In this document: in pieces, positions 1-64,000 of the stretch
How positions within the stretch are numbered: the stretch's first letter is position 1
How the letters are laid out: each line of letters begins with the position of its first letter
Source of the DNA: Bacteroidia bacterium
GTDB lineage: Bacteria; Bacteroidota; Bacteroidia; B-17B0; Aurantibacillaceae
Length of the DNA stretch: 64,000 nucleotides
Assembly: GCA_026003255.1 (NCBI GenBank)
Contig: BPGX01000001.1
Location: 372,001 to 436,000 of the forward strand
Reading direction: 5' to 3'
Program-made: the position numbers and the translations under genes
The notes under the pieces: model-generated
What the model was told of the DNA's origin: nothing
The model's database searches: none
What the model saw: only the letters and a program-made list of their open reading frames with translations

Positions 1-39
1 TGATAAGTTATTGTTTTTTTAAGTTTTTTATTACATAGA

Positions 40-73
40 AAAAGATTGGAAGCGCTGAGAACGGCGATCTTTT
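40..73 (+). terminator. possible hairpin terminator of an upstream gene
   Basis: A 9-bp stem (40-48 with 65-73, one G-T wobble) encloses a 16-nt loop and leads into a T-rich stretch. It could end a gene lying left of the window. The T tract is interrupted by an A, so the call is weak. Confidence 0.3.
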
Positions 74-129
74 ATTCTCTTACACTGTATTTTTTGTAAA
101 AATTATTTGGTTGAAAAAAATTTTCATTT

Positions 130-162
130 TTTGATGTGTATTAAAAAAATCATGTATATTTG
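130..162 (+). promoter_or_regulatory. Bacteroidota-type promoter of the S74-domain protein gene
   Basis: TTTG at 130-133 and TATATTTG at 155-162 fit the -33 TTTG and -7 TAnnTTTG boxes of the Bacteroidota housekeeping sigma factor, with 21 bases between them. The ATG is only 11 bases after the -7 box, so the leader would be a few bases long. The same layout precedes the related gene that starts at 35948 on the minus strand. Confidence 0.55.
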
Positions 163-173
163 CAAAAAAAAGT

Positions 174-3100
174 ATGAAAAATTTTTCCATTATACTTTTA
201 TTTGGTGTAGCATTAGGGTTTGTGCATTTATCTTTTTCTCAATCTTCTCCTCCTGAAATCATTAGTTATCAAGGTGTTGCCAGAGATGCAAGTGGAAACA
301 TTCTTCCCAATCAACCCATCGGTTTGAAACTTTTAATCCATCAGGGCAGCGCAGGTGGTACGATCGTCTTTACAGAAAACCACGCTGTTACTACAAACAG
401 CTTAGGGCTATTTACCATTGAAATCGGTTCAAATTCCAGCTTATCAACCATCAACTGGGCGAATGGGCCTTACTTCCTTGAAGTACAAATGGACCCAACA
501 GGTGGAACTTCTTATGTTTCCATTGGTACTCAACAATTGTTATCTGTGCCTTACGCCCTTTATGCCAAAAACTCCTTTAGTGCCGCTATCGCATTGGATT
601 CTTATTCTACTCAAAATGCCCCTCCCTTTACCTTCACATCTTCTTCTTCCATTTCCGGTGCAACACTCTCATTAACGCAAGGCATCAATACTGCTACTAC
701 TTCCATTAGCTTTCCACTAACTCCTACTACTTCTATTTCCATGTCCTCTTCCGGTATCGCATCTGTTACTCCTCCTACTGGCACTTCCTTTACTGTACAC
801 GTTGCCCAACCCTCATTCACTTCTACAGATGGTATTACGAATATCACCGGCACTTATCCCAATTATTCCGTTACTACTACACCAACTCTTAACTTCAATA
901 CAAGTAATAATGAACTTTCCATTAGTGGTGGCAATACCGTCACCATTCCCTCTTCTACTTATGCTGCAGGGAATGGCATTTCTATTACAGGTAATACTAT
1001 AACCAACACCGCTCCTGATCAAACTATCAATATTATTCCTTCCAACACTGTAGTAAATATCTCATCCGCGTATCCCAACTATACAGTAGGAGTAGTTACT
1101 CCAACACTTTATAACGGCACCAACGTCTCTATAACTGGGTCCTATCCCAATTTCACTATCTCTGCAACGCCTTCTTTATCCATTATCGGGAATACACTAT
1201 CTATAACAGGCGGAACACCTGTAACAATCCCTGCATCACCCACTCCAACTATCATCGGAAACGGTATCACCGCTGTAACCCCTACAACTGGTGCATCTTT
1301 TACTATCAGTACACCTACACCCACTTTTGCAAACGGAACTGGCATTAATGTAAACGGAACATATCCGAATTACACTATTACCAACACAGCTCCTAATCAA
1401 ACCGTCAATATAACACCCAGCAACACGGTTGTAAATGTTTCAGGTTCTTATCCCAATTATGTAATTGGTGTAGTTACTCCGACTTTGAATAGTGGCGGCA
1501 TTACATTCGTATCTGGAACATACCCCAACTATACCATCTCTACCCCTGCTCCTACTCTTAATATCACTAATGGTACTAATCAAGCTACTTTAAGTATATC
1601 TCAAGGTACGGCTACCAGTACAAAAACCTTAACCTTCCCTGCGAGCAGTATTAGTATCAGTGGTACAGGTGTTGCAACTGTATCACCTACTTCACCCGCC
1701 AGCTCTTTTACAGTCAATGTACCTGCCCCAACTTTATCCGCCAGTACCAGCACCACAGGAATAACAACACTTACCATCAACCAGGGAAGTGGTGTAAACA
1801 CAACTACTTTTGACATTTCTCCCGCTATTAATAATAAAGCTTGGTCAATTTTAGGGAATAGTGGTACAACCGCTGGAACTAATTTTATCGGAACGACTGA
1901 TGCAAAAGACCTTGTTTTCAAAACTTCCAATACCGAACGAATGAGAATAGCCAGTAACGGAAATATTGGAATCGGAACCTCTTCACCACTTTATCCTTTG
2001 CATACCACCTATACCGGTTCTTTAAGTACAACACATTTTATTGATTATACAGCCAATTCTACAAGTTCTCCTAATAGTGGTATTTATGTATATTCTCAAA
2101 ATAATCTGAGCGGTGATATAATGGGAGGCATGTTTTGGGTATATGGTTCAAACACTGCTTCCAACTCTAAAGGAGTTGTTGCTTTTAATACAGCAAGTTC
2201 TGCTTCTAACATAGCTATAGATGCTCAATCTATTGGTTCGTCAGGAGGTACTAACATAGGTGGGTATTTTTCTGCAAGTGGATCTACTAATAATTACGCC
2301 GCAATTTTTGACCAGGGGGACGTAGGTGTTGGTACATCTAGCCCGGAATCAAAACTACATGTTGCAACTCCTTCATCGGCACAAACCAAAATACTGCAGC
2401 TTGGAAACGGGAACCAGCCCGCTTTTGAATGGATTTTTGATATAGACGGTTCTGCAAATTTTCGATTGAAAAATGAAAATCCTACTTCTCCATTTCTCTA
2501 TCTTGGTGCCAATAATTACGATATTTTTGGCATAAACACATCTTCACCAATTGGTAACGCTGATTTTGTGGTAAGTTATAACTCTGCTCATAGTACTGGA
2601 TATGCAGGCATGTATGTTAATTCTGCCTCAGGTGGATATCCTTTTTATGGCTATGCAAAAGGAGGCACTGGTTCAATATGGACTTATGTGAACAATAGTA
2701 ATAATTGGGTGGTATACAACAGTGGAGACAGAATGGTTATTACACCTTCCGGTAACGTGGGTATAGGGATAACATCTCCAAGTTCCCCCTTCCACGTAGA
2801 AGCAAATGTAAATAATTATATCGATAGAATAGTTAACTCTAACACTGGAACTAATGCTTATGGATTATTGGTTAATCTACAGGGATTTTCAGTACCAACA
2901 CCAACAGCTAATTATTTTATTGGTTTTGCTACAGGCGGCTTTATCAGAGGGACCATTACGGGGAATGGTAGTTCGGGAGTTTCATATAATACAACTTCTG
3001 ATAGGCGATTAAAAGAGAATATAAACAATTTTAATAATGCTTTAACTATCATAGAAAAATTAGAACCAAAAATTTATAATTTTATTGGTAGTTCAAAAAC

Positions 3101-3341
3101 CGAACATGGTTTTATTGCACAAGATTTATTGGAAATTTATCCTGAAGTTGTATCGGGCAGCCCCAATGAGGACCCCAAAGAAAAACCCTTGATGGTAGAT
3201 TACTCGAAATTCACTCCTCTATTAACGGCTGGACTTAAAGAACTAATGCAGCTTACAAAAGAACAGCAAAAACAAATAGATATCTTGCTTAAAGAGGTAG
3301 AATATCTTAAAGAAGAACTTAAAAAGATAAAGAAGGAATAA
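174..3341 (+). CDS. secreted repeat protein with C-terminal S74 intramolecular chaperone domain
   Basis: The 1055-residue product has a signal peptide (residues 1-22, ending FSQ) and then an N-terminal module (about 27-135, starting ISYQGVARDASG) that is shared with the protein encoded at 34323-35948. Residues about 140-560 are Thr/Ser/Asn-rich beta-type repeats with recurring YPNYT motifs. Residues 560-930 carry repeated GIGTSSP-like motifs. The C-terminus (about 940-1055) starts TSDRRLKENI, the signature of the S74/endosialidase-type intramolecular chaperone, and ends in a Lys/Glu coiled coil. In that family the domain trimerises a fibre and may cut itself off at the Ser-Asp step. I infer a trimeric surface or secreted fibre. 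No phage genes lie nearby, so a phage tail fibre is unlikely. The type IX genes that follow suggest the export route, although no standard sorting domain is visible at the end. Confidence 0.8.
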   Translation: MKNFSIILLFGVALGFVHLSFSQSSPPEIISYQGVARDASGNILPNQPIGLKLLIHQGSAGGTIVFTENHAVTTNSLGLFTIEIGSNSSLSTINWANGPYFLEVQMDPTGGTSYVSIGTQQLLSVPYALYAKNSFSAAIALDSYSTQNAPPFTFTSSSSISGATLSLTQGINTATTSISFPLTPTTSISMSSSGIASVTPPTGTSFTVHVAQPSFTSTDGITNITGTYPNYSVTTTPTLNFNTSNNELSISGGNTVTIPSSTYAAGNGISITGNTITNTAPDQTINIIPSNTVVNISSAYPNYTVGVVTPTLYNGTNVSITGSYPNFTISATPSLSIIGNTLSITGGTPVTIPASPTPTIIGNGITAVTPTTGASFTISTPTPTFANGTGINVNGTYPNYTITNTAPNQTVNITPSNTVVNVSGSYPNYVIGVVTPTLNSGGITFVSGTYPNYTISTPAPTLNITNGTNQATLSISQGTATSTKTLTFPASSISISGTGVATVSPTSPASSFTVNVPAPTLSASTSTTGITTLTINQGSGVNTTTFDISPAINNKAWSILGNSGTTAGTNFIGTTDAKDLVFKTSNTERMRIASNGNIGIGTSSPLYPLHTTYTGSLSTTHFIDYTANSTSSPNSGIYVYSQNNLSGDIMGGMFWVYGSNTASNSKGVVAFNTASSASNIAIDAQSIGSSGGTNIGGYFSASGSTNNYAAIFDQGDVGVGTSSPESKLHVATPSSAQTKILQLGNGNQPAFEWIFDIDGSANFRLKNENPTSPFLYLGANNYDIFGINTSSPIGNADFVVSYNSAHSTGYAGMYVNSASGGYPFYGYAKGGTGSIWTYVNNSNNWVVYNSGDRMVITPSGNVGIGITSPSSPFHVEANVNNYIDRIVNSNTGTNAYGLLVNLQGFSVPTPTANYFIGFATGGFIRGTITGNGSSGVSYNTTSDRRLKENINNFNNALTIIEKLEPKIYNFIGSSKTEHGFIAQDLLEIYPEVVSGSPNEDPKEKPLMVDYSKFTPLLTAGLKELMQLTKEQQKQIDILLKEVEYLKEELKKIKKE
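1002..1487 (+). repeat. internal 36-residue direct repeats in the fibre gene
   Basis: Codons 1002-1109 and 1380-1487 encode 36-residue modules (TNTAPDQ...VVTPTL and TNTAPNQ...VVTPTL) that match at 28 of 36 residues by eye. Shorter YPNY units lie between them and on both sides. This indicates growth of the fibre shaft by duplication. Confidence 0.75.
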
Positions 3342-3372
3342 CTATTTATCAAACTATAAATACACTATAAAC

Positions 3373-4155
3373 ATGAAAGTAAGAAAAATAATATCTTTAT
3401 TGTTTTTTTTAATTGGTATAATTTTTATTTATTATACTCAAACCATCTCTCCTTATGTTATCAATACTTGTGGAGGAGGTGGTGCTGTTGGAAACGTCCA
3501 TTTATACTATAACATGGGCGAGACATTTGTAAGTACGATTGATAATAGTAATAATATCATAACTCAAGGTTTCCTTCAACCCGATGCTGGAAAGTTTAAC
3601 CTATTCGCCAATTATTCCATCACGCCAGTTTCCTGTGTTGGAAAAGAAGACGGAAGTATCATCATCACCAAATCGAATACAGGAATTACACCGCAATCTT
3701 TGAATTATCAATTGTTCTGGAACGATACGCTCTGTCCGACAAACGATTGCGATGCTTTGTATAATCTCGCTCCCGGAACATACAGTGTAATGATTATTGC
3801 TTACGATGGAACACAACCTATAGACACAGTAATACTCAACAATCTGGTTATATCTCCTTCTTCCGAACCCTGCAAAATCAAAGTATTTACTTACATCAGT
3901 CCCAATGGTGATGGACAAAATGACCAATTTTATATAGAAAATATTGAAGAATATCCGGATAATATCGTCTACATTTTCAATCGCTGGGGGCAACAAATTG
4001 TCAGCATCAAAGGATACGATAATCAGGAAAACGCGTGGGGTAGTAAAAAATACCCGATTAATGTTCCTGCCGGAACATACTATTATTTAATTGACCTAGA
4101 TGGAAAAAATAAAAATATCACTAAAGGATTTTTAGAACTAATTGGAAATAAATAA
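3373..4155 (+). CDS. CHU_C (gliding motility-associated C-terminal, type B) secreted protein
   Basis: The 260-residue protein has an N-terminal hydrophobic export signal (about 1-28). A middle section contains ITPVSCVGKEDGSI, a SprB-like repeat motif. The C-terminus (about 170-260) matches the CHU_C domain: ISPNGDGQND, then IFNRWGQQI, then a final PAGTYYYLIDL strand. This domain is the type B sorting signal for export by the type IX system, and such substrates are often encoded next to a dedicated PorP/SprF protein. That is the case here, with PorP 70 bases downstream. The 31-base gap from the S74 gene suggests co-transcription with it. The ligand is unknown. Confidence 0.85.
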   Translation: MKVRKIISLLFFLIGIIFIYYTQTISPYVINTCGGGGAVGNVHLYYNMGETFVSTIDNSNNIITQGFLQPDAGKFNLFANYSITPVSCVGKEDGSIIITKSNTGITPQSLNYQLFWNDTLCPTNDCDALYNLAPGTYSVMIIAYDGTQPIDTVILNNLVISPSSEPCKIKVFTYISPNGDGQNDQFYIENIEEYPDNIVYIFNRWGQQIVSIKGYDNQENAWGSKKYPINVPAGTYYYLIDLDGKNKNITKGFLELIGNK

Positions 4156-4161
4156 ATAAAA

Positions 4162-4200
4162 GCCACGAATGCATGAATAAAAATTAGTGTCATTAGTGGC
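4162..4200. repeat. imperfect inverted repeat, GCCAC...GTGGC
   Basis: GCCACGAATG (4162-4171) pairs with CATTAGTGGC (4191-4200) with one mismatch. It lies between the CHU_C and PorP genes. It resembles the GCCACGAAT-type palindromes scattered between genes in many Bacteroidota genomes. It could act as a weak terminator or attenuator inside the cassette, since an A/T-rich run follows. Confidence 0.5.
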
Positions 4201-4226
4201 GTAAAATTTTTCTTAATAACCAATCC

Positions 4227-5177
4227 ATGAAAGCAAAAATAGTTTCTCTCTCTTTTCTCTTTGTCTTACTACAAAGTTATTTCAACTCACTTCTATCTCA
4301 GCAGGACCCTCAATACAATATGTATTTGTTCAATCAATACATTATTAACCCCGCTTATGGTGGCACACGAGAAGCATTAGCCATTGTGGCTTCTTTGAGA
4401 AATCAATGGGTGAGTTTTCCGGGAGCTCCTCAAACGGCTTATGTTTCAATGCACGCACCAATTAAAAAATATCGCTTAGGATATGGTATTGCCGCCATGA
4501 ACGATAGAATCGGAGCACGCAACACTTCAGCCGGCTATGCCAGTATTTCTTACATTTTGCCCTTGTCATCAAAATGGAAACTTTCTTTCGGGGCTCGTGC
4601 CGGTGCCACTAATTATCAATTTAATCTCAACAAAACGGAATACAAAGATGCGGACGATAATAGTTTTGCCTTGCTGAATAGTTATCAAAAAACTGTTTTA
4701 GACATGGACGCTGGACTTTATCTCTATACTCGTTCTTTTTATTTCGGGTTTAGTGCTACACATATTAATCAGGCGAGAATTATTAACAGTAGTTTTGCTG
4801 TAGGAGGAGGAACCAGCAGTGTTGTTTACAAACTCATCCCGCATGGGTTCTTTATTTTAGGTAAGTCCTTTTTCATCAATGATAATTTTTTATTGAATGT
4901 GAATTATTTACAACAATCCGTTGGCAGTAGATTTAAAGGGGATTTATCCGTCAATGCTTTAATTAAAAATCGTATCTGGTTGGGTATTTTTGTAAGAGGT
5001 GACTATGGTGGTGGCTTGCTTACACAAGTTATTATTAACAAACAAATACGAATTGGATATTCGTACGATGTAGGTGCAGGTATCAAGAGATCATTGGGCG
5101 GAACACACGAAATAATGATAGGTTGGGACATTCGAGCAAAAAACAACACCTCAGTGATAAATCCGAGATTTTTATGA
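4227..5177 (+). CDS. PorP/SprF family type IX secretion outer-membrane protein
   Basis: The 316-residue protein has a signal peptide (about 1-24, ending LLSQ). It then shows the typical PorP/SprF opening QDPQYNMYLFNQYIINPAYGG, followed by RNQWVSFPGAPQT, and ends as a predicted beta-barrel with an aromatic finish (PRFL). Family members sit in the outer membrane and hold or translocate type B CTD substrates. The gene lies between a CHU_C protein and a PorE-like OmpA protein, a common operon order for a substrate with its own PorP. The TGA stop codon is the first part of a heptamer tandem repeat. Confidence 0.9.
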   Translation: MKAKIVSLSFLFVLLQSYFNSLLSQQDPQYNMYLFNQYIINPAYGGTREALAIVASLRNQWVSFPGAPQTAYVSMHAPIKKYRLGYGIAAMNDRIGARNTSAGYASISYILPLSSKWKLSFGARAGATNYQFNLNKTEYKDADDNSFALLNSYQKTVLDMDAGLYLYTRSFYFGFSATHINQARIINSSFAVGGGTSSVVYKLIPHGFFILGKSFFINDNFLLNVNYLQQSVGSRFKGDLSVNALIKNRIWLGIFVRGDYGGGLLTQVIINKQIRIGYSYDVGAGIKRSLGGTHEIMIGWDIRAKNNTSVINPRFL

Positions 5178-5225
5178 GTTATAAGTTGTGAGTTAATAGT
5201 TATGAATTATAAGTTATGAATAATT
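5174..5225 (+). repeat. degenerate heptamer tandem repeat (TGAGTTA-like)
   Basis: About seven copies of TRAGTTR-like heptamers run from the PorP stop codon into the gap before the next gene. Similar arrays lie at 51052-51110 and 51243-51273, and a related one at 34231-34257 on the other strand. No coding function is evident. Confidence 0.7.
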
Positions 5226-5251
5226 GTAAAATATAAAAGAAAAAAAAGAGA

Positions 5252-7930
5252 ATGATGAACAAAAAGATTGTATTATCCATAGTTCTGTTAGTAACGCTGA
5301 TACAAAGCAGTTGGGCTTATTCTCAAGAACCCAAAGGAGATAAATATTACTCCAAAAAGATGTTTGCCAACGCAATAAAATATTATGAAAAGGACTTGAA
5401 AAAAAATACCAATAATGCAGATTTGCTCTATAAAATAGCCGCCAGTTATTACAACATTGGTCAGTATGATAAAGCATACAATTATTTTGAAAAGGCGTAT
5501 CAAATCAACACACACCCTTCTAATGCTGAATTTTTATTTTTATATGCTCAAACATTAAAAATAAAAGAAAAATATACAGAAGCCATCAAAGTATTCTATG
5601 CTTACCTGGAAACTAACCCCAATAATGTATCTGCCAAAAATGCTTTAAAAGTTTGTGCAGAAATAAGAAACATACTTACTAAACCTAGAGAATATGAGAT
5701 ACAAGCATTAGATGAGATTAATACAGAAAAAATAGAGTTTATTGCAGGTGTTTTTAATAGCAAACTATTGTTTATTAAAGAAACAAAAATACCAGAAATG
5801 TTTGATGATATTCATAGTAATTACGACAATGGTTATTTTTTTGATATTTATGAATACGATGTATCAAAGAAAAAAGAGAAAAAATTTTCTTCCAAACTCA
5901 ATCAGGATTATGCTTACGATGGTCCTATTGCCATCTCGCCGGATGGCAAAGAAATTATTTTCACCCGCACTACTTACAATCCAATAAAGAATATTAACAC
6001 TGCTAAATTATACATAGCGGATTATGTAAAGGGAAAAATCAAAAGCATTCGCTCTTTTGAATATAATAGCGATTCTTACAATACCGCTCATGCCTGCTAT
6101 AGTCCAGATGGGAATACATTGTTTTTTGTATCAGATATGCCAGGGGGCTTTGGACAAACCGATATATGGATGTGTAAACGAGAAGGAAATAAATGGGGAA
6201 AACCAATCAATCTCGGTGGAGACATTAATACCAGTGGCAAAGAACTATTCCCATACATGCGAAAAGATGGAAAATTATTTTTTTCATCCGATGGATTACC
6301 GGGTTTAGGAGGCATAGATATTTTTTCTGCAAAACAAAAAGAAGGTATATGGATTTTAGACAGAATGGAAAGTTTACACCTTAATAGCAGTTACGATGAT
6401 TTTGCTGTAGTATTTACATCTGATTCAACAGGATATTTTTCTTCTAACAGACCGGGCGGAAAAGGAAAAGACGATATTTATTCTTTTAAGTATAGAAATC
6501 TTTCTATGAAAATTGACGGAAAGATATTACTAACCGAAAACATCAACGACCCGGCTAAAAATGTGAAAGTATACTTATTAGATGCGTCTGGTAAAAAAAT
6601 TGATTCTACCACAACCAATCAGAATGGAGATTTTGTATTTAATTATTTGGATTACAAACAAACTTATTTAGTACAGGTAGATGACGAAGCCCCTGAATTC
6701 AAAGGGAAAGCCCGTTTTTACATGGCAAAAGACGGAAAAATTATTCGCGTAAGTAAGAAATTAAAAGATGAAAAATTTGTATTTAAACTGTTGCCTTATG
6801 AAAAATATACAATTGAAGATTTAAAGGGTGATGGCGACTTGACGTTATCAGGAAATTTTTTAATTGCCGGTAATAGCAGCATGCCACTCAAAAATGTCAA
6901 AATCATAATTAAAACACCATCCGGAGATATCATAGATACAGCCACTACCAATGAATTTGGTGCTTTTGCATTTAAATATTTAGATTATGATCAAAACTAT
7001 TTAATAACTTTTGAAGATAAGGACCTGAATCTGTCGCCCGGAACGAAGCTCATTTTAACCAACAAAGCAGGAAAAGAAATAAAATCATTTGTATACAACC
7101 CCAATCAACCCTTCAAGTTTGAATTGCTGCAAACTGATAAAGTTATCTTAAAAGAATTAGAACTATCCGATAAGGACTTGATATTTAATCTAAAAGGGTA
7201 TTTGAAAGACATAAAATTAAACCCTCTATCCAATGTGGAAGTAAAAGTAGTGGATGATAAAGATATTTTACAAACCATTAAAACAGATGATAATGGAATG
7301 TTTGTCATTGAAAATTTGAAATTCAAAAATGGTGTCTCTTTCGATATAGATGAGAATAATGAGAAACTTAAAAAATTAGATGTGATTTTGATAACAGACA
7401 ACAAAAACAGGATTATCAAACGTTTAGTAAGAGGAATGGGAGGCGACTTTAAAATTGAACTATTAGATCTTGAAAAAACAACCCTTTCACAATATACGGT
7501 AGATGACCCGTGGTTAAAAGTATTGAATCTCAAAAATGCCAAAAAGAAAGATAGCATTACCGTTATTGAAAATATCAACTATGCTTTAAATGAATATAAA
7601 TTTGATGAAGCTGGTAAAAGAATTTTAGATAAAGTTGTGCAGATATTAAAGTCCAATCAAAATTTGTACGTAGAAATTAGTTCTCACACTGACAGCCGTG
7701 CAGACGATAATTACAACCTGAAACTATCCCAAAAACGGGCGCAATATGTAGTTGATTATTTGATATTGAATGATATTGACAAATCCCGATTAAAAGCCAT
7801 TGGATACGGTGAGAAAAAATTACTGAATAAATGTGGTAATAATGTCCCCTGCACAGAAGAAGAACACGCTGTTAATCGAAGAACAGAGTTTAAAATTGTT
7901 GATAAAACGGCCAGTGAAATAAAAAACTAA
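5252..7930 (+). CDS. PorE-like TPR/PD40/OmpA outer-membrane protein of the type IX system
   Basis: The 892-residue protein has a signal peptide (1-25), TPR repeats (about 27-130), a WD40-like PD40 propeller (about 150-410, with AISPDGKEI, YSPDGNTLFF and FSSDGLPG blades), three carboxypeptidase-regulatory-like beta-sandwich segments (about 420-740), and a C-terminal OmpA peptidoglycan-binding domain (about 775-885, with SSHTDSRADD and NRRTEFK). This is the PorE/SprE-associated architecture that links the PorK/N ring to peptidoglycan, or a paralogue serving the adjacent PorP. The OmpA domain carries a Cys pair (NKCGNNVPC) shared with the protein at 12782-13996. The start ATG ATG is ambiguous by one codon. 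The next gene overlaps the stop by one base. Confidence 0.85.
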   Translation: MMNKKIVLSIVLLVTLIQSSWAYSQEPKGDKYYSKKMFANAIKYYEKDLKKNTNNADLLYKIAASYYNIGQYDKAYNYFEKAYQINTHPSNAEFLFLYAQTLKIKEKYTEAIKVFYAYLETNPNNVSAKNALKVCAEIRNILTKPREYEIQALDEINTEKIEFIAGVFNSKLLFIKETKIPEMFDDIHSNYDNGYFFDIYEYDVSKKKEKKFSSKLNQDYAYDGPIAISPDGKEIIFTRTTYNPIKNINTAKLYIADYVKGKIKSIRSFEYNSDSYNTAHACYSPDGNTLFFVSDMPGGFGQTDIWMCKREGNKWGKPINLGGDINTSGKELFPYMRKDGKLFFSSDGLPGLGGIDIFSAKQKEGIWILDRMESLHLNSSYDDFAVVFTSDSTGYFSSNRPGGKGKDDIYSFKYRNLSMKIDGKILLTENINDPAKNVKVYLLDASGKKIDSTTTNQNGDFVFNYLDYKQTYLVQVDDEAPEFKGKARFYMAKDGKIIRVSKKLKDEKFVFKLLPYEKYTIEDLKGDGDLTLSGNFLIAGNSSMPLKNVKIIIKTPSGDIIDTATTNEFGAFAFKYLDYDQNYLITFEDKDLNLSPGTKLILTNKAGKEIKSFVYNPNQPFKFELLQTDKVILKELELSDKDLIFNLKGYLKDIKLNPLSNVEVKVVDDKDILQTIKTDDNGMFVIENLKFKNGVSFDIDENNEKLKKLDVILITDNKNRIIKRLVRGMGGDFKIELLDLEKTTLSQYTVDDPWLKVLNLKNAKKKDSITVIENINYALNEYKFDEAGKRILDKVVQILKSNQNLYVEISSHTDSRADDNYNLKLSQKRAQYVVDYLILNDIDKSRLKAIGYGEKKLLNKCGNNVPCTEEEHAVNRRTEFKIVDKTASEIKN

Positions 7931-8679
7931 TGGGTATAACTAACCAATTTCTCTGGTTTAGTTTGTACGATAATAACAACTATCAGGGTACAGAGACGGC
8001 TTTTGAAGATGTAAGCCATCTTAAAGGTATTCGTGAATTACAAGAAAATACAGAAGTCGTTTATCTTGAGCTTTTGAACTTTATTGCTCAAAACGAAATG
8101 GAATCCCAGTTCAATATCACAATGGTAGAACGTCCGAAAACCTGGAAGGTGCGTTCATTACGCGTTTGGGGAGTAGAAATGTATCAATATCAAAAATTTT
8201 TTCCAAAAACAATGGAATTGCTATCTAAAATTGATAATATAGTGAACATTGGATTTAATTTGTTAGAACCTTATGCAATTATTAAACCACATCAGGGAGA
8301 TACCAATGCCATCATTCGTTGCCATCTTGGATTAGAAGTGCCCCAAAATAAAGAACATTGTTATTTAGTAGTCAACAATGAAAAAAAACATTGGGAAAAA
8401 GGAGAAATACTGGCATTTACAGATGCTTATACACATTATGCAAAAAATGAAACCAATGAAAGACGTATCATTCTTTTATTTGACATTTTAAGACCTGAAT
8501 ATATCCATAAAAAAAATCTAATTTGTGCAACAGTGATTACCAGTTTTTATTTACAACAAATTGGCAACTTCTTTCCAGCACTCTATAAATTTCCTAGGAA
8601 AATATTTAGGTGGCTATTATTTCCTATAATAAAAATAATTCAACTTGTCATTCCAATTCGTAATAAACTAAAAAAATAA
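7930..8679 (+). CDS. aspartyl/asparaginyl beta-hydroxylase (LpxO-like) 2OG-Fe(II) dioxygenase
   Basis: The 249-residue protein contains the Asp/Asn beta-hydroxylase fold with Fe ligands in PHQGDTN (His121, Asp124) and AYTHYAK (His169), and Arg178/179 as the likely 2-oxoglutarate anchor. The C-terminal 45 residues hold hydrophobic, basic stretches that may bind the membrane. Bacterial relatives hydroxylate either lipid A acyl chains (LpxO) or proteins; the sequence alone does not decide which. It starts at TAATG, overlapping the stop of the OmpA gene, so it is translated from the same message. The link to a type IX cassette is unexplained. Confidence 0.75.
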   Translation: MGITNQFLWFSLYDNNNYQGTETAFEDVSHLKGIRELQENTEVVYLELLNFIAQNEMESQFNITMVERPKTWKVRSLRVWGVEMYQYQKFFPKTMELLSKIDNIVNIGFNLLEPYAIIKPHQGDTNAIIRCHLGLEVPQNKEHCYLVVNNEKKHWEKGEILAFTDAYTHYAKNETNERRIILLFDILRPEYIHKKNLICATVITSFYLQQIGNFFPALYKFPRKIFRWLLFPIIKIIQLVIPIRNKLKK

Positions 8680-8682
8680 ATT

Positions 8683-9150
8683 ATGCAACATATTCAAATC
8701 ACTACCACCACAAAAGCAGAACAATATAAAGAATTATACGAGCAGTTAGTTCATATTTTAGATCAGGAAACAGATATGATTGCACGAATGACAACGATCT
8801 GTTCTGCCATAAAAGAAGCATTTAATTTTTACTGGATAGGATTTTACAGAGTTTTGAATGAAAATGAATTAGTAGTAGGTCCCTATATCGGAACTCTTGG
8901 TTGTTTACGAATTCAAAAAGGAAAAGGTGTTTGTGGAACAGCATGGAAATTAGAAAAAACAATAATAGTACCAGATGTTGACAAATTTGATGGGCACATT
9001 GCCTGTAGCAGTGTTTCAAAATCTGAAATAGTTGTTCCTGTTTTTAAAGATAATCAAATCATCGCCGTATTAGATATTGATAGTGAATACTACAATGCTT
9101 TTGATGAAACAGATAAAGAATGGTTAGAAAAAATTGTTGAGTTAGTGTGA
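8683..9150 (+). CDS. GAF-domain free methionine-(R)-sulfoxide reductase
   Basis: The 155-residue protein is one GAF domain, the usual length for fRMsr, and reduces free Met-R-sulfoxide in the cytosol. The three family cysteines are visible in LGCLRI, GVCGTAW and HIACSS, in the expected order, along with FYWIGFYR near the N-terminus and IAVLDIDS near the end. It follows the hydroxylase gene by three bases and is probably the last gene of this run, since efp runs the other way. Confidence 0.88.
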   Translation: MQHIQITTTTKAEQYKELYEQLVHILDQETDMIARMTTICSAIKEAFNFYWIGFYRVLNENELVVGPYIGTLGCLRIQKGKGVCGTAWKLEKTIIVPDVDKFDGHIACSSVSKSEIVVPVFKDNQIIAVLDIDSEYYNAFDETDKEWLEKIVELV

Positions 9151-9160
9151 GATTTCATTT

Positions 9161-9449
9161 ATCCCAGATTATGCAATAGAACTAATGAAATTTTAATTGA
9201 CTATAAAATCAAACCTCTTATTTTAACCACAATGAACACAAAGAAAATAAACAAAGGTTCTACAAAGTCCAGATATAATGTGCAAACAAGAAATACTTTG
9301 CGTTCTTTATGAAAAACTTTGTGATTTTTGTGGTTCAAAAGCCAGATAATTTAATTTAAAACCAAATTGGTGATGAGTATTTTTGTAGAAATCTCAATTA
9401 AATAAAGCAATGTATACAGCATGCTAATTTTTAATGCAGAATTTGGGTT
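9161..9449. repeat. intergenic element A with nested terminal and inner inverted repeats
   Basis: The 9151-9564 gap holds no gene. Its ends are imperfect inverted repeats: ATCCCAGATTATGCAATAG (from 9161) and TAATGCAGAATTTGGGTT (9432-9449). Inside lies a second inverted pair, AACCACAATGAACACAAAG (9225-9243) and CTTTGTGATTTTTGTGGTT (9317-9335). The stretch 9354-9449 aligns with the reverse complement of 58806-58902, so the element exists in two copies in opposite orientation. No ORF of useful size is present, which suggests a non-autonomous mobile or structured-RNA element. Confidence 0.65.
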
Positions 9450-9499
9450 TATCTTAATTTTAAACAAATAATAGAAACATTATGCAACAGAAAAAAAAC

Positions 9500-9524
9500 A
9501 AAACCTTCCGTAATGGAAGGTTTT
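9500..9524 (-). terminator. Rho-independent terminator of efp
   Basis: A perfect 10-bp stem (AAAACCTTCC with GGAAGGTTTT) has a 5-base loop. Read on the minus strand it is followed by TGTTTTTTTT. It sits about 40 bases past the efp stop. Confidence 0.85.
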
Positions 9525-9564
9525 GAATTCTTAAAGGAATAATGAACAAAAAAATAAATTGAAT

Positions 9565-10131
9565 TTACTTCTTTATTCTTTCAACGTATTCGCCTGTTCT
9601 TGTATCTATTTTAATCCAATCGCCTGTGTTACAAAAAAGAGGTACCATTACTTCTGCGCCAGTATCAATTGTAGCTGGCTTCATTGCATTCGTAGCAGTA
9701 TCACCTTTTACACCCGGTTCGGTGTATGTAATTTCAGCTTCTATAAATGTAGGTGGCTCTGCTAAAATCACATTTTCACCTTCTTCAAAAGTAACTTTTA
9801 CTTCAATGCCTTCCTTTAAAAACTTGCGACCTTCCCCAAACATACTCATCGGAATGTGAATTTGTTCAAATGTTTCATTATCCATTACCACAGCAAATTC
9901 ACCGTCAGGATAAATAAACTGCATCATTTTGTATTCTACTCTTACTACATCCACTTGTTCGCCGCTCCTGAAGCGATTTTCAGCAAGTTTACCTGTTTTG
10001 AGATTTCGCATTTTAGCTTGATAAAATGCTCTTAAATTGCCGGGCGTTCTGTGCTCGTATTCAATAATTTGCATCAATTCGCCGTTAAATCGAATGATGG
10101 AACCTACGCCAATGTCTCCTGTATCTGCCAT
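9565..10131 (-). CDS. efp: elongation factor P
   Basis: The 188-residue protein has the normal EF-P length and its three barrel domains: KOW-like (about 1-65), OB (about 68-130) and C-terminal OB (about 132-188, with GDWIKIDTRTGEYVER). EF-P relieves ribosomes stalled at polyproline. The domain I loop reads RTPGNLRAF, so the tip residue that is Lys34 in E. coli or Arg32 in other species is Asn32 here (codon 10036-10038). Neither lysylation nor rhamnosylation could occur at that residue. The gene is monocistronic, with a clear terminator. Confidence 0.95.
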   Translation of the reverse strand: MADTGDIGVGSIIRFNGELMQIIEYEHRTPGNLRAFYQAKMRNLKTGKLAENRFRSGEQVDVVRVEYKMMQFIYPDGEFAVVMDNETFEQIHIPMSMFGEGRKFLKEGIEVKVTFEEGENVILAEPPTFIEAEITYTEPGVKGDTATNAMKPATIDTGAEVMVPLFCNTGDWIKIDTRTGEYVERIKK

Positions 10132-10257
10132 ATTTTTTTTTGCCGCAATAATACAATTTTATTCACAAAAACATGTTAAGAAAAAGAATTTCCTTACATT
10201 TTATTAAAATACTTAAATTTATGCGGATATTTTTCCTAACATAAAAAAACTACCACT

Positions 10258-10890
10258 ATGGTCGATTTAGAATATAATACACAATTAGAACCCATTCGCT
10301 TGCCCGAATATGGCAGGATTATCCAAAAAATGGTAGAAATCTGCATGAGCATTGAAGACAGAAATAAACGTAACGAATGTGCTAAAACTATTATCAAAAC
10401 AATGGCTCTCTTACATCCTAATAATGGTAACATTCAAAATTATGAACAAAAATTATGGGATCATTTATTCATTATATCAGACTTTAAACTGGACGTAGAT
10501 TCTCCTTATCCCAAACCCAATCCAAAAGATATCCAGGAAAAACCAGAACCGCTTTCTTATGTGTCAAATAAAATTAACTTTTTGTATTATGGCAAAAATG
10601 TTGAGAATATTATAAAAACACTTGATAAAGTTGATAATCCTGAAGAAAAAGAATACTACATTCTTGTAACAGCTAATTATATGAAAAAATTGCAAAACAT
10701 GTGGAACAAAGAAGCCAACATAAAAGACGAAGTTATCTTTGAACATTTAAGAAAAATATCTGAAGGTAAAATAAACTTAGATCCTAACACTGTTCAATTA
10801 GATAAAGATGCCAGAATGTCCAATCGTAAGAAAAACTTCAAACAAAAATATCAACAAAAAGGAAGATATAACAACGGAAATAAGTACTAA
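10258..10890 (+). CDS. DUF4290 domain-containing protein
   Basis: The 210-residue cytosolic protein belongs to the Bacteroidota-specific DUF4290 family. Visible family features are YNTQLEPIRLPEYGRIIQKMVE at the N-terminus and KLWDHLFIISDFKLDVDSPYP in the middle. The C-terminus is basic and polar (KKNFKQKYQQKGRYNNGNKY). No function is established. It lies 23 bases before murA, an arrangement common in the phylum, which suggests a cell-envelope or division link without proving it. Confidence 0.85.
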   Translation: MVDLEYNTQLEPIRLPEYGRIIQKMVEICMSIEDRNKRNECAKTIIKTMALLHPNNGNIQNYEQKLWDHLFIISDFKLDVDSPYPKPNPKDIQEKPEPLSYVSNKINFLYYGKNVENIIKTLDKVDNPEEKEYYILVTANYMKKLQNMWNKEANIKDEVIFEHLRKISEGKINLDPNTVQLDKDARMSNRKKNFKQKYQQKGRYNNGNKY

Positions 10891-10913
10891 TAAACTTTTC
10901 AATAATAATTACC

Positions 10914-12218
10914 ATGGCAATTTTTGAAGTAATTGGCGGAAAAAAATTAAAAGGCGAAATCACACCACAGGGTGCTAAAAATGAAGCTTTACAGGTTATT
11001 TGTGCCACCTTACTTACCAAAGAGAAAGTAACAATCTCTAATATCCCCGAAATTGTCGATGTCTTGAATTTAATTGAATTACTAAAAGGACTTGGTGTAA
11101 AAGTAGAAAGAGTAGAAAAAGGTACTTATTCTTTTCAAGCGGATGATCTAAACATAGATTATTTTATTTCACCAGAATTTAAGACCAAAGGAGGGAGTTT
11201 ACGCGGCTCATTAATGTTAGTAGGTCCCTTATTGGCCAGAATTGGCAAGGCATACATGGCTAAACCCGGTGGCGATAAAATTGGTAGAAGAAGAGTGGAT
11301 ACACACATTATTGGCTTGCAAAACTTAGGTGCAAAGTTCCACTACAATGAAACACTGGATGTTTTTATAGCAGAAGCCTCACAACTCAAAGGAACTTACA
11401 TGCTTCTGGATGAGGCGTCTGTTACTGGAACGGCTAATATCATCATGGCCGCTGTTTTAGCCGAAGGCACGACCACGATTTACAATGCTGCTTGTGAGCC
11501 CTATATTCAACAGTTATGCAAGATGCTCAACCGAATGGGCGCTAAAATATCCGGAATTGGTTCAAATCTCCTAACCATTGAAGGAGTAGAAAGATTAAAT
11601 GGTACAGAACATCGCTTATTACCTGACATGATTGAAGTAGGATCATTTATTGGAATGGCTGCACTTACTCAATCTGAAATTACAATAAAAAACGTTTCTT
11701 ATGAAAATTTAGGACAAATACCAAACGTATTTCAACGACTTGGCATTAAAATGGAAAGAAAGGGCGATGATATTTACATCCCAGAAAACGAACATTATCA
11801 AATAGACACTTATTTAGATGGATCTATCTTAACCATTTACGACAATATATGGCCAGGTTTTACCCCTGATTTGATAAGCATTGCATTAGTTACAGCCATT
11901 CAAGCAGAAGGCACGGTGCTCATTCATCAAAAGATGTTTGAAAGCCGTTTATTTTTTGTTGACCGATTAATTGAAATGGGTGCTCAGATTATTCTTTGCG
12001 ACCCCCACAGAGCAGTAGTTATAGGATTAAACCGAAAACATCCTTTAAGAGGCATTCAAATGGCTTCACCCGATATAAGAGCCGGTGTGGCTTTGCTCAT
12101 TGCAGCATTGTCTGCAAAAGGTAAAAGTAACATCTTCAATGTTACACAAATTGATAGAGGATACCAACATATTGACAAACGGTTACAAGCATTAGGCGCT
12201 GAAATTATTAGAAAATAA
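10914..12218 (+). CDS. murA: UDP-N-acetylglucosamine 1-carboxyvinyltransferase
   Basis: The 434-residue protein has the usual MurA length and the two-domain inside-out barrel. It transfers enolpyruvate from PEP to UDP-GlcNAc, the first committed step of peptidoglycan synthesis. Visible motifs are GAKNEAL near the N-terminus, GGSLRGSLMLVGPLLAR, and DIRAGVALLIAAL near the C-terminus. The catalytic-loop Cys115 of E. coli is replaced by Asp121 (PGGDKIGRRR, codon 11274-11276). An Asp there keeps activity but blocks fosfomycin attachment in other bacteria. The gene probably shares a message with the DUF4290 gene. Confidence 0.95.
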   Translation: MAIFEVIGGKKLKGEITPQGAKNEALQVICATLLTKEKVTISNIPEIVDVLNLIELLKGLGVKVERVEKGTYSFQADDLNIDYFISPEFKTKGGSLRGSLMLVGPLLARIGKAYMAKPGGDKIGRRRVDTHIIGLQNLGAKFHYNETLDVFIAEASQLKGTYMLLDEASVTGTANIIMAAVLAEGTTTIYNAACEPYIQQLCKMLNRMGAKISGIGSNLLTIEGVERLNGTEHRLLPDMIEVGSFIGMAALTQSEITIKNVSYENLGQIPNVFQRLGIKMERKGDDIYIPENEHYQIDTYLDGSILTIYDNIWPGFTPDLISIALVTAIQAEGTVLIHQKMFESRLFFVDRLIEMGAQIILCDPHRAVVIGLNRKHPLRGIQMASPDIRAGVALLIAALSAKGKSNIFNVTQIDRGYQHIDKRLQALGAEIIRK

Positions 12219-12253
12219 CCACACATCATTCTTTTCGTAAAAGAAAACTAAAC

Positions 12254-12775
12254 ATGAAAAAATATTTTTTGATATACTTATCTTTGTTTATATGTGCAGA
12301 ACTATATTCTCAAGATACACAAATAAAAGAAGGTATTAATCCCGGATATAAAGCAATAGATATCGCATTGCCCAATCTTAATGATAGCATTGTGAAACTA
12401 AGCAGTTTAAAAGGATATTATGTTTTAGTTGACTTTTGGGCAAGCTGGTGTGCCCCATGTCGGATGAAAAATCCTCAAATAGTAGAAATTTACAATCAAT
12501 TTAAAAATGCAAAGTTTAAAGATGCAAAGGGATTTGTTATTTACAGTGTCTCATTAGACCATTCCAAAAAAGCATGGGAAAAAGCGATTATGATTGATAA
12601 TTTAAAATGGCCTTATCATGTCAGCGATTTGAAAGGGTGGAATTCCGCTGCCGCACTCACTTATCAAATTAATTCCATTCCCAATAATTTACTAATTGAC
12701 CCTAATGGAATAATTATTGGAAGATCTTTGAGTGAACAACAAATCATAAAGATACTTAATTCTAAAAAAGAATAA
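12254..12775 (+). CDS. TlpA-like periplasmic thioredoxin
   Basis: The 173-residue protein has a signal peptide (1-20, ending LYSQ) and a single TlpA/ResA-type thioredoxin fold. The active site is WASWCAPC (Cys66 and Cys69), and a cis-Pro motif SIPNNLLIDPNG follows. It should act as a reductant or thiol exchanger in the periplasm. It lies seven bases before an OmpA fusion protein whose own thioredoxin-like domain lacks the cysteines, so the two probably work together. Confidence 0.88.
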   Translation: MKKYFLIYLSLFICAELYSQDTQIKEGINPGYKAIDIALPNLNDSIVKLSSLKGYYVLVDFWASWCAPCRMKNPQIVEIYNQFKNAKFKDAKGFVIYSVSLDHSKKAWEKAIMIDNLKWPYHVSDLKGWNSAAALTYQINSIPNNLLIDPNGIIIGRSLSEQQIIKILNSKKE

Positions 12776-12781
12776 AATAAA

Positions 12782-13996
12782 ATGAAAAAACTTTTACTTC
12801 TTTTGTTATTTCCCTTTTGCATTTATGCCCAATTCCAGGAAGCCAAAACTCTGAAAGTGGGCGATAAAGCACCAACATTGGTTTTAATGGGTAGCGATAA
12901 TTCTATTCAATCCTTTAACTTTCCTTTGAATGATAAAGTTTACCTTATTCATTTTTGGTCATCCAGTTATTCAAAATCAAAAAAATTTTTACCTCGTTTG
13001 ATTAACTTATATCAACGTTATAATTCATTACCATATAGAAACATTGAGGGCTTTGATGTTATCACGGTTGCTGTTCAAAGTGATAAAATAGCATGGAAAC
13101 AAGATATTGAACAATATAATTTGACTGGTATAACCAATTTAATTGCACAAAGGGGCTTTAATGATGCTAACGTGAAAAACTGGGGTGTTTATGACTTACC
13201 TTCTACTTTTTTAGTAAATGAACAAGGTATTATTGTATTAGTAAATCCTACAATGTTACAAATAGAGCAATACTTAGATGAAGCCAGAAATTTTCCTCCT
13301 AACAGAAAAGATTTTAGGGCTAGATTGCTTATGACACCCAATATTTCCGATGGTGTACCGGGTCATAATGTTTATTTATTGAATATATTTGAAGACACTC
13401 TTCAAAAAACAAAAACCAATGATAGAGGTGTGTTTAATTTTAGTGAGGTAAAATTGCTGAATGATTTTATTTTTAGATTTGATACAACACAAAATCAATT
13501 TCGTTATCTCAAAGAAATCTATCTTGCAGACGCCAATGATGTTGTTTTACCTCCTATTGCTAAAAAATCCAATAATTTGTTTGACTATCAAGTAAGTGGT
13601 AAAGATGTGCAAAAGTTTTATGCTTCTGAAAGAAAAGCAAATGCTATACAGTTTGTTTCAAAAATTAAATTTAAACCAAACTCTTATGATATTGACCCTT
13701 CCTCATTAAAAGAATTAGATAAAATTGTGGATATTTTGAACAAACAACCCGATATGACTTTAGAAATACTTTGCCATACAGACAGTAAATTAGATGATGA
13801 CAAAAGTTTGAAACTCACTCAAGAGCAAGCCAATTCTATCAAAAACTATTTGGTTTCAAAGGGAATTGTTGCAGGTAGAATAACTGCTATCGGCATGGGT
13901 GAAAAAGAAATTTTGAACAAATGCAAAAATAAAATTCCCTGTACAGAGTCCGAACACGCAGAAAACAGAAGAACAGAATTTAAATTTTATCGCTGA
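12782..13996 (+). CDS. degenerate thioredoxin-fold protein fused to an OmpA domain
   Basis: The 404-residue protein has a signal peptide (1-17, ending YAQ). Residues about 20-170 form a TlpA-like thioredoxin fold in which the CxxC is replaced: HFWSSSYSKS has Tyr63 and Ser66 at the cysteine positions. The cis-Pro region DLPSTFLVNEQG is kept. A linker domain (about 180-285) follows, then an OmpA-like peptidoglycan-binding domain (about 290-404, with CHTDSKLDDD and NRRTEFK). The OmpA part contains NKCKNKIPC, two cysteines also present in the PorE-like protein at 5252-7930. I infer a peptidoglycan-anchored scaffold with a non-redox thioredoxin fold. Its 3' end overlaps the opposite gene by 10 bases. 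Confidence 0.8.
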   Translation: MKKLLLLLLFPFCIYAQFQEAKTLKVGDKAPTLVLMGSDNSIQSFNFPLNDKVYLIHFWSSSYSKSKKFLPRLINLYQRYNSLPYRNIEGFDVITVAVQSDKIAWKQDIEQYNLTGITNLIAQRGFNDANVKNWGVYDLPSTFLVNEQGIIVLVNPTMLQIEQYLDEARNFPPNRKDFRARLLMTPNISDGVPGHNVYLLNIFEDTLQKTKTNDRGVFNFSEVKLLNDFIFRFDTTQNQFRYLKEIYLADANDVVLPPIAKKSNNLFDYQVSGKDVQKFYASERKANAIQFVSKIKFKPNSYDIDPSSLKELDKIVDILNKQPDMTLEILCHTDSKLDDDKSLKLTQEQANSIKNYLVSKGIVAGRITAIGMGEKEILNKCKNKIPCTESEHAENRRTEFKFYR

Positions 13997-14988
13997 TTTT
14001 TTTCTTTTATCAAATAATTTCTTTGATTAAAGTTATATGTTAATCCTATAATCATTCTGCCTTTACTTTTCATTGCATCCATTGAAGTTTTCTCTTCATA
14101 TAATCTCCATTGCCCTGCAAATGATAATGCAATTTGTTTATAATTTATATCCAGCCCAACACCCGATAATAACACATTCATTTTAGTACCCAAAATATAA
14201 TTATTTTGAATATAAAGTCCCTTTGTATACTCGTAATAACTTTGCCAGGATGGAATAAATAACCAATCCTTCCATTTTATTTTGCATAGCGTCATCAAAT
14301 TCATCGTTAAGCTATTTGCAATTCTTTCATGATAATAATTTTCACCATTAATTTTATACATCGTATTCAACATTAAACCATATTTTTTATATCCGAGAAT
14401 ATAAGTATATCCTAACAAATAATCCACACTGCCTGTACCAGGTTGTAAAATCAAAGGAATTCTATTACCATATTGGTCTTTTGCGTAATAATTCCCGCTT
14501 GGCAATTTAATTCCTGATAATAAAATTAATCTATGTTGAAACTTTTCTTCATGAATTTTTTTTATGACATGATAGCCAAATAAAAATGTCGGATCGGACA
14601 ATCCAAAATGTTTTACTTTAATAGTATCTTCTCTCATTCGGCTATCTACAAATGGTAAAATGGCATTTAATTCTATCCTTGAATGTATAAACCATTTTAT
14701 TCTTAACTCATAAGTCTTGTAAGACTCAAAGTCAGAAGAAAGATACTTCTTTGTAGTATCCACGGCTTGATTATTAGAATGATTGCCATGCATTACACGA
14801 TAAGCACCTGAAGGAAAAAATATACCTCTTTGATGTTGAGCATAATATCCATTAAAAATTCGGTACCGATGAAAAAAGGCAATATTGCTTTGATTATCAT
14901 AAGGCAATATGCCCATAAAACAACCACAAATATCACAGGCATTTACAATATTATTTGTAAATAATAAAATCACAATAATCTTTTTCAT
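13987..14988 (-). CDS. outer-membrane beta-barrel protein with N-terminal CDICGC motif
   Basis: The 333-residue protein has a signal peptide (1-17) followed at once by CDICGC (Cys18, Cys21, Cys23), a likely metal or disulfide site on the mature N-terminus. The rest alternates polar and aromatic residues as in an outer-membrane barrel and ends in a loose aromatic strand. Similar proteins, often named only 'transporter', occur beside MbnP/MbnH-like genes in Bacteroidota, as I recall, and that is the context here. I infer a channel or copper-related surface protein. It is separated from the lipoprotein gene upstream by 239 bases without a clear terminator. Confidence 0.65.
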   Translation of the reverse strand: MKKIIVILLFTNNIVNACDICGCFMGILPYDNQSNIAFFHRYRIFNGYYAQHQRGIFFPSGAYRVMHGNHSNNQAVDTTKKYLSSDFESYKTYELRIKWFIHSRIELNAILPFVDSRMREDTIKVKHFGLSDPTFLFGYHVIKKIHEEKFQHRLILLSGIKLPSGNYYAKDQYGNRIPLILQPGTGSVDYLLGYTYILGYKKYGLMLNTMYKINGENYYHERIANSLTMNLMTLCKIKWKDWLFIPSWQSYYEYTKGLYIQNNYILGTKMNVLLSGVGLDINYKQIALSFAGQWRLYEEKTSMDAMKSKGRMIIGLTYNFNQRNYLIKEKNQR

Positions 14989-15227
14989 AAATCAATTTTT
15001 TATTGAAAGAAGTTCAAATCTTTTAAACCATGATTATTCATTAAACATTGCTCAAACATTTTGCATTCCTTTACTTCTGCTCCTTTAAGGTATTATTTGT
15101 TTTCATCAGTTTGAAAATTGTAAGAATAAAGAATAAGCACATCTTTACGAAAAAACTATGCTTCCAAAGCAATTTCTTTTGAATAATCTTAATTTCTAAT
15201 GCATAATTTATTTTTAATAATTAAAAA

Positions 15228-15605
15228 TTAATCTCCTTCTGTTACATATATGTCTAATTGCTTAACCTCATTATATCTCAAATAAACATGAGTGCCACCA
15301 GAAACAACATAAGGCGGAGGTATTGAATAATCATAACCAATAGCATACAAATAATAATCTCCTTTGTAAAATTTTATGCTATAATATGCATTCGCATCAG
15401 CAGAAATTTTTGCATCATAAACAGTTGTATCATTACCCGGAAAATCTTTTGCATTAAACTTAATGAAAACCCGCGCATAAGGAATATTTTTACCATGATG
15501 TTTGATATATCCTTTTACTTCTGCTTTCCCGCCTAATTGATTTTTCTTACAGGCAAATGCGATTAGTAGCAAAATGAATACAATAATATTATTGATTGGG
15601 GTCAT
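15228..15605 (-). CDS. small lipoprotein with transthyretin-like beta-sandwich
   Basis: From the ATG at 15605 the product is 125 residues; longer starts at 15620 or 15632 are possible but add only polar residues. A hydrophobic signal ends IAFACKK, a relaxed lipobox with the lipid Cys. The remainder (KAEVKGYIKHHGKNIPYARVFIK, then YYSIKFYKGDYYLYA) looks like a carboxypeptidase-regulatory or transthyretin-like sandwich. Starting at 15605 it overlaps the di-heme peroxidase gene by 17 bases, so it is translationally coupled to it. Its role in the copper island is unknown. Confidence 0.7.
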   Translation of the reverse strand: MTPINNIIVFILLLIAFACKKNQLGGKAEVKGYIKHHGKNIPYARVFIKFNAKDFPGNDTTVYDAKISADANAYYSIKFYKGDYYLYAIGYDYSIPPPYVVSGGTHVYLRYNEVKQLDIYVTEGD

Positions 15606-16623
15606 CAAATTTTTTATCATACAAAAACGCATAATCTGTGAGTGTATACAAAAAATTAATTAAATCTTGTTTTTCACTATCTGTAAGTGAAATGCCATTT
15701 TGTAATAAAGGGTCTAATGTTGAACTTTGAACAATACCCGATCTATAATGTTCTAATACCTGTTGCAATGTTTCAAATCTTCCATCGTGCATGTAAGGAG
15801 AAGTAACCGCAACATTTCTTAAAGATGGTACTTTAAACTTATTTCTATCATTTGGATCTCCGGTTATTCTCATTCTACCGCTATCCTGCAAAGCCGGATT
15901 AACGGACAAACCATTGTTTCTATAAGTAAAATCCGTAAACAAAGGTTCTGTATGACAGGCTGAACATTTTTGGACAAACAAATTATAACCTCTTTGTTCT
16001 GAAGCAGAAAATTGTGCCTTACCTTGCTTTACCATATCGTACTTACTCTGATAACTGTACATAGCGCCCATAAACTGAGCTAGAGCTTTTAATATTCTTT
16101 GAGAATTAATTGTTTCATCCCCAAACGCTTCTTTGAATAATTTCTTATAGAAATCTTTTTGTTGCAACTTTAAGACCACATTATCTAATGTTTCATCCAT
16201 CTCTACAGGATTAGTAATCGGAGCAATCGGTTGCACTTCTATATGGTTAATACCGCCATCCCACATAAAAGCCGGATGCCAATTCAAATTAAACAACGGT
16301 GGTGCATTTCTGTTCCCCAGTTTTCCATCAACTCCATGACTTAATGTATGTCCAGCATTGGCAAATGCCACAAAATGCTGATGACAGCTTCCACAGGATA
16401 CAGAATTATCACGAGACAAGGCGGTTTCATAAAACAAAGCACGTCCTAATACAAATCCCTCTTTTGTGAGTGGATTATTTTCAAAATTGTAACGTGGTTG
16501 AGGCCAGCCCGAAGGCACTACCACGCGGATATCATCCGATGGTAGTGCGGGCTTTATTTCCGGATCTACTTTGCAAGATGTTAGAATCACAAAAATACTC
16601 AATGTGGAAAGTAATAATCTCAT
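15589..16623 (-). CDS. MbnH/MauG-like di-heme cytochrome c enzyme
   Basis: The 344-residue lipoprotein (lipobox ending TSCK, Cys17) has two heme c sites, CGSCH (77-81) and CSACH (220-224), in the bacterial cytochrome c peroxidase/MauG fold. FMWDGG (Trp121) is the conserved tryptophan between the hemes, and FKVPSLRNV...YMHDG near residue 270-290 is the distal-heme segment. Family members are either H2O2 peroxidases or MauG-type enzymes that oxidise residues of a partner protein. The gene directly follows an MbnP-like gene (12 bases apart), the arrangement of MbnH, which converts a tryptophan of MbnP to kynurenine. I therefore favour an MbnH-like role over simple peroxidase. Confidence 0.85.
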   Translation of the reverse strand: MRLLLSTLSIFVILTSCKVDPEIKPALPSDDIRVVVPSGWPQPRYNFENNPLTKEGFVLGRALFYETALSRDNSVSCGSCHQHFVAFANAGHTLSHGVDGKLGNRNAPPLFNLNWHPAFMWDGGINHIEVQPIAPITNPVEMDETLDNVVLKLQQKDFYKKLFKEAFGDETINSQRILKALAQFMGAMYSYQSKYDMVKQGKAQFSASEQRGYNLFVQKCSACHTEPLFTDFTYRNNGLSVNPALQDSGRMRITGDPNDRNKFKVPSLRNVAVTSPYMHDGRFETLQQVLEHYRSGIVQSSTLDPLLQNGISLTDSEKQDLINFLYTLTDYAFLYDKKFDDPNQ

Positions 16624-16635
16624 TTCGGTTTAATA

Positions 16636-17436
16636 TTAATTGTGTATGTGTTCAACTGTTATCATGTCTGAATAATTGTCAGCAATCATTTTAGATTTAA
16701 CCCCCGGCATCACTATATTAAAATCATTTGCTAAATTAATTGTAGTAGGTGTCTTAAATATCTCACTTATATCGGTCTTAAAGTGTATTTCTGGAATTGT
16801 TGTACTAGTTACATTGGCCGTTGCTGAATTAAAAGACGGATTGACCCATTTTAATACAGAGGTTACACCTGAAAATCCCCCAATGTGATAAAAGAAATCC
16901 TTGGTAGTAGAACCAGATTGTGGAGATGTGCCTTCTAATTTTAACATGATGTATCCAGTAGTCCAGCTCCAAAACATTCCATTGGCCGGATCCAATGATC
17001 CTGTTTGAGCACCAGACACATTTCTTGCTGAATCAACACCTATAAGCATTTTTATACCTTTGTATTGTCCAACAGGAATATTATTCAAAGTAAACGAAGC
17101 TAAACTCCCCATAGCATTATGATTAACGAGAATATATGATTCAGGAACAATGTAAATGGAATTATCTGTTTTGGTTAATTGAATATTGCTAATATAGTAT
17201 TTGAATGTGGAAATTTTAATGGAATCACCATTGGAAGTGATATACCATTTGTTATGAAAAACTAACACACTATCCCCAAACATTGCTTCAAAACTCAAAA
17301 TTAATTTTCCTGTATTACTATTAGTGGTGCTTGAACTATTAGAATTAATTGGTTCTTTGGGATCTTTTTTACATGAATTAAATGCAAATAATACAATTAA
17401 AATTAAATTTAAATGTACTAAAATTTTTGTTTTCAT
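16636..17436 (-). CDS. MbnP-like copper-binding lipoprotein
   Basis: The 266-residue protein has a lipobox (FNSCKK, Cys22), a Ser/Asn-rich linker (28-45) and then the MbnP fold (about 43-266). Family hallmarks are FKYYISNIQL near 78-87, GVDSARNVSG (133-142), MFWSWTTGYIMLKLEG (Trp156, Trp158) and FYHIGG (His184). In characterised MbnP proteins a tryptophan is oxidised to kynurenine by MbnH and this is needed for copper binding. One of Trp156/Trp158 is the candidate here, by position only. It acts on the periplasmic side as a lipoprotein. The start ATG at 17436 fits the signal sequence. Confidence 0.85.
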   Translation of the reverse strand: MKTKILVHLNLILIVLFAFNSCKKDPKEPINSNSSSTTNSNTGKLILSFEAMFGDSVLVFHNKWYITSNGDSIKISTFKYYISNIQLTKTDNSIYIVPESYILVNHNAMGSLASFTLNNIPVGQYKGIKMLIGVDSARNVSGAQTGSLDPANGMFWSWTTGYIMLKLEGTSPQSGSTTKDFFYHIGGFSGVTSVLKWVNPSFNSATANVTSTTIPEIHFKTDISEIFKTPTTINLANDFNIVMPGVKSKMIADNYSDMITVEHIHN

Positions 17437-17537
17437 ATTTTTATTATTTAAAGTTAGTAGATTAAAGTTTTAAATGTATAAATTGAAATAATTATTACAT
17501 TTTATTACAAAAAAACTTTGGTAAAAAATTCGAGGAA

Positions 17538-17927
17538 TTAAACTAAAGTAGGAGGATGATATACTGTAAAACTAAACTGAAAAAAATACATATTCAATAT
17601 ATCTAATAAATATTCTCCAAAGACAATCAACTTATTTATATCAAACTCCCAATTATTAAAAAGATAATCGCTTTCAACAATATTCTTCAATGCATTCATT
17701 AAATTAAACTGACTTTTCTCTTCTAAATTAATTTTATTAAAGCTAACTTTTAAAAAACACTTTCCATGACATTGTAATTCTGGTTTTAGCTTATTTACAC
17801 AAAATTTTTCAGTAATCTCGTGTTGCTTTAAAAGATAATTTACTGTAACCAATGTCTTAAAACAGGGAATAGCTAAAATAATAACAATTAAAAATATCGC
17901 AGAACTTATTTTTATTAATTTTTCCAT
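17538..17927 (-). CDS. small Cys-containing membrane protein of the copper island
   Basis: The 129-residue protein has one N-terminal transmembrane helix (about 6-32, with Cys22) and then KFCVNKLKPELQCHGKCFLKV (Cys43, Cys53, Cys57). Cys-Val-Asn-Lys...Pro-Glu-Leu-x-Cys-x-Gly-Lys-Cys is a pattern I know from unnamed Bacteroidota proteins found near copper genes. Three close cysteines suggest soft-metal binding. The C-terminus ends with an aromatic and proline-rich stretch. It is the first gene after the cox1 terminator and 101 bases before the MbnP-like gene, so it probably starts the copper transcript. No function is proven. Confidence 0.65.
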   Translation of the reverse strand: MEKLIKISSAIFLIVIILAIPCFKTLVTVNYLLKQHEITEKFCVNKLKPELQCHGKCFLKVSFNKINLEEKSQFNLMNALKNIVESDYLFNNWEFDINKLIVFGEYLLDILNMYFFQFSFTVYHPPTLV

Positions 17928-17940
17928 CTATATTGAAAAT

Positions 17941-17968
17941 AAAAAAGGAATGCTTTTCGCATTCCTTT
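17941..17968 (-). terminator. Rho-independent terminator of cox1
   Basis: A perfect 10-bp stem (17944-17953 with 17959-17968, GGAATGC core) has a 5-base loop. On the minus strand it is followed by six T residues. It starts seven bases past the cox1 stop and separates the oxidase genes from the copper island. Confidence 0.88.
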
Positions 17969-17974
17969 AATTTA

Positions 17975-19798
17975 TTAATGATGTCCACCCCCATCCAATT
18001 CTCCTTCTTTCAGTGGAACAGTTTGTGGCACAAAATCTTCTTCATAACCAGGTTTACTGTAATCGTATGCCCAACGATGTACTACTGGCAATTCACCCGG
18101 CCAATTTCCATGGATATTTGCTACTGGATTTGTCCATTCTAAGCCATTAGCTTTCCATGGATTTTGTGGTGCTTTTGGACCTCTAAACATGCTATAAAAG
18201 AAGTTGAAGATAAAAACTCCTTGTGCTAATGCACCAACAATAGCGGAAATTGTAATAATTACATTGATATCATATAATGCATCAAACATTGGAAATTCGC
18301 TGTTGGTGTAGTATCTTCTTGGAACACCGGCTAATCCCAAAAAGTGCATTGGGAAAAATACGCCATAAGCACTAATAAAAGTTAACCAGAAATGAATGTA
18401 TCCTAACTTTTTGTTCATCATTCTTAAATACAGCTTTGGAAACCAATGATAAACACCTGCAAACATTCCAAATACTGCAGAAAGACCCATCACAATATGA
18501 AAGTGTCCTACTACAAAATAAGTATCATGAACTGTTATATCTAACGTACTATCAGCTAAAATAATGCCAGTAACACCGCCTGTAACGAATGAAGAAACTA
18601 AACCAATTGAAAATAAAGCTGCGGGAGTGTATTGAATATTGCCTTTCCATAATGTAGTCAAGTAGTTAAATGCTTTTACTGCTGAAGGAATAGCAATTAA
18701 CAAGGTTGTAAACACAAACACTGAACCCAAGAATGGATTCATTCCCGTTATATACATGTGATGTCCCCATACAATAAAAGATAAAAATGCAATGGCCAAC
18801 ATAGAACCTATCATCGCCCTATATCCAAAAATCGGCTTACGCGTAGCATTGGCAATAATTTCAGAAGTAATTCCAAGAGCAGGTAATAACACAATATACA
18901 CTTCAGGATGCCCTAAAAACCAAAATAAATGTTCAAAAAGAATAGGGCTACCACCACTATAATCTAATGGCCTACCACCAATGTAAATATCCGATAAATA
19001 AAAACTTGTACCTAACAATCTATCTGATAATAATAATAATGCACAGGATAACAAAACAGGAAATGATAATAATCCAATAATAGCAGTAATCAAAAATGCC
19101 CATACAGTAAGCGGTAAGCGGGTCATTTTCATACCCTTGGTTCTATAATTGATAATAGTTACAATATAATTTAATCCGCCCATCAAAGCAGAAGCAATAA
19201 ACAAAGCCATTGATACCAACCATAAATCCATTCCTAATCCAGAACCGGGCATAGCTTCCGGTAAGGCAGAAAGAGGCGGATAAATAGTCCATCCGGGAGC
19301 AGCTGCACCATCTGGGATAAATAGAGAAATAACCATTAGTAAAGATGATAAAAAGAAAAACCAATAAGAAAGCATGTTGATAAAAGGAGAGGCCATATCT
19401 CTCGCTCCAATCTGATATGGTATTAATAAATTAGAAAAAGTTCCTGATAAACCACCAGTCAGTAAGAAAAACACCATTATTGTTCCGTGCATTGTAACGA
19501 GAGCTAAATAAGCGTTAGGGTCTAATATACCATCTTTTCCCCATTTATCACCCATGACCCAGTTAATGAATGCAAACTTTTCACCAGGCCATGCCAATTG
19601 CAATCTGAAAACAATTGACATAATCATAGCAATTACCGCCATTACCATAGCAGTAATTAAATACTGCCGTGCAATCATTTTGTGATCCTGACTAAAAACA
19701 TATTTCGTAATAAAACTCTCTTCGTGTTCTTCGTACCGATGAATATCTATGTGTTCTTGCGCATGTAAATCTTGATTTAATACACTTATTGTTTCCAT
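17975..19798 (-). CDS. ctaD: cytochrome c oxidase subunit I
   Basis: The 607-residue protein has about 12 transmembrane helices and holds heme a, heme a3 and CuB. Visible motifs are TMHGTIMVF (heme ligand), WFLGHPEVYIVLLPALG (CuB His cross-linked to Tyr), WGHHMY (CuB histidines) and DTYFVVGHFHIVMG (heme ligands). The HPEVY Tyr marks an A-type heme-copper oxidase, which reduces O2 to water and pumps protons. It follows cox2 by 72 bases. Subunits III and IV and heme-O synthase lie 17 kb away at 36486-39180. Confidence 0.95.
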   Translation of the reverse strand: METISVLNQDLHAQEHIDIHRYEEHEESFITKYVFSQDHKMIARQYLITAMVMAVIAMIMSIVFRLQLAWPGEKFAFINWVMGDKWGKDGILDPNAYLALVTMHGTIMVFFLLTGGLSGTFSNLLIPYQIGARDMASPFINMLSYWFFFLSSLLMVISLFIPDGAAAPGWTIYPPLSALPEAMPGSGLGMDLWLVSMALFIASALMGGLNYIVTIINYRTKGMKMTRLPLTVWAFLITAIIGLLSFPVLLSCALLLLSDRLLGTSFYLSDIYIGGRPLDYSGGSPILFEHLFWFLGHPEVYIVLLPALGITSEIIANATRKPIFGYRAMIGSMLAIAFLSFIVWGHHMYITGMNPFLGSVFVFTTLLIAIPSAVKAFNYLTTLWKGNIQYTPAALFSIGLVSSFVTGGVTGIILADSTLDITVHDTYFVVGHFHIVMGLSAVFGMFAGVYHWFPKLYLRMMNKKLGYIHFWLTFISAYGVFFPMHFLGLAGVPRRYYTNSEFPMFDALYDINVIITISAIVGALAQGVFIFNFFYSMFRGPKAPQNPWKANGLEWTNPVANIHGNWPGELPVVHRWAYDYSKPGYEEDFVPQTVPLKEGELDGGGHH

Positions 19799-19870
19799 AA
19801 TGTTTATTTTTTGGTTAACAAATTTATTAGAGTTTATAACAAAAAAAACGTAACATCTGTTACTTATATT

Positions 19871-20902
19871 TTATTTGTTTGCTAAAGTTTTAAAAGATTT
19901 TTGTTGTCTTAACCATTCGTTAAATTCTTGCTCGGTTTCTACAACAATTTTCATTTGCATGTTGTAATGAGAAGCACCGCAAATCTTGTTACACAACAAT
20001 AAATAATCAAATTCAACTGGTTCCTTACCTTCTTTGGCTCTTCGTTCATTAATTTGTTTCATTAAATTCTGCACATAAGGATCCTGACGCATCTCTTTTG
20101 TTGTTTTTGTGGGTTTGAACTTAAAAGTAGTTACCATACCAGGTACACAATTCATCTGTGCTCTGAAATGCGGCATAAATGCAGAATGAATCACATCTCT
20201 GGATCTAAAATAAAAAACAACTTCTTTACCAACGGGAATATGAAATTCATTCTTCACTAATAAATCATCATACCCAGTTTTGTCTGTTGTATCTAATCCC
20301 ACTGGGTTACTTCCTTCAATATGTCTATAATCTGTGCTTCCCAATTTTCCATCTTTTCCAGGATAACGGGCAGTCCAGTCAAACTGTTTTGCGTATAACT
20401 CAACTACAACAGGATTTTTTTCTTCTGATGGTGCTGTAATTTCATTCCAATACTTTAAACCAAAGGTGATAATAAAGGCGAGAGCCGAAGCAGGAATAAT
20501 TGTCCATAACATTTCTAACTTACTATTATCCGAATAATAAATGGCTTTTCTGTTTTTATTACCTCTATATTTATATGCAAAATAAAACAACAAGGCATTT
20601 ACTACCACAAAAACAAACGAAATAAGTATCAAATTCCAGAATAACAAATCATCAATTGCTTTGCCATGTTCTGATGCAGCAGGTGGTAAGGACTTATCAT
20701 ACCATCTGTTTATTTGATAGAAAAACATAAACAGAAACACAACTCCAAATAATAACATCAACTTGCCCATTAAGTCGTTTTCTGAATCGGTTGGCTCCCA
20801 TTCTTTTGTCTTCCTCAACTCACGAGCAAATTCAATGACTTTTAATAATTGATGAACTGCAAGAATGAATAAGATAACCGCTAATACAACTAAAATTTTC
20901 AT
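19871..20902 (-). CDS. ctaC: cytochrome c oxidase subunit II
   Basis: The 343-residue protein has an extra N-terminal hydrophobic segment, two further membrane helices (about 45-62 and 88-110) plus a hydrophobic region near 130-150, and a periplasmic cupredoxin domain with the CuA site. Ligand regions are VIHSAFMPHF and LLCNKICGASHYNMQM, where the usual C-x-E-x-C is C-N-K-I-C; since this Glu acts through its backbone, copper binding need not be lost. Residue MNCVPGM is typical. CuA takes electrons from cytochrome c. No heme c motif is fused. A promoter with both boxes lies just upstream. Confidence 0.93.
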   Translation of the reverse strand: MKILVVLAVILFILAVHQLLKVIEFARELRKTKEWEPTDSENDLMGKLMLLFGVVFLFMFFYQINRWYDKSLPPAASEHGKAIDDLLFWNLILISFVFVVVNALLFYFAYKYRGNKNRKAIYYSDNSKLEMLWTIIPASALAFIITFGLKYWNEITAPSEEKNPVVVELYAKQFDWTARYPGKDGKLGSTDYRHIEGSNPVGLDTTDKTGYDDLLVKNEFHIPVGKEVVFYFRSRDVIHSAFMPHFRAQMNCVPGMVTTFKFKPTKTTKEMRQDPYVQNLMKQINERRAKEGKEPVEFDYLLLCNKICGASHYNMQMKIVVETEQEFNEWLRQQKSFKTLANK

Positions 20903-20936
20903 ACAACTAAATTTTCAGTTTTAATATTTTTTGGCA

Positions 20937-20969
20937 CAAAAATACTTAATTTAAAGCAGATTTTCCAAA
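20937..20969 (-). promoter_or_regulatory. promoter of cox2-cox1
   Basis: On the minus strand TTTG (20966-20969) and TATTTTTG (20937-20944) are 21 bases apart, matching the -33/-7 boxes seen at 130-162. The cox2 ATG at 20902 is 34 bases downstream of the -7 box. Confidence 0.55.
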
Positions 20970-20983
20970 AATAATTTTTCTTC

Positions 20984-21005
20984 ACTTTTTACCAGGTTAA
21001 AAAGT
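20984..21005. repeat. 22-bp palindrome upstream of the cox2 promoter
   Basis: ACTTTTTA and TAAAAAGT form a perfect 8-bp inverted repeat around CCAGGT. It lies about 15 bases upstream of the -33 box of cox2, where an activator would bind. It has no T tract in the gmk direction, so a terminator reading is weaker. Confidence 0.4.
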
Positions 21006-21074
21006 ATTTAATTACAACTTTGTTCCTTTTCTGATAAATTAACTCATCATTCACGTTTTCTTTTCATCATTCTT

Positions 21075-21659
21075 TCAATAATCACATTTCATAATGAACT
21101 TAAAAATAATTTCTTCTGCTTTTTGAACCGCATTCTCCAAATCTTCATTTACAATAACAACATCAAATTGTCCCGCTTTTTGAATTTCTATATTAGCTTT
21201 ACCTATTCGCCTCTTCAAACTTTCTTCGCTTTCAGATTTTCTCAATTCCAATCTTTTTCTCAAATCTTCCAGTGAAGGCGGCATTACAAAAATGGTCAAT
21301 ACTTTATTCCCAAACATTTTTTTTATATTCAACCCACCCTCTACATCTATGTCAAATAAAACATGCTTGTTTAATTTATGTAATCGTTCCACCTCGCTTT
21401 TCAATGTGCCATAATAAATTCCCTCATATACCTCTTCCCATTCAATAAACTCGTTATTTTTTATTTTCCTTTCAAACTCTTCTTTAGATATAAAATAATA
21501 ATCTTTTCCATCTGTTTCATTTTCTCGTTTTGGGCGCGTTGTAGCCGATATTGAAAAACCCAACAAATCCGGGTATTTTTCAAGTATTTTTTTTACAATA
21601 CTCGTTTTTCCTGAACCAGAAGGGCCTGAAAAGACAATTAATTTACCAATAAACTCCAT
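21075..21659 (-). CDS. gmk: guanylate kinase
   Basis: The 194-residue protein has the standard length. It phosphorylates GMP to GDP in the cytosol. The P-loop is GPSGSGKTS near residues 10-18, followed by SATTRPKRENETDGKDYYFIS (GMP-binding region), EWEEVYEGIYYGT, and the lid with KRLELRKSESEESLKRR. The start at 21659 follows a TACTTTTG box by only four bases. It is divergent from the Smr gene. Confidence 0.95.
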   Translation of the reverse strand: MEFIGKLIVFSGPSGSGKTSIVKKILEKYPDLLGFSISATTRPKRENETDGKDYYFISKEEFERKIKNNEFIEWEEVYEGIYYGTLKSEVERLHKLNKHVLFDIDVEGGLNIKKMFGNKVLTIFVMPPSLEDLRKRLELRKSESEESLKRRIGKANIEIQKAGQFDVVIVNEDLENAVQKAEEIIFKFIMKCDY

Positions 21660-21663
21660 TGGG

Positions 21664-21671
21664 CAAAAGTA
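21664..21671 (-). promoter_or_regulatory. -7 box of gmk
   Basis: TACTTTTG on the minus strand ends four bases before the gmk ATG. If used, the transcript would be leaderless or nearly so. No clear -33 TTTG is present. Confidence 0.35.
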
Positions 21672-21701
21672 TTAAATACTCTATTCTCATCATAAAAAAT
21701 G

Positions 21702-21709
21702 TAATTTTG
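21702..21709 (+). promoter_or_regulatory. -7 box of the Smr-domain gene
   Basis: TAATTTTG ends five bases before the ATG at 21715, again implying a leaderless message. It faces away from the gmk box, 30 bases apart. Confidence 0.35.
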
Positions 21710-21714
21710 CCACA

Positions 21715-22737
21715 ATGAAAAAATGGAAAATAGGCGATAAAGTAAAATTCCTGAACGAAAAAGGTGGCGGAATTATTACTGCCATTAAAGATGCTTTTTA
21801 TGTTATCGTCCAATTACCCGATGGAATGGAAATCCCATATCCTGCTTCTGAACTAATACCCGATAATAAAAACATTATTTTTAATCCTTCCGTTTCTTCT
21901 TTGCATGAAACAAACACAGACAATAAAGTTGTATATCTTGCCATTGAAAGCAACTCCGCTAAAGTTTCTATTGCTTCCGAATTTTATGTGTATTTATACA
22001 ATTTATCAGATTACAATTTATACTATACTTATTCTATTGGAAAAAATAATACCTTTCAATCATTAGCACACGGCAATATTCAAGGATTTGAAAAACAAAG
22101 AATAAAAACTCACTCCGTTAACTTTCTTAAAGACATTGATGCTATTCAAATTCAAATTATTTTTTATCAGGAAAATTTATTTGTAACACAAAGTCCAGTG
22201 TTTGAAACTGTTAAGATTAACGAAAAAACGTTTTCACCTTCACAATTTATTCAACATCCTGAATTTGAAAAACCTGTTTTTATTATTTTATTAAAAGATA
22301 ATTTCTCCTTATCAGCATCAGAAATAGTAAAATCCCAGTCATCTCAAAATATTCGTGTTCACCTCTCCGATGTTGATTTAAAGAAAATTCAACAACTCAA
22401 AGAAAAACCTTTTTATTCCACGCAAAAACAAAGCCAATCTGTGCGAAAACATCAAGATGAACTCATTTTAGACCTACACATTGAAGAATTAGTGGAGAAT
22501 CCTGGTAACCTCTCAGCTCACCAAAAATTACAAATACAATTAGACGTCTTTCAAAAAGAAATTCATAATGCCATTGCTCAACATGTTCGTAAAATCACCA
22601 TCATTCACGGCGTTGGCAACGGTCGTTTGAAGTATGAAGTACGCGAATATCTTAAAACATTAAGTGAAGTGAAATCTATTGAAGATGCTCCCTATAAATT
22701 ATATGGATTTGGTGCAACAGATGTCTATCTAAAGTGA
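21715..22737 (+). CDS. DUF2027/Smr-domain protein
   Basis: The 340-residue protein has an N-terminal DUF2027 part, starting with a KOW/SH3-like segment (WKIGDKVKFLNEKGGGII, residues 3-20, ending PYPASELI near 48), and a middle beta-rich part (about 70-210). Its C-terminal Smr domain (about 248-340) has LDLHIEEL and IIHGVGNGRLKYEVREYL. Smr domains are endonucleases related to the MutS2 C-terminus, recently linked to cutting RNA at stalled or collided ribosomes. No MutS ATPase part is present. The stop overlaps the thioesterase region, so the two are co-transcribed. Confidence 0.85.
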   Translation: MKKWKIGDKVKFLNEKGGGIITAIKDAFYVIVQLPDGMEIPYPASELIPDNKNIIFNPSVSSLHETNTDNKVVYLAIESNSAKVSIASEFYVYLYNLSDYNLYYTYSIGKNNTFQSLAHGNIQGFEKQRIKTHSVNFLKDIDAIQIQIIFYQENLFVTQSPVFETVKINEKTFSPSQFIQHPEFEKPVFIILLKDNFSLSASEIVKSQSSQNIRVHLSDVDLKKIQQLKEKPFYSTQKQSQSVRKHQDELILDLHIEELVENPGNLSAHQKLQIQLDVFQKEIHNAIAQHVRKITIIHGVGNGRLKYEVREYLKTLSEVKSIEDAPYKLYGFGATDVYLK

Positions 22738-22742
22738 ATTAT

Positions 22743-23147
22743 ATGATAACAGCAGAAACAAAAATCAGAGTACGATACGCAGAAACTGACCAGATGGGCT
22801 TTGTGTATTATGGCAGATATGCAGAATATTACGAAATTGGTAGAGTAGAAGCCATGCGAAAACTTGGATTATCGTACAAAGAAATGGAAGAAAAAGGAAT
22901 TTTAATGCCCGTCATTGAGTACCACATTGAATATAAAAAACCTGCTTTTTACGATGAAGAAATCATTTTACTGACCACTATAAAAGAATTACCCAAACTC
23001 AAAATTACTTTTCATCACGAATGTTTTAATGCAAAAGGCGATTTGCTTAATAAAGGTTACGTTACCCTTGTTTTCCTGAAAAAAGAAAATAAAAAACCAA
23101 TCCTCGCTCCAGATTGGTTTTTGAACGAATGTAAAAAATTTTTCTGA
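22743..23147 (+). CDS. acyl-CoA thioesterase of the 4HBT (YbgC/FadM) family
   Basis: The 134-residue product from the ATG at 22743 is one hot-dog fold. VRYAETDQMGFVYYGRYAEYYEIGR contains the family Asp and the following Tyr/Gly pattern. A GTG at 22734, overlapping the previous stop, would add three residues. It probably hydrolyses short or aromatic acyl-CoA in the cytosol. The last 60 bases contain a hairpin that appears to be the terminator of the opposite gene. Confidence 0.88.
   Translation: MITAETKIRVRYAETDQMGFVYYGRYAEYYEIGRVEAMRKLGLSYKEMEEKGILMPVIEYHIEYKKPAFYDEEIILLTTIKELPKLKITFHHECFNAKGDLLNKGYVTLVFLKKENKKPILAPDWFLNECKKFF
23092..23122 (-). terminator. terminator of the opposite PKD gene, inside the thioesterase CDS
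   Basis: An 11-bp perfect stem (23092-23102 with 23112-23122, ACCAATC core) has a 9-base loop and on the minus strand is followed by T and ATTTTC. It lies about 30 bases past the stop of the minus-strand PKD gene and inside codons of the thioesterase. On the plus strand it also has a short T run. Confidence 0.65.
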
Positions 23148-23150
23148 GAA

Positions 23151-26100
23151 TTATTTTTCTACAAACACTTTCTGATTAATCACATTTAATCCATCTTCTG
23201 CACGAATAATCACCACACTATTTTCAGGTAGATTTTGTAAATAGAATTTTCTATTATTACCTAAAACAATTGTTTTCTTAATAATTTCTCTACCCAATAC
23301 ATCTGTTACTAAAACATTAACTTTTGTATCTTTTGTATAATTAGCCCATATAAAATATCCTTGAATATCCCTGCTTACGTTTAATACTGGAGAAACAGGC
23401 ACACCCTGTGGGTTAAAGCCAGTGGAAATCATAACAATAATTTCTTTTAAGGTGGCTAATGTATCTCCACAAGCATTATATCCTCTCAATTGAACAAGAT
23501 AGTTTCCTGCTGTGTTGTAAACATGAGTTGCATTGAGAGTATTGGCAGTAGTACCATCTCCAAAATCCCATTCAAAAGTAGTTAGATTTTGAGAATTGTT
23601 AGAAAAAACAACCGGTGCACCTACAGCAATGGTATCCACACTTGAAAAATCAATAACTGGAACACTGGTATTGGCAACTAATTGAACCGGCATGGTAATG
23701 TTGGAACAATTACCATCTGTTACTTCTACAAAATAATACCCTTCGCCCGCATTTTTCAATGTATCTTTGCTTACTCCACCTTGTGTGCGAACAATTTGAT
23801 TATTTACGTCTTTCCAAACAAATGTATAATTACCATTGCCCATGTCAGCTACAATCACACCCGTATTATCCTGATGGCATTGGGGATTGCTTACAATACT
23901 GGTATTTAATCCATTCAAATTATTCAAAGTGATATTAAGTGTAAAACGTGCAATTGTAGTTGTATCCGAAAAAGTAAAACTATATGGAGAAGATAAAAGA
24001 TTATGCGTTGTATTCGTAAATTTATCAAATAGAGTAATACAAGCACCAGATGGTATATTTTCAATACCTTGCAAAGCAAGTTGATAATTACCCGATACAC
24101 CACTTCTCACTTTAATATCTAATGATATATTACCATTTGGATATGGCATTCCTTTTACTTTTAGTTCTTTATTTCCTACCACAGAAAAAACTTGTGGTGC
24201 CCCTGCATAAGGATCCATCTGTTCTGCATCAAAATCTGGATGATAAGTAAGGGTAGCATTGTTGTTGAAATGAATTCCAGCATACGAATTGGCACCATTA
24301 CCAGTAAGATTTAGATAAAACAATCTGTTTTGCTGAGGTGTTGCTGAAGAAATATCCTGTCCATTTGACACTCTTAACAAAGGATTATTACTTGCAGTGG
24401 TCGTTTTCATATTTTCAGTCCAGCTGACAGAAAAATTCTGATTGGCAACAATATAAAAACGCTTGTCCTGTAGGAATATTGTCATCAACACCTCCGGAAG
24501 GAACCGGTGGAGTTGAACCAACACCCACTTTATAGAGTGCATAATCCCCATTACCACTATTTAAATCTGGATTCCAAACTCTTAACTCATTCGCCATTTT
24601 CCCTGTAGAATAAGATGAACCAAATGCTTTTGCAAAACTAATGGGAGATGGATAAGGATTGCCTACCAGATTCCAACCTTCTCCCTGTCCACTCGTTTTA
24701 GTAAAATTCCAACTACCTGCATTTTTTTTGACAACAGGACCTGTTACATCAATTATTATATCACTTGTTGTAGGAGAGGCATTCCCTAAATATACCCAAT
24801 AACCCACACCCGGTGTAATAGGATCAGAACCTGTACCGATACCTGGATAAGTATTATTAGTTTCATTATAAGTTGTTACAGAAGTAAAAGGAGAACCGCC
24901 TGCTGTTGAACCATTTGGACACCCACTTGGACAGGTCATTGGGAAATCATCACCCCAACCGCTGGCCATCGTTTGACCACTTACACCGGCAACAGCCAAG
25001 TTGGTCCATCCTGTTGTACCACCAACAGCAAAGGCTCTCTACTGTTATATTACCTGTAATATCTGCCGTCGCAGCAATAACATTAATTCTTGCTTTTTGT
25101 GTTGCACTTGATTTTAATGTCAAGATTTCCCCCAGATGCTAAAGTTCCCGCATTAACATTAACTTCCGTATAGATATTTAATGGAGTACCTAAGGTTAAT
25201 GTTTCGCGATTTATTTAATACTAATTTAGAAAGATTCGTTATAGCCACTTTCAAAACTCAACGATCCTGATATTGTTCCGCTTCCTCTTAGGTCCATTGT
25301 TAAACTTGTACTTCCTCTCCATGCTCCTCCAAAACTAGTATTACCATACATATAAAGTACCTGATTTATTAACCCGGTCAGGTCTACTGTTCCAGAACTT
25401 ACAGATGTTCCATACCAAGCTACCCAACTCCCACCCGATTTATTCCACTTAACCAGTGAATTTCTATTCAATTCAAAATAACCAAATGTTTGGTCATTAG
25501 TTGGTAAAGTAATATTTATACTGTTTGTTGAACCTCCCTGTAATGCTACACTAGTAGAAGAATTCACAGTACTTCTTAAAGCAAGATTCCCTATTACATC
25601 TCCTTGAATAACAAAGCCCGCTTCCGGCATTCAATTGCAAAGTTAGATTATTACTAATATATTGATTTTGTACTGTCATACTTTTACTTGAAGCGATATT
25701 TTTCTGAGAACCAGACAAACCAAAATTCCAATAATTTAATGGCCAAACACTTACATTTGCACTGTCTGTCGCCCAATAAACTGTTGAACCATTGTCTAAT
25801 ATCACATCTGATGAAGCATGGAAGATAAGATAAATCTAGTTTGATACAAACTCAATGTTCCATTATTTTTTACTCTTAACTTGGCTCCGCCACTCACCAT
25901 AAGAGTAGCTGTAGTATTAATGGCTAAATTAGTAGAACTCGCTTCCATTCCCAATTTGTATTTCTGACCCAGATCCACTCACCGTCCATCCTGCGGCAGA
26001 TAGTGTAGTACTGGATACATTGGTTAGAACAAAGATTTGGTTAGGACTCGGTAAAATTCGTTGGATTCGTCCCACCCGGGTTTAAAGTCCAGCTGGTAAG

Positions 26101-26202
26101 TGCATTCAAGGCACCTCTGCCCTTGTAGTTGATAAGTGGATTGCGGTAATATAGCACGCTGCCATACAACCTACACATCAATAATAAACGTGCCCTTTTC
26201 AT
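23151..26202 (-). pseudogene. secreted PKD-domain T9SS protein, broken by several frameshifts
   Basis: One gene of about 1000 codons appears to run from the ATG at 26202 to the stop at 23151. It is readable only by changing frame at several places, for example near 25590, 25127, 25040 and 24455. The last change is an extra A in an A5 run (24455-24459, plus strand); removing it joins IPTGQAF to YIVANQNFSV. The first part is G/S/T-rich with glycine-rich beta motifs. Residues further on include a PKD domain (FEWDFGDGTT...HVYNTAGNYLVQL). The end (GNNRKFYLQNLPENSVVII...KVFVEK) is a type A sorting domain for the type IX system. The intact reading frame 23151-24557 holds the C-terminal 460 residues. 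I suspect sequence errors rather than real decay. Confidence 0.7.
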
Positions 26203-26321
26203 AGTTGTAGTTTTTTAGTGTATCTACGTTTCAAATGTAACTTTTGGTTACAAAGAGTACGTGAATATTTTAATAATCCCAACCAAATTAAACTTATCAT
26301 TTGTCCCGTCAATTTTAACAA

Positions 26322-27097
26322 ATGGACGAGTTACCTGGCTTCAACTTATTCAAAAAGAACAAAGTCCCGCTTCATGTGGCCATTATTATGGACGGCAACG
26401 GTCGCTGGGCAAAAAAACACGGCAAAGATCAGCATCGAAGGGCACAAAGCGGGCGTAGAATCCGTTCAGTAATGCCGTCAAAGCCAGCTATTGAATGCGG
26501 CGTAAAATATCTGACCCTGTATGCTTTTAGCACTGAAAACTGGAGCAGGCCCAAACACGAAGTGGATGCTCTGATGGAACTTATTGGTATTCGCCATTGA
26601 AACAGAAGTTGCCTGAATTGCACACAAAACAATATTCGTCTGAATACCATCGGAGATATTCAACAACTACCCGAAAAATGCCATCAATCTCTGACCCAAT
26701 CCATTCATTATTTGCGTAACAATACTCAACTCACCCTTACTCTGGCACTAAATTATTCTTCAAAATGGGAAATTACCAATGCCTGCCGACTTATTGCAGA
26801 AAAAGTAAAACAAGGCAATACTATCCCCCGACGAAATCACTCAACACATCATACAAGAACATTTGAATACTGCCGGTACCTGCCCGACCCGGAATTGATT
26901 ATTCGTACCATCCGGCGAACATAGAATCAGTAATTTTTTGCTATGGCAAGCCGCTTATGCCGAGTTTTATTTTACACCTCTCTATCTGGCCTGAATTTAC
27001 AAAAGAAGAGTTTTACAAAGCTATCTTGGATTATCAAAAGAGAGAGAGAAGATTTGGCAAAACCAGTGAACAAATCCAATCACAAAATATTCAATAA
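26322..27097 (+). pseudogene. uppS: isoprenyl transferase (undecaprenyl diphosphate synthase), frameshifted
   Basis: The locus starts MDELPGFNLFKK and soon shows the family signature HVAIIMDGNGRWAKKHG. LTLYAFSTENWSRP, then RNNTQLTLTLALNYSSKWEI, and near the end an ELIIRT...EHRISNFL...AYAEFYF region, follow in different frames. At least eight one-base changes are needed to read it through, many in homopolymers (for example CCCCC near 26825 and AAAA near 26630). The expected length is about 245 residues, which fits the span. The enzyme makes the C55 lipid carrier for peptidoglycan. The stop TAA overlaps the bamA start (TAATG). An essential gene cannot be this damaged in a live cell, so errors are likely. 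Confidence 0.85.
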
Positions 27098-29655
27098 TGC
27101 CCTTCATTCGTAGAATTTACATTTACATATATTGCTTATTTTTTGCTTCTGCTTATTCTCAAAACGAAGTATCACAATGGTATCAAAATCCACCGAAAAA
27201 ATATACCATTGCAGGCATTGAAATAGAAGGCGTTGAAAACATAGACAAAAATGTTTTGAAATATCTAACCGGCATTTCTGTAGGAGATGTGATTCAAATA
27301 CCCGGCGACAAAACAGCAGATGCCATCAAAAATTTGATGAAACAAGGAATGTTTGATGATGTAGAACTGTATGTAGATAAAATAGTAAAAACGAAGCATT
27401 TATCAGAATAAAAGTAACAGAAAAACCCCGTCTGTCCAAATTTACATTTTTAGGAAAAATTAAAAAGCACGAAGCCGATGATATTCGCGAAAAAATCAGA
27501 TTGGTCAGAGAAAAAATCATCACCGATTATACCATAGGAAACATCAAAAATACCATTCGCGAATATTATGTCAATAAAGGATATTATTTTACGGAAGTGG
27601 AAATCACTCAAGAGCCCGATAAGACAGCCAAAACACCACACATTACCTTGTATATTAAAATAAACAAAGGAAAACAAGTTAAAGTAAAAGACATCAATTT
27701 TTATGGCAATTCTGCTTTATCTGCCGGAAAGTTGAGACGCAGCATGAAAGAAACCAAACGAAAAAGATGGTGGAACATTTTTAATTCAGGAAAATATCTG
27801 GAAGAAAATCTGGAAAAGGACTTACCCAACATCATTGAAAAATACAATGCACGCGGATACAGAGATGCAAGAATCGTCAAAGACACTGTTTATTTTGTGG
27901 AAAAATACAGAGTCAATATAGACATACACATAGAAGAAGGGCACAAGTATTATTTCGGAAAATTTTATTGGCACGGCAATTCCAAATACAGAAGCGGACA
28001 GCTGGATACCATTCTCAACATTAAAGAAGGTGAGATATTCAATCAACAGAAATTAGACCAAAGATTATTCATGAACCCCAATGGATTTGATATTTCCTCA
28101 CTTTATATGGACGACGGCTATTTGTTTTTTCAAATACAGGCAAAAGAAAGACAAATACGCAACGACACCATCGACTTTGACCTTCATATTTACGAAGGAA
28201 AGCAGGCCATCATCAACAAAGTATCGGTGAAAGGTAACGACAAAACCAACGATAAAGTAATTTACCGCGAAATACGCACACGTCCCGGTCAGTTGTTTCG
28301 TCGTTCCGATATTATTCGTACGCAAAGAGAATTGGCACAATTGGGATATTTTGACCCCGAAAAATTTGGAGTTAATCCCGTACCCTAATCCGGCAGAAGG
28401 CACAGTTGATTTGGAATATACTTTAGAAGAAAAACCCAACGACCAATTGCAATTGTCCGGCGGTTGGGGCGGTGGCCGAGTGTTGGGAACACTGGGCGTG
28501 GTGTTTAATAATTTTTCCGCCGCCAACATATTCAAAAAAGGCGCATGGACACCCCTTCCAAGCGGTGACGGACAACGTTTAAGCATTCAGGCGCAAACCA
28601 ACGGAACTTTTTATCAATCCTATAACATCTCTTTTACCGAACCGTGGTTAGGCGGAAAAAGACCAAATTCCTTGACAGGAACGGTATTTTTTACATCTTT
28701 TGCTCCTTTGGGAGTGAACAAAAAAATTAAAGTAGACGGCAAAAAAGTTACCAACCCCAATGCACAATTTATGGACATTATCGGCTCTTCTCTCGGTTTT
28801 GGCAAAAGATTAAAATGGCCTGACGATTATTTTCAAATATACACCTCTCTTAATTACAATTATTATCATCTCAACAAATACTCTTTATTTCAAGGGCTCA
28901 ATACAGGATATGCCAATGATTTTCACCTGTCTTTTAATATCTCCAGAAATTCCGTTGATGCTCCCATTTTTCCCAAAAACGGTTCAAACATTTCTCTCAC
29001 CGGACAATGGACACCGCCTTATTCTTATTTTATATTCAAAAACAAAAATGTATCTGATTTGACAGCACAAGAAAAATACAAATTCATAGAATATCAAAAG
29101 TATAAATTCACAGCAGAATGGTTCACGCAGATTACCAACAAAAAAGCACCCGAAGGCAAAGAAGCACGGAATTTGGTATTGCGTTTGAAAATGGGATGGG
29201 GCTTTTTGGCTTACTATCAAAAGTATATGGGATTTTCTCCGTTTGAACGATTTTATCTTGGCGGCAGTGGATTAAGCGGTTTTCAAAACTTTGTATCCCG
29301 CGAAATTATTGCCCTGCGCGGTTATCCCGACAATTCTTTATCCGAAAGTTTTGGTTCGCCCATCGTGACGCGTTATACTGCGGAGTTAAGGTATCCTTTG
29401 ACACTAAACCCGCAAGCCACCATTTTTGTATTGGGATTTGCAGAAGCGGGCAATGCTTTTTCAAATTTCAAATACTTCAATCCGTTTTCTGTCAAACGCA
29501 GTGCGGGCTTGGGCGTCAGGATATTTTTGCCCATGTTTGGATTGCTGGGGCTGGATTACGGATGGGGCTTTGACAGCGTACCCGGTAATCCGGGTATTGG
29601 CAACGGTAAAGGACAATTTCACTTTACCATCGGAGGATTTTTGGGAGAACTGTAA
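27097..29655 (+). pseudogene. bamA: outer-membrane assembly protein BamA, two frameshifts
   Basis: The product would be about 850 residues: signal peptide (1-21, ending AYSQ), POTRA domains (about 35-430, starting TIAGIEIEGVENIDKNVL) and an Omp85 barrel ending in GKGQFHFTIGGFLGEL. Frame breaks occur near 27393, where one missing base separates KIVKT from EAFIRIKVTEKPR, and near 28378, where an extra C in CCCG separates FGVNP from YPNPAEGTVDLEY. Intact pieces are 27097-27411, 27501-28388 and 28351-29655. BamA inserts beta-barrel proteins into the outer membrane. The order uppS-bamA is typical of the phylum. The gene is likely functional in the organism. Confidence 0.88.
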
Positions 29656-29668
29656 AAACCTTTCAATC

Positions 29669-30028
29669 ATGGCTTTGGAAGATATTCATTTAATAGGAGA
29701 TAAAATTTTGATAGACCCCATTTCACCACCTGAAAAAACATTATCAGGATTGTATTTACCACCCACAGTACAGGACAAAGAGAAAGTGCAGAAAGGATAT
29801 GTGGTAAAAACCGGACCCGGTTATCCTGTTCCCTTTCCCGTTGAAAACGATGAACCATGGAAAGAACCTTCGGAAAATATCAAATACATCCCCTTACAGG
29901 TAAAAGCGGGAGACATTGCCATTTTTCTGATGAACTCTGCTATTGAGATTTATTATGACGATAAAAAATATTATATCGTGCCGCATCATGCAGTTTTGAT
30001 GGTAGAAAGAATCAATTGGACAGAATAA
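29669..30028 (+). CDS. GroES-like (Cpn10 fold) co-chaperonin family protein
   Basis: The ATG at 29669 gives 119 residues with the GroES fold: IHLIGDKILIDPISP, GLYLPPTVQDKEKVQKGYVV, a longer and acidic insert (NDEPWKEPSENIKYIPL) and GDIAIFLMNSAIEIYYDDKKYYIV. Length and insert differ from the canonical 90-95 residue GroES, so this is a divergent paralogue and not the main groES (no groEL follows). It lies 13 bases after bamA. An upstream extension in the same frame belongs to shadow reading of bamA. Confidence 0.8.
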   Translation: MALEDIHLIGDKILIDPISPPEKTLSGLYLPPTVQDKEKVQKGYVVKTGPGYPVPFPVENDEPWKEPSENIKYIPLQVKAGDIAIFLMNSAIEIYYDDKKYYIVPHHAVLMVERINWTE

Positions 30029-30034
30029 TTTTCA

Positions 30035-30264
30035 ATGAAATATCAATTCAAAATAAGATTCAATACCCAATATCAAACCACCAATCATCTTTATTGGCGG
30101 GTATCATCAATGATGAAGACATTTGTTTTCAAATGTCATTATCAGAAACAAAGAAGTAAAAACAATCAACCATACATTACCATCAGGAGAAGAAAAATGG
30201 AGTATCTATTGCGAAAGTGACAGTTACCGAGGTGGATGAAAACAACACTATTATTATTGAATAA
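30035..30264 (+). pseudogene. small conserved-looking protein gene, frameshifted
   Basis: The ATG at 30035, six bases after the GroES-like gene, begins MKYQFKIRFNTQYQTTNHLYW. Reading continues sensibly only after frame changes: VIIRNKEVKTINHTLPSGEEK near 30140-30190 and then NGVSIAKVTVTEVDENNTIIIE up to the stop at 30262-30264. The repaired protein would be about 75 residues and cytosolic. I do not recognise the family. Confidence 0.45.
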
Positions 30265-30323
30265 AAAATTGTATTTTCTCTGAAACCCTGAAAAAGAATA
30301 TATTTGCCGTATAATTTTGGATT

Positions 30324-30794
30324 ATGAGCGAACACGAAAAATGGATGCGGAGAGCCATTGAACTTTCCGTACAAAATGTGGAAAAAGGCGGCGGACCCTT
30401 CGGTGCAGTGATTGTAAAAGACGGACAATTAATAGCCGAAGGATACAATCGTGTAACAGCATTGAACGATCCTACGATGCACGCCGAAGTAATGGCTATT
30501 CGTGAAGCGTGCAAAAAACTCAATACTTTTGATTTGAGCGGATGCATTATTTACACATCCTGCGAGCCGTGCCCTATGTGTTTAGGGGCTGTTTATTGGG
30601 CAAGAATTTCGGAAATGTATTTTGCTAATACCAAACAAGATGCAGATTCCATCGGTTTTTCGGACGAATTCATTTACAAAGAAATAGAAAAACCCTATCA
30701 TTTAAGAACTTTGAAAACACACCAGATATTGCGTGAAGAAGCATTGACGGCATTTGAAAAGTGGAAAGTGAAAGAAGACAAAATACAGTATTGA
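30324..30794 (+). CDS. nucleoside/guanine deaminase of the cytidine deaminase-like fold
   Basis: The 156-residue protein has the zinc site HAEVMAIREA (His and catalytic Glu) and SCEPCPMCLGAVYWAR (two Cys). The following DADSIGFSDEFIYKEI matches Bacillus GuaD-type guanine deaminases better than TadA, whose substrate loop differs. It would convert guanine to xanthine in the cytosol. A tRNA adenosine deaminase remains possible. The stop TGA overlaps the ATG of the glycosyltransferase gene (TGATG). Confidence 0.85.
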   Translation: MSEHEKWMRRAIELSVQNVEKGGGPFGAVIVKDGQLIAEGYNRVTALNDPTMHAEVMAIREACKKLNTFDLSGCIIYTSCEPCPMCLGAVYWARISEMYFANTKQDADSIGFSDEFIYKEIEKPYHLRTLKTHQILREEALTAFEKWKVKEDKIQY

Positions 30795-31580
30795 TGAACA
30801 CTCACGATAAATTGTCGGTGGTCATTATTACATTCAATGAAGAAAAAAATATTGGTCGTTGTCTTGAACAGTGTAAAAGATATTGCAGACGAAATTGTGA
30901 TTCTGGATTCCGGCAGCACAGACAGAACAAAAGAAATTGCAAGTGAATACGATAAAGTAAAATTTTACACTCATAATTTTGACGGACATATACAACAAAA
31001 AAACCGTGCAAAAAATTTAGCCACTTACGATTGGGTGTTGAGTTTGGATGCCGATGAAGCGTTAGACGAAGAATTAAGAAAAAACATCCTTTCTTTAAAA
31101 GGCAAATGGGATAAAGATGGATATTATATGAACCGATTGACCAATTATTGCGGGCATTGGGTAAGGCATTCCAACTGGTATCCGGATAGAAAATTAAGAT
31201 TATGGAACAAAAGCAAAGGTGAATGGAGAGGCATCAATCCGCACGATAAATTTGAAATGTATGAAGGAGACAAAGTAACGGGATACTTAAAAGGCAATAT
31301 TTTGCATTACAGTTATTATACATTAGATGACCATTACCGGCAAGTAGAGTATTTTACCAATATTGCATCAAAAGCATATTTTGAAAAGGGTATTCGGGCA
31401 TATTATTGGAATTTGCTTGTCAATCCTGTTGCCAAATTTATTGACCATTATCTGTTACATTTAGGTTTTTTGGATGGAAAAGCAGGATGGAACATCGCAA
31501 GAATATCAGCGTATGCCACTTATTTGAAGTATAAAAAAATTATGGATTTACAAAACAAGAATTCTCTCCACTCTAATTAA
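30794..31580 (+). pseudogene. family 2 glycosyltransferase (LPS core WaaE/KdtX-like), one frameshift
   Basis: The ATG at 30794 encodes KLSVVIITFNEEKNIGRCL. An apparent extra base near 30862 shifts the frame; the correct continuation NSVKDIADEIVILDSGSTDRTKEI is in the ORF from 30837. The GT-A features VVIITFNEE, DSGSTDRT and SLDADEAL are all present once joined. The later LWNKSKGEWRGINPHDKFEM and HYSYYTLDDHYRQVEYF match LPS-core glycosyltransferases of the WaaE/KdtX group. The repaired length is about 262 residues. The stop overlaps the stop of the opposite gene within TTAA. Confidence 0.8.
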
Positions 31581-32657
31581 CCCTTTATTTTACGGAGTTT
31601 TTCTTCGTTAAGTATCTTTATAGTAGATCCTTTTACTTCCACTAATCCTTCTTCTTTAAAGTCCGATAATGTGCGAATTAAAGTTTCTGTCGCAGTACCT
31701 ACCAAGCTACTTAAATCATTTCGTGACATATTAATCGTAAAAAACACCGTCATCCGATTGTTTGTACTTTTCTATTAAAAACAAAAGTGCTTCTGCTACT
31801 CTTTTACGAATAGAATTATAGGCCATTTTCATTAACCTTTCTTCTTTTTCTTTTATTCCATTAGACAAAAGTTTAATAAAAGTATTAGAAACATCCTTAT
31901 TTGTGTTTAATAATAAAAAAAACTGTTCTTTAGGAATTATACACACTTCTGAAACTTCTAATGACGAAGCAGAAAATTGATAGGTCGTGTCTTCTAATAA
32001 GGCCTCATAGCCCACAAAGTCACCCGGTTTATATAAATCAATAATAAATTCTTTGCCATATTCATTTATGCGAAATGCTTTAACTTTTCCGTTTACTATA
32101 AAATAAAGTGCATTTGGATATTTACCTTCTCTAAAAAGTAATTCTTTTTTTGGTACAGTAATGATTTTATGTCCTTTAGTAAGTTTATCAATAGACATCT
32201 GCATGGCCGCTTCGTCAAAAAAGTTCTGTACATTTTCCAATGAAACATTGTTTTCCTGAACAATGTTTTTTATTCTTTGAAATTTTTCAAAACGTGCTTT
32301 GATGGCATTTAACAAATCAGTATCCGTAAAAGGTTTTGTCAAATAATCATCTGCACCCATTTCCATGCCTTTTCGCATGTCCTGTTTTTCTGCTTTAGCT
32401 GTTAGAAATATAAAAGGAATCTCTGCTGTATGACTATCTTTTGAAAGAATAGATAGCACGCCATAACCATCCAGTTCTGGCATCATTATATCGCAGATTA
32501 TCAGGTCAGGATGTTCTGACCGTGCTAATTTAACTCCTTCTTTCCCATTTTTCGCTGTTATGACCTCATAACCTGCCAACTCTAATATCTCAGAGATATT
32601 ATCACGCATGTCGGCATTATCTTCAATGATTAAAACTTTTTTCTTTATCTCGTTCAT
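31577..32657 (-). pseudogene. response regulator REC-cNMP-Crp HTH, one homopolymer frameshift
   Basis: The N-terminal receiver domain (about 6-120) has acidic pocket EDN, phospho-acceptor Asp56 (IICDIMMPE) and LTAK. A linker follows. A cNMP-binding-like domain (about 175-275) has KGHKIITVPKKELLFREG and YKPGDFVGYEALL. A Crp helix-turn-helix comes next but is shifted by an extra T in a T6 run at about 31738-31743. Removing it yields FTINMSRNDLSSLVGTATE, followed by a recognition helix and the stop at 31577-31579. The repaired length is about 360 residues. It starts six bases after the PAS kinase gene and is its partner. The ligand of the cNMP-like domain is unknown. Confidence 0.85.
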
Positions 32658-32663
32658 AATCTT

Positions 32664-33908
32664 TTATTTTTCACTGATTTGAAAAGGAATATAAATTGTA
32701 AACACACTACCTTCATTTAATTTACTCTTAAATTCAATTTGTCCATTCATAATCTCAAGGTATTTCTTAACAATATTGAGCCCTAAGCCCGTTCCTTGTA
32801 TATTATTTACATTGTTTGCTCTGAAAAATCTTGTGAATAAAAAAAACTGTTCTTCTTCTGGTATTCCATATCCTTCATCTTTTACAGATATAATTAACGT
32901 ATTATCATCAATTTTACTTTCAATGAATATTGGTTTATCTTCATCAGAATATTTACTGGCATTTGAAATCAAATTAAACAAAATATTTTTTAATATTTGT
33001 TCATCTACCACACATTGAAGTTTTTCAGAAAGATGCTTATAGACAATATGTTGTCCTTTTTTTAGTATAGGAGTAATTTCATCTATAATTTGCCTTAATG
33101 TTTCAGTAACATTGATAAGTTCTGGTTTATACCGCACAATTCCCTCCTCTAATTTATCCAAAGATAAAAAGTCATTCAGCATCTCTGTAAGATGCGATAC
33201 GGCTGTTTTAATTCTTTGAATGTGTTTTTCTCTTTTTTCCTGTTCTTCTGTTTTGGTATACCTCTGTATTAAAGATACTGATGATAATATCGTGCCCAAT
33301 GGCGTACGAAACTCGTGTGAAGCAGTTGAAACAAATCGGGATTTTATCTCATTCAATGCTTTCTCTTTTTCCAGCGCTTGTGCTAATTCATTTTTGCTTT
33401 GAGATAATTCATATACTACCCGTGCTAATTCTTTTGTTCTTTCTTTTACTTTGCTTTCCAGTACATGATTTAGATACGAAATTTCTTCGTTTTTTCGTTT
33501 CAACAATTCGGCATATTCTTTTAATTTTTCTTCTGCTTGTTTCCGTTCTGTTATGTCAATAATAAAACAAATTACATATTTGACATCATTAATTTCAAAT
33601 GGACTTAATCCCACTTCTATTGGGAACTTACTCCCATCTTTTCTACAACCGTATAACTCAAGATTTTTTCCCATAGGCCTTGCATGGGGATTCATTGAAT
33701 AATTTGATCTCAACTGTTTATGCTGTTCTCTTTTTTCATAAGGCACTAATTCATCAATGTTCATGCCTATCATCTCATCGCTGCTATAACCAAATAACTC
33801 TGCCGCACGAGGATTTACCATTACAATTTCTGAATAATTTTTACACACAATAATTCCTTCCGTGGAATAATAGAAAATGGCTTCAACCAACTTTAATTCA
33901 TTGAGCAT
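32664..33908 (-). CDS. PAS-domain sensor histidine kinase
   Basis: The ATG at 33908 gives 414 residues; an upstream start at 33959 adds a Cys/His-rich segment of low plausibility. The protein has no membrane helix. A PAS domain (about 8-125, with FYYSTEGIIV, NPRAAELFGYS and a C-terminal DITERKQAEEK) is followed by a long coiled coil (about 120-190), HisKA (STASHEFRTPLG) and HATPase (NLISNASKYS, DEGYGIP, GTGLGLNIVKKY). The next gene (six bases downstream) is its response regulator. A cytosolic signal such as redox or a small ligand is inferred from the PAS; no heme ligand is identified. Confidence 0.9.
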   Translation of the reverse strand: MLNELKLVEAIFYYSTEGIIVCKNYSEIVMVNPRAAELFGYSSDEMIGMNIDELVPYEKREQHKQLRSNYSMNPHARPMGKNLELYGCRKDGSKFPIEVGLSPFEINDVKYVICFIIDITERKQAEEKLKEYAELLKRKNEEISYLNHVLESKVKERTKELARVVYELSQSKNELAQALEKEKALNEIKSRFVSTASHEFRTPLGTILSSVSLIQRYTKTEEQEKREKHIQRIKTAVSHLTEMLNDFLSLDKLEEGIVRYKPELINVTETLRQIIDEITPILKKGQHIVYKHLSEKLQCVVDEQILKNILFNLISNASKYSDEDKPIFIESKIDDNTLIISVKDEGYGIPEEEQFFLFTRFFRANNVNNIQGTGLGLNIVKKYLEIMNGQIEFKSKLNEGSVFTIYIPFQISEK

Positions 33909-33959
33909 TCGTTTTTTTGGAACAATAATAGCACACATTCTGCAAAAATGAAAATGCAA

Positions 33960-34322
33960 AGTAATTGAAACTATACTCTCTAAAATATGATTTAAATCAT
34001 ATTTAAAGGATTGACTTGTGTGATTATTAGATTAACACTATTATACCCCTATTTTATAAACATTTTTACCTCTCATTTCAAAAAATTACTCAAATGCATT
34101 GGTATATAAAAAAATATAGAATATCTAAATATACTTATTGAACTTGAATTTGTAGATGTTAGACATTCGTTCAATGATTTGAGATAGGAGCGCTTGCTTT
34201 TTTTATTTTCCTATTCGAGGAAGTTCTCTCTAATCTAACTCTTGAATCTAACTCTTGCGTATTTATGAATGCAATGAGTTTTTATGAAAGGAAATTTTAC
34301 AAGAGAAGTATTCAAAATAATT
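33960..34322. other. intergenic region without a gene, containing a short direct repeat
   Basis: No gene is seen in this 363-base gap between the kinase and the secreted protein gene. AATCTAACTCTTG occurs twice in tandem at about 34233-34258; read on the minus strand, the units are CAAGAGTTAGATT, related to the GAGTTA heptamers elsewhere. No clear terminator for the gene at 34323-35948 is visible. Confidence 0.6.
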
Positions 34323-35948
34323 TTATTCTATTACCCAATAGTTGATCTTTATGTTATTTACAGGAACAGAAGTATTGTTATTATAAACTTTAAAGCTAAA
34401 ACCAGAATTATTTATCCAGCTAATGTAGTAAGATACATTCTTAGCTTCATCTAAACCATTGTCAACCAGGGAAATTAATACTACGGGTACAGAAGCATAA
34501 GGTTTTGAAAAAGTGATGTCCACCTGAGCATAGTATCCAGCAAGAATGTTAGAAAGTTCAACATTCCCTTTTACGTCGGTTGAAGTTGAAAAAAGCAGTG
34601 CGGTTACGTTAGCCGGATAAACAAAGATGCTAGGGGAGGTATATGAAGAGCTTTTAATATGCCCGTCTCTAATCATTACATTACCAGCATTAGAATAAAT
34701 TGACCAATTGGCATAACCATCTATTACTAAATTTCCACCGTCTGCCTGGGTAAAAATACCGATATTATTTCCTAAACCAGATGCATACACATCAATCCCC
34801 TTTCTATTGACAGTTGTACCAGTAAAACTACTGAAATAAGAACCTAAACCAACAATGGTAGTTAACGAACTACTGTTTAGAGCATTATTATTCAGATAAA
34901 TTCCATAACTAACGTTTGAGGTACTGATACCCATTGAGTGATTGATTTTCAGAGCAGAAGCATAATTTGACCCCGTATTACCAAAATTTATGGTTAACCC
35001 TGCATCTAATGCTAAAGAAGGGTTGGCTGTATAATACATAAAATTCCTTCCGTAAATTTTTATACTATCTGATAAAGAATAGATGTTGATATTTTTTGGT
35101 GTACCAATGTGTAGACCACCATTTTGAGAAAAAATCTTTATACTATCAGATGCAGAAAAATCTACTTTTTTTGTGCTTCTGACTAGCAGACCATGTCCTT
35201 GCTTTGTAAATATAAAACTTGTATCTTGTATATTTCCGGTTCCGCTTCTTAGAGTGATGCCCGAATATCCTAAAAAATTATACACATCAATTACACTTGC
35301 AAAAGAATTGGTATTACTAAAATGCGCTATGACTGTATCATTAATATTACCAAAAACGCTTAATAAGGATGGCGGTTGAATAATAGAACTGCCAATTCGG
35401 ATTTTACCAGTTTTGGTTATTCGCATTCTTTCATTGTTAGCTGTTTTAAAGATGAGTGGAAAGTTATCTTTTGTGCCAATAAAATTGAGGGTAGAATCGG
35501 TTTGATAATTTCCTTCTGTACTCCAAGCAGTAGATGTTCCAGTATTAATGACAGTTTCTGCTTTTTTGGAATACATAGCATAAGGAACAGATAAAATTTG
35601 TTGCGTACCTATCGGAACATATGAAGTACCCCCATTGGGGTCCATCTGTACTTCTAAGAAAAAAGGACCATTTCGCCAGTCAATAGTATTCAAACTTGTA
35701 TTTGAACCAATTGCAACGGTAAAAATACCTATGCTGTTGGTAGAGGTTACATGATCTTCTGTAAACACTGGATTACCAATGTATCCCTGGTGAATTAAAA
35801 ATCTTAAACCAATAGGTTGATTGGAAAGGATGCCCCCGTTTGCATCTCTGGCAACGCCTTGATAACTAATCCTTTCTAAGGAAGTGTTTTGTGAAAAAAT
35901 GAAATTTAAGAAGAATACTAAATTCAATAAATATACTAATGTTTTCAT
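34323..35948 (-). CDS. secreted protein sharing the N-terminal module of the S74 fibre protein
   Basis: The 541-residue protein has a signal peptide (1-19, ending FSQ). Its residues 25-130 (ISYQGVARDANGGILSNQPIG to VPYAMYSK) align closely with residues 27-135 of the product of 174-3341. A following block also resembles that protein (FIGTKDNFPLIFKTANNERMRI against FIGTTDAKDLVFKTSNTERMRI). The centre is beta-rich. The end (PYASVPVVLISLVDNG...INYWVIE) is a domain seen in H-type lectin-like or adhesin proteins, not S74. I infer a second surface fibre or adhesin from the same family. Its start is preceded by a promoter matching that of the first gene. Confidence 0.75.
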   Translation of the reverse strand: MKTLVYLLNLVFFLNFIFSQNTSLERISYQGVARDANGGILSNQPIGLRFLIHQGYIGNPVFTEDHVTSTNSIGIFTVAIGSNTSLNTIDWRNGPFFLEVQMDPNGGTSYVPIGTQQILSVPYAMYSKKAETVINTGTSTAWSTEGNYQTDSTLNFIGTKDNFPLIFKTANNERMRITKTGKIRIGSSIIQPPSLLSVFGNINDTVIAHFSNTNSFASVIDVYNFLGYSGITLRSGTGNIQDTSFIFTKQGHGLLVRSTKKVDFSASDSIKIFSQNGGLHIGTPKNINIYSLSDSIKIYGRNFMYYTANPSLALDAGLTINFGNTGSNYASALKINHSMGISTSNVSYGIYLNNNALNSSSLTTIVGLGSYFSSFTGTTVNRKGIDVYASGLGNNIGIFTQADGGNLVIDGYANWSIYSNAGNVMIRDGHIKSSSYTSPSIFVYPANVTALLFSTSTDVKGNVELSNILAGYYAQVDITFSKPYASVPVVLISLVDNGLDEAKNVSYYISWINNSGFSFKVYNNNTSVPVNNIKINYWVIE

Positions 35949-35958
35949 TTTTTTTTTG

Positions 35959-35966
35959 CAAAAATA
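35959..35966 (-). promoter_or_regulatory. -7 box of the second fibre-like gene
   Basis: TATTTTTG on the minus strand is followed by CAAAAAAAAAA and then the ATG. The first fibre gene has TATATTTGCAAAAAAAAGT before its ATG at 174, nearly the same leader. Confidence 0.5.
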
Positions 35967-36055
35967 TGAATTTTTATAGAGAAAATTAATGTATTTAATT
36001 TTAAGTGAAAGTTTGTTTTATATCAATAATTTTGCTGTAATTTGCAGCAAAAAAG

Positions 36056-36463
36056 ATGGAAGCAAAGTCATTAATTGGTAGTTGGTTAAAAGGTCTGGTG
36101 CGTCTAAAACAGTCCAATTTTACGGAAAGCGAAATAGCAGAAATAAATTCTGAAACTTCACATTTTGTAGAATTGCTATTGCAATTTTATGATTACGGTG
36201 AAGTGGAATTGTATGAAATGGTAAATGCATCTGTAGAAGATTGGTTTAATGGAATAACAGAACTTAAGAAAAATGGCTTTTCGTTTGAAGAAATACGTCA
36301 GTTTATGGAGGATATTAAAGATGCATTCTATTACATTGAGTATGAATATGATGAATGGGATGAAGATGATTATGAGGATGAAGATTTTGATGAGGATGAG
36401 GATGATGACGATGAAGATGATGATGACGAATTTGACCCCAGAAAATTCTTTCCCAAGCGATAA
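36056..36463 (+). CDS. small protein with acidic Asp/Glu-rich tail
   Basis: The 135-residue protein has a helical N-terminal part (about 1-95, with SLIGSWLKGLVRLKQSNFTESEIAEI and FSFEEIRQFMEDIKDAFYYIEYEYDEWDED). The C-terminal 35 residues are almost only Asp and Glu, then FDPRKFFPKR. It has no signal or membrane segment. The family is not recognised. It lies just before the heme O synthase and cox3 genes, but no functional link can be shown. The tail might bind a basic partner or a metal. Confidence 0.65.
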   Translation: MEAKSLIGSWLKGLVRLKQSNFTESEIAEINSETSHFVELLLQFYDYGEVELYEMVNASVEDWFNGITELKKNGFSFEEIRQFMEDIKDAFYYIEYEYDEWDEDDYEDEDFDEDEDDDDEDDDDEFDPRKFFPKR

Positions 36464-36485
36464 GAATAAGGACTGATAATTTTAG

Positions 36486-37364
36486 ATGAATGTATCAAAC
36501 GAGATAATAGTGTATTCTAAAAGTAAAGCATTCCTATTAATCACAAAATTTAGGTTATCGCTATTAGTAGTATTTTCGGCAGTGGTGAGTTATGTTACTA
36601 TTGCTGAAAATCCTAGGTGGGATGTTGTTTTGTATTTGTCTTTAGGAGGTTTTTTAATTACAGGGGCTTCCAATAGTTTTAATCAAATCATTGAAAAACG
36701 TTTAGATGCCTTGATGGATAGAACAAAGGAAAGGCCAATGCCATTAGAGATATTATCAAAGAGAGAAGCGTTCTTTTTTTCACTAATTTTAACGGTTATT
36801 GGGCTTTATTTTTTGTATTTGTGTTCTTTTCTTACAGCCCTAATTGGTTTGATTTCTTTGTTGCTTTATGTTTTAGTGTACACACCATTAAAACAAAAAA
36901 GTCCATGGGCTGTGTTTATAGGGGCATTTCCGGGAGCTTTGCCTACATTGATAGGAGCCGTTACAGGACAAAGTCAGCAAAATGCTATTGAGTTTTTTTC
37001 AACATTGTTATTTTTAATTCAATTTATCTGGCAATTTCCACACTTCTGGACGTTGGCGTGGTTTAATTATGACGACTATGCAAAAGCGGACTTTTATTTA
37101 TTACCGAGTAAGAAAAAAGATAAATTTTCTGCCTTTATGATTTTTTTATACACCATTTTTCTTATAGTGGCAGCTTTAATGCCTTATTTTTTCCACTTTA
37201 CAGGCATTTTGTCCACTATAATTATTGGGGTAGCTTCGTTTACATTGCTTATTCAGGTCTATTACTTTTACAAAATGCAATCGGATGAAATGTCAAAAAA
37301 ATTATTTAAAACATATATTATTTACCTGCCCGTAGTTCAATTAAGTATTATGACAAGATTATAA
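36486..37364 (+). CDS. ctaB: protoheme IX farnesyltransferase (heme O synthase)
   Basis: The 292-residue protein is a UbiA-type prenyltransferase with about eight membrane helices. The prenyl-diphosphate sites are NSFNQIIEKRLDALMDRTKERP (N-x-x-x-x-x-x-x-D-x-x-x-D) and NYDDYAKADFY near residue 195. The enzyme adds a farnesyl group to heme b to make heme O, the precursor of heme A in the oxidase. It is 10 bases before the first cox3 gene. Confidence 0.93.
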   Translation: MNVSNEIIVYSKSKAFLLITKFRLSLLVVFSAVVSYVTIAENPRWDVVLYLSLGGFLITGASNSFNQIIEKRLDALMDRTKERPMPLEILSKREAFFFSLILTVIGLYFLYLCSFLTALIGLISLLLYVLVYTPLKQKSPWAVFIGAFPGALPTLIGAVTGQSQQNAIEFFSTLLFLIQFIWQFPHFWTLAWFNYDDYAKADFYLLPSKKKDKFSAFMIFLYTIFLIVAALMPYFFHFTGILSTIIIGVASFTLLIQVYYFYKMQSDEMSKKLFKTYIIYLPVVQLSIMTRL

Positions 37365-37374
37365 ATTAAAATCT

Positions 37375-37941
37375 ATGAAAGAAGAATTACAATTAAAAAG
37401 ACGTGCGCAAAAAAACATTTTATGGTTAGGGATTTTTAGCATTATCATGCTTTTTTCAGGATTGGTAAGTGCTTATATTATTCGTTCTCAAGGTGGTAAT
37501 TGGTTGAAATTTCAACTACCTGATATTTTTTATTTTAGTACTGGTGTAATTTTAATGAGCAGTTTGACCATATATTTTGCACAAGTAAGCATTCAAAAAG
37601 ATAACAAAAAAAGAACTACAATTTTTTTAGTCACTTCACTCATTCTTGGCATCGTTTTTTCAATTAGTCAATTTTTTGCGTGGAAAGAATTATATCAAAA
37701 TGGCATTGTATATGCTGGAAAATACAGCAATCCTTCTGGCTCGTTTTTGTATTTATTAACTGCTTTACATCTGGTACATTTATTAGGAGGATTAATAGGT
37801 TTACTTATTACAACGATAAAAAATATTTTAGGGAGATATTCTTCTGAAAATTATATTGGAGTAGAACTGATCTCCATTTATTGGCATTTTTTGGATGCAC
37901 TATGGATTTTTTTATTTTTATTTTTAATATTTATTCATTAA
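37375..37941 (+). CDS. cytochrome c oxidase subunit III-like protein, short form
   Basis: The 188-residue protein has five membrane helices and family features such as LTALHLVHLLGGLIGLL and ELISIYWHFLDALWIFLFLF. The last motif is the usual end of subunit III. It is about 55 residues shorter than the next gene's product and lacks its middle loop. Two tandem subunit III genes are a known Bacteroidota arrangement. It sits between ctaB and the longer subunit III gene. Confidence 0.85.
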   Translation: MKEELQLKRRAQKNILWLGIFSIIMLFSGLVSAYIIRSQGGNWLKFQLPDIFYFSTGVILMSSLTIYFAQVSIQKDNKKRTTIFLVTSLILGIVFSISQFFAWKELYQNGIVYAGKYSNPSGSFLYLLTALHLVHLLGGLIGLLITTIKNILGRYSSENYIGVELISIYWHFLDALWIFLFLFLIFIH

Positions 37942-37965
37942 CATTGCCCGCAAAATTATATTCTT

Positions 37966-38697
37966 ATGGCTCACGCTCAGGCAACAGTAGTAGATGAAAA
38001 AGAATTGTGGAACGGTGGTGTATCCCCGTTTAATATCAGTTACGGAAAAATCATGATGTGGTTTTTTCTGGTATCCGATGCTTTGACGTTTGGAGGATTG
38101 TTGTGTGCTTATGGTTTTATGAGGCATCGTTTTGCAGATGTGTGGCCACATGCCGAACATGTTTTTGTACACTTTCCGTTTGTAAAGCAACATATTCCAC
38201 TTGCGTATGTGGGTTTAATGACCTTTATTTTAATCATGTCTTCTGTTACCATGGTATTGGCTGTAGAAGCGGGTCAAAGAAAAGATAGGAAAGGTGTAAC
38301 TATCTGGATGTTAGCAACTATTGCTGGTGGTTTAATGTTTTTAGGTTCTCAGGCATGGGAATGGTATAATTTTATTGTAGGAACAGAAGAAGGCGCATTA
38401 AGATGGGTTTGGAACGAAGAGCAACAAAAATATGTTCAGCAAATCATCCATGGGGCTAACATGACAGTCAATGAATATGGTATTCCTCAATTTGCTAATT
38501 TCTTTTTCTTTATTACTGGTTTTCATGGATTTCACGTGTTTAGTGGCGTTGTGTTGAATATCATAATTTTCATTCAGGTATTAAATGGCGTGATGGAAAA
38601 AAGAGGGCATTATGAAATGGTTGAAAAAGTTGGATTATACTGGCACTTTGTGGATTTAGTATGGGTGTTTGTATTTACATTTTTCTATCTACTTTAA
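37966..38697 (+). CDS. ctaE: cytochrome c oxidase subunit III, long form
   Basis: The 243-residue protein has about six membrane helices, a cytoplasmic insert around residues 135-160, and GFHGFHVFSGVVLNIIIFIQVL and YWHFVDLVWVFVFTFFYLL, which are characteristic of subunit III. It is a core membrane subunit that stabilises the oxidase during turnover. It lies 24 bases after the short subunit III gene and 42 bases before subunit IV. Confidence 0.92.
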   Translation: MAHAQATVVDEKELWNGGVSPFNISYGKIMMWFFLVSDALTFGGLLCAYGFMRHRFADVWPHAEHVFVHFPFVKQHIPLAYVGLMTFILIMSSVTMVLAVEAGQRKDRKGVTIWMLATIAGGLMFLGSQAWEWYNFIVGTEEGALRWVWNEEQQKYVQQIIHGANMTVNEYGIPQFANFFFFITGFHGFHVFSGVVLNIIIFIQVLNGVMEKRGHYEMVEKVGLYWHFVDLVWVFVFTFFYLL

Positions 38698-38739
38698 TTT
38701 TCAAAAAATATTTATCGCTAACCTAAAAAAATAAAAAAT

Positions 38740-39180
38740 ATGCACTTCCACGATAATTATCCTGAATACGAAAAAATGGCCATTCATGGCGAAGAAGAAG
38801 GAAAAAAAGCCAGAAGAGTATTATGGAATGTTTTCTGGCTAATGCTCATCGTAACCATTTTGGAACTCATTGTTGGTTTTATAGCACCTGAAAAAGGATG
38901 GACAGGCACATTAGGATTAAAAATTTTCTTCATTACATTTACTTTAGTAAAGGCGGGAGGCATTGTATTGTATTTTATGCACTTAAAACATGAAAGAACA
39001 TTTTTTAAATATACAATTCTTGTTCCCTATTCAGTATTCATTCTTTACACTGTTTTCATTTTAATTGTAGAAGGTAATTATTCCATGAATCCACAATATA
39101 GAAATAAAGTAGATAAAGTATATTTTGACCAACAGGAAAAATTAAAAGCGCATTCCAATCATGAAAATAGCGAGCATTAA
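38740..39180 (+). CDS. cytochrome c oxidase subunit IV family protein
   Basis: The 146-residue protein starts with a hydrophilic His-rich segment (MHFHDNYPEYEKMAIHGEEEG) and has three membrane helices (about 30-50, 60-85, 90-115). The second and third contain KAGGIVLYFMHLKHERTFF, the subunit IV (COX4/CyoD-like) motif. It is the last gene of the second oxidase block. The gap to the next gene lacks a clear terminator. Confidence 0.88.
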   Translation: MHFHDNYPEYEKMAIHGEEEGKKARRVLWNVFWLMLIVTILELIVGFIAPEKGWTGTLGLKIFFITFTLVKAGGIVLYFMHLKHERTFFKYTILVPYSVFILYTVFILIVEGNYSMNPQYRNKVDKVYFDQQEKLKAHSNHENSEH

Positions 39181-39249
39181 TTCAACTTTATCTAATTTTA
39201 TTTGGATGTTTAAAATTTTCATTATCTTGCCAGCCAAAAATTAAATACT

Positions 39250-41328
39250 ATGACAAAAAAAATCTTCTCTGTTTTGTGTGCATTATTTTTAGTGGGCTTC
39301 TCGCTTCAGGCGCAAAAGAATTATATGAAGGCCGCCGATGAAGCGTTAAAATACGGGCAGTATTTTAATGCTATTGAACTTTATAAACAGGCCTACACCA
39401 AAGCTAAAAAACCAGATGTTAAAGCAAAAATACTTTACAAAACAGGGCTGGCATACAAGAGTATCAATGATTTAAAATCTGCTGAAACCTACTTACAAAA
39501 AGCCATTTCTGCTAAATATCCGGATCCTGCGGTGCATTTGGCATTAGCAGATGTTTTAAAAGCACAAATGAAATACCCTGAAGCAATGGCCGAGTATGAG
39601 GCCTACAAAAAGGAAAACCCCTCCGACCCACGCGGAGAAATGGGCATTAAGTCCTGTCAATTGGCGCAAGAATGGAAAGATAATCCCACTCGTTATAAAG
39701 TTGAAAACATGGCTCTAATAAATTCAAAAGAATCAGATTTCTGTCCGCAATATAAAGATGCAAAATATAAAACTCTTGTATTTACCTCTACAAGAGAAGG
39801 GGCACAAGGAAAATTAGATATCACCACAGGTCAAAATCATTCAGATTTATATGAAACAACTCTGGATAAGAATGGTAAATGGAGCACGCCTACTCCTCTT
39901 GGGGTTATTGCTTCTCCATTTAATGAAGGATGTGCCTGCTTTACTAAAAAAGGTGATTTCATGTTTATGACCCGTTGCCCGGAAGCAAAAGGGAAAAAGT
40001 TGGCCTGCCAATTATATATTGTAAAAAAACAAGGAAATTCCTGGGGAGAACCTGAAAAACTTCCATTCAATATTGATAGTATTGCATTTGGACACCCAAG
40101 TTTAGCCCCCGATGGAAAGACATTATATTTTGCAGCAAAATTGCCTGATGGAAAAGGTGGAAAGGATATTTGGAAATCTGTTTGGGACCCCAAAAATAAT
40201 ACATGGTCAAAGCCAATTAACTTAGGAGATATGGTAAATACACCAGGGGATGAAGTATATCCATATATTCATCCTGATGGGAAAACTCTTTACTTTTCAT
40301 CAAACTATCATCCGGGAATGGGCGGATTAGATATTTTCAAAGCAGAAGCAGATGAAAATGGTAATTTTACGAAACCTGTTGAAAATATGAAATATCCCAT
40401 TAACTCAGCAGCAGATGATTTTGCTATTATTTTTGAGGGTGCTAAAGCCAAAAGAGGATATTTTACTTCCAACAGAGAAGGTGGAAAAGGTAGCGATGAT
40501 ATTTGGTCATTTTATTTACCACCACTTATCTTCAAGATGAAGGGAACAGTCGTTAGTTCAGGTGGCAATACTGGAGTAGGAAAAGGAGAAGGTGTTGCTA
40601 ATGTAAAAGTAAGATTAGAAGGAAGCAATGGTGATATTCAGGAAACAATGACGGATAAAACAGGCGCATACTCATTCACCGGTTTAAAAGAAAATACTTC
40701 TTACACAGTGAGCATTGAAACCAATAAAAACTCTGTTTCTGAACACTATCCTGATGGTTATTTAGCAAGTAGTGAGAGGGGTACATTTACTACAGTTGGA
40801 GTTAATAACTCAAAAGAATTTGTAAAAGATTTTGAAGTAAAACCGGTTGAAAGAGAAATTCGTTTGCCAAGAATATTATTTGACTTGGATAAAGCTACAT
40901 TACGTCCTGAATCCAAAGATTCTCTGGAATACCTTTACAAGTTATTAGTGGATAACCCAACAATTATTATTGAAATACAGGCGCATACCGATAGCCGTGG
41001 CAGTGATAAGAAAAACGATAAACTTTCACAAGACAGAGCTCAATCTGTTGTTGATTATTTAATCAATGAAAAGAAAATCAATCCGGCACGCTTACAAGCC
41101 AAAGGATATGGTAAAAGAAAATTATTGATTAAGGACGATGTTATTAAAGCAGCTAAAACAAAAGAAGAACAAGAGGCACTTCACGAGAAAAACAGAAGAG
41201 TGGTATTTAGAATCATTAGCTGGGATTTTGTAGATCCGAATGCCCCCAAAAAGGAAGTACCAAAAGTAAAACCAAAAATTGAAGGTGAAGAAAATTCGGA
41301 AGAAATTCCAGACGCAGAATCCAATTAA
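39250..41328 (+). CDS. TPR/PD40/OmpA-domain outer-membrane protein, second PorE-like paralogue
   Basis: The 692-residue protein has a signal peptide (1-21, ending LQAQ), TPR repeats (about 22-130), a PD40 propeller (about 160-420, with PSLAPDGKTLYFAAK, YIHPDGKTLYFSS and GYFTSNREGG), a beta-sandwich (about 425-535) and an OmpA domain (about 540-670, with AHTDSRGSDK and NRRVVFRI). The C-terminus is Lys/Pro/Glu rich. It has the PorE architecture, but no PorP gene is beside it, and its OmpA domain lacks the NKC...PC pair. A strong terminator ends the gene. Confidence 0.85.
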   Translation: MTKKIFSVLCALFLVGFSLQAQKNYMKAADEALKYGQYFNAIELYKQAYTKAKKPDVKAKILYKTGLAYKSINDLKSAETYLQKAISAKYPDPAVHLALADVLKAQMKYPEAMAEYEAYKKENPSDPRGEMGIKSCQLAQEWKDNPTRYKVENMALINSKESDFCPQYKDAKYKTLVFTSTREGAQGKLDITTGQNHSDLYETTLDKNGKWSTPTPLGVIASPFNEGCACFTKKGDFMFMTRCPEAKGKKLACQLYIVKKQGNSWGEPEKLPFNIDSIAFGHPSLAPDGKTLYFAAKLPDGKGGKDIWKSVWDPKNNTWSKPINLGDMVNTPGDEVYPYIHPDGKTLYFSSNYHPGMGGLDIFKAEADENGNFTKPVENMKYPINSAADDFAIIFEGAKAKRGYFTSNREGGKGSDDIWSFYLPPLIFKMKGTVVSSGGNTGVGKGEGVANVKVRLEGSNGDIQETMTDKTGAYSFTGLKENTSYTVSIETNKNSVSEHYPDGYLASSERGTFTTVGVNNSKEFVKDFEVKPVEREIRLPRILFDLDKATLRPESKDSLEYLYKLLVDNPTIIIEIQAHTDSRGSDKKNDKLSQDRAQSVVDYLINEKKINPARLQAKGYGKRKLLIKDDVIKAAKTKEEQEALHEKNRRVVFRIISWDFVDPNAPKKEVPKVKPKIEGEENSEEIPDAESN

Positions 41329-41351
41329 TTAAAGGTTATTTGAACTATATT

Positions 41352-41385
41352 GAAAACTTCCGCCATGTGCGGAAGTTTTCTTTTT
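41352..41385 (+). terminator. Rho-independent terminator before aspS
   Basis: A perfect 12-bp stem (41352-41363 with 41369-41380, GAAAACTTCCGC) has a five-base loop, followed by TTTTT. It ends the OmpA gene. Confidence 0.92.
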
Positions 41386-41437
41386 AAAAAGAAAAAAGTT
41401 TTATTTTACTTACATTCGCCGTCCTTAAATAAATTGT

Positions 41438-43180
41438 ATGTACAGAACACACACTTGTGGAGAATTAAGAATTGAACACATTAATCAAAAAGTAACATTA
41501 GCAGGGTGGGTTCAGAAAAGAAGAGATCTCGGAAATCTTACTTTTATAGATTTAAGAGACCGTTATGGTATTACACAATTAACTTTTAGTAGTGACATAA
41601 ATCCTGAATTGTTAGAAAAAGCCAGATTAATTAACAGAGAATTTGTAATTCAAGTTACAGGTGTAGTTAGAGAAAGGGAAAATAAAAATCCTAACCTTCC
41701 TACTGGTGATATTGAAATTATTGTGGAGCAATTAAACATACTCAATCCCTCTTTAACACCACCTTTTACAATAGAAGACCAAACGGATGGGGGAGAAGAA
41801 TTAAGAATGAAATATCGTTATTTAGATTTGAGGAGGAATCCACTGAAAAATAATCTTATATTACGACACAAATTAGCATTAGAAACAAGAAAATATTTAG
41901 ACGCTTTGAATTTTCTGGAAATTGAGACGCCTTTTTTAATTAAATCAACGCCTGAAGGCGCAAGAGATTTTGTTGTACCAAGTCGGATGCATAAAGGTGA
42001 GTTTTATGCTTTGCCACAAAGTCCGCAAACGTTTAAGCAAATTCTAATGGTAGCGGGCTATGACCGTTATTTTCAAATTGTGAGATGTTTTAGAGATGAA
42101 GATTTAAGAGCAGACCGACAACCAGAGTTTACTCAAATTGACTGCGAAATGAGTTTTGTTGAAAGAGAAGATATATTACAGACATTTGAAGGATTAATAA
42201 GACATTTGTTTAAAACTGTAAAAAGGATAGAATTGTCTGAATTTAAGAGAATGTCTTATGATGAGGCAATGAATTATTATGGTTCGGATAAGCCCGATTT
42301 ACGATTTGATATGAAGTTTGTGCATTTGACAGACCTTTTGAAAGATAAGGGATTTAAGGTTTTTGACGCATCCGAAACTATCATCGGTATTGTATTGAAA
42401 GATCAAGCCAGTGCGACCCGAAAACAAATTGACGAATGGACAGAATTTGCAAAAAGTCCCAAGGTTGGTGCAAGCGGTTTGATTTATATTAAATATAACG
42501 AAGATGGAAGTATTAAATCATCGATTGATAAATTTTTCAACACGGAACAATTAGTAGAAATTTTACATTCAGCCAATGCCGAAAAAGGCGATTTGATGCT
42601 GATATTGGCAGGTGAAAAGTGGAAGACCTTAAAAGGAATGGGACAATTGCGTTTACACCTTGCTCAACAATTGAATTTAATCCCTAATAACACCTATGCT
42701 TGCTTATGGGTGGTGGATTTTCCTTTGTTTGAATACGATGAAGAAGAGCAAAGGTGGGTAAGTATGCACCATCCTTTTACATCGCCCATTGGAGATTTGA
42801 CAGGAAATATTGCAGATATTAAAGCGAATGCGTATGATATGGTAATTAATGGAACAGAAGTAGGTGGCGGAAGTATTCGTATTCACAATAAAGAAACACA
42901 GAAGAAAGTTTTTGAGTTATTGGGCTTTACAGAAGAAGAAGCCATGAAACAATTCGGATTTTTGATGAATGCTTTTGAATATGGTGCACCACCGCACGGT
43001 GGAATTGCCTTTGGGTTTGATAGATTGACAGCGATTATGTGTGGTGTAGATTCTATCAGAGATGTAATAGCATTCCCCAAAAATAATGCTGGCAGAGACA
43101 CGATGATTGATGCCCCATCTGAAATCAATGAAAAACAATTGGAAGAGTTGGGATTGATTATTAATCAGAATGCATCTTAA
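41438..43180 (+). CDS. aspS: aspartyl-tRNA synthetase
   Basis: The 580-residue protein is a bacterial-type AspRS: OB anticodon domain (about 1-105, with [24 protein letters not shown]), class II core with motif 2 [18 protein letters not shown], a GAD-type insert (about 290-410), and motif 3 [24 protein letters not shown]. It charges tRNA-Asp in the cytosol. The Bacteroidota length of about 580 is met. It follows a clear terminator and has its own start. Confidence 0.96.
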
Positions 43181-43232
43181 AGGTTAATTGTTTGTTTTTA
43201 GACATACCTAAATTGAGTTTTTTCTCTTTAAA

Positions 43233-44567
43233 ATGTTTTCTTATAAAAAGATAATTCAATTGGTTTTACCACTTGTTATTAGTGGATTTGGACAAAGTGT
43301 GATTTATGTAACCGATGTTTTATTTTTAGGAAGATTGGGAGAAGTTGCTTTAGGCGCATCAGCTATTGCGGGATTGTTTTATGCCTCTATTATGATGGTG
43401 GGGTTTGGAATTTCTTCGGGATTGCAGGTGATTATTGCACAAAAAACAGGAGAAGGACGAAAAGAAGAAACGAATCAATATTTATTAAATGGAGTTTTAA
43501 TTCAATTTGGGGTATCAATATTTTTTACTGTGATTTATTTTCTTTTTAATGATTGGATGCTTGAAATTTTTGTGGAAAGCAATGAAGTAAGAAAAGCCAC
43601 AAAGTATTTTTTGAGTGTTCGCATTTTGGGATTATTACCTTACTTTTTGTTTTATGCTTATCGTGCATATTATCTGGGCATTGGAGAAGCAAAAATTATA
43701 TCCTTTGTAACCATTATAATGAGTATTCTTAATTTGATATTAAATCCTGTTTTGATTTATGGTTGGTATTCTATCTTACCACCTTTAAATTACATTGGTT
43801 CTGCCTGGGCATCGGTAATTGCAGAAGTTATCAGCACATTATTGATAATGTTTTTTCATTCATTGCGCAAAAAATCAACCCGGTTTATTTCACATATTCA
43901 GTATAGGATTATTGAAGAGATATTAAAAGTCTCTACACCTTTAATTTTTCAGCATTTTATCTCGGTGTTTTCGTGGTTTTTATTTTTTCTTTTCATTGAA
44001 AAAATGGGAACAACCGCATTGGCAATTTCTAATGTAGTTAGGGCGGTTTATGTTTTAGTAATGGCACCCATTTTAGCATTTTCACATTCTACGGTTACCA
44101 TTATAGGACAAATTTATGGATCAAAAGAATATTCTTTATTAAAAACAACATTATTCAGAATCATTTTACTTTCTATAGTGTTCACTTTACCTTTCTCAAT
44201 AGTGGCGTTTTTATCGCCATCTCTTTTGATGAGAATTTTTACGGATGATGTAATAATCTTGCAAGGTGGTGAGACGGTTATGCAAGTCATAAGTTTTGCA
44301 TTACTTTATTTTGCAGCATCTATGCCTATTCTGAGTGCCGTTACAGGATTGGGAGATACAAATAAAGCATTGTTTGTTGAAAGTATATCTTTTGTAGTAT
44401 ATATCTTTTCAAGTGCTGTATTAGTATTTGTACTACGACTTTCTTTACCGCTTGTATGGTGTAATGAGTTCATTTATTTTTCGTGCATTGCCTTTATTTC
44501 GTATTATTTTTTAAATAAAAAAATAACACTTTTAAACCTAAAAAATAAGGAAGTCAAACTCAATTAA
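43233..44567 (+). CDS. MATE-family efflux transporter
   Basis: The 444-residue protein has 12 predicted membrane helices in two MATE repeats (about 10-220 and 230-430). Typical motifs are ISGFGQSVIYVTDVLFLGRLG near the N-terminus and MPILSAVTGLGDTNKALFVE in the second half. It is expected to export organic cations or drugs using a Na+ or H+ gradient. The substrate is not predictable. It lies 52 bases after aspS. Confidence 0.9.
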   Translation: MFSYKKIIQLVLPLVISGFGQSVIYVTDVLFLGRLGEVALGASAIAGLFYASIMMVGFGISSGLQVIIAQKTGEGRKEETNQYLLNGVLIQFGVSIFFTVIYFLFNDWMLEIFVESNEVRKATKYFLSVRILGLLPYFLFYAYRAYYLGIGEAKIISFVTIIMSILNLILNPVLIYGWYSILPPLNYIGSAWASVIAEVISTLLIMFFHSLRKKSTRFISHIQYRIIEEILKVSTPLIFQHFISVFSWFLFFLFIEKMGTTALAISNVVRAVYVLVMAPILAFSHSTVTIIGQIYGSKEYSLLKTTLFRIILLSIVFTLPFSIVAFLSPSLLMRIFTDDVIILQGGETVMQVISFALLYFAASMPILSAVTGLGDTNKALFVESISFVVYIFSSAVLVFVLRLSLPLVWCNEFIYFSCIAFISYYFLNKKITLLNLKNKEVKLN

Positions 44568-44573
44568 ATCTTG

Positions 44574-44581
44574 TATTTTTG
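44574..44581 (+). promoter_or_regulatory. -7 box upstream of the SprE/PorW gene
   Basis: TATTTTTG lies 41 bases before the ATG at 44623. No convincing -33 TTTG is found at the expected spacing. Confidence 0.3.
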
Positions 44582-44622
44582 CAAACATACTTTTTTGAAA
44601 TAACTTTCGTTTATAGCGTAGA

Positions 44623-47322
44623 ATGAAAAAAAATTACTTATATCTTTTTTTTATTTTTATAGTGCTATCCTGTAGTACCAAAAAGAACACAGCCGTTCAT
44701 CGCTTCTGGCATAGCATGAATACGCGTTTTAATGGTTTGTTTAATTCTACTGAAAGCATTAAGGAAGGACAATATAAAATCCGCACTGCACATAAAGACA
44801 ATTTTGATGAACTCTTACCCATATTTGTTGTTCCTGAAAATGATGAAGAAGCCAAGAAAACCTATCCTGAATTTGATAGAGCCATCAAAAAAGCATCTTT
44901 GATGATTCAACGACACGCTATCAAAGAAAAAGGGAGCAGTGCAGAGACAACTAAACACGGCGCTAACAAATGGATAGATAATTGCTGGGTAAATCTTGGC
45001 ATTGCTCATTATTACAAACGTGAATTTTTTAGTGGTATTGAGAAATTAGATTATGTTACGCGCAATTACGCTAAATATAAAGAGAAGTATGATGCGATGT
45101 ATTGGCTTGTGCGTTCATACAACGAGATTGGTGCGGTATCTGAAAGTGAAGTTATTTTAGATAATTTGAACAGCGATAAAAAAGTACCTTCTGATATCAA
45201 AAAAGAATTGTATGCTCTGAACGCCGATTATTACATACGGCGGGGTAATTACAAAGAAGCCCTTAAAAACCTTGAAAAAGCTGTACAACAAAGATATTAT
45301 TTTAATCGTGAAAAAAATATCCAAAGAGCGAGATGTGCTTTTGTAGCCGCTCAATTGAGTGAACAAATGGGAAATTTCAAAAAGGCAAAAGAATATTACA
45401 AAAAAGTCATTCAACTCAAACCGGATTATGAAATGGTCTTTTATGCTAAAATGAAAAACGCTTTATTGTTTGATGATTCTAATACTCTGGAAATGGAAAA
45501 GAAGAAAAAAGAACTTTTGCAAATGACTAACGAAACCAAAAATAAAGAATATTTAGATGTTATTTATTATACATTAGGACAAATAGAAGAAAAACAAAAT
45601 AATATTGAAAAGGCCAAAAATTATTATACGCTCTCTGTCCGAACCAGTACGACAAATCCCAAACAAAAGGCCTATTCTTATTTAAAGCTTGGGGATATTT
45701 ACTTTGAAGAAGGACAATATGTGCCATCTGGACGATATTACGATAGTGCTATCACTACTTTACCAAAAACGCATAAAAACTATGATAAAATTGTGGCTCG
45801 TAAAGAAGTATTGCAAAATCTTATCTCATATATTCAAGGTATTCACGAATTAGATAGTTTAATTCAACTTTCAAAGTTTGATAAAAATGAAATTGACCGG
45901 TTGATTGACAGACTAATCAAACAATATCTTGCTGAAAAAGAAAAAAAACAAAAAGAACAGGAAGAAAAAGCAAAAACGCCACCACCTGGTCCATCCAATC
46001 CTAATGACCCTAATAATAATCCTTTTGCGGCGCAATCTTCTTCTTTTTATTTTTACAATCCAACTGCTGTGAGTTATGGTATTCAGGATTTTATCAAAAA
46101 ATGGGGACCGCGTCCGTTGGAAGATGATTGGAGAAGAAGTGTCAAAAATAAAAATACTTTAAGTACTAACACAGATAATTCAAACACTGCCAATAATAAC
46201 ACTTCTTCAGTAAATAATCTCAATAATTCCAACAATGCTAACAACAACTCCAAAGCAAATATGGTTGATCCTAAAACAACCAAAGAATATTATTTAAGCA
46301 AATTGCCAACCAACGATTCAATGTATACTGCTTATGTGAATAAGATTATAGAGTATTATTACTTAATGGCATTGACTTACAAAGAAGATTTGAATAATTA
46401 CCAGAAGTCCGTTCAGGCATTTGAAGAATTAAATTCAAAATATCCGGATAATAAATACAAACTTTCTTCTTATTATCAATTGTATTTGCTTTATCAAAAA
46501 ATTGGCAATATCAATAAATCCAATGAATATAAAGAGAAAATTTTGAGTCAATATCCCAACAGTGAATATGCCCAACTTATCAAAAATCCCAATTACATTG
46601 CTAATAAACAAACACAATTGAATGCAACTGAACAGAAATACGAAATGATTTACGATGCTTACTCAAATGGTAATTATCAACAATGTTTTCAAATATCTGA
46701 AGAACTTATTCAATCTGGTTTAAGCGATAAAATGCTTCAAAAAGTTGAATTCTTTAAATCGGTATGTGGAGGAAGGTTGAAAGGATTAGATACATTGGAA
46801 ATGAATTTAAAAAAATACATCGCCCTTTATCCAAAGTCAGAACTCAAAGACAGAGCGAATGAAATACTACTTGCCATCAGCAAATTCAAAAATCAGAAAA
46901 CAGATACTACTTTTCAATCTACTTCTCAGGAAAATGAAATCCAATATTCATACAATCCTGTTGCGTTACATTATTTTGTTTTAGTATCTCCTGATGAACC
47001 CAAAATTATAAGCAGTATAAAAAACAAACTTGACGCGTTTAATAAAACCTATTTTTCTAATGAAGAATTTTCGATAACCTCAGTATTGTTTGGTCAGAAA
47101 AAACAAATTATTCTTGTAAAGTCATTTGGAAATAAAGAAAAAGCGATGCAATATCTTAATTTATTAATGAATGATGAAGAAACAATCAACGACTTGCCAA
47201 CTTCAGAATTTGAATTTTATATTATATCCGATGAGAATTACAAGACACTTATGAAAATTAATTCTACTAAAGAATATAAAGTGTTTTTTGAAAAGAACTA
47301 TAAGGCAAACGGAAAGAGTTAG
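44623..47322 (+). CDS. gliding motility/type IX secretion lipoprotein SprE (PorW)
   Basis: The 899-residue lipoprotein (lipobox VLSCSTKK, Cys17) has the conserved SprE opening HRFWHSMNTRFNGLFN and many TPR-like helical repeats throughout. A low-complexity linker of Asn, Ser and Thr lies near residues 515-550. The last part (FVLVSPDEPKIISSIKNKL...) is a separate mixed domain. SprE/PorW supports the core type IX complex by connecting PorK/N to the translocon and is needed for secretion. This supports a working type IX system here. It lies 55 bases after the MATE gene and is convergent with the TonB receptor gene. Confidence 0.85.
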   Translation: MKKNYLYLFFIFIVLSCSTKKNTAVHRFWHSMNTRFNGLFNSTESIKEGQYKIRTAHKDNFDELLPIFVVPENDEEAKKTYPEFDRAIKKASLMIQRHAIKEKGSSAETTKHGANKWIDNCWVNLGIAHYYKREFFSGIEKLDYVTRNYAKYKEKYDAMYWLVRSYNEIGAVSESEVILDNLNSDKKVPSDIKKELYALNADYYIRRGNYKEALKNLEKAVQQRYYFNREKNIQRARCAFVAAQLSEQMGNFKKAKEYYKKVIQLKPDYEMVFYAKMKNALLFDDSNTLEMEKKKKELLQMTNETKNKEYLDVIYYTLGQIEEKQNNIEKAKNYYTLSVRTSTTNPKQKAYSYLKLGDIYFEEGQYVPSGRYYDSAITTLPKTHKNYDKIVARKEVLQNLISYIQGIHELDSLIQLSKFDKNEIDRLIDRLIKQYLAEKEKKQKEQEEKAKTPPPGPSNPNDPNNNPFAAQSSSFYFYNPTAVSYGIQDFIKKWGPRPLEDDWRRSVKNKNTLSTNTDNSNTANNNTSSVNNLNNSNNANNNSKANMVDPKTTKEYYLSKLPTNDSMYTAYVNKIIEYYYLMALTYKEDLNNYQKSVQAFEELNSKYPDNKYKLSSYYQLYLLYQKIGNINKSNEYKEKILSQYPNSEYAQLIKNPNYIANKQTQLNATEQKYEMIYDAYSNGNYQQCFQISEELIQSGLSDKMLQKVEFFKSVCGGRLKGLDTLEMNLKKYIALYPKSELKDRANEILLAISKFKNQKTDTTFQSTSQENEIQYSYNPVALHYFVLVSPDEPKIISSIKNKLDAFNKTYFSNEEFSITSVLFGQKKQIILVKSFGNKEKAMQYLNLLMNDEETINDLPTSEFEFYIISDENYKTLMKINSTKEYKVFFEKNYKANGKS

Positions 47323-47325
47323 TGA

Positions 47326-49752
47326 TTAAATCTTCACTTGTATTTGCACAAAATGTTGTCTTGGTGGGCGTACATCGCCGGGACGAGAAGAATATTCTTC
47401 ATTAAATACATTGTTTACAATATACGATACTTTTAGAGTTTTATTGATTTGAAAACCAATTCTTGCATCGTGAATCCAGTTGCCTTTTTTGCCACTCGCC
47501 ATTTCTTTGGCTCTATATTCTTTTAAGCCGGGCAATACATAAAAAATGGGCAAATCAAAACCGTATTCTTTGAAAATACTTTCGGTAAATCTTCTGTCAA
47601 TGTTTTCCATAAAACTTTGATAACGCGTACTCCATCCTACTGAAATAAATTTCCAATCGAATTGAACATCGTTTTTAAACAAATGTCTGTTTCTGTATTT
47701 TAATGTTTTAATGCCAGGTAGTCCAAGGGTATCTCTTTTAGGGTCGTATCCGAGCATAACAGGGTCAATGTAAGTATAACCTGAAAGTATTGTAACATTG
47801 ACAGGACCAATATTACCATTTCCCATTAATGTTGTTTCTATTCCTTGGATACGGGCGTTTCCTATATTTTGAGACATAAAGCCAGCATAAGGTAAATCGT
47901 TGAGCCAAAAACCAGTTGGTCCGTTCGGTGCATAGATATTAAAAACAAATTCTACCATGTTTCTAAATTCCATGTAGAAAGCGGAAATATCAAAGTATCC
48001 TTTCCAATCTTTAATCTTCAATGCTTGTTTGACGCCAATCTCTGCGCTGTATCCACGTTCTGGTTGCAACTTGTTATTCGGAAAAATTTTTAAACTGCTG
48101 ACACTGGTACTTACAAACTTTTCTGCTACACTTGGAAAGCGATACCCTTGACCATACGATGCTCTGATAAATGTATATTGAAAGAGTTGATAGTTTAGTC
48201 CTAATCTTAATACTGGTTGAAAAGGTAAATTACTTAATCGGGTTTTGATATTTTGAGTAGTAGTGGCATTCAACACAGGTAATTCGTCAATAGCAATTAC
48301 GCCTCTTGTAAAAGCCGTGTCTACTCTGTAAAATTCACCACGCAAGCCAGCAGAAACGTTTAACTTATCAAAGAATTTACCATCGTACTGAACATAACCT
48401 GCTGTGTTTTTTCCTGTGTGGCGACCATACAAGGAATCGGAATAAACTTGCTGATACATTACAACTGTACCTAATGTAAGTGATTGATTTAACCATCGTT
48501 TTTGATATTGTAATTCGCTATAATATAATTCCGCAGTGGCTTCCTGGTTTTTATCGTTTCGGTTTTGAGTAAGGTAATACCGGTTTCTGAAACTAATTTT
48601 GTGTGTTCCAAAGCCGTATACCAGAAAGGGGTCAATGTTAAACCGGTTATTGCTATATCTTTGGATGTCCTTTCCCTGCGGAATATAAACACTATCGGCA
48701 TTTTGCCATAAAAAAAACAAGCCACCTTTCGTATTCATCATGTTGGTATTCACGCCGGCAGATAGCCCCGGTAGTTTTTTGAAGTTGTATCGTATGTTGG
48801 TATTCAATCGCCCTCTGTCTTCTGTTTCTAAATAACGATAACCATCGTCGGAAAACATGTGGCCTCCCACTACTATATCCCAATTACCAATTTTTTCACC
48901 GTGGGCAAAATTCACACCTCTCTGCCATTGTGAAGTACCTTTCCACCATTTGTATGATAGGTTTCTTGGAGCATCGTAAGTACCCGTGAAAAGCGTAACA
49001 TGTGTGTAGGGCTTTGATTTGGCGTACATTGTGCGAAGGTTAATAACACCATTAAGCGCAGATGAACCGTATAATGAAGAAGCGGCGCCTTTAATAACTT
49101 CTACCTGTTCAGTAGTTTCAAGAGGTAAATAATTCCATTTAATATCATTAGCATCGGCGCTAATCATGGGCATTTCATCTACCAGCATCAATACTCTTGA
49201 CCCTGCCCCATAAGAAAATCCGCTACCTCCACGAATACTAATCTGACTATCATAAACATTCACACCAGGCACCTGATTCATGATTTGGTCTAATTGAGTG
49301 GTATTTTTATTTTCCATCAATGTTGGCTTTAATACATCCATGCTCACAGTAATATCTGTAATATTTTGTTCGTATTTGCCAGCTGAAACTACCACTTCGT
49401 CCAATAAAGTTTTATCTTTATTTAATATAATATTATGTAAAATACTGTCTTGTCCTTCCGGAATTTGAATTTGAGCTGTGTAAGTATTAAATCCTACGTA
49501 AGAACATTCTAATTGATATTTTTGTGAAGAAGATTCTTTAGGCATCTTAATTGAAAATTTTCCTTCAAAATCTGTGATGGTGTTATATTTTTTGTTGACG
49601 ACAATAATTGCTCCAACCACATCCTCATTGTCCGAATCTGTAACTTTACCGTAAATGATTTTATGTTTTGTTTGTGCTTTTAAGGAAGTATGGAAAAGCA
49701 CCATTGAAAAAAGGATATTTAAAAAAATAAAATTGGACTTTATGTAAAACAT
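47326..49752 (-). CDS. TonB-dependent outer-membrane receptor
   Basis: Starting at 49752 (MFYIKSNFIFLN), where a signal peptide ends LKAQ, the product is 808 residues; a start at 49806 would add a hydrophilic leader. The order is CarboxypepD_reg-like domain (about 30-110, KIIYGKVTDSDNEDVVGA), plug (about 115-240, with QVPGVNVYDSQISIRGGSGFSYG and EQVEVIKGAASSLYGSSALNGVINLRT) and 22-strand barrel ending RQHFVQIQVKI. It imports a nutrient with TonB energy. The ligand is unknown, and no SusD partner follows, which argues against a polysaccharide locus. Confidence 0.9.
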   Translation of the reverse strand: MFYIKSNFIFLNILFSMVLFHTSLKAQTKHKIIYGKVTDSDNEDVVGAIIVVNKKYNTITDFEGKFSIKMPKESSSQKYQLECSYVGFNTYTAQIQIPEGQDSILHNIILNKDKTLLDEVVVSAGKYEQNITDITVSMDVLKPTLMENKNTTQLDQIMNQVPGVNVYDSQISIRGGSGFSYGAGSRVLMLVDEMPMISADANDIKWNYLPLETTEQVEVIKGAASSLYGSSALNGVINLRTMYAKSKPYTHVTLFTGTYDAPRNLSYKWWKGTSQWQRGVNFAHGEKIGNWDIVVGGHMFSDDGYRYLETEDRGRLNTNIRYNFKKLPGLSAGVNTNMMNTKGGLFFLWQNADSVYIPQGKDIQRYSNNRFNIDPFLVYGFGTHKISFRNRYYLTQNRNDKNQEATAELYYSELQYQKRWLNQSLTLGTVVMYQQVYSDSLYGRHTGKNTAGYVQYDGKFFDKLNVSAGLRGEFYRVDTAFTRGVIAIDELPVLNATTTQNIKTRLSNLPFQPVLRLGLNYQLFQYTFIRASYGQGYRFPSVAEKFVSTSVSSLKIFPNNKLQPERGYSAEIGVKQALKIKDWKGYFDISAFYMEFRNMVEFVFNIYAPNGPTGFWLNDLPYAGFMSQNIGNARIQGIETTLMGNGNIGPVNVTILSGYTYIDPVMLGYDPKRDTLGLPGIKTLKYRNRHLFKNDVQFDWKFISVGWSTRYQSFMENIDRRFTESIFKEYGFDLPIFYVLPGLKEYRAKEMASGKKGNWIHDARIGFQINKTLKVSYIVNNVFNEEYSSRPGDVRPPRQHFVQIQVKI

Positions 49753-49921
49753 AGTGTAAAAATTTGATTTTGGATAAAATGAATAAAAATGATAATTATT
49801 GGACATAGTTTTCTTTGAGCGGAAACTTAACGAAAAATTAGCATTCTTAAAATTGTTCCTTTAAAGTGTTTAATTTTTTGAAGTAATTTTGTTGTTTGAA
49901 AAATTCTATAACATAAATAAA

Positions 49922-51052
49922 ATGAATACGGGCAGTGGCTCTATAACACCAGAACAGTTTTACACATTAGCTTTAAGTCAGATTAAAAATGTAGGTAGTG
50001 TCATTGGGAAAAATTTGATTGCAGCATTTGGAAGTGCTGAAAGTATTTTTAAATCTAAAAAACATCAATTAGTAAAAGTGCCCGGAGTTGGTGAGGTTAT
50101 TGCCAATGAGATATTGAAGTCAAAAGATGAGGCATTGAAATTTGCTGAACAAGAATGTAAAAAAATTGAACAATATAAACTTTCGATTTGTTGTTATGCT
50201 GATGAAAACTATCCTACACGATTAAAGTTTTACAACGATAGTCCATTAGTGTTTTATTATTCAGGAGAAACTGTCTGGAATGCAGAGAAAACGGTTGCTA
50301 TTGTGGGTACAAGAAAACCAACAATATACGGAAAAGATTTGGTTATTAAATTTATAGAAGGAATTCGTCAAACAAATGCTGTTATTGTCAGTGGATTGGC
50401 TTATGGTATTGATGCTATTGCTCATCAGGAAGCATTGAATAATGGCTTAAAAACAATTGCTGTTTTAGGCAATGGCTTGCCAGATATTTATCCTGCTTCG
50501 CATACTTCATTGGCAAAAGAAATAATTGAAAATGGAGCGGTTTTGTCGGAATATCCCATAAAATCTGAACCAGATGCGATAAATTTTCCAAAAAGAAATA
50601 GAATAGTTGCGGCATTGTCGGATGCTGTTGTAGTGGTAGAAAGTAAAGTGGAAGGAGGAAGTATGATTACAGCAAGTATTGCTAATTCTTACAATAAAGA
50701 TGTTTTTGCATTTCCTGGAAGAGCAAATGATTTGTATAGCAGTGGTTGTAATGCATTGATAAAATTAAACAAAGCTCAAATGATTGAAAGTGCGGATGAC
50801 TTTTTGTATTTTATGAATTGGGTAAAGGATGATAAAAAAGCACAAAATACAACACCATCTTTACCTATTGCGTTATCACCAGAGCAGGAAAAAATCATAA
50901 ATCTATTGAGAGAAAAAAATAAGTTGCATATTGATGAGATTAGTTATTATTCAGAACTTCCGGGTAGTCAATTATCCATGATATTGCTGGAAATGGAAAT
51001 GAATAACTGGATCAGGGCTCTTCCCGGAAAAATGTATGAGGTGAGTATTTAG
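49922..51052 (+). CDS. dprA: DNA-processing protein DprA
   Basis: Starting at the ATG at 49922 the product is 376 residues; a TTG at 49889 would add 11 residues. An N-terminal SAM-like helix-hairpin-helix part (about 20-65, with LVKVPGVGEVIANEIL) is followed by the Rossmann DprA domain (about 110-295, GTRKPTIYGKDLV, SGLAYGIDAIAHQEAL and SYNKDVFAFPGRANDLYSSGCN) and a winged-helix C-terminus. DprA loads RecA onto incoming single-stranded DNA. The stop is followed at once by a heptamer repeat array. Confidence 0.93.
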   Translation: MNTGSGSITPEQFYTLALSQIKNVGSVIGKNLIAAFGSAESIFKSKKHQLVKVPGVGEVIANEILKSKDEALKFAEQECKKIEQYKLSICCYADENYPTRLKFYNDSPLVFYYSGETVWNAEKTVAIVGTRKPTIYGKDLVIKFIEGIRQTNAVIVSGLAYGIDAIAHQEALNNGLKTIAVLGNGLPDIYPASHTSLAKEIIENGAVLSEYPIKSEPDAINFPKRNRIVAALSDAVVVVESKVEGGSMITASIANSYNKDVFAFPGRANDLYSSGCNALIKLNKAQMIESADDFLYFMNWVKDDKKAQNTTPSLPIALSPEQEKIINLLREKNKLHIDEISYYSELPGSQLSMILLEMEMNNWIRALPGKMYEVSI

Positions 51053-51273
51053 TGAAGAGTTGTGAGTGATGAGTGTTGAGTTAGGAGTTGTGAGTTAAGA
51101 GTGATGAGTTTTTTGGATGCAATGGAACACAGATGACGCAGATTATTACTGATGGTCGCGGATTTTGGTGGTGAATTTTTTATTTAAAGAGATTGTTCTA
51201 TGTGTTCTATGTTGTAATTTCTATGTGCCTATGTGGTTTATATAGTTATGAGTTAGGAAAGATGAGTTAAGAA
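51052..51273 (+). repeat. heptamer TGAGTTR tandem repeat and decayed palindromes after dprA
   Basis: About eight heptamers (TGAGTTR/TGATGAGT-like) run from 51052 to 51110, directly at the dprA stop, and a second group lies at 51243-51273. Between them are short direct repeats (CTATGTGTTCTATGTTG and CTATGTGCCTATGTGG, about 51198-51235) and GGAACACAGATGACGCAGAT, which look like remains of the ACACAGATnnCACAGAT-type palindromes common in Bacteroidota. No gene is seen in this gap. Confidence 0.6.
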
Positions 51274-51302
51274 CAATTTATATTTATGGGTTGAATTTTA
51301 CT

Positions 51303-51310
51303 TATTTTTG
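51303..51310 (+). promoter_or_regulatory. -7 box of the ABC-2 permease gene
   Basis: TATTTTTG ends seven bases before the ATG at 51318, so the leader would be near zero. No TTTG is found 19-21 bases upstream. Confidence 0.3.
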
Positions 51311-51317
51311 TGCGCGT

Positions 51318-52655
51318 ATGAAAAAGATAGTACTGGTTATTGGTTTTGAAATTAAAAGAAAAGTTACAAATAAGGTTTTTATTTTAATGACCTTTTTAAC
51401 GCCTTTGATTATTGCGGGATTTGTGGCTTTGATGTTCTGGTTGAGCATGGAAGAAGAAACCGAATATAATGTACTGGTAGCCGATGAATCGCAATTTTTT
51501 ATTGGCAAACTTCAGGGGAATAATTATGCTACATTTTTGTATTCTAATATTTCACTCAATAAATGTTTAGATAAATTAAATCAGGAAGATGTGGATGTGG
51601 TGCTCTATATTCCTCACAATATTATAGAAGGTGCCGGCGGAACGGTAAAAGTATTTTATAAAAAAACACCGGGACTGGCATTTCAAACTATGATTAAATC
51701 ACAATTAGAAAAACTTTTATTTGAACATAAATTATTAGCTAATAACATCAATCCTTCCACTATTAGCAGTGCCAGACAAAATGTACGCATTGTTACTGAA
51801 AAGGTAAATGAAAAAGGAGAACATGCAGAACAAATCACAGCATTCAATAGTTTATTGGGTTTTTTATCGGCATTTTTGATGTTTATGTTTATCACGATGT
51901 ATGGTATGATGCTTTTCAAGAGCGTTATTGAAGAAAAAACAAATAGAGTAGTGGAAGTGATTGTTTCGTCCATTCGTCCGTTTCAGTTATTGATGGGGAA
52001 AATTTTGGGGATTGCTATTTTAGGAATAGGGCAATTTATCGTAATGAGTATCATGACTTTTGTTTTAGTGAGTGTTATCTCGGTTACTTTGATGAGTGGT
52101 GTTCGTGAAGATTATCAGAAGTTTTTAAAGCAACAAAAAGAAGTATATGAAAAAGGAGTGGAAGTAAATTTCAATCAACTGGAAAATTTTCAAGGCGAAT
52201 TGGAAGCATTTGAATTACTGAAACAAATTGATAAATTAAACTTTTTTGAAATTACTATTTGTTTTATTTTGTATTTCATAGGCGGTTATTTGTTTTATAG
52301 TGCTATGTTGGCGGCATTAGGAAGTGCAGCCGATGCCGAAACCGATGCCCAGCAATTTACATTGCCTGTAACATTGTTTTTAATGGTTGGATATTTTATT
52401 GCAGCAAAAATGATGACGAATCCTGACACATCACTTTCATACTGGACTTCTTTTATTCCATTCACGTCCCCAATTGTAATGATGGCAAGATTGCCTTTTG
52501 GAGTGCCACTTTGGGAGTTAATACTATCTATTGGATTATTGTATCTTTCGTTTTTTCTGATGACAAAACTTTCAGCCAAAATTTATCGCACAGGTATTTT
52601 AATGTATGGTAAAAAAGCCAGCTGGAAGGAGATATTCAGATGGATGTTTAGTTAG
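51318..52655 (+). CDS. ABC-2 type transporter permease
   Basis: The ATG at 51318 (MKKIVLVIGFEIKRKVTNKVFI) gives 445 residues; an earlier start at 51291 is less likely. It has one N-terminal helix, a large soluble loop (about 45-180) and five further helices (from about 185 to 430), with EEKTNRVVEVIVSSIRPFQLLMGKILG. This is the NatB/YhaP-like Na+ or drug exporter permease family. No ATPase gene is adjacent, so it must pair with one elsewhere or depend on an unlinked partner. Confidence 0.82.
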   Translation: MKKIVLVIGFEIKRKVTNKVFILMTFLTPLIIAGFVALMFWLSMEEETEYNVLVADESQFFIGKLQGNNYATFLYSNISLNKCLDKLNQEDVDVVLYIPHNIIEGAGGTVKVFYKKTPGLAFQTMIKSQLEKLLFEHKLLANNINPSTISSARQNVRIVTEKVNEKGEHAEQITAFNSLLGFLSAFLMFMFITMYGMMLFKSVIEEKTNRVVEVIVSSIRPFQLLMGKILGIAILGIGQFIVMSIMTFVLVSVISVTLMSGVREDYQKFLKQQKEVYEKGVEVNFNQLENFQGELEAFELLKQIDKLNFFEITICFILYFIGGYLFYSAMLAALGSAADAETDAQQFTLPVTLFLMVGYFIAAKMMTNPDTSLSYWTSFIPFTSPIVMMARLPFGVPLWELILSIGLLYLSFFLMTKLSAKIYRTGILMYGKKASWKEIFRWMFS

Positions 52656-52737
52656 TATTTTTCTGACAACAGTTGACCTTGTTTCACAATTTGCAGAATC
52701 GTAAAAAAAAACGCTATTTTGCATAAAATTTACTGCT

Positions 52738-53946
52738 ATGCCAGGCACTGAAAAATTTGGTAAAGAAGAATTAAAAGAAGTGATGGATGTGATGAACACT
52801 GGTATTTTGTTTCGTTACAATCATGAAGTACAGCGAAATAATATCTGGAAAGCCAGAGAATTTGAAGAGGAAGTAAAAAAAATAACCGGTGCAAAATATG
52901 CTCTTGCTGTGAGTAGTGGTTCTGCGGGCATTTTAGCAGCATTGGCTGCATCGGGCGTAGGATATGGTGATGAAGTGATTGTTCCGCCATTTACTTTTGC
53001 TGCGACGATTGAAGCGGTATTGTTTTTAGGTGCGATTCCAGTATTTGCTGAAATTGATGAGACATTATGTTTGAGTGCAGAAGGGATTGAGAAGGCGATT
53101 ACTCCGAAAACAAAAGCCGTTTGTTTGGTACACATGTGCGGTGGAATGGCGGATATGGATAGTATTTTAGATGTGGTTAAAAAACATAATTTATTGTTAG
53201 TAGAAGATGCAGGCCAGGCCTTTGCGGCTTCATACAAAGGAACTTATACAGGACTTTTTGGTAAAGCGGGCAGTTATTCCTTTGACTTTTTTAAAATTGC
53301 TACAGCTGGCGAAGGCGGTGTGTTCGTTACAAATGATGAACATACTTACAAGATGGCTGAATATTTCTGTGACCACGGGCATAATCACGAGGGGAATAAT
53401 CGTGGAATGGAGCAACATCCTATTGTAGGGTTTAATTTTAGAATCAGTGAGTTGCATGCTGCTGTTGGATTAGCACAAACCAGAAGGGTTCCAGAAATTA
53501 AAACCATCAATCAAAAAAATAAAAGATACTTACAAAATCTGATTAAGAATGAAGTGAAAGAAATTGAATTTTCTCGTTTACCGGATGAAAGTGGCGACTC
53601 TGCAACCTTTTTAAATTTAATGTTACCTAATACTGAATTGGCTCAATCTTTTGTGGATCTTTTGAATCAAAAAGGTACTGGTGGTTTTAATTATTGGTAT
53701 ACTAACATGTATCATTTTATCAATCAATGGGATCATATTAAAAATTTGAGATTCCCAAATAAAATGGCTATCCATTATTTACCAATACCGCAGGATTATA
53801 ACAATTTGCAATTACCAAAATCTCAAGAGGTTATTGGACGGCTTGTATCTTTTGGTATTCGTGTGAGTTGGACAGAAGAAGAGATGAATAAATTGGCAAG
53901 GGAAATTATTAATGCATTAAAGCAAGTGTTAGTAAAAGTAAAATGA
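52738..53946 (+). CDS. kdnA: 8-amino-3,8-dideoxy-manno-octulosonate transaminase (KdnA)
   Basis: The 402-residue protein is a PLP-dependent DegT/DnrJ/EryC1/StrS aminotransferase. The active-site Lys is in SYSFDFFKIATAGEGG (Lys186), with VPPFTFAATIEA and VEDAGQAFAASYKG upstream. From memory of Shewanella KdnA, features such as RYNHEVQRNNIWKAREFE, PVFAEIDETLCLSAEGIE and CDHGHNHEGNNRG match that subfamily. KdnA aminates the 8-aldehyde of Kdo made by KdnB, giving Kdo8N, which modifies LPS. The kdnB gene follows eight bases later, which supports the call. Confidence 0.85.
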   Translation: MPGTEKFGKEELKEVMDVMNTGILFRYNHEVQRNNIWKAREFEEEVKKITGAKYALAVSSGSAGILAALAASGVGYGDEVIVPPFTFAATIEAVLFLGAIPVFAEIDETLCLSAEGIEKAITPKTKAVCLVHMCGGMADMDSILDVVKKHNLLLVEDAGQAFAASYKGTYTGLFGKAGSYSFDFFKIATAGEGGVFVTNDEHTYKMAEYFCDHGHNHEGNNRGMEQHPIVGFNFRISELHAAVGLAQTRRVPEIKTINQKNKRYLQNLIKNEVKEIEFSRLPDESGDSATFLNLMLPNTELAQSFVDLLNQKGTGGFNYWYTNMYHFINQWDHIKNLRFPNKMAIHYLPIPQDYNNLQLPKSQEVIGRLVSFGIRVSWTEEEMNKLAREIINALKQVLVKVK

Positions 53947-53953
53947 ACTTTGT

Positions 53954-55036
53954 ATGCAACATAAGAACTTTAAAAATATTGATAAGGTTGTTTTTGGTAG
54001 AGGGGCGTTTCATCAATTGTCTGAGATAATTGAGCCAATTAGAAAAGAAAACAATCATTATTTTGTTTATATTGTTGATAATTACTTCAAAGATAAGCCA
54101 CTTTCAAATCAATTACAGAATAAGCCGGAAGATTTAATTTATTTCATTGATGTGGATCCACACGAACCAACAACGGAACAGGTGGATACCCTGCGGGATG
54201 AGATCTTACAAAAGAAAGGATTGCCTTCTGGAGTCATTGGAATAGGCGGCGGAAGTATTATGGACATTGCTAAAGCACTGTCTTTAATGCTCACAAACGA
54301 AGGTTCGTCTACACAATATCAAGGGCTTAATCTGGTTAAGAAACCGGGTGTTTATCATCTCGGAGTGCCTACTATTTCTGGTACAGGGGCAGAAGTGAGT
54401 ATGACTGCTGTTTTAACCGGACCCGAAAAAAAGTTAGGATTAAAATGCGATTACACTGTTTTTAATCAGGTGATATTAGATCCTGAGTTAATTGCTACTG
54501 TTCCAAAAGATAAATGGTTTTATACCGGAATGGATACTTATATTCATTGCATTGAAAGTGAAAATGGAATAAAGAAAAATGCATTTAGTACGGCATACGC
54601 ACAAACGGCCTTGAAATTGTGCAGGGAAGTTTACTTAGAAGAAGGAAGTGGACAAAAGCCAGAAAATGATGACAAATTAATGGTAGCATCCTTAATGGGC
54701 GGTTTGAGTTTGACTTACAGTGAAGTAGGTGTTTGTCATGCATTAAGTTATGGTTTATCTAAAATTTTAGGTTATCGTCATTGTTATGCTAATTGTGTAA
54801 TATTTCAACATTTAGAAGATATTTATCCAGAAGGCGTAAAAGATTTCAAAAAAATGATCGAAAAAAATCAAATTGAGTTGCCACAAGAATTAAGTAAAGA
54901 GTGGGACGATGCAACTATAACAGCCATGGCAACAGTATCTTACAACTTACCATTTATGTGGCATCATGCTTTTGGTGATAATTATCAACAAATTGCTACA
55001 TTGGATTATATTAAATCCCTCTTCAAACGATTATAG
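53954..55036 (+). CDS. kdnB: 3-deoxy-alpha-D-manno-octulosonate 8-oxidase (KdnB)
   Basis: The 360-residue protein is an iron-containing alcohol dehydrogenase of the KdnB subfamily. It has GVIGIGGGSIMDIAKALSLMLTN, GVPTISGTGAEVSMTAVLTGPEKKLGLKCDYTVF and WFYTGMDTYIHCIES, which agree with the Shewanella KdnB sequence I recall. The metal histidines are likely in YIHCIES and VCHALSYG. The enzyme oxidises C8 of Kdo to the aldehyde with NAD+. It is directly coupled to kdnA. A gene nine bases downstream encodes a lipoprotein that does not obviously belong to the pathway. Confidence 0.85.
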   Translation: MQHKNFKNIDKVVFGRGAFHQLSEIIEPIRKENNHYFVYIVDNYFKDKPLSNQLQNKPEDLIYFIDVDPHEPTTEQVDTLRDEILQKKGLPSGVIGIGGGSIMDIAKALSLMLTNEGSSTQYQGLNLVKKPGVYHLGVPTISGTGAEVSMTAVLTGPEKKLGLKCDYTVFNQVILDPELIATVPKDKWFYTGMDTYIHCIESENGIKKNAFSTAYAQTALKLCREVYLEEGSGQKPENDDKLMVASLMGGLSLTYSEVGVCHALSYGLSKILGYRHCYANCVIFQHLEDIYPEGVKDFKKMIEKNQIELPQELSKEWDDATITAMATVSYNLPFMWHHAFGDNYQQIATLDYIKSLFKRL

Positions 55037-55045
55037 ATTTTATTT

Positions 55046-55663
55046 ATGAAAAAAATTTTTTATATAAGTTTTGTTTATTTGTTGATTTGTCTATTTGCTT
55101 GTAATAATTCAAAAGAATCCTCTAATAAAAATACCGATAAAGAAGAAATTAATAAAGATTTATTAAATACTCCACCAATAGATGATGGAATAAATCTCAC
55201 GAACGACACAAACTATAAGGGTATCATGGCTATACCAGAGCAAATGGCATTATGTATTTTAGATTCTGCATCATCGAGAGAGGCATCCAAAAAGATGGAA
55301 GAAAATTATAATAAAATTTTGAAAGATGTTGAATATCTGAATGTGCGTGTTGCCGATCAACCTGGTTGTATTTTTTATTCTTCTTCACCTGAAAAGATTG
55401 TTTTTGAAACATTTATGATTTTAAAAGATAAACCCAGAAAAGTGCCAAAGTATTCAAAGCCGATCATTTTAGAGGCAACATTAGGACTTTTGTATGATCA
55501 TTATGGTACTTTTAATACCATTCATCAAAGTTATATTAAAATAGAAAACATTTTGAAAACATCTGGTTACAAACAAGTGGGACCCACTCGTGAAATTTAT
55601 ATACTAAATGAAGATACTTCCAGATGGCGCACAAGAATTATTGTACCTATTGCAAAAAAATAA
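55046..55663 (+). CDS. lipoprotein with GyrI-like effector-binding domain
   Basis: The 205-residue protein has a lipobox (LFACNNSK, Cys19), a Lys/Asp/Asn-rich linker and a GyrI-like fold in the second half. The signature is the pattern YDHYGTFNTIHQSYIKIENIL and GPTREIYILNEDTSRWRTRIIVPI near the end. Such domains usually bind small molecules inside cytosolic regulators. A lipid-anchored version facing the periplasm or surface is less usual. No ligand can be predicted. It follows kdnB by nine bases and may be co-transcribed. Confidence 0.65.
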   Translation: MKKIFYISFVYLLICLFACNNSKESSNKNTDKEEINKDLLNTPPIDDGINLTNDTNYKGIMAIPEQMALCILDSASSREASKKMEENYNKILKDVEYLNVRVADQPGCIFYSSSPEKIVFETFMILKDKPRKVPKYSKPIILEATLGLLYDHYGTFNTIHQSYIKIENILKTSGYKQVGPTREIYILNEDTSRWRTRIIVPIAKK

Positions 55664-55667
55664 AAAG

Positions 55668-56720
55668 TTATTTCAAAAATCTAGTCACATTTATTTCATC
55701 ATCAATACATTTCCCATTAAAAATAGCTTCTGCAAGTATTTTTGAACAATAGGGCGACAACATAATTCCTTTTGTTCCAAGTCCATTGAAAATCCATAAA
55801 TTTTTATATTCTGGATGATGTCCTAAAATCGGTCGTCTATCGGCTGCTGGTCTTACACCTGCATAATGGCCAATCACTTCATAATCTACATCAAATAATT
55901 CTTCAAATTCTTTTAAGAATTTCTGCTTAACTCCTTCTGTAGGTTCATCATTCAGATTTTCCCAATCATAATTTGAACCAATCAGATATTTATGATGTCC
56001 ATTTGGTATAATGCTAATGTGTTTGTGTAAAATAGTATTTTCAGGCAGTATGTTATTCTTTGTTTCAATTTCAATAATTTCTCCTTTTGCAGGTTTTAAA
56101 GGAACAAACGAAAAAAAAGGATTGTCTTTTACCTTGTATCCTTCACAAAATACAATGTGTTTTGCACGGATTGAATCGTACTCAATTTGATTTTCTTTGA
56201 TGTATAATAAATCAGGATAAAAAAAACTTTCAATAAACCAGTTTTGATTTTCAAAGAACTTAATAGAATAATAAATGTATTCTGAAGTATTCAAGCGTCC
56301 GCATTGTATGACTTCTCCTACTTTGATATCTTTTTTTAATCCAGAGTGATATTGATTTTCAAAGGTCTGTATAGAATTTAAAAATCTTGGATACATCTCT
56401 GCTTTTTGAATCCACAATTTTTCTTCATCATGAGAATTTAAAACATGCCAGATTTTCAAATTCTGAATTAAATTTTTTTGTAGAAGATTTTCTATTCTGT
56501 TGTAGAAACGATAAAGTTCATTAATCAAAAGCGAAGCGTTCCATGTAGTGGTAATGCGTTTAAAAACAATAGGATTCCAAACTCCGGGTGCAATAAGGGA
56601 TGATTGAGATAACTTTGGTTGGCTGATAATAACAAAAGATATATTTCTGTGATAGAATTCCCAGGCAAGATTAATTCCAGCAATTCCGCTGCCTACAATA
56701 ATTACATCAACGTTTTTCAT
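55668..56720 (-). CDS. FAD-dependent oxidoreductase (DAO/glycine-oxidase-like)
   Basis: The 350-residue protein has the dinucleotide motif VIIVGSGIAGINLAWEF at residues 6-22. The C-terminal YAGVRPAADRRPILGHHPEYKNLWIFNGLGTKGIMLSP is typical for the DAO family, such as ThiO and MnmC-type enzymes. It oxidises an amine or amino acid in the cytosol; the substrate is not known. The start overlaps the stop of the HD gene by four bases (ATGA), so the two are coupled. Confidence 0.85.
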   Translation of the reverse strand: MKNVDVIIVGSGIAGINLAWEFYHRNISFVIISQPKLSQSSLIAPGVWNPIVFKRITTTWNASLLINELYRFYNRIENLLQKNLIQNLKIWHVLNSHDEEKLWIQKAEMYPRFLNSIQTFENQYHSGLKKDIKVGEVIQCGRLNTSEYIYYSIKFFENQNWFIESFFYPDLLYIKENQIEYDSIRAKHIVFCEGYKVKDNPFFSFVPLKPAKGEIIEIETKNNILPENTILHKHISIIPNGHHKYLIGSNYDWENLNDEPTEGVKQKFLKEFEELFDVDYEVIGHYAGVRPAADRRPILGHHPEYKNLWIFNGLGTKGIMLSPYCSKILAEAIFNGKCIDDEINVTRFLK

Positions 56721-57958
56721 TTTATTTCAATCCTTTTGTCGTAACACAAAAAGTATTTAGTTACTTTCTTACTTAATGCTTTTATATTGAAATTGTCACT
56801 GGCATCTGCAATATCCACTAATTTTTTACCGTCAAAAATTTCAATGGTAAATTTACTTTTAACATAAGCAGAATTATTAACACTATTATTGATAACAAAA
56901 TAATGCAATGTGTTTTTATCAAGTTTGGGATATAATTTTAATGTTTGAGATTGTACTGATTTTACTAAGGATTGAGGAATTCTTTCTTTTTGAATGATGG
57001 TTTTGAATAAATCTCTGTAAATAAATTTTTTACACAGTTCAGATAAAACAAAGTCGCTATTTTGCATCCAGACCTTTATGGATGATATGATATCATTATC
57101 ATCTAATTGTACAAATTGTTTAATAATTTGAGAACCGTTTTTGTAAAAATCTTCTTTTGAAAAATCATTTATTAAAAAATATTTCAAGGCAGGAGTGGCA
57201 AATAAATCTTGTTTTTGTTGGGTAGAAAGTTCTTTTGCACGTTTTAAGATATTTACAAGCATGTTTTCAGCCGCCAATACGGTTTTATGCAAATATACTT
57301 GCCAATACATTAACCTTCTTGCTATCAGAAATTTTTCAATACTATAAATTCCTTTTTGTTCCACTACTAATTTATCATCAACGACTGTTAGCATTTTAAT
57401 GATTCTATCAGTGCCAATAACACCTTCACTAACGCCAGTAAAAAAACTATCCCGCAATAAATAATCTAATCTGTCCGTGTCTAACTGACTGCTAACTAAT
57501 TGATGAAAAAATTTTCGTTCATATTTATCTTCAAATATCTCAATTGCTAATTGAAGTTTATTATCAAATTGTTCATTCAAATCTTTCATTAAAACGGATG
57601 AAAAATCTTCGTGAGAAACACTTTTAACCAGAGTATTTTCTAATGCATGTGAAAATGGTCCATGACCAATGTCATGCAACAATATGGCTAACAACGATGC
57701 TTCTTCTTCTTCTTTGGATATTTTAATACCCTTTATTCGTAATGTACGAATGGCTTCTTGCATCAGGTGCATGGCACCTATTGCGTGATGAAATCGAGTG
57801 TGTAACGCTCCGGGATATACGAGATTGGTAAGACCTAATTGTTTAATTCGTCTTAATCTTTGAAAATAAGGGTGATTGATTACATCTAATATTATCGGAT
57901 GTTCAATAGTAACAAAACCATAAACAGGATCGTTGATGATTTTAGGTTTAAATGTCAT
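56717..57958 (-). CDS. HD-domain phosphohydrolase (dGTPase-like family)
   Basis: The 413-residue protein has the HD motif in two parts: FHHAIGAMHLMQEA and LLHDIGHGPFSHALEN. YLLRDSFFTGVSEGVIGTDRII and ERKFFHQLVSSQLDTDRLDYL are further family marks of the YwfO-like/SAMHD1-like dNTP triphosphohydrolases. Substrates could be dNTPs. The start overlaps the end of the inositol-monophosphatase gene by 11 bases. This makes a tight three-gene run on the minus strand (57948-58748, this gene, then the oxidoreductase). Confidence 0.88.
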   Translation of the reverse strand: MTFKPKIINDPVYGFVTIEHPIILDVINHPYFQRLRRIKQLGLTNLVYPGALHTRFHHAIGAMHLMQEAIRTLRIKGIKISKEEEEASLLAILLHDIGHGPFSHALENTLVKSVSHEDFSSVLMKDLNEQFDNKLQLAIEIFEDKYERKFFHQLVSSQLDTDRLDYLLRDSFFTGVSEGVIGTDRIIKMLTVVDDKLVVEQKGIYSIEKFLIARRLMYWQVYLHKTVLAAENMLVNILKRAKELSTQQKQDLFATPALKYFLINDFSKEDFYKNGSQIIKQFVQLDDNDIISSIKVWMQNSDFVLSELCKKFIYRDLFKTIIQKERIPQSLVKSVQSQTLKLYPKLDKNTLHYFVINNSVNNSAYVKSKFTIEIFDGKKLVDIADASDNFNIKALSKKVTKYFLCYDKRIEIK

Positions 57959-58748
57959 GTTGAATATATTTTTGAATTATATGTAAAATGTCCTGATAAA
58001 TCAATGGTTGTGCAGTTAAAATTTCTTTTCCATACAAAAAATTCTTACCACATGAAAAATCACTTACAATGGCACCCGCCTCCTGAGCAATTAAAGAACC
58101 GGCTGCTACATCCCACGGATTCAAATACCACTCAAAGAAAGCATCAAAGCGTCCACACGCCACATAACACAGGTCTACTGCTGCAGCACCCATTCTACGA
58201 ATGCCTAAGCTGTTCTGAATAATTTCTTTTACTACATTTAAGTGAATATCTACTTTATCGAATTTTGATACAGAAAAACCGGTAGCAATGAGACAATCTG
58301 CAAGTTTAGAATTTTGAGCAACAGATATTTTATTAGCATTTAGATAAGCGCCATTATTATTTTCTGCAAAGAACAATTCGTTGGCCGGAATGTTATACAC
58401 CCATCCATACTTAATATCTTTATGGTGAGCAAGTGCGACGCTGATAGCATAAGCAGGTAATTGTCTCGTAAAATTAGTAGTTCCATCCAATGGGTCAATA
58501 ATCCAATTCCATTCTTTGGGATGGTATTGATGACTTTCTTCTGCAATAAAACCAATTGAAGAATTTAATTTAGTTAACTCATTTATTAAAAATTTCTCCG
58601 TTTCAATATCCACGTAACTAACTAAGTCAAAGGAACTTTTGTGTTGTATTTTTTTAGATTCAAATATCTCACGTTCTTTCGCAATTTTTTTCCCGGCTTG
58701 TAAAACAATATCTTGTACAGTTTCTAAAAATTGTGATGTAATGTTCAT
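57948..58748 (-). CDS. inositol monophosphatase family protein
   Basis: The 266-residue protein has the metal-binding motifs AEES (Glu residues), WIIDPLDGTTNFTRQ and NPWDVAAGSLIAQEAGA, giving the classical IMPase fold. In bacteria these act on inositol phosphates or other sugar phosphates, or are SuhB-like. It starts at 58748 and overlaps the HD gene. Length and motifs are complete, so it should be active. Confidence 0.9.
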   Translation of the reverse strand: MNITSQFLETVQDIVLQAGKKIAKEREIFESKKIQHKSSFDLVSYVDIETEKFLINELTKLNSSIGFIAEESHQYHPKEWNWIIDPLDGTTNFTRQLPAYAISVALAHHKDIKYGWVYNIPANELFFAENNNGAYLNANKISVAQNSKLADCLIATGFSVSKFDKVDIHLNVVKEIIQNSLGIRRMGAAAVDLCYVACGRFDAFFEWYLNPWDVAAGSLIAQEAGAIVSDFSCGKNFLYGKEILTAQPLIYQDILHIIQKYIQHDI

Positions 58749-58805
58749 AATGTTTTTATCTTCGGCAAATATGATAATATTTTTTATGCTAATTATAATA
58801 GGTTA

Positions 58806-59094
58806 AACCCAAATTATGCAATAGATATTAACACAACGGGATACATTACTTCATTGCAATGATATTTAAGTATAAATGGTCTTCGCCAATCTGGTTTTAA
58901 ATAGAGTTATTTAATTTTTTGAACCACAGAGAGAACAGAGTTATTCATTAAGAACACTAAGAATTTCTTATTTACAAAATATGCCGAAACTTTGCTGGCC
59001 TTGATTGTTTCCTTTGTGTACTTTGTGGTTAAAATATAATAGATTGATTTAATAAAAATTATCTATTTATTGATCCTATTGCATAATTTGAGTT
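58806..59094. repeat. intergenic element B with nested terminal and inner inverted repeats
   Basis: The 58749-59163 gap holds no gene. AACCCAAATTATGCAATAG (58806-58824) and CTATTGCATAATTTGAGTT (59076-59094) are inverted repeats with one mismatch in 19. The inner pair AACCACAGAGAGAACAGAG (58922-58940) and CTTTGTGTACTTTGTGGTT (59012-59030) is looser. The first 97 bases, reversed, align with 9354-9449 of element A, including ATTTAAAACCnGATTGG and the final ATTTGGGTT. It lacks a usable ORF. The element is a candidate MITE or structured repeat. Confidence 0.65.
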
Positions 59095-59149
59095 AAATAA
59101 AATCATTCATGAATTCTTTTCTTTTGATGATTTAATCTCCAATATTCCC

Positions 59150-59157
59150 TAATTTTG
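59150..59157 (+). promoter_or_regulatory. -7 box of the aldehyde dehydrogenase gene
   Basis: TAATTTTG ends six bases before the ATG at 59164, and TTTG at 59123-59126 could be a -33 box with a slightly long 23-base spacing. It starts 56 bases outside element B. Confidence 0.4.
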
Positions 59158-59163
59158 CCACTT

Positions 59164-60588
59164 ATGAAAAATATTCATCCACTTTATTTATCAGGAAATT
59201 TTTTATCCACCAATCATACTTTACCAGTTATCAATCCTTACACCAATCAGATTATTCAATATGTTTCATTAGCAGATGAGAGCGTCATTGAATCTGCTAT
59301 TCAAAAAGCATATCAAGCTTTTTCTTTAACAAAAACATTATCCTCTTACCACCGTTACAAGATATTGTCATTTATTGCTCAACAAATTGAACAACAGAAA
59401 GAAGAATTTGCTACATTGATTGCAACAGAAGCTGCCAAGCCATATAAATACGCTATAGCAGAAGTAAATCGCGCTATTCAAACGTTTACAATCGCTTCCG
59501 AAGAAAGCAAACGGTTACCTTATGAATATTTTTCATTAGATACAACGTCTGACCAGCTTCAACGAGAAGCATTGGTAAAACGTTTTCCGGTTGGCGTCGT
59601 ATTGGCTATTACACCATTTAATTTCCCACTTAATCTGGTAGCACATAAAATTGCTCCGGCAATTGCGGCTGGATGTCCGTTTATTCTGAAACCAGCATCG
59701 GTAACACCATTAACAGCATTAAAGTTGGCTGAAATTATACATCAAACTGAGTGGCCTAAAGAAGCAGCATCTGTTTTGCCATGTCCGTCATCTATTATTG
59801 AAAAGTATTTGAGACATCCATTAGTTGCAAAAGTATCGTTTACAGGTTCTCCTGCTGTGGGCTGGAAAATCAAGTCCATTGCAGCATCCAAGAAAGTAAC
59901 ATTAGAATTAGGAGGCAATGCGGCGACCATTATTACTGAAAGTGCCGATGTGGAAAAAATCATTGACCATTGTGTCGTAGCAGGATTTGCATACAGTGGA
60001 CAAATATGTATTCATACTCAACGTTTTTTTGTTCATCCTGCTCATTTTCAAAAGTTCACGCAATTGTTTATTGAAAAAGTAAAGCAAATGAGATATGGTG
60101 ATCCATTAGATAAGTCAACAGAAATTTCAGTAATGATTGATGAAGCAAATGCTATTCGCACAGAACAATGGGTTCAAGAAGCAATTGAAAAAGGTGCTAA
60201 ATTTTTATTATCAGGAAAAAGAAACGGCAATTACCATGAACCCGTTATTCTTACCAACACAAACAATTCCATGAAAGTATATGCTGAAGAAGTGTTTGCT
60301 CCTGTGGTATCTATTGAACAATATAATGGAGATATAAAAGAAGCTGTTCAAAGAGTAAATGATTCAAAATATGGTTTACAATGTGGTGTTTTTACAAATG
60401 ATATTAAAGAATTGAATTATTGTTTTGAACACATTGAATGTGGTGGAATTATCCATAATGCATGTTCAATATTACGACACGATGCAATGCCTTATGGTGG
60501 CATTAAAGAAAGTGGTTTTGGTAGAGAAGGGGTAAAATATGCTATTGAAGAAATGACAGAACGAAAACTATTGGTAAAAGAAAATTAA
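59164..60588 (+). CDS. aldehyde dehydrogenase family protein
   Basis: The ATG at 59164 gives 474 residues; a TTG at 59155 would add three. NAD(P)+-dependent aldehyde dehydrogenase fold: TPFNFPLNLVAHKIAPAIAAG (cofactor), VSFTGSPAVGWKI, LELGGNAATII (general base Glu) and YSGQICIHTQRFFVH (catalytic Cys). Near the end, GGIKESGFGREGVKYAIEEMTERKLLV is typical. It is closest to succinate-semialdehyde or lactaldehyde/GAPN-like branches; the substrate is undecided. The next gene starts three bases after the stop. Confidence 0.9.
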   Translation: MKNIHPLYLSGNFLSTNHTLPVINPYTNQIIQYVSLADESVIESAIQKAYQAFSLTKTLSSYHRYKILSFIAQQIEQQKEEFATLIATEAAKPYKYAIAEVNRAIQTFTIASEESKRLPYEYFSLDTTSDQLQREALVKRFPVGVVLAITPFNFPLNLVAHKIAPAIAAGCPFILKPASVTPLTALKLAEIIHQTEWPKEAASVLPCPSSIIEKYLRHPLVAKVSFTGSPAVGWKIKSIAASKKVTLELGGNAATIITESADVEKIIDHCVVAGFAYSGQICIHTQRFFVHPAHFQKFTQLFIEKVKQMRYGDPLDKSTEISVMIDEANAIRTEQWVQEAIEKGAKFLLSGKRNGNYHEPVILTNTNNSMKVYAEEVFAPVVSIEQYNGDIKEAVQRVNDSKYGLQCGVFTNDIKELNYCFEHIECGGIIHNACSILRHDAMPYGGIKESGFGREGVKYAIEEMTERKLLVKEN

Positions 60589-60591
60589 AAT

Positions 60592-61356
60592 ATGAAACTA
60601 CATTTTAGAAAATATGGGGAAGGTAGTCCTTTAATTATTTTGCATGGTTTATTTGGACAAAGTGATAACTGGAATACGTTAGCTAAAAAATTTGCAGAAC
60701 ATAATTTGCAGGTGTATGCTGTTGATTTGCGCAATCATGGATTATCCCCTCATTCCGAAGAAATGTCTTATGAACTGATGGCAAAGGATGTAAACGAATT
60801 AGTTTTATCTGAAAATTTACAACATCCCATTTTGATGGGACATAGTATGGGTGGTAAGGTGGCAATGTGGTATGATTATTTATTTCCTCATTCTTTGTGG
60901 AAATTGATTGTTGTGGATATAGCTCCAAAGCAATATAAACCCGGCCATGAAGATGTCTTTAAAGCATTAAATGCTGTAGATTTTAATATAGTCAAAAATA
61001 GAAAAGAAGCAGAATTGATTTTAAGGAACTATTTGAAAGATGAAGGAGTTATTCAATTCCTATTAAAAAACATATATTGGGAAACTTCAGAGAAATTAAA
61101 TTGGAGATTTAATTTAAAGTCAATACAAAAACATTACGATGAGATATTGAAAGCTATTCCGGACTATGTATCTTCAACAAAAACCATTTTTATTCGTGGA
61201 GAAAAATCAGCTTACATAACAGATGATGATTGGAATAAAATTCAAAAGATTTATAGCAATGTTCAATTAATAACAATTCCTGATGCTGGTCATTGGGTTC
61301 ATGCCGAGCAGCCGCAAAAGTTTTTAGATGAAATATTTAAAAAAATGCAAAAATAA
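60592..61356 (+). CDS. alpha/beta hydrolase (YbfF/esterase-like)
   Basis: The 254-residue protein has the fold HGLFGQSDNWNTLAKKF, the nucleophile elbow GHSMGGKVAMW (Ser), and the His in PDAGHWVHAEQP. VDLRNHGLSPHSEEMSYELMAKDV lies between. It resembles YbfF-type acyl-CoA/ester hydrolases. It is cytosolic, without a signal. It is three bases after the aldehyde dehydrogenase gene, hence the same transcript. Confidence 0.88.
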   Translation: MKLHFRKYGEGSPLIILHGLFGQSDNWNTLAKKFAEHNLQVYAVDLRNHGLSPHSEEMSYELMAKDVNELVLSENLQHPILMGHSMGGKVAMWYDYLFPHSLWKLIVVDIAPKQYKPGHEDVFKALNAVDFNIVKNRKEAELILRNYLKDEGVIQFLLKNIYWETSEKLNWRFNLKSIQKHYDEILKAIPDYVSSTKTIFIRGEKSAYITDDDWNKIQKIYSNVQLITIPDAGHWVHAEQPQKFLDEIFKKMQK

Positions 61357-61381
61357 TTAAGAAAATATCGTTTTAATTATT

Positions 61382-61389
61382 TATCTTTG
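61382..61389 (+). promoter_or_regulatory. -7 box of the T9SS type A protein gene
   Basis: TATCTTTG ends 18 bases before the ATG at 61408. It lies just after the stop of the hydrolase. The -33 box is not evident. Confidence 0.35.
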
Positions 61390-61407
61390 TTGGCAAAACT
61401 TTTATCT

Positions 61408-62847
61408 ATGAAAAAAGTAGTTTTATCAATCGGTGTATTGTTAAGCGTTTCATTAAACGCACAAACGGGGTTTCTAAGTAAAATTAAAAATAAACCTGTT
61501 TTACATCCACAACAAAATCATTTTACACCCTTTCAATTCAAAGGTTGGGGAAATCAGCAAGTACAAGCTGCGTATTATTTGCCGGGAAAAGAAATTTATT
61601 ATGAATGGGATACAATCGCTAATTCTTGGAATCTGATTGACTCCACAGTTTATACCTATTATACAGGATGGCCTAATGAAGGAAAAGAAAACACTTCCAT
61701 AACCTATGATGCTCCTGCTTTTACTCCATCTTCTAAATATTTTAATCGTTATCACGCATCCAGTGGAAAATGGTTATCTCAGGTTTACTATAACTATGAT
61801 AGTGGCAGCAATTCATGGATACCAAATTATAGAGATACCATGATTTATGACTCAAATGGACGTTTAATTGAATATAGAGGAGAATCTTATGATCAGTTTA
61901 CGCAAGTATGGAGCACCAATCTTAAACGATTGTATACATACAACTCTAACAATAAAGTAAATGAGATTGAAGAATTTCAAATTGATCCCAATACAAATGC
62001 ATTAGCCCCTTATCAGAAAAAAAGTATAACTTATAATGCTCAACAAAACATTCAAACGATTACGCAACTTGATTATGACCAGTCAACGAATACTTATACT
62101 AACAATTCCCAAGTAATGTATTTTTATGACTCTAGTGGTAAAGCAAATCTTATTTATTCTTTAGATTACAATTCCTCCACAAATACTTATGATACTTTAA
62201 TAAAAGGGGATAATATGACCTGGTACAAGTGGATTAGTTCTGATTTATTATTAAATGATACTTATTTAAACAACAATCAGGATAACTTATTTTCAAATGT
62301 CGAAGTTAAGTTTTGGATGGCTCCTGGTAATTATATCAATTTCTGGAAAATCGCGCAAAATTTTGACCCTATTGATGATAAACCGACATTATTTAGTTGG
62401 TACAACTGGGATTTCATGTTGAGCAACTGGGTTTTAGCTTCTTCAACGCAGATAAATTATACGCGTTCCACCACCTTGAATAATATGGTAACAGAAGCCA
62501 TTTACAAACAATGGTATAATCACTTGAATGCTTATCGAAATTACGCAAGATACCGTTACGGTGATCCTCAAATGATGACTTCTGTTCAAAATTTCAACAA
62601 TACTATCTTAGGACTACTTATTTATCCCAATCCTTCTCATGGACAATTTGTACTTTATCTCAATTCTCATCCAATAGACGCTGATTTTAATGTTCAAATA
62701 CAAAATCTTAACGGACAATTGATTCAAAGTGAATACATAAAAAATAATTCTACAATAAACATTGTCAATCTTCCCAAAGGCATGTATATCATTAAAATTA
62801 CTGATACCAATAATAATACTGCCTTCACTAAATTAATTGTAGAATAA
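61408..62847 (+). CDS. secreted protein with type A T9SS sorting domain and YD-like repeats
   Basis: The ATG at 61408 (MKKVVLSIGVLLSVSLNAQ) gives 479 residues with a signal peptide. The body has repeated YYNYDSGSNSW, TYNSNNKVNEI, TYNAQQNIQT and DYDQSTNTYT units, which look like beta strands of a YD/RHS-like type. The C-terminus (about 398-479) is the type A sorting domain: LLIYPNPSHGQFVLYL, IQNLNGQLI and LPKGMYIIKITDTN. It should be exported by the type IX system. The substrate is unknown. A strong terminator follows. Confidence 0.8.
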   Translation: MKKVVLSIGVLLSVSLNAQTGFLSKIKNKPVLHPQQNHFTPFQFKGWGNQQVQAAYYLPGKEIYYEWDTIANSWNLIDSTVYTYYTGWPNEGKENTSITYDAPAFTPSSKYFNRYHASSGKWLSQVYYNYDSGSNSWIPNYRDTMIYDSNGRLIEYRGESYDQFTQVWSTNLKRLYTYNSNNKVNEIEEFQIDPNTNALAPYQKKSITYNAQQNIQTITQLDYDQSTNTYTNNSQVMYFYDSSGKANLIYSLDYNSSTNTYDTLIKGDNMTWYKWISSDLLLNDTYLNNNQDNLFSNVEVKFWMAPGNYINFWKIAQNFDPIDDKPTLFSWYNWDFMLSNWVLASSTQINYTRSTTLNNMVTEAIYKQWYNHLNAYRNYARYRYGDPQMMTSVQNFNNTILGLLIYPNPSHGQFVLYLNSHPIDADFNVQIQNLNGQLIQSEYIKNNSTINIVNLPKGMYIIKITDTNNNTAFTKLIVE

Positions 62848-62872
62848 AAAATAGAATCAATTCTCCAGTTCT

Positions 62873-62905
62873 ATCCCTCTTCAAAAAAATGAAGAGGGAT
62901 TTTTA
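62873..62905 (+). terminator. Rho-independent terminator of the T9SS gene
   Basis: A perfect 10-bp stem (ATCCCTCTTC with GAAGAGGGAT) has an 8-base loop and is followed by TTTTATTTT. Confidence 0.9.
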
Positions 62906-62981
62906 TTTTAAACTCATAATTTAGAATTTTGTACCTTTAAGCCCCTTTTCAAAAAATTATCATCTTAAAAATCAGATATTT

Positions 62982-63299
62982 ATGGAAAGTAAAATGACCA
63001 AAGCGGATATAGTAAGAGAGATTGCTCAAAAAACCAAAATGCGGGAAGAAGATGTGCAGTATATTGTAGAAGAATTTATGAAAACAATCAATCGTAGTTT
63101 GACAAAAGGGCAAAGCATTTACCTCAGAGGATTTGGAACGTTTTATCTCAAAAAAAGAGCACAAAAAATTGGTAGAGATATTAAAAACAATAAGCCCGTT
63201 GTCATTCCTGAGCATTACATTCCCGCTTACAAACCTTCACAACTATTAGTTGAAAAAGTCAAAAAACTAAAGGTTGTTTCACTAAAAGACAAAAAGTAA
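62982..63299 (+). CDS. HU/IHF-family DNA-binding protein
   Basis: The 105-residue product is an HU-like protein. MTKADIVREIAQKTKMREEDVQYIVEEFM is the helical N-terminus, and YLRGFGTFYLKKRAQKIGRDI and NNKPVVIPEHYIPAYKPS form the beta arm that bends DNA. An ATG at 62994 (MTKADIV) gives the more usual start; the first four residues are extra. It acts as a nucleoid protein. The partial TPR gene starts seven bases downstream. Confidence 0.92.
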   Translation: MESKMTKADIVREIAQKTKMREEDVQYIVEEFMKTINRSLTKGQSIYLRGFGTFYLKKRAQKIGRDIKNNKPVVIPEHYIPAYKPSQLLVEKVKKLKVVSLKDKK

Positions 63300-63306
63300 T
63301 TGATTA

Positions 63307-64000
63307 ATGATTCCTAAAAAAAACTCCTCTTTGCACGTTCTTTTGTTGGTGGCTTTTATTTCATTGGTAATTATTCTTTCATTTTTGCCTAAAACCCCTT
63401 CCAATAATAAACCCATTATTAATGTTTCAACGATTGATACTTCTCTTTCCTTGAATATTGAATTATACAAACAACAAGATAAGTCCATTGAGGAAATAAT
63501 TAGCAAATTCCAGAAACAGCAACTTCCTATTGATTCTCTTATCTCTTCCGCCATCAAAAAAAAGCAACCAGCGTTGATGGCTTATTTTGAAGAAATAAAA
63601 TATCTTAATTCACCAATTGATACCGTTTGGTACTATTTAGGTAAAAATTATTACAACGCTCTTGGATTTAGTTCAGATGCTGCGGAAATAGAAGCCCTTA
63701 TTTCCTCTGCAGCACGATGTTTTAATAAAGCCATTGCTTTGAATGAGAAAAATATTAATTCTAAAATCATGCTGGCTTCCTGTTATGTTCAAACTAATAA
63801 CCCCATGTTAGGCGTTCAAATGTTGAAAGAAATAGAGAAAACGGATAGTAATAATGTGCTTTTACAAATGCAATTAGCTGAATTCTCCATTCGTTCGAAT
63901 CAATTAGATAAAGCCATTCAACGATATGAAAAAGCCATTCAATTAGATAGCAATAAATATGAAATTTATGCCTATTTATCAGAAATCTACATGCAAAAAA
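63307..64000 (+). CDS. membrane-anchored TPR protein, truncated by the window end
   Basis: The ATG at 63307 opens a frame that runs to the end of the window, at least 231 residues without a stop. An N-terminal membrane anchor (about 10-28, VLLLVAFISLVIILSFL) is followed by a linker and then TPR repeats from about residue 100 (for example YLGKNYYNALG, ARCFNKAIALNEKN and LDKAIQRYEKAIQLDSN). An HU gene followed by a TPR gene is common in the phylum. The function is not known; the rest lies beyond the window. Confidence 0.8.
   Translation, partial: MIPKKNSSLHVLLLVAFISLVIILSFLPKTPSNNKPIINVSTIDTSLSLNIELYKQQDKSIEEIISKFQKQQLPIDSLISSAIKKKQPALMAYFEEIKYLNSPIDTVWYYLGKNYYNALGFSSDAAEIEALISSAARCFNKAIALNEKNINSKIMLASCYVQTNNPMLGVQMLKEIEKTDSNNVLLQMQLAEFSIRSNQLDKAIQRYEKAIQLDSNKYEIYAYLSEIYMQK

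Follow-up and report, generated by a model that had tools for sequence, protein, structure and literature searches.

A candidate methanobactin-independent MbnP/MbnH copper module of Bacteroidota headed by a putative copper-sensing upstream reading frame

The MbnP/MbnH pair is mainly familiar from methanobactin producers. MbnH oxidises a tryptophan of MbnP to kynurenine and thereby enables copper binding, and in Methylosinus MbnP the kynurenine is located at the first Trp of a WxW motif. Kynurenine copper sites derived from Trp, together with a di-heme partner gene, are also described for CorA/CorB and MopE/SACCP of methanotrophs (PMC3912023), which resemble the putative site and partner gene reported here, but belong to another sequence family and use a two-His plus kynurenine site.

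Small proteins encoded upstream of copper genes form the second group of related systems. CruR of Bordetella pertussis (DUF2946) stands at the head of operons in which MbnPH-like genes can occur (PMC9426467). CutF combines a CxxxC motif with a proline-rich end, and in Rhodobacter it promotes its downstream gene when copper is present; CutF-like proteins, among which Bacteroidota proteins were counted, were delimited as having fewer than 150 aa, an N-terminal signal peptide, Pro-Pro in the last 15 aa, and a next gene on the same strand at less than 1,000 nt (PMC9973294). For Bacteroidota, a lack of copper-linked RAPP/RGPP upstream ORFs or arrest peptides was reported (PMC12992588).

The window, i.e. 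the whole 64,000 nt stretch of Bacteroidia DNA analysed here, carries on its minus strand a set of five genes, which are, from upstream to downstream, those of the Cys protein, MbnP, di-heme MbnH, a lipoprotein and the CDICGC protein (Table 1). All five ORFs of the first-pass annotation were confirmed by an ORF check of the window.

Table 1. Location of the module genes, motifs and neighbouring features in the window.
Feature	Position	Strand	Basis
Cys protein, 129 aa, heads the module; candidate nascent-chain regulator sensing copper (upstream ORF)	17538..17927	-	family of 100 unique relatives
C43-x9-C53-x3-C57, putative copper site	17757..17801	-	three Cys invariant, 26 aligned relatives
Pro125-Pro126 codons within C-terminal YHPPTLV-stop, putative arrest site	17550..17555	-	invariant in alignment A2, 100/100 relatives
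MbnP, 266 aa, lipoprotein-like signal (FNSCKKD)	16636..17436	-	PF20243, E=1.4e-52
W156-S-W158, WxW motif in FWSWTTGY	16963..16971	-	W156 64/64, W158 62/64 MbnP of the order
Met154, candidate copper ligand with His184	16975..16977	-	61/64 MbnP of the order
His184, candidate copper ligand	16885..16887	-	62/64 MbnP of the order; invariant in alignment A1
MbnH, MauG-type di-heme enzyme, 344 aa	15589..16623	-	TIGR04039 238 bits; PDB; tree
CGSCH, first heme site	16381..16395	-	C77, C80, H81 invariant
CSACH, second heme site	15952..15966	-	C220, C223, H224 invariant
Tyr293, where classical di-heme peroxidases have axial Met	15745..15747	-	alignment position
Lipoprotein, 134 aa, invariant His45-His46, probable start M5 at 15620	15228..15632	-	conserved family
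CDICGC outer-membrane channel, 333 aa	13987..14988	-	predicted 12-strand barrel
CDICGC motif, directly behind signal peptide	14920..14937	-	conservation among relatives
cox1 and cox2, probably a separate transcription unit	17975..20902	-	PF00115 E=1.4e-139, PF00116 E=6e-7
Intrinsic-terminator-like hairpin, cox1-Cys gap	17944..17968	-	10-pair stem AAAGGAATGC-GAAAA-GCATTCCTTT, then TTTATTTT

The same gene order was found in dozens of other genomes, and the proposed neighbourhood survey across Bacteroidota, in which 120 MbnP loci were compared, revealed a conserved arrangement. The Cys and CDICGC genes were both present in 59 of these loci, both absent in 54, and mismatched in seven (P=2e-25); judged by this distribution, the gene for the Cys protein is co-inherited with that for the outer-membrane channel. 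Locus order and family matches are far above chance. Within MbnP loci the Cys protein almost always accompanies the channel, and the lipoprotein accompanies MbnH, being present in the order at 24 loci with MbnH and at none without it.

The suggested MbnP-like lipoprotein turned out to be a genuine MbnP, by its PF20243 match (178.8 bits against a gathering score of 27) and by a predicted fold matching only that of the solved MbnP 7l6g. When its AlphaFold model (pLDDT 90) was compared by Foldseek with 350,542 PDB chains, the best six hits were all to 7l6g (E down to 1.9e-8), the next following at E=0.03. Identity to 7l6g in the structural alignment was 10-13%, and this structure surfaced only in the fold search, while single-sequence and profile queries of the PDB with MbnP gave no match. 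At 43.5 bits the protein did not reach the TIGR04052 equivalog cut-off of 140, and on these scores it is a distant branch, outside the WxW equivalog as curated. We take W156 to be the expected kynurenine site, with the chemistry carried over by analogy from distant MbnP: MbnH with its two hemes would oxidise Trp156 to kynurenine, and MbnP would then become able to bind Cu(I), with Met154 and His184 as probable ligands.

The profile search proposed for the di-heme protein likewise produced a strong match to PF03150 (CCP_MauG, E=3.9e-51), and its top NCBIfam model was TIGR04039 (238 bits versus 185 for TTQ_mauG). With 6e1c as the best PDB match and an axial Tyr, the protein was upheld as a genuine MbnH of MauG type. 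The axial position was occupied by Tyr in 116 and by Phe in five of 121 MbnH-type rows, and by Met in 4/4 peroxidases. The grouping with classical H2O2 peroxidases that had been named as the counter-case was not found, as the tree (MauG itself absent) split MbnH from these enzymes, including the CcP of the same genome, with a support of 100/100. It is highly improbable that the protein is an ordinary H2O2 peroxidase next to an unmodified MbnP; scores under the curated cut-offs of TIGR04039 (362.85) and TIGR04052 fit such a case, but the axial Tyr, the tree, the separate classical CcP in the genome, the conserved WxW and the near-universal pairing, with a strong MbnH in 75 of the order's 80 genomes that have MbnP, argue against it. 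In 12 genomes the cluster of Cys protein, MbnP and channel was without MbnH. The idea that an unlinked MbnH means an unmodified MbnP was rejected, because WxW was kept and MbnH was encoded elsewhere in 12/12 of these genomes.

The 17-base overlap first read between the lipoprotein and MbnH genes holds if translation starts at M10, whereas it amounts to 32 nt from M5, a start nearly invariant among relatives, and to 44 nt from M1. The lipoprotein is probably a helper of MbnH or MbnP; a Pfam TamB match on it (E=0.11) was dismissed. Sequence comparison of the lipoprotein, the channel and the Cys family with the PDB gave noise only. For the CDICGC protein, structure prediction gives an outer-membrane channel of 12 strands, with 4rl8 (COG4313 channel) and FapF as the best Foldseek hits (TMt ~0.7). 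It shares the predicted barrel fold with the COG4313 and FapF channels (PDB 4rl8, 5o65), but is without significant sequence match to them and has an N-terminal CDxCGC segment. Among 81 relatives, 70 have CDxCG and 77 have CxxC. The channel would pass copper or copper chelates over the outer membrane, and the Cys segment may act as a gate or filter.

In common with the MbnP/MbnH pair of methanobactin operons (Methylosinus trichosporium OB3b; 7l6g, 6e1c; TIGR04052/TIGR04039; PMC3621798), the window module has the MbnP fold and WxW, a MauG-type partner next door, and an outer-membrane transporter nearby. It differs from them in its MbnP (~10-13% identity, below curated cut-offs), in the Cys upstream ORF at its head, in the extra lipoprotein, and in the predicted 12-strand CDICGC channel that replaces the MbnT-type TonB receptor. 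The proposal of a methanobactin-independent version was borne out insofar as a search of the assembly (~90% complete) for MbnB found no methanobactin gene, yielding only a weak relative on another contig (48.6 bits against a cut-off of 325).

The Cys protein gave no match in Pfam and NCBIfam profile searches. Its relatives are 19-32% identical to it, and beyond the Cys motif and C-terminal tail little is conserved. C-x9-C-x3-C was present in 95 of the 100 unique relatives, Pro-Pro lay 1-9 residues from the stop in 100/100 (in a control, 16 of 463 ORFs of similar length had Pro-Pro in the last 15 aa), and the distance from Cys motif to Pro-Pro was 62-73 residues in all 100. [HKR]PP was found in 84/100 and RAPP/RGPP in 0/100, and a hydrophobic N-terminal stretch, by hydropathy alone, in 93/100. 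DUF2946 (PF11162) matched 0/26 members scanned and nothing in the genome, and homology of the family to DUF2946 proteins is unsupported by these model scans.

The likeness to CruR (PMC9426467) includes a small protein with putative export, a candidate metal-binding Cys motif, Pro-Pro some 3 aa before the C-terminus, and first position before a long gap in copper operons that can include MbnPH; in the relatives' loci the median gap was 138 nt between Cys gene and MbnP versus 1 nt between MbnP and MbnH. Unlike CruR, the family is without DUF2946 match, has C-x9-C-x3-C instead of CXXC and FHPP instead of RAPP, the proven stalling motif, spaces Cys and Pro-Pro by more than the 45 residues of CruR, and is hosted by Bacteroidota. 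With CutF (PMC9973294) it shares CxxxC, and its hydrophobic N-terminal stretch may be a comparable export signal; the window protein, with 129 aa, Pro-Pro 3 aa from its end, and the next gene on the same strand after 101 nt, lies within the size, Pro-Pro and next-gene limits of CutF-like proteins. CutF, in contrast, precedes a multicopper oxidase, has a 45-aa spacing, and relies on a stem-loop covering the start of the following gene; no such stem-loop was seen in the window.

By this anatomy of Pro-Pro near the stop, constant spacing, first position and long gap, the Cys protein is probably a copper-sensing upstream regulator of CruR/CutF type rather than a copper carrier. That it carries Cu(I) in the periplasm, or serves as a chaperone anchored in the membrane, between the channel and MbnP or the oxidase, with a Pro-Pro end that is structural in the mature protein, appears rather unlikely: three invariant Cys in a motif like those binding copper and the nearly constant company of the channel gene in MbnP loci are consistent with it, but the low conservation outside motif and tail, together with the anatomy above, speaks for the regulator. 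Moreover, elsewhere the family heads SCO plus cytochrome c, YHS-SCO-SOD, TonB-receptor and COX1 operons, some without MbnP or channel, which also argues against the carrier. As a regulator, the Cys protein would be exported during translation, C-x9-C-x3-C would emerge on the periplasmic side, translation would pause at the C-terminal [FY]-[HKR]-Pro-Pro, and copper on the Cys motif would alter the pause and switch the downstream genes, which are expected to be on under copper scarcity, as with CruR. We consider it an even call that a separate class of nascent-chain regulators that sense copper exists in Bacteroidota, with the pattern C-x9-C-x3-C ... [ILV]-F-[HRK]-P-P-stop and relying on neither RAPP nor DUF2946, and that throughout the phylum it switches operons for importing copper and assembling cuproenzymes, among them MbnPH.

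In the window, the gap between the Cys gene and MbnP was free of terminators and folded unremarkably (z=+1.3). Terminator-like hairpins were found in 11 of 69 gaps between Cys gene and next gene versus 2.3 expected, at varying positions, and a shared intergenic attenuator was dropped. In Pedobacter these gaps fold strongly but resemble repeated palindromes, and therefore no common attenuator is claimed.

A copper uptake or delivery role, as first proposed, is kept as likely, in the sense of acquisition or supply. The opposite direction, copper resistance or storage with MbnP as a sink for surplus copper and with induction of the genes by copper, is unlikely; it would agree with Rhodobacter CutF (PMC9973294) and with the one relative (L277) that adjoins a heavy-metal-type P-type ATPase gene, but the neighbours across the phylum belong mostly to acquisition or cuproenzyme assembly (TonB receptors, SCO, cytochrome c, COX1), and the methanotroph kynurenine copper proteins CorA and MopE are copper-repressed (PMC3912023). 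With somewhat better than even confidence, the whole module is read as a Bacteroidota form of MbnP/MbnH copper acquisition, independent of methanobactin and under translational copper control.

The cox1 (17975-19798) and cox2 (19871-20902) genes lie directly upstream of the Cys gene on the same strand, with a gap of 47 nt. In the first-pass annotation the place of the module downstream of this copper-requiring oxidase was taken to suggest supply of CuA/CuB, and of that reading the adjacency stands, but not a general linkage. That the module is a dedicated supply line of this cytochrome c oxidase, co-expressed with cox1/cox2, seems somewhat unlikely: the arrangement is repeated in two congeners, only one COX2 was found in the genome, and Cys family members head COX1- and SCO-containing operons, but a strong intrinsic-terminator candidate lies inside the gap, two SCO genes (CuA assembly) are located elsewhere in the genome, and the linkage is limited to one genus, being shared by only the two congeners when 60 further neighbourhoods from the order were compared. 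A similar hairpin was readable in congener L063.

In the copper acquisition reading, the periplasmic copper pool would supply cuproenzymes, chiefly heme-copper oxidases, and the module would bear on oxidase copper supply in a large phylum, a claim that is testable. MbnPH here belongs stably to the copper economy of Bacteroidota, in association with a new family of outer-membrane channels, and the Cys family is a concrete candidate for translation-level copper sensing in Bacteroidota, with a signature by which copper operons may be searched for.

The five ORFs named in the first-pass annotation were all present on the minus strand at the positions stated. The 17-base overlap it gave for the MbnH and lipoprotein genes is obtained with the start at M10; the start M5, favoured by relatives, extends it to 32 bases. 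Upstream of the module, on the same strand, are cox2 and cox1, and two thioredoxin-like genes, one of them fused to OmpA, face it from the opposite side (12254-13996) and run up to the channel gene. In another locus (L079), relatives of this thioredoxin-like pair were located upstream of MbnP. TlpA-like proteins help CuA assembly in other systems.

Genes of the module in order of transcription
Gene product	Window coordinates	Strand	Transcription order
Cys protein	17927-17538	minus	first
MbnP	17436-16636	minus	second
MbnH	16623-15589	minus	third
Lipoprotein	15632-15228	minus	fourth
CDICGC protein	14988-13987	minus	fifth

The window MbnP matched Pfam PF20243 (E=1.4e-52), scored under the cut-off of the NCBIfam MbnP equivalog model, and returned no PDB match by sequence. 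A fold search with its AlphaFold model (pLDDT 90) ranked Methylosinus MbnP 7l6g first, its six chains filling the top six places at E about 1e-8 to 1e-7 and every other match having E >0.03. In 2021, the first Trp of Methylosinus MbnP was reportedly found converted to kynurenine, and the Cu(I) site is reported to be made up of a His, a Met, water and the kynurenine close by. Within the taxonomic order of the window genome, the first Trp of WxW was kept in 64/64 MbnPs, Met154 in 61/64 and His184 in 62/64, the latter two residues being candidate copper ligands on grounds of conservation only. A second MbnP/MbnH pair of this genome (L101:7992-9790; G000:C2, ~514 kb) is preceded by two MFS (nitrate/nitrite-type) transporters and followed by radical-SAM (MoaA-like) and molybdate-transport-like genes; the MbnP of this pair has kept the first Trp and lost the second (WPM, not WxW). 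Tandem or triple MbnP genes occurred in some clusters (L064:6056-10160, L200, L172), as if different copper carriers shared one MbnH.

For the di-heme protein, the best NCBIfam model was TIGR04039 (MbnH), above MauG, and the top PDB match was MbnH 6e1c. The axial-Met position of di-heme peroxidases was Tyr in 116 and Phe in 5 of 121 MbnH family members, and Met in all four peroxidases compared, including one from the window's own genome (L234). Grouping with classical peroxidases, which the first-pass annotation had named as evidence against its reading, was not recovered: in a tree from which MauG was absent, a split with 100/100 support set the peroxidases apart from every MbnH row. Membership of MbnP and MbnH is firm as regards fold and family but does not extend to the curated equivalogs. 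The window MbnH keeps the Trp expected between the hemes (residue 121, 16261-16263); among 125 aligned di-heme proteins this position was His in 29 (mostly from the window's order), Tyr in 3, and Ala or Phe in 2, a swap that may alter electron coupling between the hemes.

MbnP was present in 80/87 genomes of the order, and 75 of these 80 carried a strong MbnH; the other five comprised a contig end (L063), a split MbnH gene (L116), and three genomes with a weaker, different MbnP. In 12 clusters the Cys gene, MbnP and channel occurred with no adjacent MbnH. MbnH can probably act in trans, since all 12 retained WxW and all 12 genomes had MbnH elsewhere. In seven loci (L114, L115, L121, L189, L195, L219, L230) MbnP was followed by a thioredoxin-like (AhpC-TSA) and a pseudouridine-synthase-like gene, with no MbnH nearby. 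YHYH-domain secreted proteins accompanied the MbnP-MbnH pair in L100, L109, L112, L113, L116 and L231, and several such loci also had a sigma factor-like and a small heavy-metal-sensor-like gene.

The survey of gene neighbourhoods bore out the conservation that had been anticipated, as the order Cys-MbnP-MbnH-channel recurred across several Bacteroidota groups (Pedobacter, Dyadobacter, Hymenobacter, an Owenweeksia MAG and many more). Of 120 unique MbnP loci with sufficient flanking sequence, 59 had both the Cys gene and the CDICGC gene, 54 had neither and 7 had one without the other (Fisher P=2e-25; 20/1/0/28 in the taxonomic order alone), the lipoprotein occurred in that taxonomic order in 24 loci with MbnH and in none without (P=8e-7), and Cys gene presence was unrelated to that of MbnH (P=0.66); the loci share descent, so these P values exaggerate independence, and the breadth across orders stands apart from them. 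The lipoprotein was not found in 40 neighbourhoods taken from the rest of the phylum.

The CDICGC protein is predicted to be a 12-strand outer-membrane channel, its AlphaFold model (pLDDT 75, higher in the barrel) matching the COG4313 channel 4rl8 and FapF. After the signal peptide, CDxCG was found in 70/81 and CxxC in 77/81 relatives; this N-terminal segment was modelled with low confidence, and a metal-binding gate is our conjecture for it.

The Cys protein had no family match in Pfam and NCBIfam, and its sequence does not support membership in DUF2946. Outside the motifs conservation is weak (19–32% identity to the window protein). Among 100 unique relatives, C-x9-C-x3-C was present in 95, and all had Pro-Pro 1–9 residues ahead of the stop and 62–73 residues from the last Cys; a basic residue just preceded Pro-Pro in 84, and RAPP/RGPP occurred in none. 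Of 463 control ORFs drawn from these loci and comparable in length, 16 had Pro-Pro in the last 15 residues. The median gap to MbnP was 138 nt, versus 1 nt between MbnP and MbnH, and a module gene or second Cys gene was directly upstream on the same strand in only 5/100.

Two copper-sensing nascent-chain regulators resemble this family. In CruR, a Cys pair of the nascent chain senses copper, which lifts the arrest at RAPP near the C-terminus and leads to Rho-dependent termination, and CruR-headed operons can contain MbnPH-like genes (PMC9426467); arrest has been demonstrated in vitro, and Bacteroidota were reported to be without copper-linked RAPP/RGPP upstream ORFs (PMC12992588). The Cys family shares with CruR a Cys motif, C-terminal Pro-Pro, head position and long gap to the next gene; however, it lacks RAPP, and its spacing is 62–73 residues, not 45. 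CutF combines CxxxC with a C-terminus rich in proline (PMC9973294), and the anatomical likeness is strong, in both CxxxC spacing and Pro-Pro near the C-terminus; a regulatory function is suggested by analogy. The CutF survey, whose text does not mention MbnP, counted many Bacteroidota proteins by simple criteria (PMC9973294), and therefore the family may already be on its list, uncharacterised. Given its authors' estimate that ~30 residues lie within the ribosome and a further 17 span the membrane (PMC9973294), the Cys motif would already be periplasmic when the Pro-Pro codons are read, and the acquisition context suggests that downstream genes would be on under copper scarcity. The family showed no shared attenuator, and the window Cys-MbnP gap had no terminator or unusual folding (z=+1.3). 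In several Pedobacter species (L185-L212) repeated palindromes, GTCATCCTGAATTT...AAATTCAGCATGACG, were inserted between the Cys gene and mbnP.

The proposed link to the adjacent cox1/cox2 is likely only in a broader form. A dedicated cox operon lacks support, because the 47-nt gap upstream of the Cys gene holds a strong terminator candidate, in which a T-run comes after a 10-pair hairpin (a comparable hairpin was visible in L063), cox2-cox1 lay beside the module only in the window and two congeners, and the two SCO genes of this genome, which has one COX2, are located elsewhere. A wider functional link to oxidase genes is likely, since Pedobacter clusters extend into SCO and cytochrome c, and members of this Cys family come first in YHS-SCO-SOD (L277, L293, L295) and DUF2911-COX1 (L290, L294) operons. 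They also head TonB receptor operons, one with SCO and cytochrome c behind (L287). The oxidase genes are split in the window, with the other cox genes (CtaB-like, two subunit III-like and subunit IV-like) at 36486-39180, ~16 kb from cox1/cox2. A distant, DUF692-like MbnB relative (L308, G000:C2:206829-207449; 48.6 bits, far under the cut-off) may be part of a different metallopeptide system.

Overall, the first-pass observation was correct and its interpretation half right: the module represents a variant of the MbnPH system in Bacteroidota, headed by a candidate translational copper sensor.
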